DNA of 56,534 bases, from NCBI GenBank assembly GCA_026393985.1, contig JAPKZB010000077.1:17566-74099 (forward strand), written 5' to 3'. Origin of the DNA: Acidobacteriota bacterium. GTDB lineage: Bacteria > Acidobacteriota > Terriglobia > Bryobacterales > Bryobacteraceae. Both the position numbers and the translations under genes were made by a program. Numbering within the stretch: position 1 is the stretch's first letter; each line of letters starts with the position of its first letter. This document shows, one piece after another, positions 1 to 56,534 of the stretch. The notes beneath the pieces were generated by a model, which saw nothing but the letters and a program-made list of their open reading frames with translations, was not told the DNA's origin and ran no database searches.

Positions 1-1
1 C

Positions 2-208
2 CGCACCACCGACGGCTGGCTGCTGGCCGACGGCAAGCTGTATTGCACCAATGAGGAGGGCGTGACGACCGTGGTGCAGGCCGGGCCGGCGTTCAAAGTT
101 CTGGGGGTGAGCCGCGTCGAGGGCTATACGCTGGCGAGTCCCGTGGCGGTAGGCGGCGAGCTGTACATCCGGACGGGCGAGGCGCTCTACGCGATCGGAA
201 AGAGGTAG
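2..208 (+). CDS. PQQ-type beta-propeller protein, C-terminal fragment
   Basis: The frame is open from the left edge and ends at TAG 206-208, giving the last 68 residues. It contains blade-like stretches typical of PQQ/BamB-type propellers: a WLLADGKLYCTNEEG strand pair, then SPVAVGGELYIRTGEALYAIG, which is the classical closing blade in which 'G-G-x-L-Y-I-R-T' leads to 'L-Y-A-I'. Function beyond a propeller fold, probably extracytoplasmic, cannot be stated because the N-terminus lies outside the window. The downstream gene starts 64 bases later on the same strand. Confidence 0.65.
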   Translation, partial: RTTDGWLLADGKLYCTNEEGVTTVVQAGPAFKVLGVSRVEGYTLASPVAVGGELYIRTGEALYAIGKR

Positions 209-272
209 CGGGAAACTCCGCGGGAACGTTTTGCGTCTACGATTCGTTAGGGCAAACAGGAGCAATGGCAAT

Positions 273-1220
273 ATGATCTTCCGTGGTTTACTCGCCGCTG
301 GTTTGTTTTGGGTTTCGTCCGCCCTGGGGGCCGATGCCGGCCTTTTGAATCTGGTGATGCCGGAGGCGAAGGTGATCGCCGGCATGGACGTGGCCCGCGC
401 GAAATCATCCCCGTTCGGGCAGTTGTTCATGAAGAACATGAATCTGCGGGACGAGGATCTGGTCAGGTTCCTGGCTTTGACCGGATTTGATCCGGCGCGG
501 GATGTGACCGAGGTCGTCATCGCTTCGGTCGATACCAACACCTCCGCGGGGGCGAACTCGATCCTGCTTGTGCGCGGCAACTTCGACGGCGCCCGGCTGC
601 GGGCGGCGCTCGTGCGGAACGGTCTGTCCGTGCTGCAGGTGGTGACTGGGGTCGAAATGCTGGCCAAGAAGGGCGAAAAGGGCGCGGTAGCCTTTGTCGA
701 TGCCAGCCTTGCCGTGGCGGGCGAGGCCGCGGCGGTCAAGGCGGCGCTTGAGCGCCGGGCGGGGGGCATGGGTCTGCCGGCCGCGACCTACGCCAAGGCT
801 CAGGACATGAGCCGCCAAAACGACGTCTGGATGGTAACCTCGCTGCCCGTGGCACAGTTGGCCGAAAAGATGCCGGAAAATGCTCCGGGGCAGCTTAACG
901 GCATGATGAAGGGCGACATGTTCCGCAGCGTGGAGCAGGCATCGATGGGGGTGAAGTTCGCCGCCACGATGCTCCATCTCACCATGGAGGCCGCTGTGCG
1001 CAGCGACAAGGACGCGACAGCGATGGCCGACGTGGCGCGCTTCCTGGCCGGGATGGTGCAGTTGAACCGGGATAAACCGGAGGTGGCTGGCCTGGCTGCG
1101 GCGTTGGATTCGATGCAGTTGACCACCAAGGCCCGCAATGTACGCCTGACGATGAGTATGCCGCAGGCGGAAATTGAAAAACTGGTGAAAACGGCGCGGA
1201 CTGCTCCGGTAAAGATTTAG
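273..1220 (+). CDS. exported protein of unknown function (315 aa)
   Basis: The ATG at 273 is preferred over an in-frame TTG at 231: AGGAG at 258-262 is correctly spaced, and translation then begins with a clean signal peptide (MIFRGLLAAGLFWVSSALGA). The mature part is alanine- and valine-rich with no recognised catalytic motif. It has alternating hydrophobic strands (TEVVIASVD, NSILLVRGNFDG, KGAVAFVDASLAVAGE) and regularly spaced helices, suggesting a repeated alpha/beta layout in the periplasm. It runs convergently with the minus-strand gene ending at 1230, only 9 bases away. I do not recognise the family. Confidence 0.7.
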   Translation: MIFRGLLAAGLFWVSSALGADAGLLNLVMPEAKVIAGMDVARAKSSPFGQLFMKNMNLRDEDLVRFLALTGFDPARDVTEVVIASVDTNTSAGANSILLVRGNFDGARLRAALVRNGLSVLQVVTGVEMLAKKGEKGAVAFVDASLAVAGEAAAVKAALERRAGGMGLPAATYAKAQDMSRQNDVWMVTSLPVAQLAEKMPENAPGQLNGMMKGDMFRSVEQASMGVKFAATMLHLTMEAAVRSDKDATAMADVARFLAGMVQLNRDKPEVAGLAAALDSMQLTTKARNVRLTMSMPQAEIEKLVKTARTAPVKI

Positions 1221-1229
1221 CGCGCCCGC

Positions 1230-2240
1230 CTAACGCTCCGCCGCGATCTCCTCAAGCAGCCACCGGGCGCGGAGACTGGCGTTGCGTAGCCCCATCTCGT
1301 CAGGCCGGGCCTTCTGCCGGGAGAAGACCTCCGCGGCCCGTGCCGCCGCCTCGGCGCACTCCCGGTGGCGCGCAAAATCGGTGGCCACGCAGGAGCCCCG
1401 CATCACGGCGTCCAGATACTCGGCGTTGGGGCCCTTGGCAAGCAGCCGTTCGGCCAGGTCGCCCCGTTCGGTACGTTCGATGCGAATGGCGGGCCGTTCG
1501 GCGGGCATGCCGGCCAGGTCGTCGAACTCCGCCGCCCACCGCGAACCCTGGTCGGGGAGGAACTGGCGCACAAACTGGAGAATGCGGATGCGCATTGCCT
1601 GGCGCATCCCGCCGGCCAGCCGAACCTCCCCGATCCAGGCCTGCTCATAATCTTCGGGCGTGCCCCGCGCAGTGAGCGCGGCCGTGACGGCCTCAATCGC
1701 CAACGCCGGCGCCACGCCTTCTGCCGCCCGCAGCAGGAGTTCGACGTCTTCGAGCCGCGCCCGTTCGCCCGGAAAGTTGGCTAGCAAAAGGGGAAAAAGC
1801 TCCGGCTTTTCGGCCGCGGCGGACACGTGAAACGCACCGGCGCGGATGGCCTCTTCGGCCAACTCCGGCCGCCTGCGGATGAGAAAACCGAAAGCGCGGC
1901 CGCGGTAATCGGCTTGCCAGGCGGCCGCTTGGCGAACGGGGGCTTCGGCCGCGTACCGCTGGGAGAGCACCGGGTCGACCTCGGCGAGCAGATCGGCAGC
2001 GGCGGCCAGGTAAAAGCCACGGGCCTCTTCCAGACGGGCGGCGCTTGCGGCCAGGAGCCCCTGCTGCACCAGACGCAGACGGGTGGGGCCGTCCGTGACG
2101 AGTTCCGCTGCCGAGAATAGCGTATCGGCCCGCATGAGCGGTGTTTCCAGCACCGCAGCCTGCTCCAAACGAGGGAGCCAATCCGGCGGTGCCGCGTTCG
2201 CGATCGCAACGATCAGGAACGCGGCACCCCGGAGCAACAT
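1230..2240 (-). CDS. exported helical-repeat protein of unknown function (336 aa)
   Basis: The last gene of the minus-strand run lpdA-lipB-E2. Its ATG lies 8 bases after the E2 stop; a GTG directly in front (2243) is an alternative start. The first ~18 residues are a signal peptide (LLRGAAFLIVAIANAAPP). The rest is alanine-, arginine- and glutamate-rich with amphipathic helices in pairs (ADTLFSAAELV, RLVQQGLLAASAARLEEARGFY, DPVLSQRYAAEAP), resembling TPR-like or other alpha-solenoid proteins, but I see no canonical TPR consensus. No enzymatic motif is visible. Position suggests co-transcription with the dehydrogenase genes; a functional link is not shown. Confidence 0.7.
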   Translation of the reverse strand: MLLRGAAFLIVAIANAAPPDWLPRLEQAAVLETPLMRADTLFSAAELVTDGPTRLRLVQQGLLAASAARLEEARGFYLAAAADLLAEVDPVLSQRYAAEAPVRQAAAWQADYRGRAFGFLIRRRPELAEEAIRAGAFHVSAAAEKPELFPLLLANFPGERARLEDVELLLRAAEGVAPALAIEAVTAALTARGTPEDYEQAWIGEVRLAGGMRQAMRIRILQFVRQFLPDQGSRWAAEFDDLAGMPAERPAIRIERTERGDLAERLLAKGPNAEYLDAVMRGSCVATDFARHRECAEAAARAAEVFSRQKARPDEMGLRNASLRARWLLEEIAAER

Positions 2241-2248
2241 CACGAGAC

Positions 2249-3559
2249 CTACAGGACCGAGTCGGACCAGTTTTCGAGCAGCTGCTTCACGCGGCCCGTA
2301 AACTGATCGGCTAGGGCGCCGTCGATCAGGCGATGGTCGAAGGTGTTGGCGAGGTAGCAGATGGAGCGAATGGCAATCGCGTCGTTGATGACGACCGGCT
2401 GCTTCTCCACCGTACCGACGCCCAGAATGGCGACGTTCGGCTGGTTGATCATCGGCGTGGCGAACACGCTGCCGAAGCTGCCGAAGTTGGTTACGCTGAA
2501 GGTGCCACCCTGGATGTCGGCGGGCTTCAGGCTCTTGGACCGGGCGCGGGCGGCAAGGTCAACGATATCCCGCTGCAGGCCGACCACGTTCTTCTCGTCG
2601 GCGTGCTGAATGACGGGTACGATCAACCCGCCATCGAGCGCCACCGCGATGCCGATATTGATCTCGTTGTGGTACACGATGTTCTTGCCGTCGATCGAGG
2701 AGTTGAAGATGGGGAACTCCCGGAGCGCCTTGGCCGTGGCCGCGATCACGAAGGGCAGGAAGGTGAGGCTGTAGCCGTACTGCGCCTTGAAGGCGTCCTT
2801 CTGCCGGTCGCGGAGTTTGGCGACGCTGGTCATGTCCACCTTGTGCACGGTGGTGACGTTGGCCGAGGTCGTCTGGCTCAGGATCATGTGCTCAGCGATC
2901 TTCTGCCGCATCGTTGACATAGGTTCGATGCGGTAGCGAGCCGCTTCGGCGCGGGCGGGTGGCGGCGGGGCGGCGGCAGCGACCGGGGCGGGCGCAGGAG
3001 CGGCCACCGGCGCCGGAGCAGCGGCGACCTTCGAAGCGGCGAGGTAGTTCTCCAGATCCTCTTTGGTGATGCGGCCACCGGCGCCGGTGCCCTTCACCAG
3101 ACCGAGGTCAATGTTGTTTTCGCGGGCGATTTTCCGGACGAGCGGCGACAGAAGACCAAGGTCGGCTTCGGCCGGCTCAGCCGCCGAGGCCGGGGCCGCC
3201 ACCGGGGCCGCCACCGGGACCGCAGGCTGGGGCGGCGGCGCGGCGGCCGCGACCGGGGCAACAACTGGGGCAACCACCGGGGGCGGAGCAGGAGCCGGGG
3301 CCGGTTCGGGCGCCGGGGCGGCGGCACCGCTGCTGATGCGGGCCACGACGGTGTTAATGCTGATCACCGCTCCGGCCTCAAACAGGGTCTCCGCCAGCGT
3401 CCCCGCGGCGGGGGAAGGGATCTCGGTGTCGACCTTATCGGTGGAGATCTCAAACAGCGGTTCGTCGCGCTCGACCTTATCGCCCGGCTTCTTCAGCCAA
3501 CGGGTCAGCGTTCCTTCGACAATGCTCTCGCCCATCTGGGGCATCACTACGTCGATCAT
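2249..3559 (-). CDS. dihydrolipoamide acyltransferase, E2 of a 2-oxoacid dehydrogenase complex
   Basis: Transfers an acyl group from the lipoyl arm to CoA in a pyruvate, 2-oxoglutarate or branched-chain dehydrogenase complex. Residues 1-77 are a lipoyl domain with the modifiable lysine at position 42 (EISTDKVDTEIPSP). An Ala/Pro-rich flexible linker follows, then a peripheral E1/E3-binding domain at about 137-175 (LLSPLVRKIARENNID), a second Ala/Pro linker, and the catalytic domain from about 212. The catalytic signature HRLIDG is at 409-414. One lipoyl domain and ~436 residues fit SucB/OdhB-like proteins, but substrate cannot be assigned because no E1 gene is in the window. It follows lipB after 12 bases, so the lipoyl attachment enzyme, its substrate and E3 are in one operon. 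Confidence 0.95.
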   Translation of the reverse strand: MIDVVMPQMGESIVEGTLTRWLKKPGDKVERDEPLFEISTDKVDTEIPSPAAGTLAETLFEAGAVISINTVVARISSGAAAPAPEPAPAPAPPPVVAPVVAPVAAAAPPPQPAVPVAAPVAAPASAAEPAEADLGLLSPLVRKIARENNIDLGLVKGTGAGGRITKEDLENYLAASKVAAAPAPVAAPAPAPVAAAAPPPPARAEAARYRIEPMSTMRQKIAEHMILSQTTSANVTTVHKVDMTSVAKLRDRQKDAFKAQYGYSLTFLPFVIAATAKALREFPIFNSSIDGKNIVYHNEINIGIAVALDGGLIVPVIQHADEKNVVGLQRDIVDLAARARSKSLKPADIQGGTFSVTNFGSFGSVFATPMINQPNVAILGVGTVEKQPVVINDAIAIRSICYLANTFDHRLIDGALADQFTGRVKQLLENWSDSVL

Positions 3560-3571
3560 TCGGGTGGTCTC

Positions 3572-4222
3572 CTACTGGTATTCGTAAACTTCTGCAAATC
3601 GCCGGCGCACGGCGGACTTCACTTCATCCATCGAAACGGCCACGCCCAACTGGCGCAGCGAAGTTACCGGTTTGGTCAGCCCGCACGGCACTATGTACTG
3701 AAAATATTGAAGGTCGGTCGTCACGTTGAGCGCGAAGCCGTGGGAGGACACCCAGCGGCTCAGATGCACGCCGATGGCGCAGATCTTGGCGCCACCGGTC
3801 CACACGCCCGTGGCCCCGGCCACGCGTTCACCGGTAAGGCCGAAATCGGCCAGCACCCGGATGATCACCTCTTCGAGCGCGCGCACATAGGCATGCACAT
3901 CGCGCTTCCATTCGTTCAACTGGACAATCGGATAACCCACCAGTTGGCCGGGACCGTGATAGGTCACATCGCCACCCCGATTGGTTTCGTAGTATTCAAT
4001 GCCGGTAGCCGCCAGCACTTCGGCAGAGGCCAGCAGATGCGCGGCCTGGCCGTTGCGGCCCATCGTCACCACATGGGGATGCTCGACCAATAGCAACTGA
4101 TCGCCGATCTCACCCCGCTGCCGCTGTCCCACCAACTCCGTCTGCAACGCGTAGGCCGCGCCCCAGCGCATGACGCCGAGGTCGCGGACATCGCAAGTGC
4201 GGGGAGCAGCGGGAGCCAGCAT
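3572..4222 (-). CDS. lipB: octanoyl-[acyl carrier protein]:protein octanoyltransferase
   Basis: Transfers octanoate from acyl carrier protein to lipoyl-domain lysines, the first step of endogenous lipoate assembly in the cytoplasm. The family signature is clear: RGGDVTYHGPGQLVGYP at residues 82-98, the catalytic-dyad lysine in GGAKICAIGV (Lys146) and the cysteine in VPCGLTKPVTSL (Cys180). The length of 216 residues is normal. The ATG lies 3 bases after the lpdA stop, and the E2 gene with its lipoyl domain follows 12 bases on. LipA (lipoyl synthase) is not in this window. Confidence 0.96.
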   Translation of the reverse strand: MLAPAAPRTCDVRDLGVMRWGAAYALQTELVGQRQRGEIGDQLLLVEHPHVVTMGRNGQAAHLLASAEVLAATGIEYYETNRGGDVTYHGPGQLVGYPIVQLNEWKRDVHAYVRALEEVIIRVLADFGLTGERVAGATGVWTGGAKICAIGVHLSRWVSSHGFALNVTTDLQYFQYIVPCGLTKPVTSLRQLGVAVSMDEVKSAVRRRFAEVYEYQ

Positions 4223-4225
4223 GCC

Positions 4226-5620
4226 TTAGAAGTTGATCGCCTGCCCGTAGACGGAGTTGAACGCCTCCCCGAGCGCCTCATACAGCGTGGGGTGCGCGTG
4301 GATGGTGTTGATCATCGTGTCCACGGTCGCCTCGGCTTCCATCGCCGTGACGGCTTCGGCAATCAGTTCGTAGCCGTGGGGGCCGATGATGTGCACACCG
4401 AGAATCTCGCCGTACTTGGCATCGCTCACCACTTTCACAAAGCCCTCGTGATGTCCCAGAATCGTGGCCTTCGAGTTCCCAACGAACGGGAACTTGCCGA
4501 CCTTCACGTCGTAGCCCTGCGCCTTGGCCTGCGCCTCGGTCAAGCCGACCGACCCGATGCCCGGTTCGGTATAAGTAGCGCCCGGAATGCGGTTGCGCTT
4601 GATGGGGGTGTAGTCCCGGCCGGCGATCTTGGCGACCGCAATCAACCCTTCGGCCGTAGCGACATGGGCTAGTTGCGGCGTCCCGGCCACCACGTCGCCG
4701 ATAGCATAGACGCCCGGTTCGGCCGTTTGCTGATCGGGACCTACTTTGATGAAGCCGCGGTCGAGCTCGGCTTTCGTGTTTTCGAGCCCAATCGATTCCG
4801 TGTTCGGCTTCCGGCCCACGGCCACCAGCAACTTCTCGACCTGCAGCGTCTCCACCTTGCCGTTAGCCAGCGTCACCTCGAGCGAAACGCCCTGTTCGGT
4901 ACGCTGAATATTGGCGGCCTTGGCGCCGGTTTCGACGCGAATGCCAATCTTGCGGAAGTACTTCTCCAACTCCCTGGAGACGTCTTCGTCCTCGACCGGC
5001 ACCACCCGCGGCAGCATCTCAAGCACGGTCACTTCCGCGCCGAACCGCTTGAAGATCGAGGCAAACTCAACACCCACGGCGCCCGCGCCGATGATGGCCA
5101 GTGACTTGGGTACCGCGGTCAGATTCAGAATCTCGATGTTGGTCAGGATCCGGTCGGCATCGGGCGTCAGACCCGGGATCATCCGCGCCTCCGAACCGGT
5201 GGCGATCATGATGTTCCTGGTTTCCAGGCGCCGGGTGCCCTCGCTGGTCACCACGTCCACCTGGCCGGCGCCGACGATCTTGCCAAAACCCCAGATCACC
5301 TCCACTTTGTTCTTTTTCATCAACATCTCGACGCCCTTGGCGTGCTTGTTGATGATGGTGGTCTTGCGCTGCAACACCGCCGGGTAGTTCAGGCGCGGGT
5401 TCTCGCAGCTCACCCCCTGCTCTTCGGGGTGCATGAAGTAGTCCCACACTTCGGCACTGTGCAGCAACGCCTTGGTCGGGATGCAGCCGACGTGGAGACA
5501 GGTCCCCCCCAGCTTCGGAGCCTTTTCAATAATCACGGTCTTCAGACCGTACTGTCCAGCCCGGACCGCGGCGGAGTATCCACCCGGCCCACTGCCGATG
5601 ATTACCAGATCATAAGCCAT
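4226..5620 (-). CDS. lpdA: dihydrolipoyl dehydrogenase (E3)
   Basis: An FAD flavoprotein that reoxidises dihydrolipoyl groups on E2 and passes electrons to NAD+. The start is the ATG at 5620, giving 464 residues that begin MAYDLVIIGSGPGG; the frame stays open far upstream, but that part is only the antisense of the neighbouring POTRA gene. The FAD-binding GSGPGG is at 9-14, the redox disulfide is Cys41/Cys46 (GGTCLHVGCIPTK), a second Rossmann motif GAGAVGVEFASIF follows near residue 180, and the catalytic His-Glu pair is in HAHPTLYE (His443, Glu448). It is first in the lpdA-lipB-E2 run and diverges from the POTRA protein gene with 51 bases between the starts. Confidence 0.96.
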   Translation of the reverse strand: MAYDLVIIGSGPGGYSAAVRAGQYGLKTVIIEKAPKLGGTCLHVGCIPTKALLHSAEVWDYFMHPEEQGVSCENPRLNYPAVLQRKTTIINKHAKGVEMLMKKNKVEVIWGFGKIVGAGQVDVVTSEGTRRLETRNIMIATGSEARMIPGLTPDADRILTNIEILNLTAVPKSLAIIGAGAVGVEFASIFKRFGAEVTVLEMLPRVVPVEDEDVSRELEKYFRKIGIRVETGAKAANIQRTEQGVSLEVTLANGKVETLQVEKLLVAVGRKPNTESIGLENTKAELDRGFIKVGPDQQTAEPGVYAIGDVVAGTPQLAHVATAEGLIAVAKIAGRDYTPIKRNRIPGATYTEPGIGSVGLTEAQAKAQGYDVKVGKFPFVGNSKATILGHHEGFVKVVSDAKYGEILGVHIIGPHGYELIAEAVTAMEAEATVDTMINTIHAHPTLYEALGEAFNSVYGQAINF

Positions 5621-5671
5621 TGTTTTCAGTGTAACATCGCCCTTGAGAGAGCCGTCCAAAACGCTGAAGCC

Positions 5672-6937
5672 ATGCGCTGTTTTCTTGCCATTTTCGTTTG
5701 CCTGCTGCCCGGGGCCGCACCCGCCCCGGCGGCCACCTTTGAACTGGAGGCGATCCGCATCACCGGCCTCCGGCGCCTGCCGGAGGCCAATGTCATCGCC
5801 GCCCTCGGGCTCCGCGTCGGCCAGCAGGTGGACAAACCTGACTTCGACGCCGCCCAGCAGCGGCTCATCGACCGTGGCGTGTTCGCCAGCGTCGCCTACT
5901 CCTATAAGCCCGGCCCCAATCTGCGCGGCTTCGCCGTCACCTACGAAGTCGCCGAGATCGAAACCGTCTTCAGTTGGAAGTTCGAGGAGCTGCCGGGCCC
6001 GGAATCCGTCCTCGAAAAACTGCTGCGCCAGGATCCGCTGTTCGCCGACAAGCTGCCGGCGACGGAGAACGTGCTGAGGCGCTACGCCCAGATGCTGTCC
6101 GAGCAGCTGAAAATCCCTGTCATCGGGCGGGTCTACGGGGACCGCCCCGGCGATCCCTACATCGTCTTCCGGCCAAACCACCCGCGGGCCGTGATCGCCC
6201 AGGTCGCCTTTGCCGGAAACAACGCAGTCCCGGTGGCCGACCTGCAGATCAAAATGGCGTCGATCGCCGTTGGCACGCCTTACATTGAAGAGAACTTTCG
6301 CGAGCAGCTGGAAAATCAGGTCAAGCCTCTGTACGAGATCCGCGGTCTGGTGCGCGCGGCGTTTCCCCGGATTGAAGTCACCCGCGCCGCCGACGTGGAC
6401 GGTCTTGCCGTGGTCGTGCACGTGGTCGAAGGCGAACCCTACACGCTGGCGGATGTGAAGGTAGAGGGCGCCCCGCAGGAGTTGGCCGACGCGGGCGAGT
6501 TCAAACGCGATGAGGTGGCCAACTTCGGCCTGATCTTTGAGGGCGTCAGCAAAATGCGACAGGCGCTGCGCGGTAACGGCTACATGAAGGTCGCCACGGA
6601 GGTAAAACGGACCTACGACGATGCCAAGAAGCAGGTCACCGTCTTCGTCCAAGTGAAGCCGGGGCCGCAGTACCGCATGGGTAAGTTCTACTTCACCGGG
6701 CTCGACATCGTCACCGAACCCTACATTCGCAAACTGTGGGGACTGCAGGAGGGTGCACCCTACCGCGACGGCTACCCGAACCGCGTGATCCAGCGCATCC
6801 ACGACGAAGGCCTGCTCGACGGCGTGGGCCAGATGGAACCGAAGCTCGAGATCGACGACCGGAAACTGCTGGTCAACGTCACCATCCAGTTCCGGGGCGA
6901 GCCCAAGGCCGCGCAAAAGAAGCAGCGGCAGCCTTAG
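5672..6937 (+). CDS. exported POTRA-domain protein without a beta-barrel
   Basis: 421 residues starting at ATG 5672 with a signal peptide (MRCFLAIFVCLLPGAAPAPA). The first POTRA-like unit begins at about residue 24 (FELEAIRITGLRRLPEANVI ... DRGVFASVAY) with the usual beta-alpha-alpha-beta-beta rhythm, and further POTRA-like units follow at about 185-265, 270-345 and 345-410 (AQVAFAGNNAVPVADLQIKM; MGKFYFTGLDIV). The protein stops at a basic, Gln-rich tail (KAAQKKQRQP) where BamA/TamA proteins would begin their barrel. It is probably a periplasmic accessory of the outer-membrane protein or lipid export machinery; that role is inferred from the domain alone. A strong terminator follows. Confidence 0.8.
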   Translation: MRCFLAIFVCLLPGAAPAPAATFELEAIRITGLRRLPEANVIAALGLRVGQQVDKPDFDAAQQRLIDRGVFASVAYSYKPGPNLRGFAVTYEVAEIETVFSWKFEELPGPESVLEKLLRQDPLFADKLPATENVLRRYAQMLSEQLKIPVIGRVYGDRPGDPYIVFRPNHPRAVIAQVAFAGNNAVPVADLQIKMASIAVGTPYIEENFREQLENQVKPLYEIRGLVRAAFPRIEVTRAADVDGLAVVVHVVEGEPYTLADVKVEGAPQELADAGEFKRDEVANFGLIFEGVSKMRQALRGNGYMKVATEVKRTYDDAKKQVTVFVQVKPGPQYRMGKFYFTGLDIVTEPYIRKLWGLQEGAPYRDGYPNRVIQRIHDEGLLDGVGQMEPKLEIDDRKLLVNVTIQFRGEPKAAQKKQRQP

Positions 6938-6964
6938 CCCCGGCCCCAAAGAACGCCCTGGCCA

Positions 6965-7008
6965 AACAGAACACCCCGGCCGATGCGGGTCGGCCGGGGT
7001 GTTCTGTT
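6965..7008. terminator. bidirectional intrinsic terminator between the POTRA gene and glnA
   Basis: A perfect 19-bp inverted repeat (left arm 6965-6983, loop 6984-6989, right arm 6990-7008) lies in the 90-base gap between two convergent genes. The outer part of each arm is A- or T-rich (AACAGAAC / GTTCTGTT) and the inner part is G+C, as in two-way factor-independent terminators. A long U-run is lacking, so efficiency is a guess; the symmetry and position are clear. Confidence 0.75.
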
Positions 7009-7027
7009 ACAACTTGGAAACCAGTCT

Positions 7028-8458
7028 TTAGAACTGGTTCCAGAGGTATTGATTATAAACCTCGTGGTGGAACTGCACTTCGGCAGGTTTCACGAACGTG
7101 CCAAGCTGCCGGGCGCAACGGTCCGCCGAGGCCTGCTTGAGATCGGCGTAGCGGTCTTTGACGTCCTTGCCGAGCAACTGGGTAGTCCAGTCGGCCGCGC
7201 GGAAGTTCTCAATGGCCGTGTAGACGTTATCCGGCAGATAACGATCCGCGTTGCGCAGGTTCTTGATCTTGTCGGTGTTGCCGTCCAGACCGGTCTTGAA
7301 GACCGAGTAGAGGACCAGGTACGGATTGGCGTCCGGACCCACCGAGCGAACCTCGACGCGGGAGCTCTTCTCGTTCCCGATCGGGATGCGAACCATCGAG
7401 CCGCGGTCGGTCGCCGAAGCCTTGATCTGATTCGGAGCTTCAAAGTGCGGGTCGAGCCGGCGATACGCGTTCACCGAGGCGTTCAACGCCAGGCAGATAT
7501 CGTTGCCGTGCGTCAGAATGCGGTCGACGAACTGCCAGCCGAACTTCGAGATCTTCTCCTCGCCCTTCGGATCCCACATCAGGTTCTTGCCGTTCTTCAT
7601 CACCGACACGTTGGTGTGCATGCCGTTGCCATTGACGCCCACCACGGGCTTGGGCAGGAAGCTGGCGGTCATCCCCATCTTGTTCGCCACCTGCCGGCAG
7701 ATCAGCTTGTAGATCTGGATCTGGTCGGCGGCGGTGACCACATCGCCGTAGCTGTAGTTGATTTCAAACTGCGAGGGTGCGACTTCCGGGTGGTCCTTTT
7801 CGTTCTGGAAACCCATCGCCCGCTGCACCTCGGCGCTGCTGTCGATGAAGGTCCGGAGCGGGTCACCGGGCAGGGAGTGGTAGTAGCCACCGGTGTTGAC
7901 GTATTCAAACTTGCCCGTCTCGTGGTAGCGACGCTCGGCATCGGTGCCCTGGAACAGGAAGCCTTCAATCTCGTTGGCCGCGTTCAGCGTGTAGCCATTT
8001 GCGTCATATGCACCGTTAGCGAACTGCTTCAGGATGCCACGGATGTCGGCGCCGTAGGGCGACCCATCCTTGTCGATCACTTCGCCAAACACAAGCACTT
8101 TGCCCGAACCGAAGTAATCGGCGGGAGCCCAGTAGAACGCCCCCCAGTCCATGGCCAGGCGCAGGTCACTCTCGCGCTGGGCGGTAAATCCACGAATGGA
8201 CGAACCGTCGAAAGTCATGTTATCCCAACTCTTGACAAGGAACTTCTTGTCGTAGTCGAGCATGTGCAGGCGGCCTTCCAGGTCGCTGAAGAGCACCGTT
8301 ACGGCCTTGATGCGCTTCTCGTCGGTAAGGTACTTCAGACGCTCTTCTTGAATCTGGTGAGCGGGAACGCGATTCTTGCGTTGCTCCTTGGCATGCAGAT
8401 TCAACTCTTCCAGCTCTTCATACGAGAGCGATAAAAAGTTGCGCAGTTCGTTCGACAT
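7028..8458 (-). CDS. glnA: glutamine synthetase, type I
   Basis: Makes glutamine from glutamate, ammonia and ATP in the cytoplasm. The ATG at 8458 has GAGGAG four bases upstream; an adjacent TTG (8461) is too close to that site. It is 476 residues long. Signatures: the N-terminal beta-grasp FDGSSIRGF, the ATP/glutamate-site PKPVVGVNGNGMHTNVS, and HPEVAPSQFEINY with metal ligands. The tail region around NADRYLPDNVYTAIENF lacks the NLYDLPPEE-type adenylylation loop of the enterobacterial enzyme, so GlnE-type control is doubtful (inference). It is monocistronic: 462 bases lie upstream and a strong terminator lies downstream. Confidence 0.94.
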   Translation of the reverse strand: MSNELRNFLSLSYEELEELNLHAKEQRKNRVPAHQIQEERLKYLTDEKRIKAVTVLFSDLEGRLHMLDYDKKFLVKSWDNMTFDGSSIRGFTAQRESDLRLAMDWGAFYWAPADYFGSGKVLVFGEVIDKDGSPYGADIRGILKQFANGAYDANGYTLNAANEIEGFLFQGTDAERRYHETGKFEYVNTGGYYHSLPGDPLRTFIDSSAEVQRAMGFQNEKDHPEVAPSQFEINYSYGDVVTAADQIQIYKLICRQVANKMGMTASFLPKPVVGVNGNGMHTNVSVMKNGKNLMWDPKGEEKISKFGWQFVDRILTHGNDICLALNASVNAYRRLDPHFEAPNQIKASATDRGSMVRIPIGNEKSSRVEVRSVGPDANPYLVLYSVFKTGLDGNTDKIKNLRNADRYLPDNVYTAIENFRAADWTTQLLGKDVKDRYADLKQASADRCARQLGTFVKPAEVQFHHEVYNQYLWNQF

Positions 8459-8522
8459 CAAACTCCTCGGGTAGGACGTACGGAAGGCCGTTTCAACGGC
8501 GTGAGGCCCCCGTCGTCATTTA

Positions 8523-8528
8523 ATTATA
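8523..8528 (-). promoter_or_regulatory. possible -10 element of the glnA promoter
   Basis: Reading the minus strand, a perfect TATAAT occurs 65 bases upstream of the glnA ATG in an A+T-rich patch that stands out from the GC-rich surroundings. No good -35 hexamer lies 16-18 bases upstream, so this is a partial promoter call, or the promoter is activator-dependent. Confidence 0.35.
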
Positions 8529-8920
8529 GCCTTGGAAACAGCATTGAAATGGGAATCAGCCCAACGGAAAAATTTATCGACCCCATTGCGTCCGCTGATA
8601 GGTCCTTCAAAAATAGGGTTTTAAGGCGATTTCCACTTGGAGCGGGGAGTTTCCCTGAGCGCCCGCCCGTTGCGAACGCCTCGCGAGACGGACCCGCGAC
8701 TTCAAACCACTTGGCCGGCAAAATGCCGCACCAATGGCGCCGTCGACCACCGGGTCAAGAAAGAGGCCACGTGAATCCGAACCGTTTCGACGCGACACCC
8801 ATCGGCGCCCACCGCCGATTCGGGCACCGTCTGGTCGCCTGATGCAACACGGTGCTCGCTTGCCCCATCGCCGCGCCGCCGGCCATCCCGCGTTCAAACT
8901 GGACAGACAGCGCCACGGCG
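8529..8920. other. intergenic region upstream of glnA, no gene seen
   Basis: About 460 bases separate the glnA start from the cdsA stop. Frames here are short, lack ribosome sites and give no recognisable protein. The only structure I see is the short hairpin AGCGCC-AC-GGCGCT at 8909-8922, which overlaps the cdsA stop codon and could help end the cdsA transcript. The A+T-rich block at 8515-8625 may carry glnA control sites. Confidence 0.4.
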
Positions 8921-9685
8921 CTAGCGGATCAGCGTCAGCACGAACAGCGTGATCGGCATCGAAAACAGACTCGAATCGAGCCGGTCCAACCATCCGCCAT
9001 GACCCGGCAGCAGCGTCCCGGAGTCCTTCACCCCCGCGCCCCGCTTGAGCGCGGACTCGGCCAGGTCCCCAATCTGCCCCGCCACATTCCCGGCCACCGA
9101 AACACCCAACGCCACCGTCCACGGCGTGCCCGGCAGGAAATAGGCAACGAAGAGTACCCCGAATGCGCTCGCAAAGAGTACCGAGGCCACCGCCCCCTCC
9201 ACCGACTTACCAGGACTGATTCGCGGCGCCAGCTTCCGCTTACCCACCGCCCGGCCCACAAAATACGCCGCCGAATCGCCCACCCAGTTAATGGCGTTCG
9301 CAAACAGCACCCAATACGGACTGATGACCCGTAACTCCACCGCCGCCCGCCAAGCGCCGAAGGCATAAATCAATCCCAAAGCAAAAAACGCCGTCGCCGG
9401 AATCCCCTCCCGCAACTCCCGGTTCCGCAGCGCCGCCGCCAGCGCCCCCAGGATGATCACCGTCATCAGCATCGTCCCGCTCAGGCCGGCGTACAGGATC
9501 AACAAACCCGGAATCCAACCGTGCCAACTCACCAGCCGGGCGTTGTAGTACCCCGCCAAACCCGCAAACTCGTGCCAGCAAAGCAGCGCAAAAACGGAAA
9601 CGGCCGCCTGGAACACCGGCTGCGGCGCAAACAGAATCAGCCACGTCACGGTGGGGATCAGAACCACCGAAGTGAGGGCGCGCAT
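8921..9685 (-). CDS. cdsA: phosphatidate cytidylyltransferase
   Basis: Makes CDP-diacylglycerol from phosphatidate and CTP in the inner membrane, the branch point of phospholipid synthesis. The ATG at 9685 shares its A with the stop codon of uppS (TGATG); upstream in-frame codons belong to the antisense of uppS. The 254 residues form about seven hydrophobic segments and end with the CdsA signature SPGKSVEGAV ... KRGAGVKDSGTLLPGHGG, followed by the catalytic DRLDS. UppS-CdsA is a very common gene pair. It is last in the long minus-strand run from alaS. Confidence 0.93.
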   Translation of the reverse strand: MRALTSVVLIPTVTWLILFAPQPVFQAAVSVFALLCWHEFAGLAGYYNARLVSWHGWIPGLLILYAGLSGTMLMTVIILGALAAALRNRELREGIPATAFFALGLIYAFGAWRAAVELRVISPYWVLFANAINWVGDSAAYFVGRAVGKRKLAPRISPGKSVEGAVASVLFASAFGVLFVAYFLPGTPWTVALGVSVAGNVAGQIGDLAESALKRGAGVKDSGTLLPGHGGWLDRLDSSLFSMPITLFVLTLIR

Positions 9686-10500
9686 CACCGGCTGGAAACC
9701 GTTTCCGCCAAATCCTCGGACGCCGCCGCGCTCAGTCCGCCGAACCGGCGTTCCCTCTTCTGGTAGTGCAGAATCGCCGTCAGCAGATCCGCGCGCCGAA
9801 AGTCCGGCCACAGCGTCTCGGTCACATAGATCTCGGTGTAGGCAATCTGCCAGAGCAAAAAGTTGGAAACGCGCAGCTCACCCGAAGTCCGAATCAGCAG
9901 GTCCGGGTCCGGCAATCCCGCCGTGTACAACCGCGACGCCAGCGACTCCTCATCCACCCGCAAATCATCCAGCTTACCCGCCGCTTTGGCATCGGCCAGC
10001 AACCGGTTCACCGCGTCAAGAATCTCCACCCGCCCGCCGTAATTGATCGCCAGATTCAGCCGCAACCCCGTATTCCGCTCGGTTTCACGCATCGTCGCGG
10101 CCAACTCCTGCTGCACCACCCCGGGCAGGTCTTCAATCCGCCCAAGCGCCCCCAACCGGACATTGTTTTCGGCCAACGTCCGCAGCTCGTTCCGCAGGTA
10201 CAACCGCAGCAGATGCCACAGCGTATCCACCTCCGACGCCGGCCGCTTCCAGTTCTCCATCGAAAAGGCGTAAAGCGTCAACGCCTCCAAACCCAGCTGC
10301 GCGCACGTCTCCACCGTCTCCCGCACCGGCGAAATGCCCGCCTTATGCCCTGCCACCCGCGGCAGAAATCGCTTACCGGCCCATCGGCCATTGCCGTCCA
10401 TGATGACGGCAATATGGGCGGGCAGCCGGCGAGGGTCCAGTGCCATCGCCAAGGCCCAATCCGGGTGGCTCGGTTCCATCGCTTCGAGCAGCGCTTTCAT
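9685..10500 (-). CDS. uppS: isoprenyl transferase (undecaprenyl diphosphate synthase)
   Basis: A cis-prenyltransferase making the C55 lipid carrier for cell-wall and polysaccharide synthesis. The signature is HIAVIMDGNGRWAGKR with catalytic Asp35, followed later by TLYAFSMENWKRP, and the C-terminal RTSGELRVSNFLLWQIAYTE block with the substrate-binding arginines. Its 271 residues include a ~25-residue N-terminal extension before the conserved core, so a later start is possible, though no better ATG is present before the core. The end overlaps cdsA by one base; pilD lies 39 bases upstream. Confidence 0.95.
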   Translation of the reverse strand: MKALLEAMEPSHPDWALAMALDPRRLPAHIAVIMDGNGRWAGKRFLPRVAGHKAGISPVRETVETCAQLGLEALTLYAFSMENWKRPASEVDTLWHLLRLYLRNELRTLAENNVRLGALGRIEDLPGVVQQELAATMRETERNTGLRLNLAINYGGRVEILDAVNRLLADAKAAGKLDDLRVDEESLASRLYTAGLPDPDLLIRTSGELRVSNFLLWQIAYTEIYVTETLWPDFRRADLLTAILHYQKRERRFGGLSAAASEDLAETVSSR

Positions 10501-10539
10501 CGACGTAGTCTCTCAGTGTACCGCAACATGAATCCATCC

Positions 10540-11334
10540 CTATCGCAAAGCATCCACCCAAGCTGCCGCCACCGCGCCCACGGCCAGGAACGAACCAAAA
10601 GGCAACTCATACTCCGCGCTGTCTTTCCGCCCCAGCTTGATAAACAGCAAACCCAATACCGAACCCAGTACCGAACCAATCAGGATCGCTTCAAGCATCG
10701 ACATCAGGCCCAGGAACGCCCCAAACATCGCCACCATCTTCATATCGCCCATCCCGAGTCCTTCCCTACCCCGGAATCGCTCGTACGACCAACCCAACAA
10801 CCGAAACGTACCGTAAGCCAAACCGCCGGCAAACACACCCTCCGCCACCGAAATCCAGCGCGCCGGGGTATCAACCGGCAGAAACAACATCGTCAGCCCC
10901 ATCGGTAGCGCCACAAAATAAGCCCAGACCAACCCGGCCAGCGCCCCGCCCAGCGTGAACTCGTCAGGCAGGATCCGCTCCTCCAAATCCGAAAAAAACA
11001 GCGTCAAGTTGATTGCACTAAACGACATCAGTTTCCACGCCAACAGGCTGAAGCCAAAAAACCACGAACTCGCAAAGAACATTACAGCACAAAGCACTTC
11101 GGTCAACAAGTACCGCACCGGGATCCGACCACCGCAATGCCGGCATCGCCCCCGCAGGAACAGATAGCTGCCAACCGGCAGATTGTCGTACCACGCAATC
11201 GCCTTCTCACAGGCGGGACAAAAGCTCCGCGCCGGCGCCCAAACGGTCAGGTCCCGCGGGAGCCGGTAGATGCAAACGTTCAGAAAACTGCCGATCAGCA
11301 ACCCCAACAGCCCCGCCGCGACCGCCTCGATCAT
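10540..11334 (-). CDS. pilD: prepilin peptidase / N-methyltransferase (type 4 leader peptidase)
   Basis: An inner-membrane aspartic protease that cleaves and methylates type IV pilins and type II secretion pseudopilins. The N-terminal GSFLNVCIYRLPRD motif is present, followed by a cytoplasmic zinc site made of two CxxC pairs (Cys39/42 and Cys64/67). The two catalytic aspartates sit in SDLEERILPDEFTLGG and GMGDMKMVAMFGAFLG (the GxGD motif). Several membrane helices follow, 264 residues in all. Its start overlaps the stop of the upstream GT4 gene (ATGA). No pilin gene is in the window. Confidence 0.94.
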   Translation of the reverse strand: MIEAVAAGLLGLLIGSFLNVCIYRLPRDLTVWAPARSFCPACEKAIAWYDNLPVGSYLFLRGRCRHCGGRIPVRYLLTEVLCAVMFFASSWFFGFSLLAWKLMSFSAINLTLFFSDLEERILPDEFTLGGALAGLVWAYFVALPMGLTMLFLPVDTPARWISVAEGVFAGGLAYGTFRLLGWSYERFRGREGLGMGDMKMVAMFGAFLGLMSMLEAILIGSVLGSVLGLLFIKLGRKDSAEYELPFGSFLAVGAVAAAWVDALR

Positions 11335-12164
11335 CGCGCAAACTCCTTATAAACTCTGAGCGTAGCATCCGCCATGTGCCGCAGCAGAAACCGCTCGCGC
11401 ACCATTTCCCTGCCCCGCTCCCCCAACGCCCCCATCTCCCCCACCCGCGCCACCGCCGCGCGAATCGCCGCGCCCGTATTCTCCACCAGCACCCCCGTCT
11501 CCCCATCCCGCACAATCTCCGGCAACCCGCCCACCCGCGAAGCAATCACCGGCACCCCCGCCGACATCGCCAGCAGCGCCGCCGACCCCAACCCCTCCTG
11601 CCGCGTGATGTACACCATCGCCGACGCCGTCGCCAAATCCCCCACCAGATCTTCAGAAAACCGGCACGCCACCCCCGACTCCCGGATCAAATCCGTACCC
11701 TTCATCGGATCCTCCGAGGCCGGCGCAATCACCGGACCCGTCCGCGTCGACCGCACCAGCTCCGGCACCCCGTCATACACCACCCGGATCCTGCTCTCCG
11801 CAACGCCCGCCCGCCGCAGCTCCCCCGCCACGGCCTCCGAAACCGCTATATAACAATCCGCCAGCCGGTACTTCCACCGGTTCTTCACCGGAAACGCCAC
11901 CCGCCGCGCCACCACCAGCGGCCGCCTGCCCAGCAGCGCCGCCCACGTATGCATCCGCGCGTCATGCGCGTGATAGATGTCCCCCCGCGGCCACCAGCGC
12001 AGCGGCGCCTGCACCGGGATCTTCACCTGCCGCGCCAGCGGCCCGTCCGGCGGCGCCACCAGCACCTGCTCGTGGCCCGCCTCGGCCAGCGCGGCAATCA
12101 ACTGCAGCACCTGCCACTGGCCGCCCCGCATCTGCCGTCCGCTGTCGAGATGGACGATTTTCAT
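11331..12164 (-). CDS. glycosyltransferase family 4 protein
   Basis: A short (277 aa) GT-B type glycosyltransferase. The N-terminus has the usual KIVHLDSGRQMRGGQWQVLQL acceptor-side motif; the C-terminal nucleotide-sugar half carries the EX7E-type stretch ITRQEGLGSAALLAMSAGVP followed by VIASRVGGLPEIV. The middle of the donor domain is shorter than in most family members, where ~350-400 residues is common, but both halves are present and the frame is intact. Acceptor and sugar are unknown. It overlaps ypdA upstream and pilD downstream by four bases each (ATGA). Confidence 0.88.
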   Translation of the reverse strand: MKIVHLDSGRQMRGGQWQVLQLIAALAEAGHEQVLVAPPDGPLARQVKIPVQAPLRWWPRGDIYHAHDARMHTWAALLGRRPLVVARRVAFPVKNRWKYRLADCYIAVSEAVAGELRRAGVAESRIRVVYDGVPELVRSTRTGPVIAPASEDPMKGTDLIRESGVACRFSEDLVGDLATASAMVYITRQEGLGSAALLAMSAGVPVIASRVGGLPEIVRDGETGVLVENTGAAIRAAVARVGEMGALGERGREMVRERFLLRHMADATLRVYKEFAR

Positions 12165-13120
12165 CCCACTTTCGCCGCGATGTCCTGCGCAATCGCACCG
12201 CCATGAAAACGGCCATTTTCAATGAAAATCTCGCTCGTGTGCACCCCGGCCACCACCACCCCGGCCAGATACATCCCCGGCCGCGCGCTCTCATACGTCT
12301 CCGCATTCACCGCCGGCCGCCCCGTCTCGGCGTTCAGCGTAATCCCGTGCGCGGCCAGAAACTCGAAGTCCGGCCGGTAACCCGTCATCGCAAACACGAA
12401 ATCGTTGGCCAGCGTCACCGGCCCCTCCGGTGTCTCCAGCTCCACCTCCCGCTCCCGGATCGCCGTCACCCGCGACGAAAAATAGCCCTTGATCTCCCCG
12501 TTCTTCAACCGGTTCTCAATGTTCGGCTTGATCCAATATTTAACGTGCGGATGAATCCCCGCCCCGCGGTGCACCAGCGTCACCCGCGCCCCGGTCCACC
12601 ACAACTCCAGCGCCGCAATCGCCGCCGAGTTCTTCGCCCCCACCACCAGTACGTCCTGATCGTAGTACGGGTGCGCCTCTTTGTAGTAGTGGATCAACTT
12701 GGGCAGCTCCTCTCCCGGTACCCCCAACAGGTTCGGAATATCGTAGTAGCCCGTCGCCAGAATCACCTTCTTGGATCGATGCTCCCCGCGCGAGGTCACC
12801 GTCACGAACGCCCCGTCCTCACCCGTAATCCGTTCGACGCGCTCATATTGCCGGATGTCCAACTCGTAGTGGTCGGCCACGCGCCGGTAGTACTTCAAAC
12901 CCTCCACGCGGTTCGGCTTATCGTTCAGTGACGTCATCGGAATATCGCCGATCTCGAGCAACTCCGGCGTCGTGAAAAACACCATGTTCTGCGGGTAGTG
13001 ATAGAGCGAGTTCACCACGCAGCCCTTATCGAGCAATACCGCCCGCACCCCCCGCTTCTTCAGTTCGATGCCGCAGGCGAGGCCCGTCGGCCCCGCCCCA
13101 ACAATCACGACATCGGTCAC
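12161..13120 (-). CDS. ypdA: YpdA-family FAD/NAD(P) disulfide reductase
   Basis: A flavoprotein of 319 residues with the N-terminal FAD motif VVIVGAGPTGLACGIELKKRG and the YpdA-type block DKGCVVNSLYHYPQNMVFF. The second Rossmann fold is VLVVGAKNSAAIAALEL and the C-terminal FAD contact is near YLAGVVVAGVHTSEIFIENG. YpdA of Firmicutes reduces bacillithiol disulfide, and bacillithiol is known in some Acidobacteriota, so a low-molecular-weight thiol role is a reasonable inference. No bshA/B/C gene is nearby. It overlaps alaS and the GT4 gene by four bases each. Confidence 0.88.
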   Translation of the reverse strand: MTDVVIVGAGPTGLACGIELKKRGVRAVLLDKGCVVNSLYHYPQNMVFFTTPELLEIGDIPMTSLNDKPNRVEGLKYYRRVADHYELDIRQYERVERITGEDGAFVTVTSRGEHRSKKVILATGYYDIPNLLGVPGEELPKLIHYYKEAHPYYDQDVLVVGAKNSAAIAALELWWTGARVTLVHRGAGIHPHVKYWIKPNIENRLKNGEIKGYFSSRVTAIREREVELETPEGPVTLANDFVFAMTGYRPDFEFLAAHGITLNAETGRPAVNAETYESARPGMYLAGVVVAGVHTSEIFIENGRFHGGAIAQDIAAKVG

Positions 13121-15756
13121 AAAGCGCCTTCCACCGCCGCGTAGACACTCTCAAGCGCCGCATCGAGCGCGCTCGCATCCTTGCCCCCCGCCTCGGCCAG
13201 GTCCGGACGCCCGCCGCCCTTGCCGCCCACCGCCGCCGCCACCGGACCAATCAGCTTGCCCGCGTGCACCTTCGCCGTCAGGTCCTTCGTCACGGCGCTG
13301 ATCAACGCCACGTTGTCCCCGTCCGCTGCGCCCAGCACCACTACGGCTGATTTCCACTTGTTGCGCAGCGTATCGGCCAGCGCCCGCATCTGGTCGCGAT
13401 CCAGGCCATCGACGCGCGCCGCCAGCACCTTCACGCCATTTACCTCGCGAGCCAGCGCCTCCACCTGTCCCGCCTTGGCCTGCGCCATCTGCTGCTTCAA
13501 CTGCTGCAGCTCTTTCTCGAGTGTCCGCTGGTGCGCCACCAGCTTCTCCACCTGCTCCACCAGCTCCGGCTCGTTGGCGTGCACCAACTGCGCCACCCGG
13601 TGCAGCGAGCTCGTCGCCGCCTGGAAGCGCTCCACCGCCGCGTTCCCCGTAATCGCCTCAATGCGCCGCACCCCGGCCGAAATCGAGCCTTCATAGACGA
13701 TCTTGCACAAGCCAATATCGCCCGTCCGCGAAACGTGCGTGCCGCCGCACAACTCCCGGCTGAAGCCCGGCACCTGCACCACGCGCACCTTCTCGCCGTA
13801 CTTCTCGCCGAACAAAGCCATGGCGCCGGTCGACAGCGCATCGTCCAGCTCCATCACGCTCGTCGAAACCGCCGTATTCCGCATGATCTCCTGGTTCACC
13901 AGGAACTCCACCTGCGCCACCTCCTCGGCGTCCATCGCCGTATAGTGCGCAAAGTCAAACCGCAGCCGCCCGCCGTCCACCACCGACCCCGCCTGCTTCA
14001 CATGCGAACCCAGCACCTGCCGCAGCGCCGCGTGCAGCAGGTGCGTCGCCGTATGGTTCCGCATCGTCGCCGACCGCAGCCCCTCCGCGACAGCTCCCTG
14101 CAGCACCATGTCCGCCGCCAGCGGCGCCGTCGTCGTAATCCGGTGCACGCTCAACCCGGGCACCGCCGGATAGGTCCCCTGCACCGTCGCCACCACTTCC
14201 CCCTTGCACAGCCACTCGCCCCGGTCGCCCACCTGGCCGCCGCTTTCGGCGTAGAACGGAGTCTCATTCACCACCAACTCACACACCACACCCGCGTCCA
14301 CCGTCTCCACCAGATGCTGGTCCACCAGGATGCCAACAATCCGCGACGCCTGCGATGTCAGCTGCTCATAACCCAAAAACTTCGTCCGCCCCAGCTTGGC
14401 CTGCATCTGCCCATAAACCGGCGCCACGGTCGCCTTCTCGGCGCCCTTCCACGAAGCCCGAGCCCGCTCCCGCTGCTTCTCCATCTCCTCGGCGAAGCCT
14501 TCGCTGTCAATCTGCAGGCCAAACTCCCGCGCCATGTCCTCCTGCTCATCAATCGCCAGGCCGTAGGTGTCATAGAGCTTGAACGCCGCCGTCCCCGGCA
14601 GCACCCCGCCCACGGCGCGCTTAGCCTCATCGACGAAGATCCGTTCGGCCACCTGATACGTGGTGGCGTAGCGGTGCTCCTCCTCCCGCACCACCCGCGT
14701 CACGCGGTCGACGCTCTCGAGCAGCTCCGGATAAGCCGGCTTCATGAACTCGGCCACAAACTGCGTCAGCTTATGGAAGTAGGTCTCCTGCACGCCCAGA
14801 ATGCGCGCGTTCCGCAGCGCCCGCCGCATGATCTTGCGCAGCACGTAGCCGCGCCCTTCGTTCGACGGCACGACGCCGTCATGAATCAGGAACGCGGCCG
14901 CCCGCGCGTGGTCGGCGTTGATGCGCAGCACGGCCCCGGTGCGCGGGTCGCGATCCGGGTCCACTTTAATCAATCCGCCAAGATGGTCGATGATCGGGCT
15001 GATTAGGTCGCAGTCGTAGTTGGAGAACTTGCCCTGCATAATCGCCGCAATCCGCTCAAGGCCCATCCCCGTATCAATCGACGGCCGCGGCAGCGGATTC
15101 ATGATGCCGCTCGCCGACCGGTCGAACTGCATGAAAACCAAATTCCAGATCTCGACAAACCGCCCGCCGCCGTCCAGCGGAAACGCTTCGCTTTCGCGGC
15201 CCGGCTCCGCGCCATCGGGGCCGAGATCATAGTGAATCTCCGAACACGGCCCGCACGGACCCGTATCGCCCATCTGCCAGAAGTTGTCTTTTTCGTCAAG
15301 GCGGAAGATCCGGCTCTTCGAAATCCCGGTGACCTTCTGCCACAGCTCCTCGGCCTCGTCGTCCTCGCGGAACACGGTCACGTAGAGTCGGTCTTTGTCG
15401 AGGCCATAGTCCTTCGTGATCAGCTCCCAGGCAAAGTCGATCGCCTCGGTCTTGAAGTAATCGCCAAAGGAAAAGTTGCCGAGCATCTCGAAAAACGTAT
15501 GGTGCCGGCGCGTGTAGCCGACGTTCTCGAGGTCGTTATGCTTGCCCCCGGCCCGGACGCACTTCTGCGAGGTGACCGCGCGCGAATAGTCGCGCTTCTC
15601 CATGCCCAGAAAGATGTCTTTGAACTGGTTCATCCCGGCGTTGGTAAACAGCAGCGTCGGGTCGTTGGCGGGAACCAGCGAGGAGGAGCGCACCACGCGA
15701 TGTCCGCGGGCGGCGAAGTAATCAAGAAACTTTTGACGAACGTCGTGGCCAGTCAT
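13117..15756 (-). CDS. alaS: alanyl-tRNA synthetase
   Basis: Charges tRNA-Ala with alanine in the cytoplasm. I chose ATG 15756 (MTGHDVRQKFLDYF, the usual family start) over an in-frame TTG nine bases upstream. Of 879 residues, the class II core comes first (NDPTLLFTNAGMNQFKDIFLG), then the anticodon-stem region, the editing domain with zinc ligands HTATHLLHAALR and LCGGTHVSRTGDIG, a coiled coil (VEKLVAHQRTLEKELQQLKQ), and the C-Ala domain ending in GGKGGGRPDLAEAGG. It is 33 bases downstream of the DUF1080 gene on the same strand and may be co-transcribed with it. Confidence 0.97.
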   Translation of the reverse strand: MTGHDVRQKFLDYFAARGHRVVRSSSLVPANDPTLLFTNAGMNQFKDIFLGMEKRDYSRAVTSQKCVRAGGKHNDLENVGYTRRHHTFFEMLGNFSFGDYFKTEAIDFAWELITKDYGLDKDRLYVTVFREDDEAEELWQKVTGISKSRIFRLDEKDNFWQMGDTGPCGPCSEIHYDLGPDGAEPGRESEAFPLDGGGRFVEIWNLVFMQFDRSASGIMNPLPRPSIDTGMGLERIAAIMQGKFSNYDCDLISPIIDHLGGLIKVDPDRDPRTGAVLRINADHARAAAFLIHDGVVPSNEGRGYVLRKIMRRALRNARILGVQETYFHKLTQFVAEFMKPAYPELLESVDRVTRVVREEEHRYATTYQVAERIFVDEAKRAVGGVLPGTAAFKLYDTYGLAIDEQEDMAREFGLQIDSEGFAEEMEKQRERARASWKGAEKATVAPVYGQMQAKLGRTKFLGYEQLTSQASRIVGILVDQHLVETVDAGVVCELVVNETPFYAESGGQVGDRGEWLCKGEVVATVQGTYPAVPGLSVHRITTTAPLAADMVLQGAVAEGLRSATMRNHTATHLLHAALRQVLGSHVKQAGSVVDGGRLRFDFAHYTAMDAEEVAQVEFLVNQEIMRNTAVSTSVMELDDALSTGAMALFGEKYGEKVRVVQVPGFSRELCGGTHVSRTGDIGLCKIVYEGSISAGVRRIEAITGNAAVERFQAATSSLHRVAQLVHANEPELVEQVEKLVAHQRTLEKELQQLKQQMAQAKAGQVEALAREVNGVKVLAARVDGLDRDQMRALADTLRNKWKSAVVVLGAADGDNVALISAVTKDLTAKVHAGKLIGPVAAAVGGKGGGRPDLAEAGGKDASALDAALESVYAAVEGAL

Positions 15757-15789
15757 GAGGGTCAATTCCCTATTTTGACACGGCCCGGC

Positions 15790-16395
15790 TTAGCGCAACT
15801 CCCGCAGGACGATATCCTTGAACCAAACCTCAATCCGCGGCCCGCTGTGCACCTGCAGCGCGATAAAGCCCGGGCTATCCATGCCCGGCTCCGGCTCGGT
15901 GTAGTCCACCGTCCGCTTGCCGTTCAGCTCGAGCGTAATGTGGTTCCCCCGCGCCGTAATCACGTACTCGTTCCACCCGGTCTTGTCCAATCCGTCCAGG
16001 CTCCCCATCGCCGCCTGCGCCAGCACCCGCTTGCGCCGCGACTCATCGTACAGACAGCCCCAATACTGCATCCCGATATCGGCCTGATACCCGGCTACCT
16101 CGTGCGAATCCGGCACCGGCTGGCTCCGGAACTGCACCCCCGTGTTCCCTTCGCCGTTTACCAGCCGGAACTTTAGCCGCAGTTCGAAGTCCTTGTAGTG
16201 TTTCCGCGTGCGCAGAAAGTCGTTGTATTTGAGCCCATCGTGCCGGCCCACGATCATGCCGTCGCGCACCTGCCACAGCCCCGGCGTATCGACCACCCAG
16301 CCGTCGAGCGTCTTGCCGTCAAACAGCGGCGTCGCCGCCCCCTGGCCCCACGCCGCCACCGTCCACAACAGAGCCAACCCCCAACGCGCCCTCAT
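15790..16395 (-). CDS. exported DUF1080 (3-keto-disaccharide hydrolase-like) protein
   Basis: 201 residues starting at ATG 16395, which overlaps the stop of the oxidoreductase gene (ATGA). A signal peptide (RWGLALLWTVAAWGQGAA) is followed by the DUF1080 core: PLFDGKTLDGW near the start, then GNTGVQFRS, HEVAGYQADIG, GWNEYVITARGNHITLELNG and a final GFIALQVHSGPRIEVWFKDI. This is a concanavalin-like sandwich domain found in exported proteins; some members hydrolyse 3-keto-glycosides. Pairing with a Gfo/Idh/MocA oxidoreductase, which could make or use 3-keto sugars, supports a sugar role, but no substrate can be named. Confidence 0.88.
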   Translation of the reverse strand: MRARWGLALLWTVAAWGQGAATPLFDGKTLDGWVVDTPGLWQVRDGMIVGRHDGLKYNDFLRTRKHYKDFELRLKFRLVNGEGNTGVQFRSQPVPDSHEVAGYQADIGMQYWGCLYDESRRKRVLAQAAMGSLDGLDKTGWNEYVITARGNHITLELNGKRTVDYTEPEPGMDSPGFIALQVHSGPRIEVWFKDIVLRELR

Positions 16396-17621
16396 CCCCG
16401 CACCTCCGCCCACCGCACCACCTGCCCCCGGCGCAGCGCCAGATTCGCCAGATGGCATCCGTTCGATGACAACACGCCCTCTTCGGCCGGACACGCCGGC
16501 CGCCGCCGCGTCCGGATGCACTCCACCCAATCGGCCAGGTGCAGCGACTCGCCATCCGGATCCTGGTAAAAATCGGCCCCGCGCGGCCCCTGCCCCAGAA
16601 TCCAATCGCTCGCCTTCAGCGGATTGTCGAGCGGCTGCCCCTGCGGCCCCCGCTTCGGTTCGGGGATCACCTCATAACGGCCCCGGTCAATGTACATCGT
16701 CCCCTCCGTGCCCATCAGCTCCGTCATCGCCGCGTTGCGCTGATTGATGAAGGTGCCTTCAAAGTAAATCTGCAGCTTGCGGTCCGGGTAGTGCAGTAGC
16801 GTCTGCACGGTATCGGGCGTCTCCCACTGCCCCTGCGCGTGCACGTTGTCGCCGATGGCGGTCGCCGCCGCGGGTATCGGCAGATCCAGCATCCAGTTCA
16901 CCGTATCGAGCCAGTGCACCATCAGATCGCCGAAAATCCCATCGCCAAAATCCCAGAACCAGCGCCAGTTGCGGAAGCGGTAGGCATCGAACTCCTGCCG
17001 CGTGGCCGACGGGCCAACAAAGTCCCGCCAGGAGACCTCGCGCGGCGCCACGGCCGGCGGCGCCGAGAGCCGCCGAAGCATGTTCCGGTTCCAGCTCATG
17101 TGGACCTTGTGGATCGTGCCCAACTGTCCGGATTTAAGGATCTCGCGGGCCTTGATCAGGTGGGGCATGCTGCGCTGCTGTGTGCCCACCTGCACGATGC
17201 GCTGATAGCGGTTCTGCGCCTCGACCACCTTCGCTCCCTCGGCGATCGTATGCGTCAATGGTTTTTCGACGTAGACATCTTTGCCCGCGGCGCAGGCGTC
17301 AATGGTCATCTGCGCGTGCCAGTGATTGGGCGAGCCGATGATGACGGCGTCGATATCCCTCCGGGCCAGTAGCTCTTGATAGTTGTGGGTAGTATAGACG
17401 CCCGTCGGCGAGAGCTTGGCCGCTTCGGCGAGCGCTGGGTCCCACAGATCGGCGAGGCCGGCGATGCGGGTGCCGGGCACGCGATCAAGGCCCGCCATCA
17501 GCCGCCGGGCCCGTCCCCCGGTGCCGATCACCCCAATGCGAACGGTCTGGCTGGGCGCCTGCGCGGCGCCTGCCCAGGTGGGCGCCAGCAGGGCGCCGGA
17601 GAGAAACGTCGATCTGCGCAT
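16392..17621 (-). CDS. Gfo/Idh/MocA-family oxidoreductase with Tat-like signal
   Basis: 409 residues. The N-terminus MRRSTFLSGALL...AGAAQA looks like a Tat signal, implying export as a folded NAD(P)-protein. It is followed by the nucleotide-binding IGVIGTGGRARRLM, the DIDAVIIGSPNHWHAQMTIDA block and the family hallmark EKPLTHTIAEGAKVVEA, where the lysine after Glu is catalytic. The C-terminal domain (DFGDGIFGDLMVHWLDTVNWML) is the usual beta-sheet substrate domain. It is first in the run leading through DUF1080 to alaS. Proteins of this kind act on sugars or cyclitols; the substrate here is unknown. Confidence 0.92.
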   Translation of the reverse strand: MRRSTFLSGALLAPTWAGAAQAPSQTVRIGVIGTGGRARRLMAGLDRVPGTRIAGLADLWDPALAEAAKLSPTGVYTTHNYQELLARRDIDAVIIGSPNHWHAQMTIDACAAGKDVYVEKPLTHTIAEGAKVVEAQNRYQRIVQVGTQQRSMPHLIKAREILKSGQLGTIHKVHMSWNRNMLRRLSAPPAVAPREVSWRDFVGPSATRQEFDAYRFRNWRWFWDFGDGIFGDLMVHWLDTVNWMLDLPIPAAATAIGDNVHAQGQWETPDTVQTLLHYPDRKLQIYFEGTFINQRNAAMTELMGTEGTMYIDRGRYEVIPEPKRGPQGQPLDNPLKASDWILGQGPRGADFYQDPDGESLHLADWVECIRTRRRPACPAEEGVLSSNGCHLANLALRRGQVVRWAEVRG

Positions 17622-17727
17622 GAAAAGTAACCCTCCTGACCAGTTCGCTCCGACGCGGACAGCTCGCCCGCGCCTCGCTCACCGGCAACGATACCAAGAG
17701 ATTACACAACTCCCCCCTAACGCACCA

Positions 17728-17773
17728 GCGCCGGAGCGGTGGACCCTGGAAACTCCAGGGGCCGCTCCGGCGC
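17728..17773 (-). terminator. strong hairpin downstream of the TonB-dependent receptor gene
   Basis: A long inverted repeat lies 24 bases past the receptor stop on the minus strand: outer arms GCGCCGGAGCGG / CCGCTCCGGCGC (12 bp) and inner arms CCCTGGA / TCCAGGG (7 bp) around a three-base loop, with a small asymmetric bulge between them. No T-run follows, so it may stabilise the 3' end rather than terminate on its own. It also lies upstream of the oxidoreductase start (17621) and would insulate that operon. Confidence 0.5.
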
Positions 17774-17796
17774 CAGACCACAACCCGCCAATCCGA

Positions 17797-20700
17797 CTAA
17801 AAGTCGTACCGCAACCCAAACTGCATCACGCGAGGCAGCGTCAGCGTATCCGTATACTTACCAAACGAACCCAAATTACCCAGGTCAGCAGAAGTAGCAA
17901 ACGGGTCGAACCGCACCGAGTTCGTCACGTTGAACACCTCCCAACGGAACTGCAGCGTGTGCTTCTCGCTCCAGGGCATGTTGAAGCTCTTCCCCAGGCT
18001 CAAGTCCAGGTTGAAGTTACCATCACCCCGCACGATGTTCCTCCCGCCGGCCTGCCCGGGCATCGTGTAATCAAACGCCTTCACCGCGTCGGCAGGATTC
18101 GGGAACAGGTTCACCCCCCCGGTCCCGCCCGGAGGCGCCGGCGCGTTTCGCGTGGTGCCGACGACAGGAGTCCGGATCGCCGTTGCGTTGCCGGTGATGT
18201 TCCAGTTGGTCGGCCAGAAGCGCCCGTTGCCCACCGAAGTCGGCAGCCCGGTCGACTGCCGGTACAAGCCGCTCAACTGCCAGCCCCCGACGATCGCATT
18301 GACGGCTCCGCCCTTATCGAGCAGCTTCCGCCCCTTCCCCATCGGCAGACCGTATACGAAGTTCGCATTCCACTGATGGCGCGTATCGTAGTCGGACGGT
18401 GCCCGGAACTGCCGCCGGTCGAAGGCGTTGATGATTACGCCATTCGACGCGGTCGAATTCTCCGGCCGCGATGCCAGGTCGATCGACTTTGACCACGTGT
18501 AGTTGAACTCCAGTTGATCCCCCTGGCTGAAGCGCTTCCGCGCCGTCCACTGCATCGCGTGGTAGCTGCCGGAGCCGATCGAACGCAGGGTCCGCAGGTA
18601 GCTGAACTGCCGGTTATAAAACGCGTACGGGCCGTACTTGCTGCAGCTCGGGCGGCACAACACGTCCATCTCATACAGCGCATACGAGTAGTCCGGAGCA
18701 TTGTTCGAAATGCTCTGGTACGCCCTCTGCGTCGCCGTCAGCGTCGCCGTCGCCGCACCCGGGAAAATGTTCTCCCAAAACGGCAGCCGCCCGACGGAAG
18801 CCACCGGCGTATTCGCATTCGCCAAAACAGCCAGCGCCGTAGCCGCCTGGAAGTAGGTCTGCCCGCTGGCCGGATCCTTCATGTTCACCGGCATGGCGAT
18901 ATCTTCGCTCGTCAGGGAACGGCGGGAAAGCCGGCCCACGTAAGAGCCCTGCAGGAAGAAGCCGCCCTTGAACTCACGGCCTGCCGAGAAGTTCAGGTTC
19001 ATCGTGTAAGGAGGAGCCAGGCGGTCATCGAGCGAGTTCGTAATCGCAAACAGGTTCGGCGCCACCTGCGGGAAGCCCGCCGGGGGTGCCGCGGGTAGCA
19101 CCGAGGCCGGAATCGAATTCAGCCCGGTAAAGCGCGGAGCCGTGGCCAGAGTCAGTTGCGCCGAAGGATTCTGCAGGCTCGTCGACAGACCCAACGCCGA
19201 GGCATCGTAGTTGGTGATCAAACCGGCTCCCATCACGTCGTAGAACATGCCCCAGCCCGCGCGAATCGCCGTCTTGCCAGGACCGCCGAAAAAGAACTTC
19301 GACAGGCCGCTATCCCCCTGCGGAGACCACGCCAAGGCCACGCGCGGCGCCAGGTTCTTCTTGTGGAACGGGTACAGGTCCCGCCCGCCGGGCTGCTCTT
19401 TCAGCACAAACGTCACGGGGTTAACCAAAAATTGCGGCGCACCCACATCAGCCAGCGCCACGCGGGTATCGAAGAACGTCGACAGCGATTCCCGAGCCAC
19501 CGTCTGCACCCCGTTCGCCTCATAAATCGGGGGCATCAACGAGTAACGCAATCCGTAGGTCAGGGTCAATGCCCGTGACATCTTCCACGTGTCCTGGGCA
19601 TAGAACTCGTACTCCTCGGCATTAAACTGCCGCGGCACCGGCGCCCCGACAGCCAGCGGCGAACCGTCCTTGTTGTAGTTGTACCTGGCCGTCCCGTTGC
19701 TGACCACCCCTAAAACTGCCATCGCCGCATCCCGGTATGCCACGCGCGCATTCGCCCGGATGTCCGTCCCCAGCGGCGCTTCCAGTTGGTTACCGCTTCC
19801 GGTCAACCAGGAGGCATTCGTCGAGGCCGAGGGGAACGAGTTGCCATAATTGAATCGGCTATTCCGGATCAGACGCGCCACCCCGCCCACCCGGATGTCG
19901 TGCGAACCGCGCGTCCAGCTGAAGTCATTGGCAAACGTGTGCGTAGGCGTCTTCCGAATGAACGGCCGATTGGTCCCGTTCAGAGAATCAATCGTCCGGA
20001 AGGTCGTAAAGGGCAGCAGCGAGACGCCCGTGTTCTCCACCCCAACCCGCGTCAATCCCCACCGGAAGTTGTTCACCATGTTCGGCCGCACCACACTCGT
20101 CAACCCAATCGCCATGCCCTTCGTGTTCGATAGGTTCGTGTTGTTCGGCGCCTGGCCCGGGAACTGCGGAGAAGAGGTGTCTTTGTCGTCCTGCAGGTTG
20201 CCGCGGACCAACAGATTATGCTTGCCGGCCGCGTCCAGCGCATAGTCGAGCTTGGCAATGTAAGTCTGCCAGTCCAGCCGGATCGGCGCGTTGAACCGGA
20301 ATCCGGAGCTATTAATCGCGTCTCCCGCCGCGGAATCGTTGGGTAGGGGGTACCGCTGCAGAACCGCCAGCGCCGCCTGACTTGGACCGATTCCCAACGG
20401 GTCGATACGCGTCCGTAAATCGTCCGGCGTCAGCGTCGCAATCGACCCGTCCTGCCGGATATACCGCACATTACCCTGCCGCAGTGAAGCCGTCGGAACA
20501 GTACGCAGAACCGAATCCTCCCGCAGGTCCTTCCGGCCTTCGTAGTTGCCGAACAAAAACAGCCGGTTCTTCTTGATCGGCCCTCCCAACGAAGCACCGT
20601 ATATGTTGCGGTTCAGCTTGGCCAGCGGAACCCCGTTCTGGTTGTTAAAAAACGAATTGGCGTTCGTCACCCGGTTTCGCACAAACCAGTAGGTCGAACC

Positions 20701-21444
20701 ATGCATCTCATTGGTCCCTCCCTTGGTCACCAGCGCAATCTGAGCTCCCGAAGACCGCCCCAACTCGGCGTTGGCATTCGTCGTCACCACGCGGAACTCC
20801 TGCACACTGTCCAGCGTCACCCGCAGCACACTCGTGAAAGGGTCGCGATCCTGCTGGTCATTCACGTCCACACCATCGAGCGTTACGTTCGCTTGGTCAT
20901 TCTTACCGCCATTGACATTCCCGCCCCGGTAACTGTTCGGCGCGTTCGCCCCGGCAAAGGTCACCCCCGGCTGCAGGGAAAGCAAACCCGCCACGTTCCG
21001 CGCTTCAAATGGCAACTGCAGAATCGGCTTCGTGCCGAAACTGTTTCCCAACGAGGCGTCCTGCGTATTCAGTTGCACGGCTTCCGCCGAAACGGAAACC
21101 GTTTCGGTCATCTGGCCCACCTCCAGTGCGATGTTCACCGTCGCCGGCGTGTTTACCAGAAGCCGAAGCGCGTTCACAGTCTTCGTGGAAAATCCCGTGG
21201 CCTTCGCCGACAAGGTGTAGGTGCCCGGAGCAATCTGCGGAAAAGAGTAGTTCCCGCTGCTGTTTGCCTTCCCTTCCCGCTTCTGGTTGGTTTCCGTGTT
21301 TACCAACTCCACCGTCGCATTCGGTACCACCGCGCCCGTCGGATCAGTTACAGTTCCAGCCAACGAAGTTACCGATTGGCCTAAAAGACTCGCGTGCGCA
21401 CACAAAAACAGACTCGCGAGTACTAACCATCTCTGCTGTATCAT
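17797..21444 (-). CDS. TonB-dependent receptor with carboxypeptidase-regulatory-like domain (Oar-like)
   Basis: An outer-membrane transporter of 1215 residues. After a signal peptide (LVLASLFLCAHASLLGQ) comes a carboxypeptidase-regulatory-like beta-sandwich at about 27-110 (LAGTVTDPTGAVVPNATVEL, GNYSFPQIAPGTYTLSAKA). A plug domain follows at about 120-240 (LQLPFEARNVAGLLSLQPGV, NVTLDGVDVNDQQD, SVQEFRVVTTNANAELGRSS) and then a long barrel. The last residues LRYDF end in phenylalanine as expected for Bam-assembled proteins. This type is strongly expanded in Acidobacteriota and is thought to import plant or microbial glycans or peptides. No partner gene for a substrate is adjacent, so the cargo is unknown. 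A promoter-like sequence lies about 150 bases upstream. Confidence 0.93.
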   Translation of the reverse strand: MIQQRWLVLASLFLCAHASLLGQSVTSLAGTVTDPTGAVVPNATVELVNTETNQKREGKANSSGNYSFPQIAPGTYTLSAKATGFSTKTVNALRLLVNTPATVNIALEVGQMTETVSVSAEAVQLNTQDASLGNSFGTKPILQLPFEARNVAGLLSLQPGVTFAGANAPNSYRGGNVNGGKNDQANVTLDGVDVNDQQDRDPFTSVLRVTLDSVQEFRVVTTNANAELGRSSGAQIALVTKGGTNEMHGSTYWFVRNRVTNANSFFNNQNGVPLAKLNRNIYGASLGGPIKKNRLFLFGNYEGRKDLREDSVLRTVPTASLRQGNVRYIRQDGSIATLTPDDLRTRIDPLGIGPSQAALAVLQRYPLPNDSAAGDAINSSGFRFNAPIRLDWQTYIAKLDYALDAAGKHNLLVRGNLQDDKDTSSPQFPGQAPNNTNLSNTKGMAIGLTSVVRPNMVNNFRWGLTRVGVENTGVSLLPFTTFRTIDSLNGTNRPFIRKTPTHTFANDFSWTRGSHDIRVGGVARLIRNSRFNYGNSFPSASTNASWLTGSGNQLEAPLGTDIRANARVAYRDAAMAVLGVVSNGTARYNYNKDGSPLAVGAPVPRQFNAEEYEFYAQDTWKMSRALTLTYGLRYSLMPPIYEANGVQTVARESLSTFFDTRVALADVGAPQFLVNPVTFVLKEQPGGRDLYPFHKKNLAPRVALAWSPQGDSGLSKFFFGGPGKTAIRAGWGMFYDVMGAGLITNYDASALGLSTSLQNPSAQLTLATAPRFTGLNSIPASVLPAAPPAGFPQVAPNLFAITNSLDDRLAPPYTMNLNFSAGREFKGGFFLQGSYVGRLSRRSLTSEDIAMPVNMKDPASGQTYFQAATALAVLANANTPVASVGRLPFWENIFPGAATATLTATQRAYQSISNNAPDYSYALYEMDVLCRPSCSKYGPYAFYNRQFSYLRTLRSIGSGSYHAMQWTARKRFSQGDQLEFNYTWSKSIDLASRPENSTASNGVIINAFDRRQFRAPSDYDTRHQWNANFVYGLPMGKGRKLLDKGGAVNAIVGGWQLSGLYRQSTGLPTSVGNGRFWPTNWNITGNATAIRTPVVGTTRNAPAPPGGTGGVNLFPNPADAVKAFDYTMPGQAGGRNIVRGDGNFNLDLSLGKSFNMPWSEKHTLQFRWEVFNVTNSVRFDPFATSADLGNLGSFGKYTDTLTLPRVMQFGLRYDF

Positions 21445-21597
21445 TCCTTTCCCCTAAGGCGCACCGCTCAAGGGCCCCGGAGCGGAGCCAACGCGCAGTG
21501 TCGCTCGAATTTTCCGAAGTGTGGCAAAAAGCTCCCTGGGTGTCAAAGAGGTAGCCAGTTGCTCCCTTGCTCTTCCCAATCGTTGCCGAATCAGGCC

Positions 21598-21625
21598 AGT
21601 GTACTGATTCGTTCCTGTTTTTCAA
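21598..21625 (-). promoter_or_regulatory. candidate promoter of the TonB-dependent receptor gene
   Basis: On the minus strand TTGAAA (21620-21625) and TACACT (21598-21603) are separated by 16 bases, a fair match to a housekeeping sigma factor promoter in an A+T-rich stretch. It is the best match in the 240-base gap. It implies a 5' untranslated leader of roughly 145 bases before the ATG at 21444. Confidence 0.4.
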
Positions 21626-21633
21626 CTCTTTAC

Positions 21634-21668
21634 AGAAAAAAACACCCACCGAAAGTGGTGGCGTGGGC
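21634..21668 (-). terminator. intrinsic terminator of the selD-pyrF transcript
   Basis: On the minus strand, directly after the pyrF stop, the sequence forms a GC stem (CACGCCACC / GGTGGGTG with one bulge, loop ACTTTC) followed at once by seven T residues (complement of 21636-21642). This is a textbook factor-independent terminator, about 20 bases past the stop codon. Confidence 0.8.
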
Positions 21669-21685
21669 GCTCTTATGAAATTTTT

Positions 21686-22363
21686 CTATGGGTTGATTTC
21701 CCGCAGAATTTGCCGCACCGCCGCCCCCGGATCCGCCGCCCGCGTCACCTGCCGCCCCACCACCAGATAGCTCGCCCCCGCCGCCATCGCCGCCATCGGT
21801 GTCGCCACCCGCTTCTGATCCCCCACGTCCGCCCCCGCGCTCCGTACCCCCGGCGTCACTAGGATCTTCCCCGGCCCCACCCGCGCCCGCAACGCCCCCA
21901 CCTCGAGCGGCGAACAAACCAACCCGTCCACCCCCGCCTCCATCGCATTCCGCACCCGCAGCGCAAACAGCTCTTCGAGCGAACACGTGTACCCCATCGC
22001 CGGCAGATCGCTCTCGGCAATACTCGTCAACACCGTCACCCCCAGCAACCGCAGCCCCGCATCCCCCCGGCCCTCCACAGCCGCCCGCATCACCCCCGGC
22101 TCGGCATGCACCGTCAACAAACTCACCCCACTCCGCGCCACCTGCCGCACCGCCCGCTTCACCGTCTCCCCAATATCGTGAAACTTCAGGTCGAGGAACA
22201 CCTTCTTCCCCCGGCCTAGCAGCTCATCCACAAACGCCATCCCGGCTACGGTATACAACTCCAGGCCCACCTTGTAAAAGGTGATCTCCTCCGCCGTAGC
22301 GTCCACGATTCCCCGCGCTTCGGCGGCCGTTTCACAGTCCAGTGCAATAATGATCGGATTCAT
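21686..22363 (-). CDS. pyrF: orotidine 5'-phosphate decarboxylase
   Basis: Converts OMP to UMP, the last step of de novo pyrimidine synthesis. 225 residues, normal for the group I enzyme. The catalytic signature is FLDLKFHDIGETV with Lys60 and Asp63 in the D-x-K-x-x-D array. Phosphate-binding loops are TPGVRS near residue 180 and VVGRQVTRA near 205. It overlaps selD by four bases (ATGA), an unusual partner; coupling to selenophosphate synthesis looks positional rather than metabolic. An intrinsic terminator follows. Confidence 0.96.
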   Translation of the reverse strand: MNPIIIALDCETAAEARGIVDATAEEITFYKVGLELYTVAGMAFVDELLGRGKKVFLDLKFHDIGETVKRAVRQVARSGVSLLTVHAEPGVMRAAVEGRGDAGLRLLGVTVLTSIAESDLPAMGYTCSLEELFALRVRNAMEAGVDGLVCSPLEVGALRARVGPGKILVTPGVRSAGADVGDQKRVATPMAAMAAGASYLVVGRQVTRAADPGAAVRQILREINP

Positions 22364-23379
22364 TCGACTTCTAATAGCGTATCCCGCCGCGCCACCACCC
22401 GGCCCATCCGGTACGCCCCCGCGTACAACCCCTCCATCCGCGCCGCCTCCGCCTCCGGCATCGCCAGCAGCAGCCCCCCCGAAGTCTGCGGGTCATACAG
22501 CACGTCTCCCGCCGACCCCGTCACCTGACACTCCACAAACTCCCGGTTACTCTTGAGCCCCCCCGGCACCGCCCCCGCCGCCGCATACTCCGCCACCCCC
22601 GGCAGCAACTGCAGCCGCCCGCTCTCAATCACCAGCGTCACCCCCGCCCCGCACCCAGCTGACGCCGCCGCCATCTCCCGCGCATGCCCCAGCAACCCGA
22701 AGCCCGTCACGTCCGTGCAGGCATGCACCTCGCACTGCCGCATCGCCGCGCAAGCCGCCTGGTTCAACGTCACCATCGACTCAATCGACGCCGCCACATC
22801 CGCCTCCCGCGCCAAACCCTTCTTGAGCGCCGTCGACACAATCCCCGTCCCCAGCCGCTTGGTCAACACCAGCACATCGCCCACCCGCGCCCCGCCGTTG
22901 GCCAGCACCCGCGCCGGATGCACCGTCCCGGTCACCGCGTAGCCAAACTTCGGCTCGGCGTCCGCAATCGAATGCCCGCCAATCACCGAACAGGCGGCCT
23001 CGATCATCTTCTCCGCCCCACCGCGCAGCACCGCGCGCAGGTCGTCCATCTCCCCGTCCCGCGGCCACGCCAGAATGGACAGCGCCGTCACCGGCACACC
23101 CCCCATCGCCCACACATCGCTCAATGAATTCGCCGCCGCAATCTGCCCAAACGTGTACGGATCATCCACAATCGGCGTAAAGAAATCCACCGTCTGCACC
23201 AGCGCACACTCCGGCGTCAGCTCAAAGACCCCGGCGTCATCCGACGTCTCAAAGCCAATCAGCACCCGTGGATCAAACTGTCGCGGTAGCCCCGCCAGCG
23301 CCTGGTCCAAAACCTTTGGACTCAATTTGCTCGCTCAACCAGCCGCTTTCACATGCGCTGTCAACTTTTTCAACGACAC
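22360..23379 (-). CDS. selD: selenophosphate synthetase, apparently a selenoprotein (in-frame UGA)
   Basis: Makes selenophosphate from selenide and ATP for selenocysteine and selenouridine synthesis. The uninterrupted frame begins only at TTG 23325 (LSPKVLDQAL), which would lack the active site. Reading upstream through TGA 23335-23337 restores it: GTG at 23379, then KAAG-U-ASK-LSPKVL, aligning with the E. coli GAGCGCKISPKVL block so that the UGA falls on catalytic Cys17 and Lys18 on catalytic Lys20. The total is 339 residues, normal for SelD. Other motifs: ETSDDAGVF, FGQIAAANSLSDVWAMGG, VIGGHSIADAEPKFGYAVTG, DVTGFGLLGHAREMA and the DPQTSGGLL end. A hairpin starts 13 bases after the UGA. It follows the GT39 gene by 5 bases and overlaps pyrF. 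selA, selB and tRNA-Sec are not in the window. Confidence 0.88.
23305..23321 (-). promoter_or_regulatory. candidate bacterial SECIS hairpin in selD
   Basis: On the selD strand a 7-bp perfect stem, GTCCAAA / TTTGGAC, closes a three-base loop GGT. The first loop G lies 20 bases after the UGA codon (23335-23337). Known bacterial SECIS elements are short hairpins with a G among the first loop bases at about 16-37 bases from the UGA, so both shape and spacing fit. SelB binding is inferred. Confidence 0.65.
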
Positions 23380-23384
23380 TGTCT

Positions 23385-25430
23385 CTAGTCTACGATGCAG
23401 CGCGCCCCGGTCTTCCGGCAGAACGACAACGCCGAATCATCCGGCCGCCGGATCGTAATCCCCCGCGCATCGATCTTTTTCTCCACGTACAGCCGCGCCA
23501 GGTCCTTGGCGAGCCAGTGCTCCAGCACCACCGGGTCGATCTCTCCGTTCCGCCGCTCGAACAGCGGCCGCTCATACCCATCCTGCGACACCGGCCCAAA
23601 CCGGAACTCCATCGACGCCCAGTGGCCATAGTGTGGATCGAGCACCGCATCCTGCAGCGCCCACTCCCGCAGCGTCCAGCCCGGAACCGACGGATGCGGC
23701 AGCGGCTTACCCACGGCATCAAACAGCATCTGCCGCGGCCGCCGCGTCAGGTCCACCCCATAGAAATTCGCGAAGTCGAGCGGCGCCGGAGCCGTCACCT
23801 CCACGGTGCCCCCGCCCCCCTCCAAATACCGCCACAGCCTCTCCCATGCCTGCAACCCCGCATGCCCCGACCCTGCCGCCCGATCCGCCGTCCCCAACCG
23901 GTCAAAGAACCCCGGCCCCCGCTCCCCCACCGCTTCGAGCCGCGCCTCCACCACCCGGTCCACCGCCGGATCCCAATCTATCTCCTTCCGCGTCGCGCTC
24001 CGCGCCACCACCTTCCCGCCCCTCACAAACACGAGATTCCAGTACCAGATCCCCTTCCCCGCCCCCCAGAACGGCCCCGGATACGCAATCTCGTTCGGAT
24101 CAAACCCAATCGTCTCCCCCGCCTCCCAATCCCGCACGTCCCGCGCCCCCACCCACACCAGATTCGGCTCCCCCTCCACCGGCGCCACCCACTCCCCCTC
24201 GGTCGGCCGCAGCGCCGCCAGAAACAGCAACCGCCCCGCCCCCCGCCCGCTGCTCACCCGCAATTGCAGCCCCTTCGCCGCCTTCACCTCCGCCGGCACC
24301 GCCACCGCCCCCGGCATCTCCCAGCACTCCCCCAGCGCCTTCCCCGCGTAGTAATGCACCCCATACCGCAAGCTCCGCGGAATCCCGTTCGCACAGCTAT
24401 CCGGACCCACCTGCCGCGCCAACTCCCGTCCCGTCAACTTCCCGTCCCGCGCCGGCAGATATCCCAGCTTCGCCCCCGCCACCACCGCCAGCATCACCCC
24501 CGCCGCCCCCGCCAAATACCGCGGCCCCGGCACCCGCATCACCATCACCGCCGCCGGCAGCAGCGGCATCAGATACCCCGGCAGCTTATTCCTCGAAACA
24601 CTAAAGAACACAAACCCAAACAAGAGCCACGCCGCATAAAACGTCCGCGTCTTCCACTCCCCCCGCCACAGCAGCGGCGTCCACGGCAGCAGCAGGCCAA
24701 TCATCATCGGCCCGTAAAACCAGAACGGCTGTACATGCTGCAGGTCCCCACTCGCAAACCGGCTGAAATGGTGCTCAATAAAAAACTCGTTGATAAACGC
24801 CCACCCCTGCGCCCGCGTCACCAGCACATACCACGGCGCCGCCACCACGAGCGAAGCCACCACCACCTTCCACCACTCCCGCCACCGCTCCCGCGCAAAC
24901 CACCCCACCGGCGCCGCCAACACCACCGGCACCAAACCCTTGGCCAGCATCGCCGCCCCAAAGCACGCCCCCACCCACCACGCCCCCCGCCCCGTCTCCA
25001 CCCACCGCAGCGCCAGCACCATCCCGGCCGAAAAACAAACCGCCAGCGGCACATCCGTCACCGCGATGTTCGAGTAGCCAATCCAACCCGCGCACGTTGC
25101 CAGCATCGCCGCCCGCCGCCAACTCCCCACCATCCACCCGAACCAGATCACAAACCCCGCGCTCAGCAGCCCCAGCGGCACCCGTACCGCCGCCTCCGGC
25201 CCCAGGCCCAGCTTGAACCCCACCGCCCCCATCCAATACAGCAGCGACGGCTTCTCAAGCCACGGCCGCCCATCAAGCACTGGCGTCACCCAGTCCCCGC
25301 TCCGCGCCATCTCCCGGGCAATCGAAGCATACCGCGGCTCATCCGGACCAAACAGCCCAAACGCACCCGGAAACGCCGGAAACAACAGCACCAAAGCCGC
25401 CAAAAGCGCAGCCACCCGTAGATATCGCAC
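23385..25430 (-). CDS. GT39/ArnT-like membrane glycosyltransferase with unusual C-terminal extension
   Basis: 681 residues from GTG 25430; no in-frame ATG precedes it. The first ~340 residues are a polytopic GT-C enzyme: an N-terminal helix, then the luminal loop GLFGPDEPRYASIAREM with the conserved catalytic-type Asp-Glu pair, WLEKPSLLYWMGAVGF, NIAVTDVPLAVCFS and further hydrophobic helices up to about 340. Such proteins move a sugar from a polyprenyl-phosphate donor on the periplasmic side. A soluble part follows: a short luminal domain to about 375, then ~300 residues rich in Trp, Arg and Glu with no family I recognise. It ends 5 bases before the proposed selD start. Confidence 0.82.
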   Translation of the reverse strand: MRYLRVAALLAALVLLFPAFPGAFGLFGPDEPRYASIAREMARSGDWVTPVLDGRPWLEKPSLLYWMGAVGFKLGLGPEAAVRVPLGLLSAGFVIWFGWMVGSWRRAAMLATCAGWIGYSNIAVTDVPLAVCFSAGMVLALRWVETGRGAWWVGACFGAAMLAKGLVPVVLAAPVGWFARERWREWWKVVVASLVVAAPWYVLVTRAQGWAFINEFFIEHHFSRFASGDLQHVQPFWFYGPMMIGLLLPWTPLLWRGEWKTRTFYAAWLLFGFVFFSVSRNKLPGYLMPLLPAAVMVMRVPGPRYLAGAAGVMLAVVAGAKLGYLPARDGKLTGRELARQVGPDSCANGIPRSLRYGVHYYAGKALGECWEMPGAVAVPAEVKAAKGLQLRVSSGRGAGRLLFLAALRPTEGEWVAPVEGEPNLVWVGARDVRDWEAGETIGFDPNEIAYPGPFWGAGKGIWYWNLVFVRGGKVVARSATRKEIDWDPAVDRVVEARLEAVGERGPGFFDRLGTADRAAGSGHAGLQAWERLWRYLEGGGGTVEVTAPAPLDFANFYGVDLTRRPRQMLFDAVGKPLPHPSVPGWTLREWALQDAVLDPHYGHWASMEFRFGPVSQDGYERPLFERRNGEIDPVVLEHWLAKDLARLYVEKKIDARGITIRRPDDSALSFCRKTGARCIVD

Positions 25431-25444
25431 TACATGTCAGTATA

Positions 25445-26008
25445 ATGACCCCAATGCGCCAACCGGGCCTACTCCTGCTCCTCACCCTCCCCCTCGCCGT
25501 CACCCTACCCGCCGAAACCGGCGCCTGCGCCTGCAACCCCGCCGACCCCGCCTCCCTCCAAACCCGCGAGTGTTCCCTCACCAACGAAGCCGCCAAGCAG
25601 CCCCCCGGCCTCACCGTCTTCCATCTCAAAGACGCGAGCCCCCGCAAGCCCAACCGCACCCTCACCCTCCCCACCCGCATCAAAACCACCGGCATCCAAA
25701 CCCTCGCCGACCTCTCCCCCGCCGAACGAACCGAGCTCTGGACCGCCGCCATCGCCAAAGCCAAAGCGCTCTGGGGTGATGAGTGGGGTCTCGCATACAA
25801 TGGGGTGAAGGTGCGCACCCAGTGCCACCTGCACATCCACGTCGGCAAGCTGTTGCGCGGTGTCGATACCGGCACCACCCTCTTCGTGAACTCCCCCGCC
25901 CAGATCCCCGTCCCCCGCGACGGCTCCGGCTTGTGGGTCCACCCCGTCGGCCGCCGCCTCAAAGTCCACATCAAAGAACAAACCACCGAAACCGTCCTAC
26001 TCCGATGA
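25445..26008 (+). CDS. exported HIT-superfamily protein (CDP-diacylglycerol pyrophosphatase-like)
   Basis: 187 residues from ATG 25445 (a second ATG at 25454 is possible). A signal peptide (RQPGLLLLLTLPLAVTLPAETGA) leads to a mature part with an early Cys pair (CACNP) and the histidine-triad stretch CHLHIHVGKLL near residue 130, the H-x-H-x-H nucleotide-phosphate site of the HIT/Cdh superfamily. Cdh cleaves CDP-diacylglycerol in the periplasm; whether this one does is unknown. It diverges from the GT39 gene by only 14 bases and overlaps the UxaA gene by four (ATGA), so the two are probably translated together. Confidence 0.75.
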   Translation: MTPMRQPGLLLLLTLPLAVTLPAETGACACNPADPASLQTRECSLTNEAAKQPPGLTVFHLKDASPRKPNRTLTLPTRIKTTGIQTLADLSPAERTELWTAAIAKAKALWGDEWGLAYNGVKVRTQCHLHIHVGKLLRGVDTGTTLFVNSPAQIPVPRDGSGLWVHPVGRRLKVHIKEQTTETVLLR

Positions 26009-27546
26009 GCCTCGTCGATATCGAAAAAATGCCTACCGCGGAAAACTCCGCGATCCATCTGCACCCCACCGACAACGTCGCCGTCCTCCGCGTCCCCGTC
26101 TCCCCCGGCGCCGAACTCCGCGTCGGCGCCGTCACCGTCATTACCAAAGACTCCATCCCCGCCGGCCACAAAGTCTGCCTCAAGACCATCCCTGCCGGCG
26201 ATCGGATCTTCCGCTACGGCCAGGTCATCGGCCGCTCGAAGGTTTCGATCGAACCCGGCCAGCACATCCACACCCACAACGTGCTGTTTGAAGAGCAGAC
26301 CTTCAACTACGAGTTCCCCCCCGCCGAGGTCCCCTACCCGCCCCGCCCCGCCAATATCCCCACCTTCCTCGGCTACCCTCGCGAAGACGGCCGCGCCGGC
26401 ACCCGCAACTACGTCGCCGTCGTCGCCGCCTCCAACTGCGCCGCCCACACCGCCGAACTCATCGCCCACAGCTTCGACCCCGCCTCCCTGCCCCCCCACG
26501 TCGACGGCATCGTCGCCTTCCCCCACGGCGAAGGCTGCGGCCACTCCATCGGCCCCGATACCGACCAGCTCCGCCGCACCCTCGCCGGCGTCCTCGCCCA
26601 TCCCAACGTCGGCGCCGCCATCATCCTCGGCCTCGGCTGCGAAGTCAACCAAATCGACCACTACCTCGGACCCAACGCCCCCCGCAGCAGCCGCCTCATG
26701 GGCATGACCCTGCAAAACTCCGGCGGCACCCGCGGCGCCGTCGAAGCCGCCCGCAAGTTCATCAATGAGCAAATGGACGCCCTCGCCGCCGAAGAGCGCA
26801 AGGAACTCCCCGCCAGCCTCATCACCCTCGGCCTCAACTGCGGCGGGTCGGACTCCTTCTCCGGCATCACGGCCAACCCCGCCCTCGGCCACTGCTCAGA
26901 CCTGCTCGCCGCCATCGGCGCCGCCAGCATCCTCGCCGAAACCACCGAAATCATCGGCGCCGAACACCTCCTCGTCAAACGCGCCCGCAACCGCGCCATC
27001 GGTGAAAAACTCCTTCGCATGATCGCCGACTACAAGGAGTACCTCAACCAGTTCAAGGGCTCGAGCTTCAACGACAACCCCTCGCCCGGCAACAAAGAGG
27101 GCGGCCTCACCAACATCCTCGAAAAGAGCCTCGGCGCCGTCGCCAAAGGTGGCACCAGCACCCTCACCCAGGTCTATGAGTACGCCGAACGCATCACCGA
27201 ACCCGGCTTCGGCTTCATGAACACCCCCGGCTACGATCCCGTCTCCCTCTCCGGCCTCGCCGCCGGCGGCTGTAACGTCATCTGCTTCACCACCGGCCGC
27301 GGCTCCGCCATCGGCTTCCCCACCGTCCCCGTCGTCAAGGTCTCCACCAACTCGAACACCTTCCGCCGCATGCGCGACAACATGGACATCAACGCCGGCC
27401 GCATCGCCGACGGCGAAGCCACCGTCCAGCAGATCGGCCAGGAGATCTTCGACTTCATCCTCCGCGTCGCCAGCGGCGAGAAAACCTGCGCCGAGCGCCT
27501 CGGCCACCAGGAGTTCGTCCCCTGGCGCATCGGCCCCGTCATGTAA
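26005..27546 (+). CDS. UxaA-family altronate / galactarate-type dehydratase
   Basis: 513 residues from ATG 26005, which overlaps the stop of the HIT gene. Residues ~15-95 are a SAF domain (HPTDNVAVLRVPVSPGAEL ... GHKVCLKTIPAGD ... GQHIHTHNV). The large UxaA/GarD catalytic domain follows: YPREDGRAGTRNYVAVVAAS, FPHGEGCGHSIGPDT with a metal-ligand Cys/His, LGLGCEVNQI, LNCGGSDSFSGITANPALG and FMNTPGYDPVSLSGLAAGGC. In E. coli the SAF and catalytic parts are also one chain (~495 aa). The enzyme dehydrates an aldonate or aldarate to a 2-keto-3-deoxy acid; D-altronate, from galacturonate, is the best guess. UxaB/UxaC are not nearby. Confidence 0.92.
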   Translation: MSLVDIEKMPTAENSAIHLHPTDNVAVLRVPVSPGAELRVGAVTVITKDSIPAGHKVCLKTIPAGDRIFRYGQVIGRSKVSIEPGQHIHTHNVLFEEQTFNYEFPPAEVPYPPRPANIPTFLGYPREDGRAGTRNYVAVVAASNCAAHTAELIAHSFDPASLPPHVDGIVAFPHGEGCGHSIGPDTDQLRRTLAGVLAHPNVGAAIILGLGCEVNQIDHYLGPNAPRSSRLMGMTLQNSGGTRGAVEAARKFINEQMDALAAEERKELPASLITLGLNCGGSDSFSGITANPALGHCSDLLAAIGAASILAETTEIIGAEHLLVKRARNRAIGEKLLRMIADYKEYLNQFKGSSFNDNPSPGNKEGGLTNILEKSLGAVAKGGTSTLTQVYEYAERITEPGFGFMNTPGYDPVSLSGLAAGGCNVICFTTGRGSAIGFPTVPVVKVSTNSNTFRRMRDNMDINAGRIADGEATVQQIGQEIFDFILRVASGEKTCAERLGHQEFVPWRIGPVM

Positions 27547-27571
27547 CCACCCGGCATCCGGTCCGCGCGCC

Positions 27572-30157
27572 CTACGGTCGCGGGCCGTAATGCGGCAAGG
27601 GCGCCCCGGCCTCGTACGCCCCCAGGTCCGGCGCCTTGCCCGCATACCCGTCGTTCACCCCCGGCAGCACCACCCCCGCGTCCACCGCCCGCCCCCCCGG
27701 CTTCAGCCGGAAGTCCAACTCCCGGGCCTCGTAAACCGCGTACGGCTTCGCCGGGTCCGGCGGACGCAGGCTCTCAAAAATCCCGTAGTCCACCGCCAAC
27801 CCGTGCGCCTCCTGCCCCGTGGCCGCGCGCAGCGCTTCGAGCGTTGCCAACCGCTGCGTCCCCGCCCGGTCCGCCGGATAATCCACCGCCGCCCCACCCG
27901 CCGGCGACAGCCACTCAAACTGGTGCGCCGCCCCCGCGTTCAGCCCGTAGCCGTTATAGTCGTAGCTCGAATACGCCGTCGCGTTCGCAAACCGGAACAC
28001 GGGCCGGTTCGCCCCCGTACCCAGAAACAGGTTATTGCGGGCGTGCGTATTGGCAAACAGGTCCCCCGGTAGCGCCTCGGTCACCAGCGTGTTGTGATAG
28101 AGCACCATCCCCGTCGGCTTTACGTTGAACTTCAAGCCGCACCCCGTCGGCACGTGATAAATCACGTTCCGGATAAAGTACGCCGGCCCCCCGTAAACCG
28201 GCTGCGCGCTCAGCCCGCACTGCGCCGCGTTCACCCCCCGGTTCCGCATCACGCGGATGTTGTGCACCCCGCCGTCGGTCTCAATAAAGTCATCGGCCAT
28301 CAGGTGAATGTCGTTGTTGTAGAAGTCGATCGCCGAAGCCTGCCGCGCCGGGTCGGGGTCCGGCGAACCGTGGGTACAAACCGAAATCCCGTCGTGAAAG
28401 TAGGCGATGTAGTTGTGCCGCACCACGTGCCCGGCCCCGTAGAGCTTCACGGCGTGGTAGCTCTTCAGCGTGTTGGCGCCGTAGAGGCCGGGGTTGAACC
28501 AGCCCAGCAGCCGGTGCCGGTCGTCGCGGCCGAGCATCACGTTATCGGAGATCAGAAAGTCGTGCGACCCGGCAAACTGCGCGTTGACCGCAATGCCTAC
28601 GTCCTCAATCCGGCAGTTGCGAATCGTCAGCCCCCGCGCCCCGGCTACGTCCTTGATGCCACCTTGAAACGCGATCCCCGCGTTGCGAATCGTCAGGCCT
28701 TCGAAGATGTGGTGGTCGGCCGCCATCACGTCAAAGAGCGTAAAGGCCCCGTCGCCGTCGAAGATCACCTCCCCGTCGCCCGCGGCCCGGATCACAATCG
28801 GGCGCTGCGCCGTACCCTTCGCCGTCAGATGATAGGTGCCGTCAAAATCCAGGCCCGTCGGCTCGGAGTACCTCATCCGGTCGCCCCGGTACAAACCGGC
28901 ATGCACCAGAATCGTATCGCCGGACCGCACCGGCCGCTCGCTCACCACGGACCAGTCGCCGTTCCCCGACCCGTAGTAAGCCTTCTTCAGGCCCACAAAC
29001 GACGGCTCCTGCTTCGGCCCCTGCCAGGTGGGCGGGTACACATGCAGCACCCGCCCGTTCTTCACCGGCTGCGGCTCGCCCCGCGTCCGCACCTTCACCG
29101 TCCGCACCGCCTCGCGCAGCACGCCATCCGGGTCGCGCATCGTGAAGCGCGCCTCGTATTCCGTATCCGGCTCCAGATCAAGCACACTGCCCGCGAACTT
29201 CTCCGGCACCAGATAGTCAAGCCCGAGGTCGGGCCGGAACACCCGCTCCCCGCCCATCCGCAGCAGCGGCATACCCGGCTTCCACCCCGCCTCGCCCGTC
29301 TTGCGATAGGCCACCTCGACTGCGGAGTTCCGATTGTCATCGCCCGAAATCGGCCACTCAAAGCCCAGGCACAGCAGCGTCGGGCGCTCCACCAACAACT
29401 CCCCGGGGCTCACCGCGTAGTAAGCCTCGGCGCGCACCGGCGGCCTGTTAACGAAACGAACCCAACCGAACGACTGGGGCACGTGGAAGTTCGGCCGCGG
29501 CGCGTCGACCGGCGACCAAGTCGAATACTGCGCGTTGGTCTTGCCCCCGGCGCGGTTCAGGTTCAGCCGCCACTCATCGCCCTCGCGCGGCGGGGTGTGC
29601 GCGGCGTCGCGGACGAAGTTCTTTAGCGGAATGGCCAGCTCGAGCGTCCAGTACGTGTCGCCCGCCGCCTCGTGCTTCACCCGCCGCCCGTACAGCGAGG
29701 TGCGCAGCCGTACGCCCTCCGGTTCGGTGTTGAAGGGGCCGTTGTACCAGTCGGCGCGGATGAAGTTCAGCATCGTGCCGATCGCGTTGATCTCAAAGCC
29801 GTAGTAGTTGGTGACCTTCGCCGGGTTGGGGCTTACAAAGATCTCGACGGCATCGTCGAGCGACACCGGACCATGGCGTTCGACGACCTCGGCGGCGATA
29901 TGTTTATCGTGGCAGTAGTAGGCGACGTAGAGGTTCTCGTCGTCCCAAAGGATCTTCGCCACGGTCTGCTCTTTCTCCCCGGCCGTCCACCAGTTGAAGT
30001 GGAAGTCGCCCGCCGAAGGCGCCTGCCGCCAGGCGGGCTCATCAAGAATCCCATCGACGACAATCCGCCCGGCGGCCCGATAAATCTCGTAGCGCGGCAG
30101 CGGCTGCCCGAAAGCCACAATCAAGAACACAGAGAACAGCAACAGATGGCGCAGCAT
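27572..30157 (-). CDS. exported CBM9-like and right-handed beta-helix protein
   Basis: 861 residues from ATG 30157; a signal peptide (MLRHLLLFSVFLIVAFGQ) follows. Residues ~20-240 match the CBM9/DOMON type of sugar- or heme-binding sandwich: RIVVDGILDEPAWRQAP, WDDENLYVAYYCHDKH, DDAVEIFVSPNP, YWTLELAIPLKNF. A fibronectin-like part lies at about 250-360. From ~400 to 800 is a parallel beta-helix (GDTILVHAGLYRGDRM, IFEGLTIRNAGIAFQGG, HDFLISDNVMLGRDD, HVVRHNYIAYFHDGISV), as in pectate lyase-like or alginate-modifying proteins. No lyase active site is provable. It is convergent with the UxaA gene and divergent from the next TonB receptor, suggesting a uronate-polysaccharide theme (inference). Confidence 0.85.
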   Translation of the reverse strand: MLRHLLLFSVFLIVAFGQPLPRYEIYRAAGRIVVDGILDEPAWRQAPSAGDFHFNWWTAGEKEQTVAKILWDDENLYVAYYCHDKHIAAEVVERHGPVSLDDAVEIFVSPNPAKVTNYYGFEINAIGTMLNFIRADWYNGPFNTEPEGVRLRTSLYGRRVKHEAAGDTYWTLELAIPLKNFVRDAAHTPPREGDEWRLNLNRAGGKTNAQYSTWSPVDAPRPNFHVPQSFGWVRFVNRPPVRAEAYYAVSPGELLVERPTLLCLGFEWPISGDDNRNSAVEVAYRKTGEAGWKPGMPLLRMGGERVFRPDLGLDYLVPEKFAGSVLDLEPDTEYEARFTMRDPDGVLREAVRTVKVRTRGEPQPVKNGRVLHVYPPTWQGPKQEPSFVGLKKAYYGSGNGDWSVVSERPVRSGDTILVHAGLYRGDRMRYSEPTGLDFDGTYHLTAKGTAQRPIVIRAAGDGEVIFDGDGAFTLFDVMAADHHIFEGLTIRNAGIAFQGGIKDVAGARGLTIRNCRIEDVGIAVNAQFAGSHDFLISDNVMLGRDDRHRLLGWFNPGLYGANTLKSYHAVKLYGAGHVVRHNYIAYFHDGISVCTHGSPDPDPARQASAIDFYNNDIHLMADDFIETDGGVHNIRVMRNRGVNAAQCGLSAQPVYGGPAYFIRNVIYHVPTGCGLKFNVKPTGMVLYHNTLVTEALPGDLFANTHARNNLFLGTGANRPVFRFANATAYSSYDYNGYGLNAGAAHQFEWLSPAGGAAVDYPADRAGTQRLATLEALRAATGQEAHGLAVDYGIFESLRPPDPAKPYAVYEARELDFRLKPGGRAVDAGVVLPGVNDGYAGKAPDLGAYEAGAPLPHYGPRP

Positions 30158-30239
30158 GGAGTCATCATACGGTGTCGGAGCACTAAAGGGTGTCCCACGG
30201 GGCTTGTCTCCGTCATCAGAATTTGATAACGTCCCTCCC

Positions 30240-33703
<3,464 letters not shown>

Positions 33704-33704
<1 letters not shown>

Positions 33705-35302
33705 TGCGCTTGGCCGTTTTCTGGTGCGTTGGCTCAATAGGACTCTGCGCGGCCTGGTTGGTCGCGCAGAGTCCTCCCGTTTTTACAGCGACCGCTCTGC
33801 CTTTTACGCACCGCCATTCGCCAACGGCCCAAAAATATCTGCTCGAGACGATGGGCGGCGGCATCGCCCTGCTCGACTTCAACAACGACGGCCGGCTCGA
33901 TATCTTCCTCGTCAACGGCGGCAAGCTCGCCGATCCGACTCCCGAACCACCCGATTTCGCCCGGCGCGAGCCAGCCTTTCACAACCGGCTCTACCGCCAG
34001 ACGGCAACCGGGGCGTTTGTCGATGTTACTCGCGAGGCTGGTCTGGCCGACAGCCCTAACGTTTATGGCATGGGCGCCGCCACTGGCGATATCGACAACG
34101 ACGGCGACACCGACCTCTACCTCACCGCCTACGGCGAAAACACCCTGTACCGAAACAACGGCAACGGCACCTTCACCCGCACCGCCGAAGCCCGCACCGG
34201 CGGCTGGAGCGTCTCCGCCGCCTTTCTCGACTACGACAACGATGGCCTCCTCGACCTGTTCGTCGCCCGCTATCTCGACTGGACGATCGGACGCAACATC
34301 CTCTGCGGCACCCCCTTCCACGCCTACTGCCGGCCCGACAAGTTCCCCGGCGTCAGCAATGTTCTCTTCCATAACGAAGGCGACGGACGCTTCCTCGACG
34401 TAAGCCGCCAGACCGGCATCGCCGCGATCATCGGCAAAGCCATGGGCGTGGCCGTCAACGATTTTAACGGCGATGGCTATGCCGATATCGCCGTGGCCAA
34501 CGACGGCATGGAGCAGTTTCTGCTCCGCAATGAGCGGGGCGCCGCCTTTCGCGAAGTGGCCATCGAAGCCGGCGTCGCGCTTTCCGACGATGCGCGGACC
34601 TACGCGGGCATGGGCGTCAGTTTTGCCGACTACAACAACGACGGGCGCGCCGATCTCGTCATTACAAACCTTGCCCTTGAAAAGTACGCTCTCTACCGCA
34701 ACGAAGGCGACGGCAGCTTCCGCTATACGACGCTTGAAAGCGGTCTGGCGGCCGAAACAGCGCCGCATTCCGGCTGGGGCGTGGGACTCCACGATTTCGA
34801 TAACGATGGTCGCAAGGACCTGTTCGCTGCCCAGGGCCATGTGCTCGATAACGTCGAACGGATCCAATCCAACCTCCGCTATCTCGAAGAGCCGGGACTC
34901 TATTGGAACCGGGACGGACGGTTCCGCGCCGCGGCGCTCAACCTGCCACGCGTGGCCGGCCGCGGGGCCGCCTTCGGCGACATCAATAACGACGGACGGA
35001 TGGACGTCGTCCTGGCCGTCCTGGGAGGGCAGCCGATGGTGCTGCTGAACCGCTGGGGGCCGCCCGGACTCACCCTCCGGCTCCGCGGCGCGCGCGCCAA
35101 CCGTGACGGCATCGGGGCGGTGGTCACCGCCGGCGGCCAGACCCTCTATGCCACCACCAGCGGCAGCTACCTCGCCGCCAGCGACCACCGCGTTCACCTC
35201 GCACCCGGCGCCAGGCAGGTAGAGATCGTCTGGCCGGGCGGCGTGCGGCAGGTGGCGGCGTTGGGCGCCGGCCCATTGGCTACCATAGCGGAGAAGCCAT
35301 GA
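33704..35302 (+). CDS. exported CRTAC1-like protein (FG-GAP/VCBS repeats, ASPIC/UnbV C-terminus)
   Basis: 532 residues; the start overlaps the receptor stop by one base. A signal peptide is followed by a seven-bladed integrin-like propeller. Each blade carries a calcium-binding type loop: DFNNDGRLDIF, DIDNDGDTDLY, DYDNDGLLDLF, DFNGDGYADIA, DYNNDGRADLV, DFDNDGRKDLF and DINNDGRMDVV. The last ~90 residues are an ASPIC/UnbV domain (ANRDGIGAVVTAGG, SGSYLAASDHRVHLAPGA, VEIVWPGG). The protein is presumably at the cell surface or in the periplasm, where a propeller of this kind would bind a ligand or partner. It overlaps the TPR gene by four bases (ATGA). Confidence 0.92.
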
Positions 35303-36360
35303 TTGTCATTGTGTTGGCGGCGGCCTTGGCGCAGGGGGTGACGCCGGAACTGCGCGAGCGGGTGGAAAACGGACTGAAGGCGCGGGCGGCCGGAAATTGG
35401 GAAATGGCCATCCGGGAGTTCACGCGCGTGGTGGAGTTGGCGCCGGAGTTGGCCGCGGCTCACGTCAACCTGGGCAGCGCGTATTTCGCTATCAAAGACT
35501 ACGGGCGGGCTGTGCCCTCGCTGCAGCGGGCCGTCGCGTTGAATCCGGAGTTAGCCGGAGCGCAACAGATGCTGGGAACAGCGCTGCTGGCCCAGGGATG
35601 GGCCGCGGAAGCGATTCCCCATCTGGAGAAAGCAAAGGCCACGGCACTGCTGGGGGTGGCCCTGCTCGAGGCAGGCAAACCGCGGGAGGCAGTCGAGCCG
35701 TTGGAGGCGGCGGTAGCGGCAGCGCCGGAGGATATGGACCAGCTGTATTACCTCGCGCGCGCGCATGCGGAGTTATCCCGGCTGCTCATGGCGCGCCTCC
35801 TCGCCGGCGCCGGGCCGCGCGCCGAACAGGTTCGCGGAGAGGCGGCCATGAGCGCCGGCAAGACGGCCGAGGCAGAAAAGCACTTCCGCGCGGCGCTGGC
35901 AGGTCGGCCCGATCTGCCGAAAATCCATGCCGCGCTGGGCGAAATGTATCTGGAGCAGGCCAACTACGCGGCCGCCGAAAAAGAGTTCCGCGCCGAGGCG
36001 GCGTTGACGCCGGCTTCGGCCGAAGTAGCTTATAAATTGGGATTGAGCCTCGCGAATCTCGGACAGGGAGAGGCTGCGGTTGCCGAGTTGGAGCGATCAC
36101 TGCGCCTGCGCCCGGAGATGCCGCAAACGGCTCTCGAGTTGGGTAAAGCGCTGGCCGGATTAGGCCGCGCGAACGAGGCCGCGCAGGCGCTCGAAAAGGT
36201 AGTCACCTGGGAACCCGCCTCCCGGCTGGCCGAGGCCGCCTATCTGCAGTTGGCGCAGCTCTACCGCAAGCTGGGTCGAATGTCGGAGGCCGCGGCCGCG
36301 ACCGAAAAATTGCGCCGCCTGCGGCAGGCAGGTACATCGGCCGGTGGTGCTCCCCGATAG
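35299..36360 (+). CDS. exported TPR-repeat protein
   Basis: 353 residues, probably exported (short N-terminal hydrophobic stretch IVIVLAAALAQG). Tetratricopeptide repeats fill the rest: clear units include NWEMAIREFTRVVELAPELAA, DYGRAVPSLQRAVALNPELAG, KPREAVEPLEAAVAAAPED, NYAAAEKEFRAEAALTPASAE and GQGEAAVAELERSLRLRPEMP. TPRs are protein-protein scaffolds, so this may hold the receptor and CRTAC1 proteins together (inference). It is the third gene of the overlapped receptor-CRTAC1-TPR operon. Confidence 0.9.
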   Translation: MIVIVLAAALAQGVTPELRERVENGLKARAAGNWEMAIREFTRVVELAPELAAAHVNLGSAYFAIKDYGRAVPSLQRAVALNPELAGAQQMLGTALLAQGWAAEAIPHLEKAKATALLGVALLEAGKPREAVEPLEAAVAAAPEDMDQLYYLARAHAELSRLLMARLLAGAGPRAEQVRGEAAMSAGKTAEAEKHFRAALAGRPDLPKIHAALGEMYLEQANYAAAEKEFRAEAALTPASAEVAYKLGLSLANLGQGEAAVAELERSLRLRPEMPQTALELGKALAGLGRANEAAQALEKVVTWEPASRLAEAAYLQLAQLYRKLGRMSEAAAATEKLRRLRQAGTSAGGAPR

Positions 36361-36457
36361 CGTGGCGGCCTCCCACCCTGCGAGCCAGCAGATCGTCACC
36401 GGGAGAAATCATAAGGCTTGCCGCCGAGACTTACAAAAGATAAACTCAGCTTCCAGC

Positions 36458-38107
36458 ATGCGTGTGTTCCCCCTGATTCTGCTGGCCGCCTGCGCGCTCG
36501 CCGCCGCGCCGCCCAAGGCCGAATCCATCTTCCCCGTCAGCGGCCGCGCCGGCACCACTTTCCCCGCCCAAATCCGCACCACCGACGCCCAGGGCGCCTA
36601 CGCCATCTGGTTTGAATCCCCCGGCGCCACCGCCGAAATCCTCAAGGCCGAACCCGATCCGCCCCGCAAAAACGGCCAGATTCTCCACCTCACCCTCCGC
36701 CTCGCCGACTCCTTCGAGCAAACCACCCTCCGCGTCGTCACCCCCACCGGCGTCTCCACCCCCCTCCGCCTCCTCCGCCACCCCGAACCCACCGTCCTCG
36801 AAGCCCCCTCCCCCAAAGACCTCCCCACCCAGGCCCAACTCCTCCCCGCCCTGCCCGCTGCCGTCCAGGGCCGCATCGGCGAATCCGGCGAAGTCGACTA
36901 CTACCGCTTCCACGCCCAGGCCGGCGAAACCTGGACCTTTGAAACCATCTCCAGCCGCGGCCTCGACCCCGCCCTCTCCCTCTACCGCCCCGGCGGCAGT
37001 TGGTTCGACCCGGACCGCCCCACCCGCATCGCCTTCCGCGACGAAGCCGTCTCCTACCCCGACCTCCCCATCGAAGCCGCCCTCCGCCACCGCTTCGACA
37101 AAACCGGCGACTACTACGTCCGCGTCAACGGCTTCTGGGGCCACGGCGGACCCGGCCAGGAGTACACCCTCCGCATCCATCGCGGCGAACCGGCCATCCC
37201 CGCCAAGCCCCCAGCCCAGGCCGACGATTGGGCCGAACGAACCTGGGTCCGCCCCCTCGGCCCGGACCGCATGGAGCGCCTCGCCGCCCGCGCGCTCCCC
37301 GCCAAACCGACGCCCATCCCCGTCATCGACGCCGACGCCGAACCCCAAACCGTCCCCGTCCAGCCCCCCCAAATCCCGCTCCCCGCGCTCGTCGTCGGCG
37401 CCATCGAACGGCCCGGCGATATCGACCGCGCCCGTTTCACTGCCAAAGAAGGCGACCGCCTCACCTTTGAAATCGAAACGCCAGAAAAAACGCTGCCGCT
37501 GATCAACCCCTACCTCCGCGTCATCGACTCCGACGGCGTCGAAGCCTTCACCAACATCCTCTCCACCGTCAACTCGAACGGCAACGCCTCCAAGCAAATC
37601 AAACCCAAAACCATGTTCTCCTTCCCGCGCGGCGGCGAATTCACTCTCGAAATCCGGGATATCACCGCCGCCTACGGCGACCCCGGCATGCGCTACCGCC
37701 TGCTCGTCCGGCCCCAGGTGCCCCACCTCGGCGAAGTCACCATCACCGCCGACGCGCTCAACCTCGACCGCGGCAAAACCGCCAAACTCAGCGTCGTCAC
37801 CGACCAGGAGGAGGGCTTTGAAGGCTTCGTCGTCCTCTCCATCGACGGTCTCCCCCCGGGCGTCACCACCGTCACCGGCACCGAAGTCGAGCCGGACAGC
37901 CCGCCGCAGGAGTCCCAGGCCAAGCGCGAGCGGTTCGTGACCAAAAACAAGAAAGCGACCATCCTGCTGATGACCCGCGCCGACGCGCCCCTCACCCGCC
38001 TGCCCGCCGAAGGCCGCGTCTACGCCCAGCCCGTCGTCAACGGAACGCTGGGAGAGAAGATCCTGATCAAGAAGATTCCCATAATGGTGATTGGAGGTGT
38101 CCAATGA
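36458..38107 (+). CDS. exported PPC-domain protein
   Basis: 549 residues from ATG 36458; the longer in-frame start at 36344 overlaps the TPR gene and has no signal peptide. Signal peptide VFPLILLAACALAAAPP. An N-terminal beta-sandwich (~25-110) recalls exported Ig-like domains. Two bacterial pre-peptidase C-terminal type domains follow, the first with VQGRIGESGEVDYYRFHAQAG and GDYYVRVNGF, the second with GAIERPGDIDRARFTAKEGD and GEFTLEIRDITAAYGDPGMR. No protease domain is attached. A weak promoter match (TTGCCG, 17 bases, TAAACT at 36441-36446) sits just ahead. It overlaps the next gene by four bases, so it is translated with the PSD protein. Confidence 0.85.
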   Translation: MRVFPLILLAACALAAAPPKAESIFPVSGRAGTTFPAQIRTTDAQGAYAIWFESPGATAEILKAEPDPPRKNGQILHLTLRLADSFEQTTLRVVTPTGVSTPLRLLRHPEPTVLEAPSPKDLPTQAQLLPALPAAVQGRIGESGEVDYYRFHAQAGETWTFETISSRGLDPALSLYRPGGSWFDPDRPTRIAFRDEAVSYPDLPIEAALRHRFDKTGDYYVRVNGFWGHGGPGQEYTLRIHRGEPAIPAKPPAQADDWAERTWVRPLGPDRMERLAARALPAKPTPIPVIDADAEPQTVPVQPPQIPLPALVVGAIERPGDIDRARFTAKEGDRLTFEIETPEKTLPLINPYLRVIDSDGVEAFTNILSTVNSNGNASKQIKPKTMFSFPRGGEFTLEIRDITAAYGDPGMRYRLLVRPQVPHLGEVTITADALNLDRGKTAKLSVVTDQEEGFEGFVVLSIDGLPPGVTTVTGTEVEPDSPPQESQAKRERFVTKNKKATILLMTRADAPLTRLPAEGRVYAQPVVNGTLGEKILIKKIPIMVIGGVQ

Positions 38108-40644
38108 AGGTGATCGCTGGGCTGCTGTGCAGCCTGCTAGCGGGAGCGCTTGCGGCCGCACCCGTCGAACTGGTCAGCCTGCGCCTCGAACCCGCCCAGG
38201 CCGCCCTTCGCGGCCGCGGCGCCTCGCAGCAGTTCGTGGCCATGGGCCGCCTGGCCGACGGCAGCGAAATCGACGTCACCGGTGAAGCCCTCTTCGCCGT
38301 CCGCGACCAGGCCATCGCCACGCTGCGCGAACGCGGCCGTGTCTTCGCCTCCGCCGACGGCGCCACCCAACTCACCGTCACCGCCGCCGGCAAGACCGCT
38401 CAGGCCAATCTCGCCATCTCCAAATCTGACGAAACGAAGCCATTCAGCTTCGGCCGCGACATCGGCGAAATCCTCACCCGCCGCGGCTGCAACAGCTCCC
38501 GCTGCCACGGCGGCGTCAAAGGCCAGGCCGGCTTCAAACTCTCCGACAATGCCATCCACGCCCGCGAAGACTATCGCTGGATCGTCGACGGCGGCGTCTT
38601 CCAGGTCCTCTCCTCCGAGTCCGGTGGACCGCTCAAGCCGCGCATCGACAAAGCCGCGCCCGAGCAAAGCCTGCTCCTCCGCAAGGCCACCATGGAAGCT
38701 CCCCACGGCGGGGGCCGCCGCTTCCCCAAGGACTCGGACGACTACCTGGCCATCCTCGCCTGGGTCCGCAACGGTGCCCCGTTCGGCGCCACGGCGGGTG
38801 GCGAAGCAGCCGGAGCCGAAGGCGCCAAAGTCGTCAAACTCGAAACCTTCCCGCGAGAAATCGTCCTGCCGGCTGAACGCAAACAGCGCATCCTGGTCAC
38901 CGCCCGCTTCTCGGACGGCCACACCGAAGACTTCACCCACCGCGTCCTCTACACCGCCTCCGACAACGCCATCGCCCGCGTCAGCGGCGTCGGCGAAGTC
39001 GAAACCCGCGGCGCCGGCGAAGCGGCCATTCTCATCAAAGCCGCCGGCCGCAGCGTCCGCGTCGGCGTCGGCGTCACCGGCCCGCCCGTCCCCAACTACC
39101 CCAAAACGGCCTCGCACAACTTCATCGACGACGAGGTCTTCGCCAAGCTCCGCCGCTTCCAGATCGTCCCGTCGGGCCTGGCCTCCGACGCCGAGTTCGT
39201 CCGCCGCGTCGCCCTCGATATCGCCGGCCGCATCCCCCCGCCCGAACGTGTCCGCGCCTTCGTCGCCGACCGCGATCCCCGCAAGCGCGCCAAGCTCATC
39301 GATGCCCTGCTCGACTCCCCCGAGTACGTCGACTACTGGACCTTCCGCCTCTCGGACCTCTTCCGCGTCTCCATCTTCCCGGTCGGCATCAACCCCAAGT
39401 GGACGCAGCAGTACTCCGAGTGGATCCGCGAGGCGGTCGAGCAAGACCGCCCCTTCAGCGAAGTCGCCCGCGAACGCATCGCCGCCCAGGGCTACAGCGC
39501 CTCCTCCCGGCACTATCTGCCTTACCTCGTCATCCCCCCGGCCGAAAACATGATGGGCGAACAGGTCCGCGTCTTTCTCGGCCGCCGCCTCGACTGCGCC
39601 CAGTGCCACGACCATCCCTACGAAGAGTGGACCCAGGATCAGTTCTGGGGCCTCACCGCCTTCTTCGGCCCCATGTTCAAACTCGGCGGCAACCCGGACT
39701 CGGTGATCTTCGACTTCCCCCAGGGCAAAGAGGTCGCCGCCGACGTCCCCACCCCCACCCCGCTCGGCGTCTTCCACCCGCGGACCAAGCAAAAAGTGCA
39801 GCCCATGCTCCTCGACGGCAAGGTGCTGCCCTTTGAGAAAACCGAGTTCCCCCGCGCCGAACTCGCCACGTGGATGACCGCCCACCCCTACTTCGCCGAA
39901 GCCGCCGTCAACCGCCTCTGGAGCAACTTCTTCGGCCGCGGCCTCGTCAACCCCGTCGACGACTTCCGGTCCACCAACCCGCCGAGCCATCCCGAACTCC
40001 TCGCCAAACTCGCCGCCGAGTTCACCCGCGGCGGCTTCCGCTCAAAAAATATCATCCGCCTCATCGCCAACTCCCGCGCCTATCAGCTCGCAAGCACCCC
40101 CACCCCGTCCAACACCGCCGACCGCATCAACTACTCCCACGCCCTGCCCCGCGCCCTCGACGCCGAAATCCTGCTCGACGCCATCGGCGATGTCACCGGC
40201 GTCCGCGACCGCCACACCGTCGGCACCAACCGCGGCGAATGGCGCGGCGGCAAGACCCCGCTCGGCACCCGCGCCGTCGAACTCAAAGAGAGCGACATCT
40301 ACCCCTCGCCCTTCTTTGACGCCTACGGCCGTCCGAACCGCTACTCGGTGCCCGAGCGCGATGTCTCGCCCAAACTGGCCCAGGCCCTCCACCAATGGGC
40401 CGGCACCACCTACAACAACCGGCTCTGGGGCCCCGGCTCCCGCGCCCAGCGCCTTGTCGAAATCGGCGCGCCGAACGTCCGCATTGTCGAAGAGTTCTAT
40501 ATGGCCGCCTTCGCGCGTCCGCCTTCGGCCGCGGAGTCCGCCGCGCTTGATAAGATCATCACCGCGGCGCCCCAGCGCGAACAGGCCATTCAAGACATGG
40601 TCTGGGCTATCATCAATTCACGGGAATTCGCTGAAAATCATTAA
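38104..40644 (+). CDS. DUF1549/DUF1553 (PSD) protein with BIG2-like domains
   Basis: 846 residues with a signal peptide (GLLCSLLAGALAAAP). Residues ~22-105 and 260-330 are BIG2-like sandwiches (LRLEPAQAALRGRGASQQF, ILVTARFSDGHTEDFT). Between them is the heme-like GCNSSRCHGGVKGQ (C-x4-CH). DUF1549 follows (FVRRVALDIAGRIPPPERVR, DYWTFRLSDLFRVS) with LDCAQCHDHPYEEWTQDQFW (a CxxCH site), then DUF1553 (NRLWSNFFGRGLVNPVDDFR, SKNIIRLIANSRAYQLAS, EEFYMAAFARPPSAAE). Such proteins are abundant in Planctomycetes and Acidobacteriota and their reaction is unknown. It overlaps the PPC gene and precedes its DUF1501 partner by 9 bases. Confidence 0.9.
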   Translation: MKVIAGLLCSLLAGALAAAPVELVSLRLEPAQAALRGRGASQQFVAMGRLADGSEIDVTGEALFAVRDQAIATLRERGRVFASADGATQLTVTAAGKTAQANLAISKSDETKPFSFGRDIGEILTRRGCNSSRCHGGVKGQAGFKLSDNAIHAREDYRWIVDGGVFQVLSSESGGPLKPRIDKAAPEQSLLLRKATMEAPHGGGRRFPKDSDDYLAILAWVRNGAPFGATAGGEAAGAEGAKVVKLETFPREIVLPAERKQRILVTARFSDGHTEDFTHRVLYTASDNAIARVSGVGEVETRGAGEAAILIKAAGRSVRVGVGVTGPPVPNYPKTASHNFIDDEVFAKLRRFQIVPSGLASDAEFVRRVALDIAGRIPPPERVRAFVADRDPRKRAKLIDALLDSPEYVDYWTFRLSDLFRVSIFPVGINPKWTQQYSEWIREAVEQDRPFSEVARERIAAQGYSASSRHYLPYLVIPPAENMMGEQVRVFLGRRLDCAQCHDHPYEEWTQDQFWGLTAFFGPMFKLGGNPDSVIFDFPQGKEVAADVPTPTPLGVFHPRTKQKVQPMLLDGKVLPFEKTEFPRAELATWMTAHPYFAEAAVNRLWSNFFGRGLVNPVDDFRSTNPPSHPELLAKLAAEFTRGGFRSKNIIRLIANSRAYQLASTPTPSNTADRINYSHALPRALDAEILLDAIGDVTGVRDRHTVGTNRGEWRGGKTPLGTRAVELKESDIYPSPFFDAYGRPNRYSVPERDVSPKLAQALHQWAGTTYNNRLWGPGSRAQRLVEIGAPNVRIVEEFYMAAFARPPSAAESAALDKIITAAPQREQAIQDMVWAIINSREFAENH

Positions 40645-40653
40645 CGGAGGCCT

Positions 40654-41949
40654 ATGTTTCAGACAACCAGAACGCTCTCCCGCCGGGACTACCTGCGCGC
40701 CGGCTCCCTCGGCTTCTTCGGCCTCGATCTGGCCAGAGCGCTCGCCGCGGCCTCCCCGGCCAAAGCCAAATCCTGCATCCTGATCTGGCTGGAAGGCGGT
40801 CCGGCGCAGATGGACACCTTTGACCCGAAGCCCAACAGCAGCTTCCGGCCCATTGCCACCAACGTCGCCGGCATCCAGGTCTCGGAGCTGCTCCCGCAGC
40901 TGGCCAAGCGCATGGATCGCCTCGCCCTCATCCGCTCCATGAGTTCGTTCGGCGATGACCACCCGCAGGCCGTCCACTACGCGGCCACCGGCCACCTGCA
41001 CAACCCGGCCATGCAGTTCCCCAGCCTCGGCTCGATCGTCGGTAAAGAGAAGGGCCCGCGTAACGGCATGCCCGCCTACGCCATCGTCCCCAAGTTCGAA
41101 GGCGGCCGCCAGTACGAAGACTACTTCCGTTCGGCCTTCCTCGGCGCGGACTACGACCCCATGCTCGTGCCGGACCCCGCCAAGGGCAACTTCGAAGTGC
41201 CCGACATGGGCCTGCCCAAGTCGGTCACCACGGCCGCCATCGACAGCCGCCAGGAGTTCCGCAAGATCATCGAGCAGGAGTACCGCGCCCGCGTCGCCAG
41301 CGCCGAACACTCGAAGGTCGACTCCTTCCAGAAAAAGGCGCTCGAGATGCTCCTCACCCCCGGTGTCCGCGAGGCGTTCGATCTGTCGAAAGAGAGCGAC
41401 AAGACGCGCGACACCTACGGTCGCGACAGCGTCGGCCAAAGCCTGCTCCTCGCCCGGCGCATGGTGGAAGCCGGCACGCGCTTCGTCACCGCCGCCGGCT
41501 ATCACGGCAGCTCCTGGGACACCCACTCCGACAACGACCGCCTGCACCGCGACCGCCTCACCCCCCCGCTCGACCGCGGCCTGTCGGCGCTGCTCGACGA
41601 CCTCGTCGCGCGCGGCCTCTACGACGAGACCATTGTCATCGCCATGGGCGAGTTCGGCCGCACCCCGCACATCAACCCCGGCCTCGGACGCGACCACTGG
41701 CCCAAGTGTTGGTCGCTCGCCATCGGCGGCGGCGGACTGCGCGTCGGCCAGGCCGTCGGCAAGAGCGACGAGCGGGCCGCGAACGTCATCGACCGCAAGA
41801 CCTCCATCGGCGACCTCTTTGCAACCGTCTACAAAGCCATGGGCATCGACTGGCACCAGGAGTATATGACCCCGGTGGGCCGGCCCATCAAGATCGCCAA
41901 CTCCTTTGAGGACTCCACCGGCGAACCGGTGCGCGAGCTGTTCGGCTAA
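40654..41949 (+). CDS. DUF1501 protein with Tat signal
   Basis: 431 residues. The twin-arginine motif LSRRDYLRAGSLGFFGLD targets it for folded export. DUF1501 motifs with alkaline-phosphatase-superfamily character follow: KSCILIWLEGGPAQMDTFDP, MSSFGDDHPQAVHYAATGH, FVTAAGYHGSSWDTHSDND and VIAMGEFGRTPHINPGLGRDHWPKCWSLAIGGGG. The family is related to sulfatases and phosphatases by fold, but most members are uncharacterised, and I cannot prove a metal site here. It is the last gene of the PPC-PSD-DUF1501 operon. Confidence 0.9.
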   Translation: MFQTTRTLSRRDYLRAGSLGFFGLDLARALAAASPAKAKSCILIWLEGGPAQMDTFDPKPNSSFRPIATNVAGIQVSELLPQLAKRMDRLALIRSMSSFGDDHPQAVHYAATGHLHNPAMQFPSLGSIVGKEKGPRNGMPAYAIVPKFEGGRQYEDYFRSAFLGADYDPMLVPDPAKGNFEVPDMGLPKSVTTAAIDSRQEFRKIIEQEYRARVASAEHSKVDSFQKKALEMLLTPGVREAFDLSKESDKTRDTYGRDSVGQSLLLARRMVEAGTRFVTAAGYHGSSWDTHSDNDRLHRDRLTPPLDRGLSALLDDLVARGLYDETIVIAMGEFGRTPHINPGLGRDHWPKCWSLAIGGGGLRVGQAVGKSDERAANVIDRKTSIGDLFATVYKAMGIDWHQEYMTPVGRPIKIANSFEDSTGEPVRELFG

Positions 41950-41963
41950 GCGCGCCAGGGTGC

Positions 41964-42110
41964 TCAACCCACCAGCGCCCGCACCGGATCCATCACGCTA
42001 TGAAAACCCAACTCATCCGTCGCACCGGCACTGGCCCCGCGGCGGATGCCCCCGCCCCCCAGCCACACGCCGCAGCCATCAATCAGATGGTTCCGGGCCG
42101 CCGGCTTGGC
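41964..42110 (-). pseudogene. remnant of a DUF1501 gene (C-terminal part)
   Basis: On the minus strand a 48-codon frame ending at TGA 41964-41966 reads like the late DUF1501 block: RNHLIDGCGVWLGGGGI, then GASAGATDELGF and a PVRALVG end. The intact DUF1501 protein at 54065-55432 has RDHHPRCFTIWMAGAGV, GATDDFSF and NPVHV in the same order. No start codon or N-terminal part is present, and the remnant is antisense to the intact operon 14 bases away. The rest of the 41950-42282 gap (beyond 42110) shows no further gene. Confidence 0.6.
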
Positions 42111-42282
42111 CGCGCCTCTTACAATTAACCGGACCCGTCTCCTGCCCGGCGCACGCCAACTCCGCAGCCAGCACCCGCAGATTGGCGGCGCGGCAAGGAT
42201 GGATGTTTGTTTGCTGGCGGGTCTTGATACCAGTCCCGGCCTCTCCCGCGTGATCCTATCCGATCAGCCGCCGCTCCGGCCG

Positions 42283-43146
42283 CTAAACCCGCTCGAAGGT
42301 CAACCGCAGAAAAGACCGCGGCCGGAACTCGAAGCGCAGAGGCCCCTGCTCGGGGTGATCCGTGGCGTACCAGAGGCGGAAGGTTGAAAGCTCCTTGCGT
42401 CCGCCATCCTGAATTCGGCCCAGCAACTCGCTCACCCCCGGCTCGGCGCAGCGCTGTCTTTCGCTCTCGAGATGATGTAACTTCCCGTTGTGCACAAAGC
42501 GCTGCCCAAAGGTTTCCGCGGTGGACCGCATCGCCCGGCTGACTGCATAGAGAAACGGCGGACAGAGCTCTTCGTCGCGGGTGGAGTTGGTCGCGGGCGC
42601 TTCGCCCGCCGCGGACAACCGCGCCCGGATCTCGGTCGTCAGCACCTCCCGTTTCGTCCAATCTCCCACCGTCAGGCCGCCAACCCGCAGCAGGAGATTC
42701 GAAACCCGGCCCCGTTCAATCCGGCCTTGAATCGCGCTAAAGGAACCGCTCCCGCCACGCCGCAGCGCGGCCTGGGCCTCATGAAGGTCTTTTTCGTTCG
42801 ACGCCGTCATAAAGCCAAAGTAATGTGCCGATTCAAGCAGTGAGCCGGACTCGACGATCCGTTCTTCAAAAATCCCGAGACGGTTCAGCCCCGCCGCCCG
42901 CGCCGGAATCGACCCGGCGCCAAACTCAAGCCGCAACTCCCGCTTGCCCGCCTCCAGGCTCTCCGCCATCCGGAAGTACCCGCTCCCGACCTCATCACGG
43001 CGCAACAGCGGCACCGATAACATCAACACCGTCGCCCGCGCCCGGTATTGACACTCATACACCCGGGCCTCGGGTATCCGCGCCGCCGCCGCCGGCAGCG
43101 CCGCCAACCCGGCCCACCGCAGAAATGTTCTTCGCAGAATCTCCAT
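42283..43146 (-). CDS. exported protein of unknown function with Tat-like signal
   Basis: 287 residues from ATG 43146, with the twin-arginine-type N-terminus EILRRTFLRWAGLAALPAAAA. An internal start is preferred because the upstream part of the frame overlaps the neighbouring glycosyltransferase. The mature protein is a beta-strand-rich chain (ATVLMLSVPLLRRDEVGSGY, RELRLEFGAGSIPARAAGL, EERIVESGSLLESAHYFGF) ending in LRFEFRPRSFLRLTFERV. The layout and the ending recall periplasmic DUF3108-type proteins, but the match is weak. It is the last gene of the 44929-42283 minus-strand run, 11 bases after the GT4 gene. Confidence 0.7.
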   Translation of the reverse strand: MEILRRTFLRWAGLAALPAAAARIPEARVYECQYRARATVLMLSVPLLRRDEVGSGYFRMAESLEAGKRELRLEFGAGSIPARAAGLNRLGIFEERIVESGSLLESAHYFGFMTASNEKDLHEAQAALRRGGSGSFSAIQGRIERGRVSNLLLRVGGLTVGDWTKREVLTTEIRARLSAAGEAPATNSTRDEELCPPFLYAVSRAMRSTAETFGQRFVHNGKLHHLESERQRCAEPGVSELLGRIQDGGRKELSTFRLWYATDHPEQGPLRFEFRPRSFLRLTFERV

Positions 43147-43157
43147 TTCGGTCCTCC

Positions 43158-44429
43158 TTATCTCGGAAAAGATCGCTTGGAAAAAAACTCCGGTTCGAGC
43201 GAAAAGTCGCCCTCGTGCAGAACCCGGGCGTGTAACTCGGCATACAGCCGCAGATACTGCCGGGCGGCCAGTGGCCATGCGTTTTGCTCTGCGGTCCGCA
43301 CGGCCGACTCCCGCCGGCGCTCCCGTTCGGCGCCGTCGGCAAAAACGCTCGCCACCGCCCTCGCGAATGCCTCCGGCCGCGCCGGCGCCAGCCACGCGTT
43401 ATCCCGGTTGGCGTACGTGACAACGCCCCCGGAGTCCGGCGCCACCAGCGGCAGCCCCGCCGCCATCGCTTCCAGCGGCGCAATGCCAAACGGCTCGGCC
43501 GGATTAGGGTGCACAAACGCATCGCAACTCTGCATCAATCGCGCCAGCTCCCGCGCATCTCCCCGATGACCCAAAAAGTGCACCAGACCCGGCGCCTGCC
43601 GCTCCGCCTCGCCCTCCAACTGCGCCTTGCTGTCGCCACTGCCCACCATCAGCAACCGGTAGCTGCCGGGCGACTCCTGTTCGAGAATCTGCATCATCCC
43701 AAACAACAGCGGGATGTTCTTCTCCGGCGCCATCCGGCCGGCATAAAGAAGCAGGCGCGTGCTGCCATCGCCGCCGCAGCGGGTCAACAACTCCTGCCGC
43801 AACGACGCATCCTGGCCGGACCCGCTGAAGGATTCAAAGGCAACTCCCATCGGACCGATCCAAACGCCGCGGTCCACCTTGTGGCCATCAGAGATCGACC
43901 GCAGTTCGTCGGCCACAAAGGTGCTTACCGCTATGTGATGATCCGCCATCGGAAAGTAGAGCCAGCGCAGATACAACCGCGCCCACGCGCGCATCGCCTC
44001 GGTACGGCAGGCGTAGGTGCGGAAGGTATCCTCCAACCGCTCGCAGCTTAAACCTACCACCGCTGGACGGTTCGGAATACCCGGCAGCAGACCCACCCGC
44101 AGCAGGCCTCCCACGTAATTCATGGTGAACTTGTCGCATACCTCAATCAGATCCGGACTCTCCGCGCGGAGAATCCGGTGGATCGCACCACCCGGCAGCG
44201 CCCGGTGCGGATACAGAATCCGGTAGCTCGGACTGAACGGCGCCGGCGGAGCCTCGACGTGATAGATCCGTCCCCACCGGCCTACCTCCTCCACCCGGCT
44301 CTCCGCCGCCGGCACTACCAGGCGCATCGCGTGCCCATATTCGTTAGCCGCCCGCAGCAGAGCCGTATAAAACGTCCGGATTCCCCCCGAAGTCGGGTGC
44401 CAGCTATTGGTCAGGTGAAGAGTCTTCAT
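43158..44429 (-). CDS. glycosyltransferase family 4 protein
   Basis: 423 residues. N-terminal acceptor half MKTLHLTNSWHPTSGGIRTFY...VVPAAESRVEE, and a donor half with the classic GT-B signatures: RLLLYAGRMAPEKNIPLLFGM, YRLLMVGSGDSKAQLEGEA, and the EX7E motif in CDAFVHPNPAEPFGIAPLEAM, followed by AAGLPLVAPDSGGVV. It is thought to add a hexose to a lipid- or polysaccharide-linked acceptor. It overlaps the upstream small membrane protein gene by four bases (ATGA), hinting at a membrane-linked glycan pathway. Confidence 0.93.
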   Translation of the reverse strand: MKTLHLTNSWHPTSGGIRTFYTALLRAANEYGHAMRLVVPAAESRVEEVGRWGRIYHVEAPPAPFSPSYRILYPHRALPGGAIHRILRAESPDLIEVCDKFTMNYVGGLLRVGLLPGIPNRPAVVGLSCERLEDTFRTYACRTEAMRAWARLYLRWLYFPMADHHIAVSTFVADELRSISDGHKVDRGVWIGPMGVAFESFSGSGQDASLRQELLTRCGGDGSTRLLLYAGRMAPEKNIPLLFGMMQILEQESPGSYRLLMVGSGDSKAQLEGEAERQAPGLVHFLGHRGDARELARLMQSCDAFVHPNPAEPFGIAPLEAMAAGLPLVAPDSGGVVTYANRDNAWLAPARPEAFARAVASVFADGAERERRRESAVRTAEQNAWPLAARQYLRLYAELHARVLHEGDFSLEPEFFSKRSFPR

Positions 44430-44929
44430 GAAGAGATCCGCTCCCGGCAGAATATGGTGGGCAGCAGCCGCAGGTCGGTGAGGAGACCATGTCGCCCCTC
44501 GCCGGTAATCAGCACGCCGCGCCGCATCGCTTGCAGGTTAAACAGGGTCGATACCGCCGTAAAACAGCACGAAGCTCCAATGCTCGCCAGCAGATTTGGC
44601 GTTCCCCGCAGCCAGTGCACCACAAACTCAAGGCTGTGGCTGACTGAAATCAGCAGCACCGCCGCCGCCAGCATCCCCCGCCAGCGCGGCTCCACCTGGC
44701 GGAAGGACTGCGTCATCGCTCCGTAAAAACCAGCCGTGACGGAACGGTAGACAAACTCCGCCATCATCGCCCCTACCGCGGCTTTCCAGCCCACCCCGAG
44801 GTTCACCGCGAAGAAAAGCGACGACCGGCAAACCGAACTCCAAAGCGCAGCCTTCCAGTTCCAGCGCCGCACTAACAACTCACCCGGACGCCGGAGCAAG
44901 CCGCGAAACACTTCCTCGACCGTTTTCAT
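44426..44929 (-). CDS. small membrane protein of unknown function (167 aa)
   Basis: Starts at ATG 44929 and overlaps the GT4 gene. Hydrophobic stretches at about residues 28-48 (ALWSSVCRSSLFFAVNLGVG), 50-70, 85-105 (MLAAAVLLISVSHSLEFVVH) and 112-130 suggest three or four membrane segments. Both ends are basic and a Glu-rich N-terminal tail comes first. No enzymatic motif is visible. Overlap with a glycosyltransferase suggests the two products act together, but this is inference. Confidence 0.72.
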   Translation of the reverse strand: MKTVEEVFRGLLRRPGELLVRRWNWKAALWSSVCRSSLFFAVNLGVGWKAAVGAMMAEFVYRSVTAGFYGAMTQSFRQVEPRWRGMLAAAVLLISVSHSLEFVVHWLRGTPNLLASIGASCCFTAVSTLFNLQAMRRGVLITGEGRHGLLTDLRLLPTIFCRERISS

Positions 44930-45040
44930 AAAACAATCTTGCTAATATTTGTCCCCAGTCAGAGTACCCGCGGGAGTGCTGCTGCTGAATGGCAACGGCG
45001 TGAAAATTTCATGAAAGTCACCATCGCCAGAACCACCGCC

Positions 45041-45087
45041 CGCTGCTACCCTCCCTCCGCTGCTACCCTCCCTCCGCTGCTACCCTC
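45041..45087 (+). repeat. 17-bp tandem repeat, nearly three copies
   Basis: The 17-base unit CGCTGCTACCCTCCCTC is repeated at 45041-45057, 45058-45074 and, in a slightly shortened third copy, 45075-45087. The copies are identical until the third breaks into CTCAATG. It lies directly upstream of the small frame at 45094. The units are pyrimidine-rich. Only three copies in direct tandem, with no spacers, so this is not a CRISPR array. Confidence 0.85.
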
Positions 45088-45093
45088 AATGAC

Positions 45094-45285
45094 GTGGCAG
45101 ACATCTCCCGCTTCGCCGACTTCTCCCGCATCGTCTTCACCGCCGAAAACAAAACCGCCGATCAGTGGATGCGAGACAATTTCGACCGCTACACCCTCCA
45201 GTTCGACCTCCCCGAAGAACTCCCCGACGCCCTCGCCTTCGAAAAAGCCGCCACCGACGTCGGCCTCGCCGTCGATCCAGCCTAG
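45094..45285 (+). CDS. small hypothetical frame (63 aa)
   Basis: A GTG-initiated frame of 63 residues (ADISRFADFSRIVFTAENK ... FDLPEELPDALAFEKAATD), acidic and without a signal peptide or membrane segment. Codons are strongly C-ending like the genuine genes around it, which supports coding, but there is no clear ribosome site and I recognise no family. From 45302 to 45448 a second frame without a start (RALEMAKSTHLGVCSCIGNW ... PAGMS) is also coding-like; the two could be remnants of one broken gene. Confidence 0.4.
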   Translation: MADISRFADFSRIVFTAENKTADQWMRDNFDRYTLQFDLPEELPDALAFEKAATDVGLAVDPA

Positions 45286-45461
45286 CTGAGGTAAGCCCGA
45301 TTTCGCTCTCCGCGCCCTCGAAATGGCCAAGTCCACCCACCTAGGCGTCTGCTCCTGCATCGGCAACTGGCTCGAAGGCGGCGAACCCACGCGCGTCAAC
45401 GCCGAAATCAAATCCGCCGGATCCCCCCTCCCTGCGGGCATGAGCTAAGATCGAAAAACCG

Positions 45462-47624
45462 ATGCCCCTGCCCCGCGTTCTCTTCGGTCTTCTTCTCGCC
45501 GCTCTCCTCGAAGCCGCGCCCAACCCCGGCGAACTCGCCCGCTGGCAGCGCCAAGCCAAGCAAATCACCATCACCCGCGACCGCTGGGGCATCGCCCACG
45601 TCTCCGGCAAAACCGACGCCGACGCCGTCTTCGGCGCCCTCTACGCCCAGGCCGAAGACGACTTCCCCCGCATCGAAGCCAACTACCTCACCGCCCTCGG
45701 CCGCACCGCCGAAGCCGACGGCGAAGCCCGCCTCTACTACGACCTCCGCTCCCGCCTCTACCTCAACCCCGCCACCCTCCCGGCCCGCTACGCCGCCAGC
45801 CCCGCCTGGCTCCGCAAGCTCATGGACGCCTTCGCCGACGGCCTCAACTACTACCTCCACACCCACCCCGAAACCAAGCCCCGCGTCCTCAACCGCTTTG
45901 AACCCTGGATGGCCCTCAGCTTCACCGAAGGCAGCATCGGCGGCGACATCGAACGCATCAACCCCCGCGAACTCCAGGCCTTCTACGGCGACGGCGCCAC
46001 CACCCTCGCCGCCCTCCCCCCCGCCCCGGACAAAGAACCCCGCGGCTCCAACGGCGTCGCCATCGCCCCCACCAACACTCGCCACAAAAACGCCCTCCTC
46101 CTCATCAACCCCCACACCTCCTTCTTCTTCCGCTCCGAACTCCAGATGACCTCCCGCGAAGGCCTCAACGCCTACGGCGCCTCCACCTGGGGCCAGTTCT
46201 TCATCTACCAGGGCTTCAACGACCGCGCCGGCTGGATGCACACCACCTCCGGCATCGACGCCGTCGACGAGTTTCGCGAAACCGTCGAAAAAACTCCCCA
46301 CGGCTACGTCTACAAATACGGCGACTCCACCCGCCCCGTCACCACCGAAACCATCACCCTCGACTACACAACGCCCCAAGGCCCGGCCCGCAAAACCTTC
46401 ACCACCTACCACACCCACCACGGCCCCATCGTCCGCGCCATCGACGGCCAGTGGGTTGCCATCCGCTTCATGCAGGAGCCCATCAAGGCCCTCTCCCAGT
46501 CCTACCTGCGCACCAAAGCCCGCAGCTACAGGGCGTTCCGCGAAACCATGGAGCTGAAAGCCAACTCCTCCAACAACACCATCTACGCCGACGCCGACGG
46601 CGCCATCGCCTACTTCCACGGCAACTACCTCCCCAAGCGCGACCCGAAATTCGACTGGAACAAACCCGTCGACGGCTCGAACCCCGCCGCCGACTGGGGC
46701 CCCCTCCACGCCCTCACCGACCTGCCCGAACTCCGCAACCCCGCCTCCGGCTGGCTCTACAACGCCAACAACAGCCCCTGGTCCGCCGCCGGCGCCAACA
46801 GCCCGAAAAAGGAAAACTTCCCCGCCTACGTCGAACGCGGCGTTGAAACCGCCCGCGGCCTCCACGCCCTCAAAGTCCTCGACGGCGTCAAAGACTTCAC
46901 CCTCGACTCCCTCCTCGCCGCCGCCTACGACTCCCACCTCCCCTGGTTTGAAAAAACCATCCCCGCCCTCGTGAAAGCTTGGGAAACCACCCCCTCGAAC
47001 GACCCGCTCAAAGCCAAACTCGCCCCCCAGATCGCCATCCTCAAAGCCTGGAACTACCGCTTCGCCACCGACTCCGTCGCCACCTCTCTCGCCATCTTCT
47101 GGGCCAACGACCTCCTCCGCCGCTCCACCGGCCGCTCCATCAGCCTCTCCTTTGCCGACTCCATCGCCAAGGACGCTCCCCGGGACATCCTCCTCCACGC
47201 CCTCGCCGTCGGCTGCGACAACCTCACCCGCGACTTCGGCAAATGGCAAACCCCCTGGGGCGAAATCAACCGCTTCCAGCGCCTCACCGGCGACATCGTC
47301 CACCCCTTCGACGACGCCAAGCCCAGCCTCCCCGTCGCCTTCCCCTCCGCCCTCTGGGGTTCGCTCGCCTCCTTCGGCGCCGCCCCCAAACCGGGCACGA
47401 AGAAGTGGTACGGCACCTCCGGCAACAGTTTTGTCGCGGTGGTCGAGTTCGGCAAACGCGTCCGCGCCCGCGCCATCTCCGCCGGCGGCGAAAGCGGCAA
47501 ACCCGCCTCCCCCCACTTCAACGACCAGGCCGAACGCTACAGCCGCGGCGACCTCCGCGAAGTCTACTTCTACCCCGACCAGATCAAAGCCAACGCCAAA
47601 CGCACCTACCGGCCTGGCAGCTAG
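45462..47624 (+). CDS. penicillin acylase family N-terminal-nucleophile hydrolase
   Basis: 720 residues with a signal peptide (LPRVLFGLLLAALLEAAP). An alpha-chain part at ~30-190 (ITITRDRWGIAHVSGKTDAD, FGALYAQAEDDFPRIEANYL) leads to the self-cleavage junction PRGSNGVAIAP, where Ser196 after Gly195 becomes the catalytic N-terminal serine of the beta chain. Then come INPHTSFFFRSELQM, GWMHTTSGIDAVDEFRETV and the oxyanion-type asparagine region LKANSSNNTIYADADG. Family members deacylate penicillins, acyl-homoserine lactones or related amides in the periplasm; the substrate here is unknown. It stands alone on its strand between two gene-poor regions. Confidence 0.93.
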   Translation: MPLPRVLFGLLLAALLEAAPNPGELARWQRQAKQITITRDRWGIAHVSGKTDADAVFGALYAQAEDDFPRIEANYLTALGRTAEADGEARLYYDLRSRLYLNPATLPARYAASPAWLRKLMDAFADGLNYYLHTHPETKPRVLNRFEPWMALSFTEGSIGGDIERINPRELQAFYGDGATTLAALPPAPDKEPRGSNGVAIAPTNTRHKNALLLINPHTSFFFRSELQMTSREGLNAYGASTWGQFFIYQGFNDRAGWMHTTSGIDAVDEFRETVEKTPHGYVYKYGDSTRPVTTETITLDYTTPQGPARKTFTTYHTHHGPIVRAIDGQWVAIRFMQEPIKALSQSYLRTKARSYRAFRETMELKANSSNNTIYADADGAIAYFHGNYLPKRDPKFDWNKPVDGSNPAADWGPLHALTDLPELRNPASGWLYNANNSPWSAAGANSPKKENFPAYVERGVETARGLHALKVLDGVKDFTLDSLLAAAYDSHLPWFEKTIPALVKAWETTPSNDPLKAKLAPQIAILKAWNYRFATDSVATSLAIFWANDLLRRSTGRSISLSFADSIAKDAPRDILLHALAVGCDNLTRDFGKWQTPWGEINRFQRLTGDIVHPFDDAKPSLPVAFPSALWGSLASFGAAPKPGTKKWYGTSGNSFVAVVEFGKRVRARAISAGGESGKPASPHFNDQAERYSRGDLREVYFYPDQIKANAKRTYRPGS

Positions 47625-48123
47625 CTCGCTGAGAACTCCAACGCCGAAAGCCGCTCCCGCGCGTTGCCGCCCGACCATTCCTACAACTCCTCGAAAGCCG
47701 AGCCGGAGCACATCTCCGGCCGCCAGTAACCGAAGGACCTGCCGTCTACAGCCTTGTCCTCTACCCCTCATCCGGTCGAACAGGACGTCCCATGGATCAC
47801 TGGGTAAGCTGATATGCCGCAACGGGGTAACGCTGTCGCTGCGTTTGCAGATGATCCATCCGAAACCGCATGCCACCGTTCCGGTGACCCCGACTCATAA
47901 TCGAACAGCCGTTAATAGATGATGACAGACCGCCTTCGTTGCGAAGGCGGTCTGTTCGGTCGGCTGCTAGAAACAAGCGGTAGGCATCCTTTTGCGTACT
48001 GGACCGTCCGCGGCAGGGAGCGGTCCAGCGCAATTTCAGCAACCGGCTCCCGGCTTCCTGCTCGCGAATAAGCCCCCTGTAACCAATGAGCCCTTCGGTA
48101 GAAAGCCATACCGGCCAATTCCG
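47625..48123. other. gene-poor region with a 14-bp hairpin
   Basis: A 500-base stretch without a convincing gene. It contains a perfect 14-bp inverted repeat (47925-47938 / 47942-47955, ACAGACCGCCTTCG with a three-base loop), terminator-like but without a T-run. On the minus strand a short frame (GCSIMSRGHRNGGMRFRMDH ... AAYQLTQ, 47797 upward) has a Met-Arg-rich look and might be a mobile-element remnant. I cannot identify it. Confidence 0.35.
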
Positions 48124-48828
48124 TCAGCTGTGGGACACCTTCTCACCCGGCTCCTGACTCGGCGGCAGGATCGGCCCTCGGAGGATAGCTACTTGGCGCC
48201 ACACAACCTCGTCGCCAGGCTCAAGTTTGAATTGATCGAAGGCCGTAAAGCCGCTCTGTCCGAGGTTGATCACAGGAGAGGCCCCACTCAGAGAACCCGG
48301 ATTCAGTTGCGACCAAGAGATGCCTTTGCGGTAAACGTAGTATTGCCAAGCCACGACGCCTGCAGGAATGGCGATCTCCGTGAGTTGGTAGATCCCCGCC
48401 GCACGGTGATTCCGGTTGAGGGTCGGCCCTACCTCCTTCTCGTGCTCAACCCCGAGGGAAGTAATCGACAGGCCTTTCGCGCCCCGCCGTTCGAAGACGT
48501 ACGTGAAGTTCTTCTTGTCTGTCCCGGGCTTCGCGGTCGCCACCTCCAAAAGTTCGAAAATAGTCGGAACAGTTGAGGAAAAATTCCGCGGAGTCCGGAA
48601 GGTGATAGCAGGGATTATTTTCTCTAAGTCGGAGTAGAGAAATGTTTCATCGTAGTAGATTCCTGCGATGCGCAAGCGCACCTCAGTGTCACGCTTGAAT
48701 GGCTTAGGATCATTTCGCACAAGAGCACCTCGTAGAGTATTAAAGGCCCTTTCCAGGTACCTTGCGCTGGGCGACAACAAGAAGGAATCCAGCGTGGAAG
48801 GCGGTGAAAGGATGGAATTCCGTTGCAA
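48124..48828 (-). CDS. hypothetical protein in a lower-GC stretch (234 aa)
   Basis: A TTG start at 48828 is used because a stop lies two codons upstream in frame; an ATG at 48847 opens a different frame that ends after 35 codons. The product has no signal peptide and shows an alpha/beta pattern: RYLERAFNTLRGALVRNDPK, TEVRLRIAGIYYDETFLYSD, YVFERRGAKGLSITSLGV and EIAIPAGVVAWQYYVYRKG. Base composition is clearly less GC-rich than the neighbours, which suggests transfer. I recognise no family. A good promoter lies upstream. Confidence 0.6.
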   Translation of the reverse strand: MQRNSILSPPSTLDSFLLSPSARYLERAFNTLRGALVRNDPKPFKRDTEVRLRIAGIYYDETFLYSDLEKIIPAITFRTPRNFSSTVPTIFELLEVATAKPGTDKKNFTYVFERRGAKGLSITSLGVEHEKEVGPTLNRNHRAAGIYQLTEIAIPAGVVAWQYYVYRKGISWSQLNPGSLSGASPVINLGQSGFTAFDQFKLEPGDEVVWRQVAILRGPILPPSQEPGEKVSHS

Positions 48829-48890
48829 TGACTATCTCGGCGAGCATTAGCTTCCGACAGTTAGCCTAATGAAACTCTTCCAGACCGGAA

Positions 48891-48920
48891 ACTGTACACT
48901 GAACTTACCAAAACTGTCAA
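48891..48920 (-). promoter_or_regulatory. candidate promoter of the 48124-48828 gene
   Basis: On the minus strand a perfect TTGACA (48915-48920) and TACAGT (48891-48896) are 18 bases apart, in an A+T-rich patch. The distance to the TTG start of the hypothetical gene is about 63 bases. This is the best sigma-70-like match I saw in the window. Confidence 0.5.
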
Positions 48921-49274
48921 TCACTATTTTTCGCACTCCCTCACTTTTTCCCAAACTAGCTCAGAGCCCTCAGGGGTCAGGCCTTGGTAAGGCAAGCAGA
49001 AGGTTCCTGCAATAATCGGCTCCGCCTCACGAGGTACCCAACGCCACCGGGAATTCGATATCGTCAGTAGTCGCTGCTTCGCCCCCATCTATATAAACTC
49101 CGCCTCGGGCAAGCCAGCCATCGAAGGATCTTGCACAGTTTCTGTCAATGTCGACGTAACTGTCTGCGCAAAGCGCAACCCCGCCGTAACAGCCACCCAG
49201 AAACCTATCTTGAAACTGGTTCGCCGCCTGCCGGTAAGTTCCGGCGAAACGACAACAAACAGATGAATTTTTGG
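48921..49274. other. gene-poor region; unidentified frame fragment
   Basis: Between the candidate promoter and the AraC-type gene no complete gene is seen. On the minus strand a frame ending at 49027 is open back into the 3' end of the regulator gene but has no start codon of its own. Its protein (RFAGTYRQAANQFQDRFLGG ... CARSFDGWLARGGVYIDGG) is Cys- and Gly-rich. It could be the tail of an old gene or chance. Confidence 0.3.
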
Positions 49275-50105
49275 TTACCCGCCCGCCTCCCGCCGCCGGT
49301 ACTCCCGCGGCGTACACCCCGTCAGCCGCTTAAAATCCTTGCTGAAGAAAAACCGGTCCCGGTAACCCACCTGCTCCGCAATCCACTGCACCGGATCCTC
49401 GGTATCGCCCAATCGCCGTTGCGCCTGCCGGATCCGCTCCCGCCGCAGCCAGTCAATCGGACTCGTCCCGTACACCTCCCGAAACCGCCGCGCAAAATGC
49501 GACGGGCTCATCCCCGCCTCCGCCGCCAACCCCGCCACCGTCAGCGGCTCAAAGTAGAACAGCTTCATCCGCGTCATCACCTTCCCCAACCCCGCCGGCG
49601 TCGCCACCTCCCCGCTCCCCCCCGCCGCCCAGATCACCGCCAGCAACCGCGCCACCGCCGCGTGCAGCCACCCCGCCCCACCCCCCTCCACCAACGCGAA
49701 AATCTCCCGGTACACCGGCTCCACCGCCTCCCGCGCCACCCCCCGCACCACCGGCCCCGCCAACCGACCCGCCAACTGCTCCAACCGCGGCCCCTCCACC
49801 CGCACCCAATACACCTCCCACGGATCCTCCCGCACCGCCCCGTGCGCATGCGGATGATGACAGTTCACCCACGCCAAATCCCCCGGCCCCACCTCGTATC
49901 TCCCCCCCTCCACCCGCACCCACCCCCGCCCCGCCAAACAGTAAATCAACTCGTGCCCCGGAAAATGCTCCCGCCTCACCCCATGCTCGCTCCCCGCCAC
50001 CAAATGCCCCGCCCGCGGTACCGTATAAAACACATTCCCCACATCCTCCGCCGCCGAACCATACAGAGAAATTGGGTATTCTGTCTTTTCCCGAAATCCG
50101 CTCAT
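49275..50105 (-). CDS. AraC-family transcriptional regulator
   Basis: 276 residues. The N-terminal half is a cupin-type ligand pocket (GHELIYCLAGRGWVRVEGGR, YEVGPGDLAWVNCHHPHAHG). The C-terminal ~100 residues form two helix-turn-helix motifs: LTVAGLAAEAGMSPSHFARRFREVYGTSP and DPVQWIAEQVGYRDRFFFSKDFKRLTGCTPREYR. It is divergent from the PSD1-propeller-DUF1501 operon with 70 bases between the starts, so it is the likely local regulator of that operon, presumably answering to a sugar-like ligand (inference). Confidence 0.92.
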   Translation of the reverse strand: MSGFREKTEYPISLYGSAAEDVGNVFYTVPRAGHLVAGSEHGVRREHFPGHELIYCLAGRGWVRVEGGRYEVGPGDLAWVNCHHPHAHGAVREDPWEVYWVRVEGPRLEQLAGRLAGPVVRGVAREAVEPVYREIFALVEGGGAGWLHAAVARLLAVIWAAGGSGEVATPAGLGKVMTRMKLFYFEPLTVAGLAAEAGMSPSHFARRFREVYGTSPIDWLRRERIRQAQRRLGDTEDPVQWIAEQVGYRDRFFFSKDFKRLTGCTPREYRRREAGG

Positions 50106-50175
50106 GATCGAATACTACAACTCTTTGCGGGGTTCCACCATTCCGGCGCGGCGGATTCTGCGGCACCATGAGTCC

Positions 50176-53061
50176 ATGGGCCGCCTTCTTTTTGTGCTCC
50201 TTGCCGCCGTCCCCGTCCAGGCGGTCGACTTCGGCCGCGAGATTCTGCCGCTGCTCTCCGACAAGTGCATCAGTTGCCACGGACCCGACCCCTCCTCCCG
50301 CATGGCCAACCTGCGCCTCGATCACCGCGAAGGCGCCCTCGCCGTCATCACCCCCGGCGACCCCGCCAATTCCAAACTCCTCGCCCGCGTCGCCCCCGCC
50401 AAGCCCGCCCTCCTCATGCCCCCGGCGCGCTCCCACAAAGCCCCCCTCACCCCCGCCGAAGTCGACCTCTTCCGCCGCTGGATCGCCGAAGGCGCCACCT
50501 GGGGCCAGCACTGGGCCTTCGTCAAACCCGCCCGCCCCACCCCACCCCGCCCCGGCCACCCGATCGACGCCTTCCTTAACCCCACCAACCCCAATCCCCC
50601 CGCCCCCGCCCACACCCTCCGCCGCCGCCTCGCCTTCGACCTCACCGGCCTCCCCCCCACCGCCAATCTCCCCTACGAAAAACTCCTCGACCAGCTCCTC
50701 GCCAGCCCCCACTTCGGCGAACGCATGGCCATGTGGTGGCTCGATGGCGCCCGCTACGCCGACTCCGATGGCTTCCAGGCCGACGACACCCGCTCCAACT
50801 GGCCCTGGCGCGACTGGGTCGCCGAACAGTTCAACAAAAACACCCCCTTCAACGAATTTACCCGCCTCCAGTTCGCCGGCGATCTGCTCCCGAACGCCAC
50901 CCCCGAAAGCAAACTCGCCACCGCCTTCCACCGCAACCACATGACCAACGGCGAAGGCGGCCGCCTCGCCGAAGAGAGCCGCATCGACTACGTCCTCGAC
51001 CGCACCAACACCACCGGCACCGTCTTCCTCGGCCTCACCCTCGGCTGCGCCCAGTGCCACACCCACAAGTTCGACCCCATCGCCCACCGCGACTACTACT
51101 CCTTCACCGCCTTCTTCAACTCCATCAACGAAACCGGCAGCGCCGGCCGCAAAGCCCACCCCTATCTCCCCGTCCAATCCCCCTACGCCCCCCGCGCCAT
51201 CGCCGAAACCGAAGCCCTCGTCGCCGCCCGCCGGCCCGCCGAACAACAGGCCCGCCGCGATGCCGAAACGCCCTTCCACGCCTGGCTCAAACACCAGCCC
51301 CCCGCCAACCACCGCACCTGGCTCCCCCTCCGCCCCCACGAACTCAAATCCGCCGAAGGCACCCGGTTCACCCTCGAAGCCGATGCCGCCATCCAAACCG
51401 CCGGCCCCTACCCCCGCCAGGACGACTACCGCCTCGCCACCCGCATCGCCCTCCCCCGCGTCACCGGCTTCCAGCTCGAAGTCCTCCCCCAGCCCAAACT
51501 CTCCCGCCACGAATCCGGCGAGTTCCTCCTCACCGACGTCAAGTTCCAGGTCCGCACCCCCGGCACCTCCCTCCTCCGCGACCTCACCGTCAAAAACGCC
51601 ATCGCCGACTACTCCGCCGACAAAGCCAAAAACAACAACTACGGCAACATCAAAGACACCCTCGACGACGACCCCCGCAACGGCTGGACCACCCTCGGCG
51701 CCCCCAACACCCAGTCCCATTACGCCCGCTTCGAACTCGCCGAACCCCTCGTCCTCCAGCCCAACGAAGAGGTGCTCATCGAACTCCGCCACCGCTCCAC
51801 CTCCGGCTTCCAGAACATCGGCCGCTTCCGCCTCGCCGCCACCGCCGAACGCGGACCCGCCGTCCAGTCCCTCGGCCCCTCCCCCCTCGATCAGCTCGCC
51901 GCCGGCCAGCCGGACCGCGCCCGCCTCTTTGAACAGTTCCTCGCCGATCACTCCCCCTACCGCGCCGCCCGCGCCGCCCTCGACCGCGCCCAGCAGCAGC
52001 TCGACGAACTCAAAGCCTCCGCCAAAGTCGACGTCATGGTCCTTGAAGACCTCCCGCAGCCCCGCCCCTCCCACATCCTGCTCCGCGGCGTCTGGGACAA
52101 CAAAGGCGAAACCGTCTCCCCCGATACCCTCCCCGCCATCTTCCCCCTCGCCCCCAACCAGCCCCGCAACCGCCTCGGCCTCGCCAACTGGCTCGTCTCG
52201 CCCGATAACCCCCTCACCGCTCGCGTCATCGTCAACCAGCTCTGGCAGCTGATGTTCGGCCAGGGCCTCGTCCGCACCCCCGAAGACTTCGGCCTCCAGG
52301 GCGAACGCCCGGACCACCCCGCCCTCCTCGACTGGCTCGCCGTCGAGTTCGTCGAAAGCGGCTGGGACGTCAAACACATGCTGCGCCTCATGGCCACCAG
52401 CGCCGCCTACCAGCGCGACTCCCGCGCCACCGCCGCACAACTCGCCGCCGACCCCGCCAACCGCCAGTACGCCCGCGGCGCCCGCTTCCGCCTCCCTGCC
52501 TGGATGCTCCGCGACGCCTCGCTCGCCCACGCCGGTCTCCTCAACCCCGCCTTCGGCGGCCCCCCCGTCCGCCCCTACCAGCCCGAAGGAGTCTGGGAAG
52601 AGCTCTTCATGGGCCGCTTCACCTACCTGCCCAGCGAAGGTCCCGCTCAGTACCGCCGCACCCTCTACGCCTTCTGGCGCCGCACCATCGCCCCCACGTT
52701 TCTCTTCGACTCCGCCCAGCGCCGCTCCTGCGAAGTCCGCACCTCCCGCACCAATACCCCCCTCCAGGCCCTCACCCTCCTGAACGACGAAACCTATCTC
52801 GAAGCCGCCCAAACCCTCGCCGCCCATCCCCCGGCCACCATCTTTCAAAAGGTGCTCCACCGCCCCCCCTCCACCCCCGAACTCGCCACCCTCACCCAGC
52901 AGTACAACCAGGCCCTCGCCCACTACCGGAAGCACCCCGCCGACGCCGCCAAGCTCCTCCGCTCCGGCCACACCCTCACCCCACCCACGCCGCCACGAGC
53001 CGCCGCCATGCTCGTCGCCAGCATGATTCTCAACCTCGACGAAGCCATCACCCATGAGTAA
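50176..53061 (+). CDS. PSD1 / planctomycete-cytochrome-C-domain protein (DUF1549, DUF1553)
   Basis: 961 residues from ATG 50176, where a signal peptide begins (GRLLFVLLAAVPVQAVDF); the frame is open from 50104 but that start lacks it. N-terminal PSCyt1 region with a CxxCH site in LSDKCISCHGPDPSSRMANL. DUF1549 follows (LTGLPPTANLPYEKLLDQLL, MAMWWLDGARYADSDGFQAD) with a second CxxCH at LGCAQCHTHKFDPIAHRDYY. The middle ~330-500 is a jelly-roll-like region, and DUF1553 ends the chain (TARVIVNQLWQLMFGQGLVR, SCEVRTSRTNTPLQALTLLN). A redox or electron-transfer role is suggested by the heme-like sites only. It overlaps the propeller gene by 8 bases. Confidence 0.9.
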   Translation: MGRLLFVLLAAVPVQAVDFGREILPLLSDKCISCHGPDPSSRMANLRLDHREGALAVITPGDPANSKLLARVAPAKPALLMPPARSHKAPLTPAEVDLFRRWIAEGATWGQHWAFVKPARPTPPRPGHPIDAFLNPTNPNPPAPAHTLRRRLAFDLTGLPPTANLPYEKLLDQLLASPHFGERMAMWWLDGARYADSDGFQADDTRSNWPWRDWVAEQFNKNTPFNEFTRLQFAGDLLPNATPESKLATAFHRNHMTNGEGGRLAEESRIDYVLDRTNTTGTVFLGLTLGCAQCHTHKFDPIAHRDYYSFTAFFNSINETGSAGRKAHPYLPVQSPYAPRAIAETEALVAARRPAEQQARRDAETPFHAWLKHQPPANHRTWLPLRPHELKSAEGTRFTLEADAAIQTAGPYPRQDDYRLATRIALPRVTGFQLEVLPQPKLSRHESGEFLLTDVKFQVRTPGTSLLRDLTVKNAIADYSADKAKNNNYGNIKDTLDDDPRNGWTTLGAPNTQSHYARFELAEPLVLQPNEEVLIELRHRSTSGFQNIGRFRLAATAERGPAVQSLGPSPLDQLAAGQPDRARLFEQFLADHSPYRAARAALDRAQQQLDELKASAKVDVMVLEDLPQPRPSHILLRGVWDNKGETVSPDTLPAIFPLAPNQPRNRLGLANWLVSPDNPLTARVIVNQLWQLMFGQGLVRTPEDFGLQGERPDHPALLDWLAVEFVESGWDVKHMLRLMATSAAYQRDSRATAAQLAADPANRQYARGARFRLPAWMLRDASLAHAGLLNPAFGGPPVRPYQPEGVWEELFMGRFTYLPSEGPAQYRRTLYAFWRRTIAPTFLFDSAQRRSCEVRTSRTNTPLQALTLLNDETYLEAAQTLAAHPPATIFQKVLHRPPSTPELATLTQQYNQALAHYRKHPADAAKLLRSGHTLTPPTPPRAAAMLVASMILNLDEAITHE

Positions 53062-54061
53062 CTCCCGACGCCGCTGGTTCCAACAAATGCACTCCCTCCT
53101 CGTCCAACCACCCCTCGGCCACGCCACCCACCGCTACCGCCTCGACACCCAATGGTCCCAGGCCGACCCGGCCAAGTATCCCGTCAACGACTGCCACGAA
53201 ATGGTCCAGGTCCCCGACGGCCGCCTCTTCCTCCTCACCAACCACCCCCAGAACAACATCCTCATCTACAACACCGCCGGTAAGTTACTCGACGCCTGGA
53301 CCCTCAATCTCAAAGGCGCCCACGGCCTCACTTACTCCGCCAACCATCTCTACATCACCGACACCGGCACGGGCCAGGTCCTCCAAACCACCCTCGCAGG
53401 GAAAATCGTCCTCGCACTCCCCCACCCCGCCAAAGTCGGCGCCTACACCGACCGCGACGTCTATAGCCCCACCGAAACCGCCGTCGCCCCCAACGGCGAT
53501 ATCTACGTCGCCGACGGCTACGGCTCCCAATACCTCCTCCACTACGACGCCGGCGGCAAGTACATCCGCAAGTTCGGCGGCCGGAGCTCCCAACCCATCA
53601 ACAAAGGAAAATTCCTCCAGGCCCACGGCATCGCCCTCGATACCCGCGGCCCCCAGCCCCTCCTCGTCGCCACCGCCCGCATCCGCAACGAGTTCCACTG
53701 GTTCACCCTCTCCGGCGAATACGTCCGCACCGTCTATCTCCCCGGCGCCTATCTCTCCCGCCCCGTCCTCTCCGGCAACTATCTCTACTCCGCCGTCTGC
53801 TTCGGCATGTTCCCCGACGATTACCGCATGTGGCAGAATCGCGGCTTCGTTGTCATCCTCGATGAAAACGACCAGGTCATCTCCGCCCCCGGCGCCCTCC
53901 CGCCCACGTACAAAGACGGCCGCCTCCAGTTACTCCTCCAGTCCTCCCCGGCCGCCTTCCGCAACCCCCACGACGTCTGCGTCGACCGCGAACAGAACCT
54001 CTACGTCTGCCAGTGGAACTCCGGTAAAGTCTACCCCTATAAACTCCATCGCGAAGCCTGA
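53054..54061 (+). CDS. NHL/6-bladed beta-propeller protein
   Basis: 335 residues, starting inside the end of the PSD1 gene. Propeller blades repeat with the NHL rhythm: EMVQVPDGRLFLLTNHPQNN, HGLTYSANHLYITDTGTGQV, TETAVAPNGDIYVADGYGSQ, HGIALDTRGPQPLLVATA and a final NPHDVCVDREQNLYVCQWNS. No signal peptide is obvious at the first ATG. Function is unknown; it may bind the partner PSD1 or DUF1501 protein. It is followed after 3 bases by the DUF1501 gene. Confidence 0.85.
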   Translation: MSNSRRRWFQQMHSLLVQPPLGHATHRYRLDTQWSQADPAKYPVNDCHEMVQVPDGRLFLLTNHPQNNILIYNTAGKLLDAWTLNLKGAHGLTYSANHLYITDTGTGQVLQTTLAGKIVLALPHPAKVGAYTDRDVYSPTETAVAPNGDIYVADGYGSQYLLHYDAGGKYIRKFGGRSSQPINKGKFLQAHGIALDTRGPQPLLVATARIRNEFHWFTLSGEYVRTVYLPGAYLSRPVLSGNYLYSAVCFGMFPDDYRMWQNRGFVVILDENDQVISAPGALPPTYKDGRLQLLLQSSPAAFRNPHDVCVDREQNLYVCQWNSGKVYPYKLHREA

Positions 54062-54064
54062 CCC

Positions 54065-55432
54065 ATGCACTCCCGCCGCCTCTTCCTCACCCAATCCCTC
54101 GGCGCCATCGCCCTCAACGCCATGGACGCCCTCCCCCACTTCGCCCCCAAGGCCAAGCGCGTCATCTTCCTCACCCAGTCCGGCGGCCCCTCCCAACTCG
54201 AACTCTTCGATCACAAACCCGGCCTCCGCAAACTCGCCGGCCAGGAGCTGCCCGACTCCGTCCGCCGGGGCCAGCGCGTCACCACCATGACCGCCAACCA
54301 GAAGCAGCTCATCATGCCGGGCGTCACCAAATTCATCCGCCACGGCCAGTCCGGCGCCGAACTCGGCGAATGGCTCCCCCACCTCGGCAAGGTCGTCGAC
54401 GATATCTGCTTCGTCAAGTCGATGCACACCGACCAGATCAACCACGCCCCGGCCATGACCCAGTTCCTCACCGGCCACCAGCTCCCCGGCCGCCCCACCC
54501 TCGGCGCCTGGACCAGCTACGGCCTCGGCAGCGTCAACAAAAACCTGCCGGACTATCTCGTCCTGCTCTCGAAAATGCAGCGCCCCAGCGACCAGCCCCT
54601 CTACGACCACTACTGGGGCAGCGGCTTCCTCCCCTCCCGCTACCAGGGCGTCAAACTCCGCAACGCCAAAGACCCCGTCCTCTACCTCCGCGACCCCGAA
54701 GGCCTCCCCCGCCCCCTCCGCCGCCAGATGCTCGACGGCCTCGCCGCCCTCAACCAGCGCCGCCTCGAGGAGACCGGCGACCCCGAAATCTCGACGCGCA
54801 TCCGCCAGTACGAAATGGCCTACCGCATGCAATCGAGCGTCCCCGAACTCACCGATCTCTCGAAAGAGCCCGACGAAGTCTTCGACCTCTACGGCCCCGA
54901 CTCCCGCCGCCCCGGCTCCTACGCCGCCAACTGCATCCTCGCCCGCCGCCTCGCCGAACGCGACGTCCGCTTCATCCAACTCTTCCACCCCGACTGGGAC
55001 CACCACTCCCGCCTCCCCTCCTGGTGCACCGCCCGCTGCCGCGATACCGACCAGCCCAGCGCCGCCCTCGTCACCGACCTCAAGCGCCGCGGCCTCCTCG
55101 ACGACACCCTCGTCGTCTGGGGCGGCGAGTTCGGCCGCGGCGTCGCCGGTCAGGGCCAGTGGGACTCCATCGAAGCCGGCCGCGACCACCATCCCCGCTG
55201 CTTTACCATCTGGATGGCCGGCGCCGGCGTCAAGCCCGGCATCAGTTACGGCGCCACGGACGATTTCAGCTTCAACGTCGCCGAAAACCCCGTCCACGTC
55301 CGCGACCTCCACGCCACCATCCTCCACCTGCTCGGCATCGACCACACCCGCTTCACCTTCCGCTTCCAGGGCCTCGACTTCCGCCTCACCGGCGTCGAAC
55401 CCGCCCGCGTCGCCAAAGGCATCCTCAGCTGA
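54065..55432 (+). CDS. DUF1501 protein with Tat-like signal
   Basis: 455 residues. The N-terminus MHSRRLFLTQSLGAIALNA is Tat-like. DUF1501 blocks: KRVIFLTQSGGPSQLELFDH, the IMPGVTKFIRHGQSGAELGE region, DRDVRFIQ-like ERDVRFIQLFHPDWDHHSRL, VVWGGEFGRGVAGQGQWDS, RDHHPRCFTIWMAGAGV, GATDDFSFNVAENPVHVRDL and LHATILHLLGIDHTRFTFRF. It is closer to the sulfatase-like subgroup of the family than the copy at 40654, which ends earlier. It is third in the AraC-regulated operon. Confidence 0.92.
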   Translation: MHSRRLFLTQSLGAIALNAMDALPHFAPKAKRVIFLTQSGGPSQLELFDHKPGLRKLAGQELPDSVRRGQRVTTMTANQKQLIMPGVTKFIRHGQSGAELGEWLPHLGKVVDDICFVKSMHTDQINHAPAMTQFLTGHQLPGRPTLGAWTSYGLGSVNKNLPDYLVLLSKMQRPSDQPLYDHYWGSGFLPSRYQGVKLRNAKDPVLYLRDPEGLPRPLRRQMLDGLAALNQRRLEETGDPEISTRIRQYEMAYRMQSSVPELTDLSKEPDEVFDLYGPDSRRPGSYAANCILARRLAERDVRFIQLFHPDWDHHSRLPSWCTARCRDTDQPSAALVTDLKRRGLLDDTLVVWGGEFGRGVAGQGQWDSIEAGRDHHPRCFTIWMAGAGVKPGISYGATDDFSFNVAENPVHVRDLHATILHLLGIDHTRFTFRFQGLDFRLTGVEPARVAKGILS

Positions 55433-55647
55433 CTGGCTGGCCCGATCGCCGCACGGCACTCTTCCAAGCAACACACCGCCGCGGGAGCCGTGTTGCGCCC
55501 CGTCGTAAGCCGGATCCCCCGCCCCCCTGCACACCCAGCATCATCGGGAGCGAACCCGTCACCCACCTGCTCCATGCCGGATAGCCCACCCCCCGCGAAG
55601 GTCCACCGCAGTCTCTCCCGCAACGAACCTCGCGTCCCCTCTCTCGC

Positions 55648-56007
55648 CTAGTTCGCTTCCCAGACGACCTTCTTACCCTTCTTCGAGAAGATCAGCTTGT
55701 GCGTCTCGCACAGGTCAATCTCTTCGACGATCCACTCGGTGTCATCCTCGTCCTTCAACATCACGTCAAATAGGCAGGTCTTCTTCCCATAGCCCTTAAA
55801 CGTAATGTCCAACGACTGCCCGGAGTCCAGTTCGTCCTTCCCCAGGATGTCATCACCCCAGTGCCGGTCCTTCGTGGGCGCCACGTATAGTGCCGAAATC
55901 GTAAAACCAGTCTTGTTCACCAGGGTAAAGTCCTGGTCACCGGCAAACAGTGTCGCCGCCAGCAGGGCAGCCCCAGCCATGAAACGCATCTTTGAGGAAA
56001 AGAACAT
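55648..56007 (-). CDS. small exported protein of unknown function (119 aa)
   Basis: From ATG 56007, or ATG 55989 (MRFMAGAALLAATLFAGDQ), which would leave a short leader after a GATAAT motif at 56015-56020 on this strand. A signal peptide ends near AGDQ. The mature ~95 residues contain DFTLVNKTGFTISALYVAPT, then KDELDSGQSLDITF and TEWIVEEIDLCETHKLIF, with two cysteines that could pair. It is a recurring small exported type in environmental bacteria with no known function. The 215-base gap before it (55433-55647) holds nothing else I can identify. Confidence 0.75.
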   Translation of the reverse strand: MFFSSKMRFMAGAALLAATLFAGDQDFTLVNKTGFTISALYVAPTKDRHWGDDILGKDELDSGQSLDITFKGYGKKTCLFDVMLKDEDDTEWIVEEIDLCETHKLIFSKKGKKVVWEAN

Positions 56008-56050
56008 ACGCTAGATTATCGACGATCCGGTCCGGTTTGAACAAATTAAA

Positions 56051-56534
56051 TTATTGCCGCAGAATCCCCAACGCCCGCTCCCCCGCCGCGAAGAACTCCC
56101 GCCGCTCCTCCTCTTTCGCAAACGGCAGCTGCGCCCCCCGGTAGTACGTCAACTCCGCCTCCCACCGCGCCGCCAGCGCCTCCCGCGCCCCGCCCGCCCG
56201 CACCGGCTTGTCCTCCCGCAGCACATACACCGGATTCGTATGCCCCTGCATCTCCGGCTCCCCCTCCGCCCGCCGCCCCACCGTATGCGCCGCAAACCAC
56301 GCGCTCTCCTCCCCCGCCGCGCTCGCCTCCACCTCCAGCCGCTCCCGTCGCCCGTCCCCCCGCACCTCCGCCATCACCTTCCCGTTCCGCACAATCGCCA
56401 ACCGCTCCAGCGGCCGGAAAAACGACGCCGTCGCCTTCACCCGCCCCCCTGCAACCCGCACCTCCACCAGCGGCCCGTTGCTCACCACCACCGCCCCCTG
56501 CTTCACCCCCGCCGCCCACGTCCGCCATGCCGAA
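56051..56534 (-). CDS. CehA/McbA-family metallohydrolase, C-terminal fragment
   Basis: Runs off the right edge; the visible part is the last ~161 residues. It has the family's late block: AWRTWAAGVKQGAVVVSNGP, then VKATASFFRPLERLAIVRNG, ESAWFAAHTVG and QGHTNPVYVLREDKPVRAGG. The catalytic PHP-type metal site lies outside the window. The closest known members hydrolyse carbamates and related amides; the substrate here is unknown. Confidence 0.72.
   Translation of the reverse strand, partial: SAWRTWAAGVKQGAVVVSNGPLVEVRVAGGRVKATASFFRPLERLAIVRNGKVMAEVRGDGRRERLEVEASAAGEESAWFAAHTVGRRAEGEPEMQGHTNPVYVLREDKPVRAGGAREALAARWEAELTYYRGAQLPFAKEEERREFFAAGERALGILRQ

Follow-up and report, generated by a model that had tools for sequence, protein, structure and literature searches.

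The question raised by this locus is whether the selD gene on the reverse strand of the window (the whole stretch of 56,534 nucleotides that was analysed) encodes a selenophosphate synthetase that is a selenoprotein in its own right. When the in-frame TGA at 23337-23335 is read through, positions 22360-23379 of the reverse strand give a SelD (selenide water dikinase, or selenophosphate synthetase) of 339 residues, with selenocysteine (Sec) at residue 15 and the N-terminus VSLKKLTAHVKAAG-U-ASKLSPKVL. A reading made from the sequence only had claimed that the open frame begins past the active site, and the mechanical ORF indeed starts at TTG 23325, 18 codons past GTG 23379, so that a standard gene call makes the protein 18 residues too short and deprives it of its active site, as that reading had anticipated. 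The matter concerns annotation more widely, as about a hundred of the relatives read carry the same in-frame TGA.

The whole protein scored 358.1 bits against TIGR00476 (cut-off 125), as a member of the SelD family should. Its best solved relative was 3u0o (E 3.9e-69, aligned residues 5-312), the SelD of E. coli, in which the Cys and Lys of the active site line up with residue 15 (the TGA) and residue 18 (Lys, codon AAA at 23326-23328, reverse strand) of the window protein. The active-site pattern of SelD, a Cys or Sec with a Lys three residues on, is thus found as U15 and K18, where the earlier reading had placed it; these residues are the equivalents of Cys17 and Lys20 in the E. coli numbering of the catalytic residues. 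The start at GTG 23379, also proposed before, was compared with the same codon place in 16 genes of the same genus (the window's included), of which eight have GTG and eight ATG (L010-L013, L017, L018, L065 and L070); because eight congeneric genes have ATG at exactly that codon, this start is supported. Upstream of selD a 681-residue ORF ends at 23385, showing no Pfam match at E 0.001, and at its other end selD overlaps by four bases (ATGA, 22360-22363) with pyrF (PF00215, orotidine 5'-phosphate decarboxylase), which is not known to adjoin selD elsewhere.

The codon at the active site was then read in homologues. SelD matches at E 1e-30 or better were found in 103 of 121 genomes, the window's own included, giving 105 matches, and the 87 of them that were read had TGA in 75 cases, TGC in 11 and TGT in one. 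The other 18 were left out, three for stopping short of the site and 15 as long open frames (749-832 residues) of a related family (f3) with no inner stop; these resemble the fusions of NADH dehydrogenase with SelD that the available part of PMC4561486 describes, and the one such frame that was read (in genome G084) has Cys at the site. A family-wide search at E 1e-80 found SelD in 189 of 237 genomes, and 40 sequences were added to the first set, namely 14 without an inner stop among the matches listed and 26 with TGA. The resulting 127 homologues have TGA in 101 cases, TGC in 22 and TGT in four, a set which is not a random sample and in which the Cys genes are at least those counted among the matches listed. 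A sense codon other than Cys or Sec in close relatives, named beforehand as evidence against a selenoprotein, was found in none of these 127, and the TGA at 23335-23337 (reverse strand) stands in the catalytic Cys17 place, in frame with the SelD ORF, its UGA aligned with the catalytic Cys of homologues as is typical of bacterial selenoproteins. The homologues with TGA come from several families, with the seven residues before the TGA largely conserved, and a named set from GTDB contigs that overlaps the first set gave TGA in 44 and TGC in four of the 48 loci read (the set holds 51 loci, three of which stop short of the site).

The presence of the machinery for Sec was also studied. The sequence-only reading had pointed to the absence of selA, selB or a tRNA-Sec with a UCA anticodon as what would speak against it, and all three were found in the own genome: tRNA-Sec on G000:C1 with 70.1 bits and anticodon TCA according to ARAGORN (UCA in the RNA), SelA on contig C52 with 456.5 bits (cut-off 267.9) and SelB on contig C34 with 359.7 bits (cut-off 242.25), each on a contig other than that of selD (C88). 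The genome thus holds selA, selB, selC and selD, the full set that a bacterial selenoprotein calls for. Since five of 14 control genomes pass the Rfam cut-off for tRNA-Sec, this cut-off alone is not telling, and it is the score together with the anticodon that decides. Among the 121 genomes, 109 were above the cut-off for tRNA-Sec, 106 for SelA and 101 for SelB. The four genes lie on four contigs in the window's genome, versus a single row in a relative of the same class, where tRNA-Sec, a Cys-type selD (L117), selA and selB follow each other within less than 5 kb (G110:C258:13544-18182).

The same genome encodes on contig C56 a formate dehydrogenase alpha subunit (FdhA, 1353.2 bits) with a single inner TGA, after which a hairpin is predicted, and the idea that the Sec trait is kept for SelD only was rejected for this genome on that account. 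The use of selenophosphate for 2-selenouridine was likewise rejected, as none of the 121 genomes, the own one included, has a SelU match with an E-value of 1e-20 or less, so that selenophosphate most likely serves Sec here; the available text of PMC1794560 reports the selenouridine trait as absent from the Acidobacteria sequenced at the time.

Downstream of the UGA, the reverse strand can form a hairpin at 23305-23321, GTCCAAA-GGT-TTTGGAC, with a 5' arm at 23321-23315, a GGT loop at 23314-23312 and a 3' arm at 23311-23305, which would be the upper stem-loop of a bacterial SECIS (bSECIS). The hairpin of 7 bp with a GGT loop that had been described before is present, but the distance of 20 bases given for it holds for the beginning of the loop, and the stem begins after 13 nt. 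With these dimensions it is a putative bSECIS that fits the model constraints in the accessible part of PMC13188914. By folding alone it is unremarkable (z -1.46, with 20 of 200 shuffles folding as well), in such a way that folding energy was dropped as a sole judge for lack of significance and a comparative test on synonymous codons decided; it is this comparative evidence, and not isolated folding, that makes the hairpin more than chance. In the first set, the outer six pairs were complete in 64 of the 75 Sec genes versus none of the 12 Cys genes. When codons were redrawn 1000 times from the synonymous usage of each gene, the Sec genes had a mean of 5.64 pairs out of six versus 3.01 in the null (sd 0.10, maximum of the draws 3.28), and the Cys genes a mean of 3.25 versus 2.80 (sd 0.27); for the window's gene alone, the full six pairs appeared in 1.8% of the draws. 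In the larger set the complete stem was found in 90 of 101 Sec genes versus 2 of 26 Cys genes, supporting that the element is conserved in Sec genes beyond the needs of the protein. The stem has rare codons at fixed places: AGT stands in 58 of the 75 sequences and CCA in 66, while the two account for 4.3% of the serine codons and 7.0% of the proline codons, respectively, of these genes. Stems changed on both sides were found in Sec genes, as GCCCAAC/GTTGGGC (L087) and CGCCAGG/CCTGGCG (L090).

In this register, 11 of the 75 Sec genes break one or more of the six outer pairs and may use another hairpin. Three UGA-type genes of one family (L113, L114 and L115) form only one or two of the outer pairs and lack the common hairpin, and other hairpins are predicted for them in the same 60 nt. 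The complete stem was also seen in two Cys-type selD genes (L215:1-1481 and L217:1-1484), apparently recent changes from Sec to Cys, which resemble the SECIS-like remnants that Cys genes can retain according to the portion of PMC1794560 consulted.

Two other explanations of the TGA were weighed against these data. Near-cognate reading of UGA is known. The codon could thus be read through independently of SelB with Trp, Cys or another amino acid, and read-through of UGA without Sec has been described for insect SPS1 (Mariotti et al., PMC4561486, available part), but the genome holds the genes for the Sec machinery and a second, classical UGA gene, and the bSECIS is as a rule lost where the codon is that for Cys, so that we regard this explanation as very improbable. 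That selD is decayed or truly truncated at its N-terminus, with the TGA as a sequencing error or an ordinary stop codon and TTG 23325, which a gene caller would choose, as its start, is hardly credible either, as TGA is shared by 101 of 127 homologues from several families, the seven residues before it are largely conserved, the hairpin after it is conserved, and a protein from 23325 would be deprived of its catalytic residue.

The reading of selD as a selenoprotein gene starts from four observations, which are the conservation of the UGA, the machinery genes, the conservation of the hairpin and the second UGA gene, and judging from these the gene almost certainly encodes a functional selenophosphate synthetase that contains Sec. 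By analogy with the known pathway, from which real Sec insertion, the activity of the enzyme and its self-feeding loop are inferred, a complex of SelB, GTP and Sec-tRNA(Sec) would bind the hairpin after the UGA at 23337-23335, and Sec would be inserted at the catalytic position of SelD. The enzyme would then make selenophosphate, which SelA would use to convert Ser-tRNA(Sec) to Sec-tRNA(Sec), and because of this use SelD would feed the synthesis of both formate dehydrogenase and SelD itself.

In order to know how often Sec and Cys have been exchanged, trees of SelD were built. A first tree, made without the N-terminus from 86 of the first 87 proteins (the fragment L118 was dropped) and with some long branches outside the window's family, requires nine changes of the Cys state, at least six of them on well-supported branches, and places one Cys gene (L070, from genome G003) within the window's own genus. 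A tree of 101 sequences of the window's family plus one outgroup sequence requires 14 changes, at least seven on well-supported branches. Bootstrap support had yet to stabilise fully for each of the trees, which give no direction of the exchange. The residue two before the site (codon at 23341-23343 of the reverse strand, Ala in the window) accompanies the exchange: in the window's family, 22 of the 23 Cys sequences have Gly there (the exception being L067) and all 78 Sec sequences have Ala, and among all 127 sequences Gly is found in 22 of the 26 with Cys and Ala in 99 of the 101 with Sec. The family tree offers seven independent pairs on supported branches, which changed in the same way in a mean of 6.8 cases and in the other way in none (median p 0.0156, range to 0.0312), a value reached only after the addition of the 40 sequences, picked to include the listed Cys ones; the earlier test on 86 sequences had given about 3 versus 0 of six pairs and was not significant (p 0.25). 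SelD has exchanged Sec and Cys no fewer than seven times in this family, nearly always along with Ala/Gly at the residue two places ahead of the site.

Both changes could have been carried together by recombination of a short stretch at the 5' end of selD, but L070 has the same AGC serine codon as the rest of its genus and L215 and L217 retain the stem, all of which argues for changes in place. Changes from Sec to Cys are known for SelD and FdhA (PMC1794560 and PMC13188914, parts available). The exchange does not simply follow the loss of the Sec trait, because machinery and a UGA-containing FdhA persist in Cys-type genomes: among the 12 of the first set, all have a tRNA-Sec match of at least 63 bits, 10 are above the cut-off for SelA and 11 for SelB (G047 and G057 are without SelA, and G057 also without SelB), and in eight (G003, G025, G031, G047, G051, G057, G067 and G102) FdhA still has its UGA. 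The window's family is a natural series of replicates of Sec/Cys exchange in one enzyme, and as the machinery is retained in most of the Cys-type genomes of the first set, matched pairs can address why an enzyme keeps Sec over Cys.

A second signal was found on the 5' side of the UGA. The Gly codon right before it (23338-23340, reverse strand) is GGT in the window and in 94 of the 101 Sec genes, versus 15.0 expected from the same genes, and at the same place GGT was found in 4 of 26 Cys genes. In FdhA of the same relatives, for which 41 of 53 matches were read, the own gene included (loci L171 and L175-L214), U precedes the TGA in 37 of 41 cases versus 5.5 expected, and it comes through the codons CTT, GTT, ATT and ACT, so that the conservation tracks the base and not the amino acid. 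These SelD and FdhA sequences are related and not independent trials, and the argument is that a rare synonymous base persists over many families and in two genes. A general effect of codon pairs was rejected, as the wobble T before TGC, TGT or TGG was found in 75 of 465 cases in Sec-type SelD (63.9 expected), in 24 of 123 in Cys-type SelD (19.4 expected) and in 198 of 1077 in FdhA (196.4 expected), and so was an ordinary terminator context, the base before the terminal TGA of 76 Sec-type SelD genes being A in 57, T in 9, C in 8 and G in 2. That the U is universal in bacteria was rejected too: in E. coli K-12, fdnG, fdoG and fdhF all have GTC-TGA (U in 0 of 3), and FdhA sequences reached via a Syntrophobacteraceae genome (31 read, 30 of 50 matches plus one more, two having Cys codons) have U before the TGA in 6 of 29 cases, versus 7.8 expected. 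Nine TGA-type SelD loci of the named set without an acidobacterium in their titles, which can be wrong (L154, L155, L157, L160, L161, L163, L164, L166 and L167), have GGT in six cases and GGC in three, and the rule may reach beyond Acidobacteriota in SelD without being strict there.

How the U might act is a matter of speculation: it could form a U-G wobble pair in the P site and thereby give SelB an advantage over release factor 2, or it could take part in a contact with the SECIS complex. In the first case the wobble pair would be U3-G34, located in the P site of a ribosome that has the UGA in its A site. We lean slightly towards the joint proposal that Sec recoding in this clade depends on a 5' U outside the known SECIS, and that SelD swaps Sec and Cys through a fixed step between Ala-Gly-Sec and Gly-Gly-Cys, in either direction. 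If it is true, a 5' U is kept in two unrelated selenoproteins of this class of Acidobacteriota, unlike in E. coli and in the relatives reached via Syntrophobacteraceae, and the Ala-Gly-Sec/Gly-Gly-Cys step would show what is required for a Cys enzyme to stand in for one with Sec. The conserved U itself hints at a 5' signal that may take part in bacterial Sec insertion. Both the U that precedes the UGA and the coupling with Ala/Gly may be new, with no priority claimed, as a limited search of open-licence literature found no mention of them in the available parts of PMC1794560, PMC4561486, PMC13188914, PMC12013277, PMC8659212 and PMC4513850.

We compared the window's gene with known systems, whose sources were available in part. 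SelD with Sec is a long-described family (PMC1794560, PMC4561486), with 38 members in 2006 (PMC1794560), and makes up 19% of the SelD genes of a reference set, always with Sec at the same position (PMC4561486); for Acidobacteria, four selenoproteins in three families have been counted (PMC1794560), and three selenoprotein genes in one acidobacterium (PMC12013277). The window's selD is of this already known kind, sharing with the bacterial Sec-containing SelD/SPS (PMC1794560, PMC4561486) the enzyme family, the position of Sec and the UGA followed by a bacterial SECIS, and differing from them in nothing in principle. Its hairpin agrees with the bSECIS model (PMC13188914) in its 3-nt loop starting with GG, its 7-bp stem and a loop 20 nt past the UGA, whereas the stem sequence is unlike that of the E. 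coli fdhF hairpin, and at the active site Sec-Ala-Ser-Lys stands in the window's SelD versus Cys-Gly-Cys-Lys in 3u0o.
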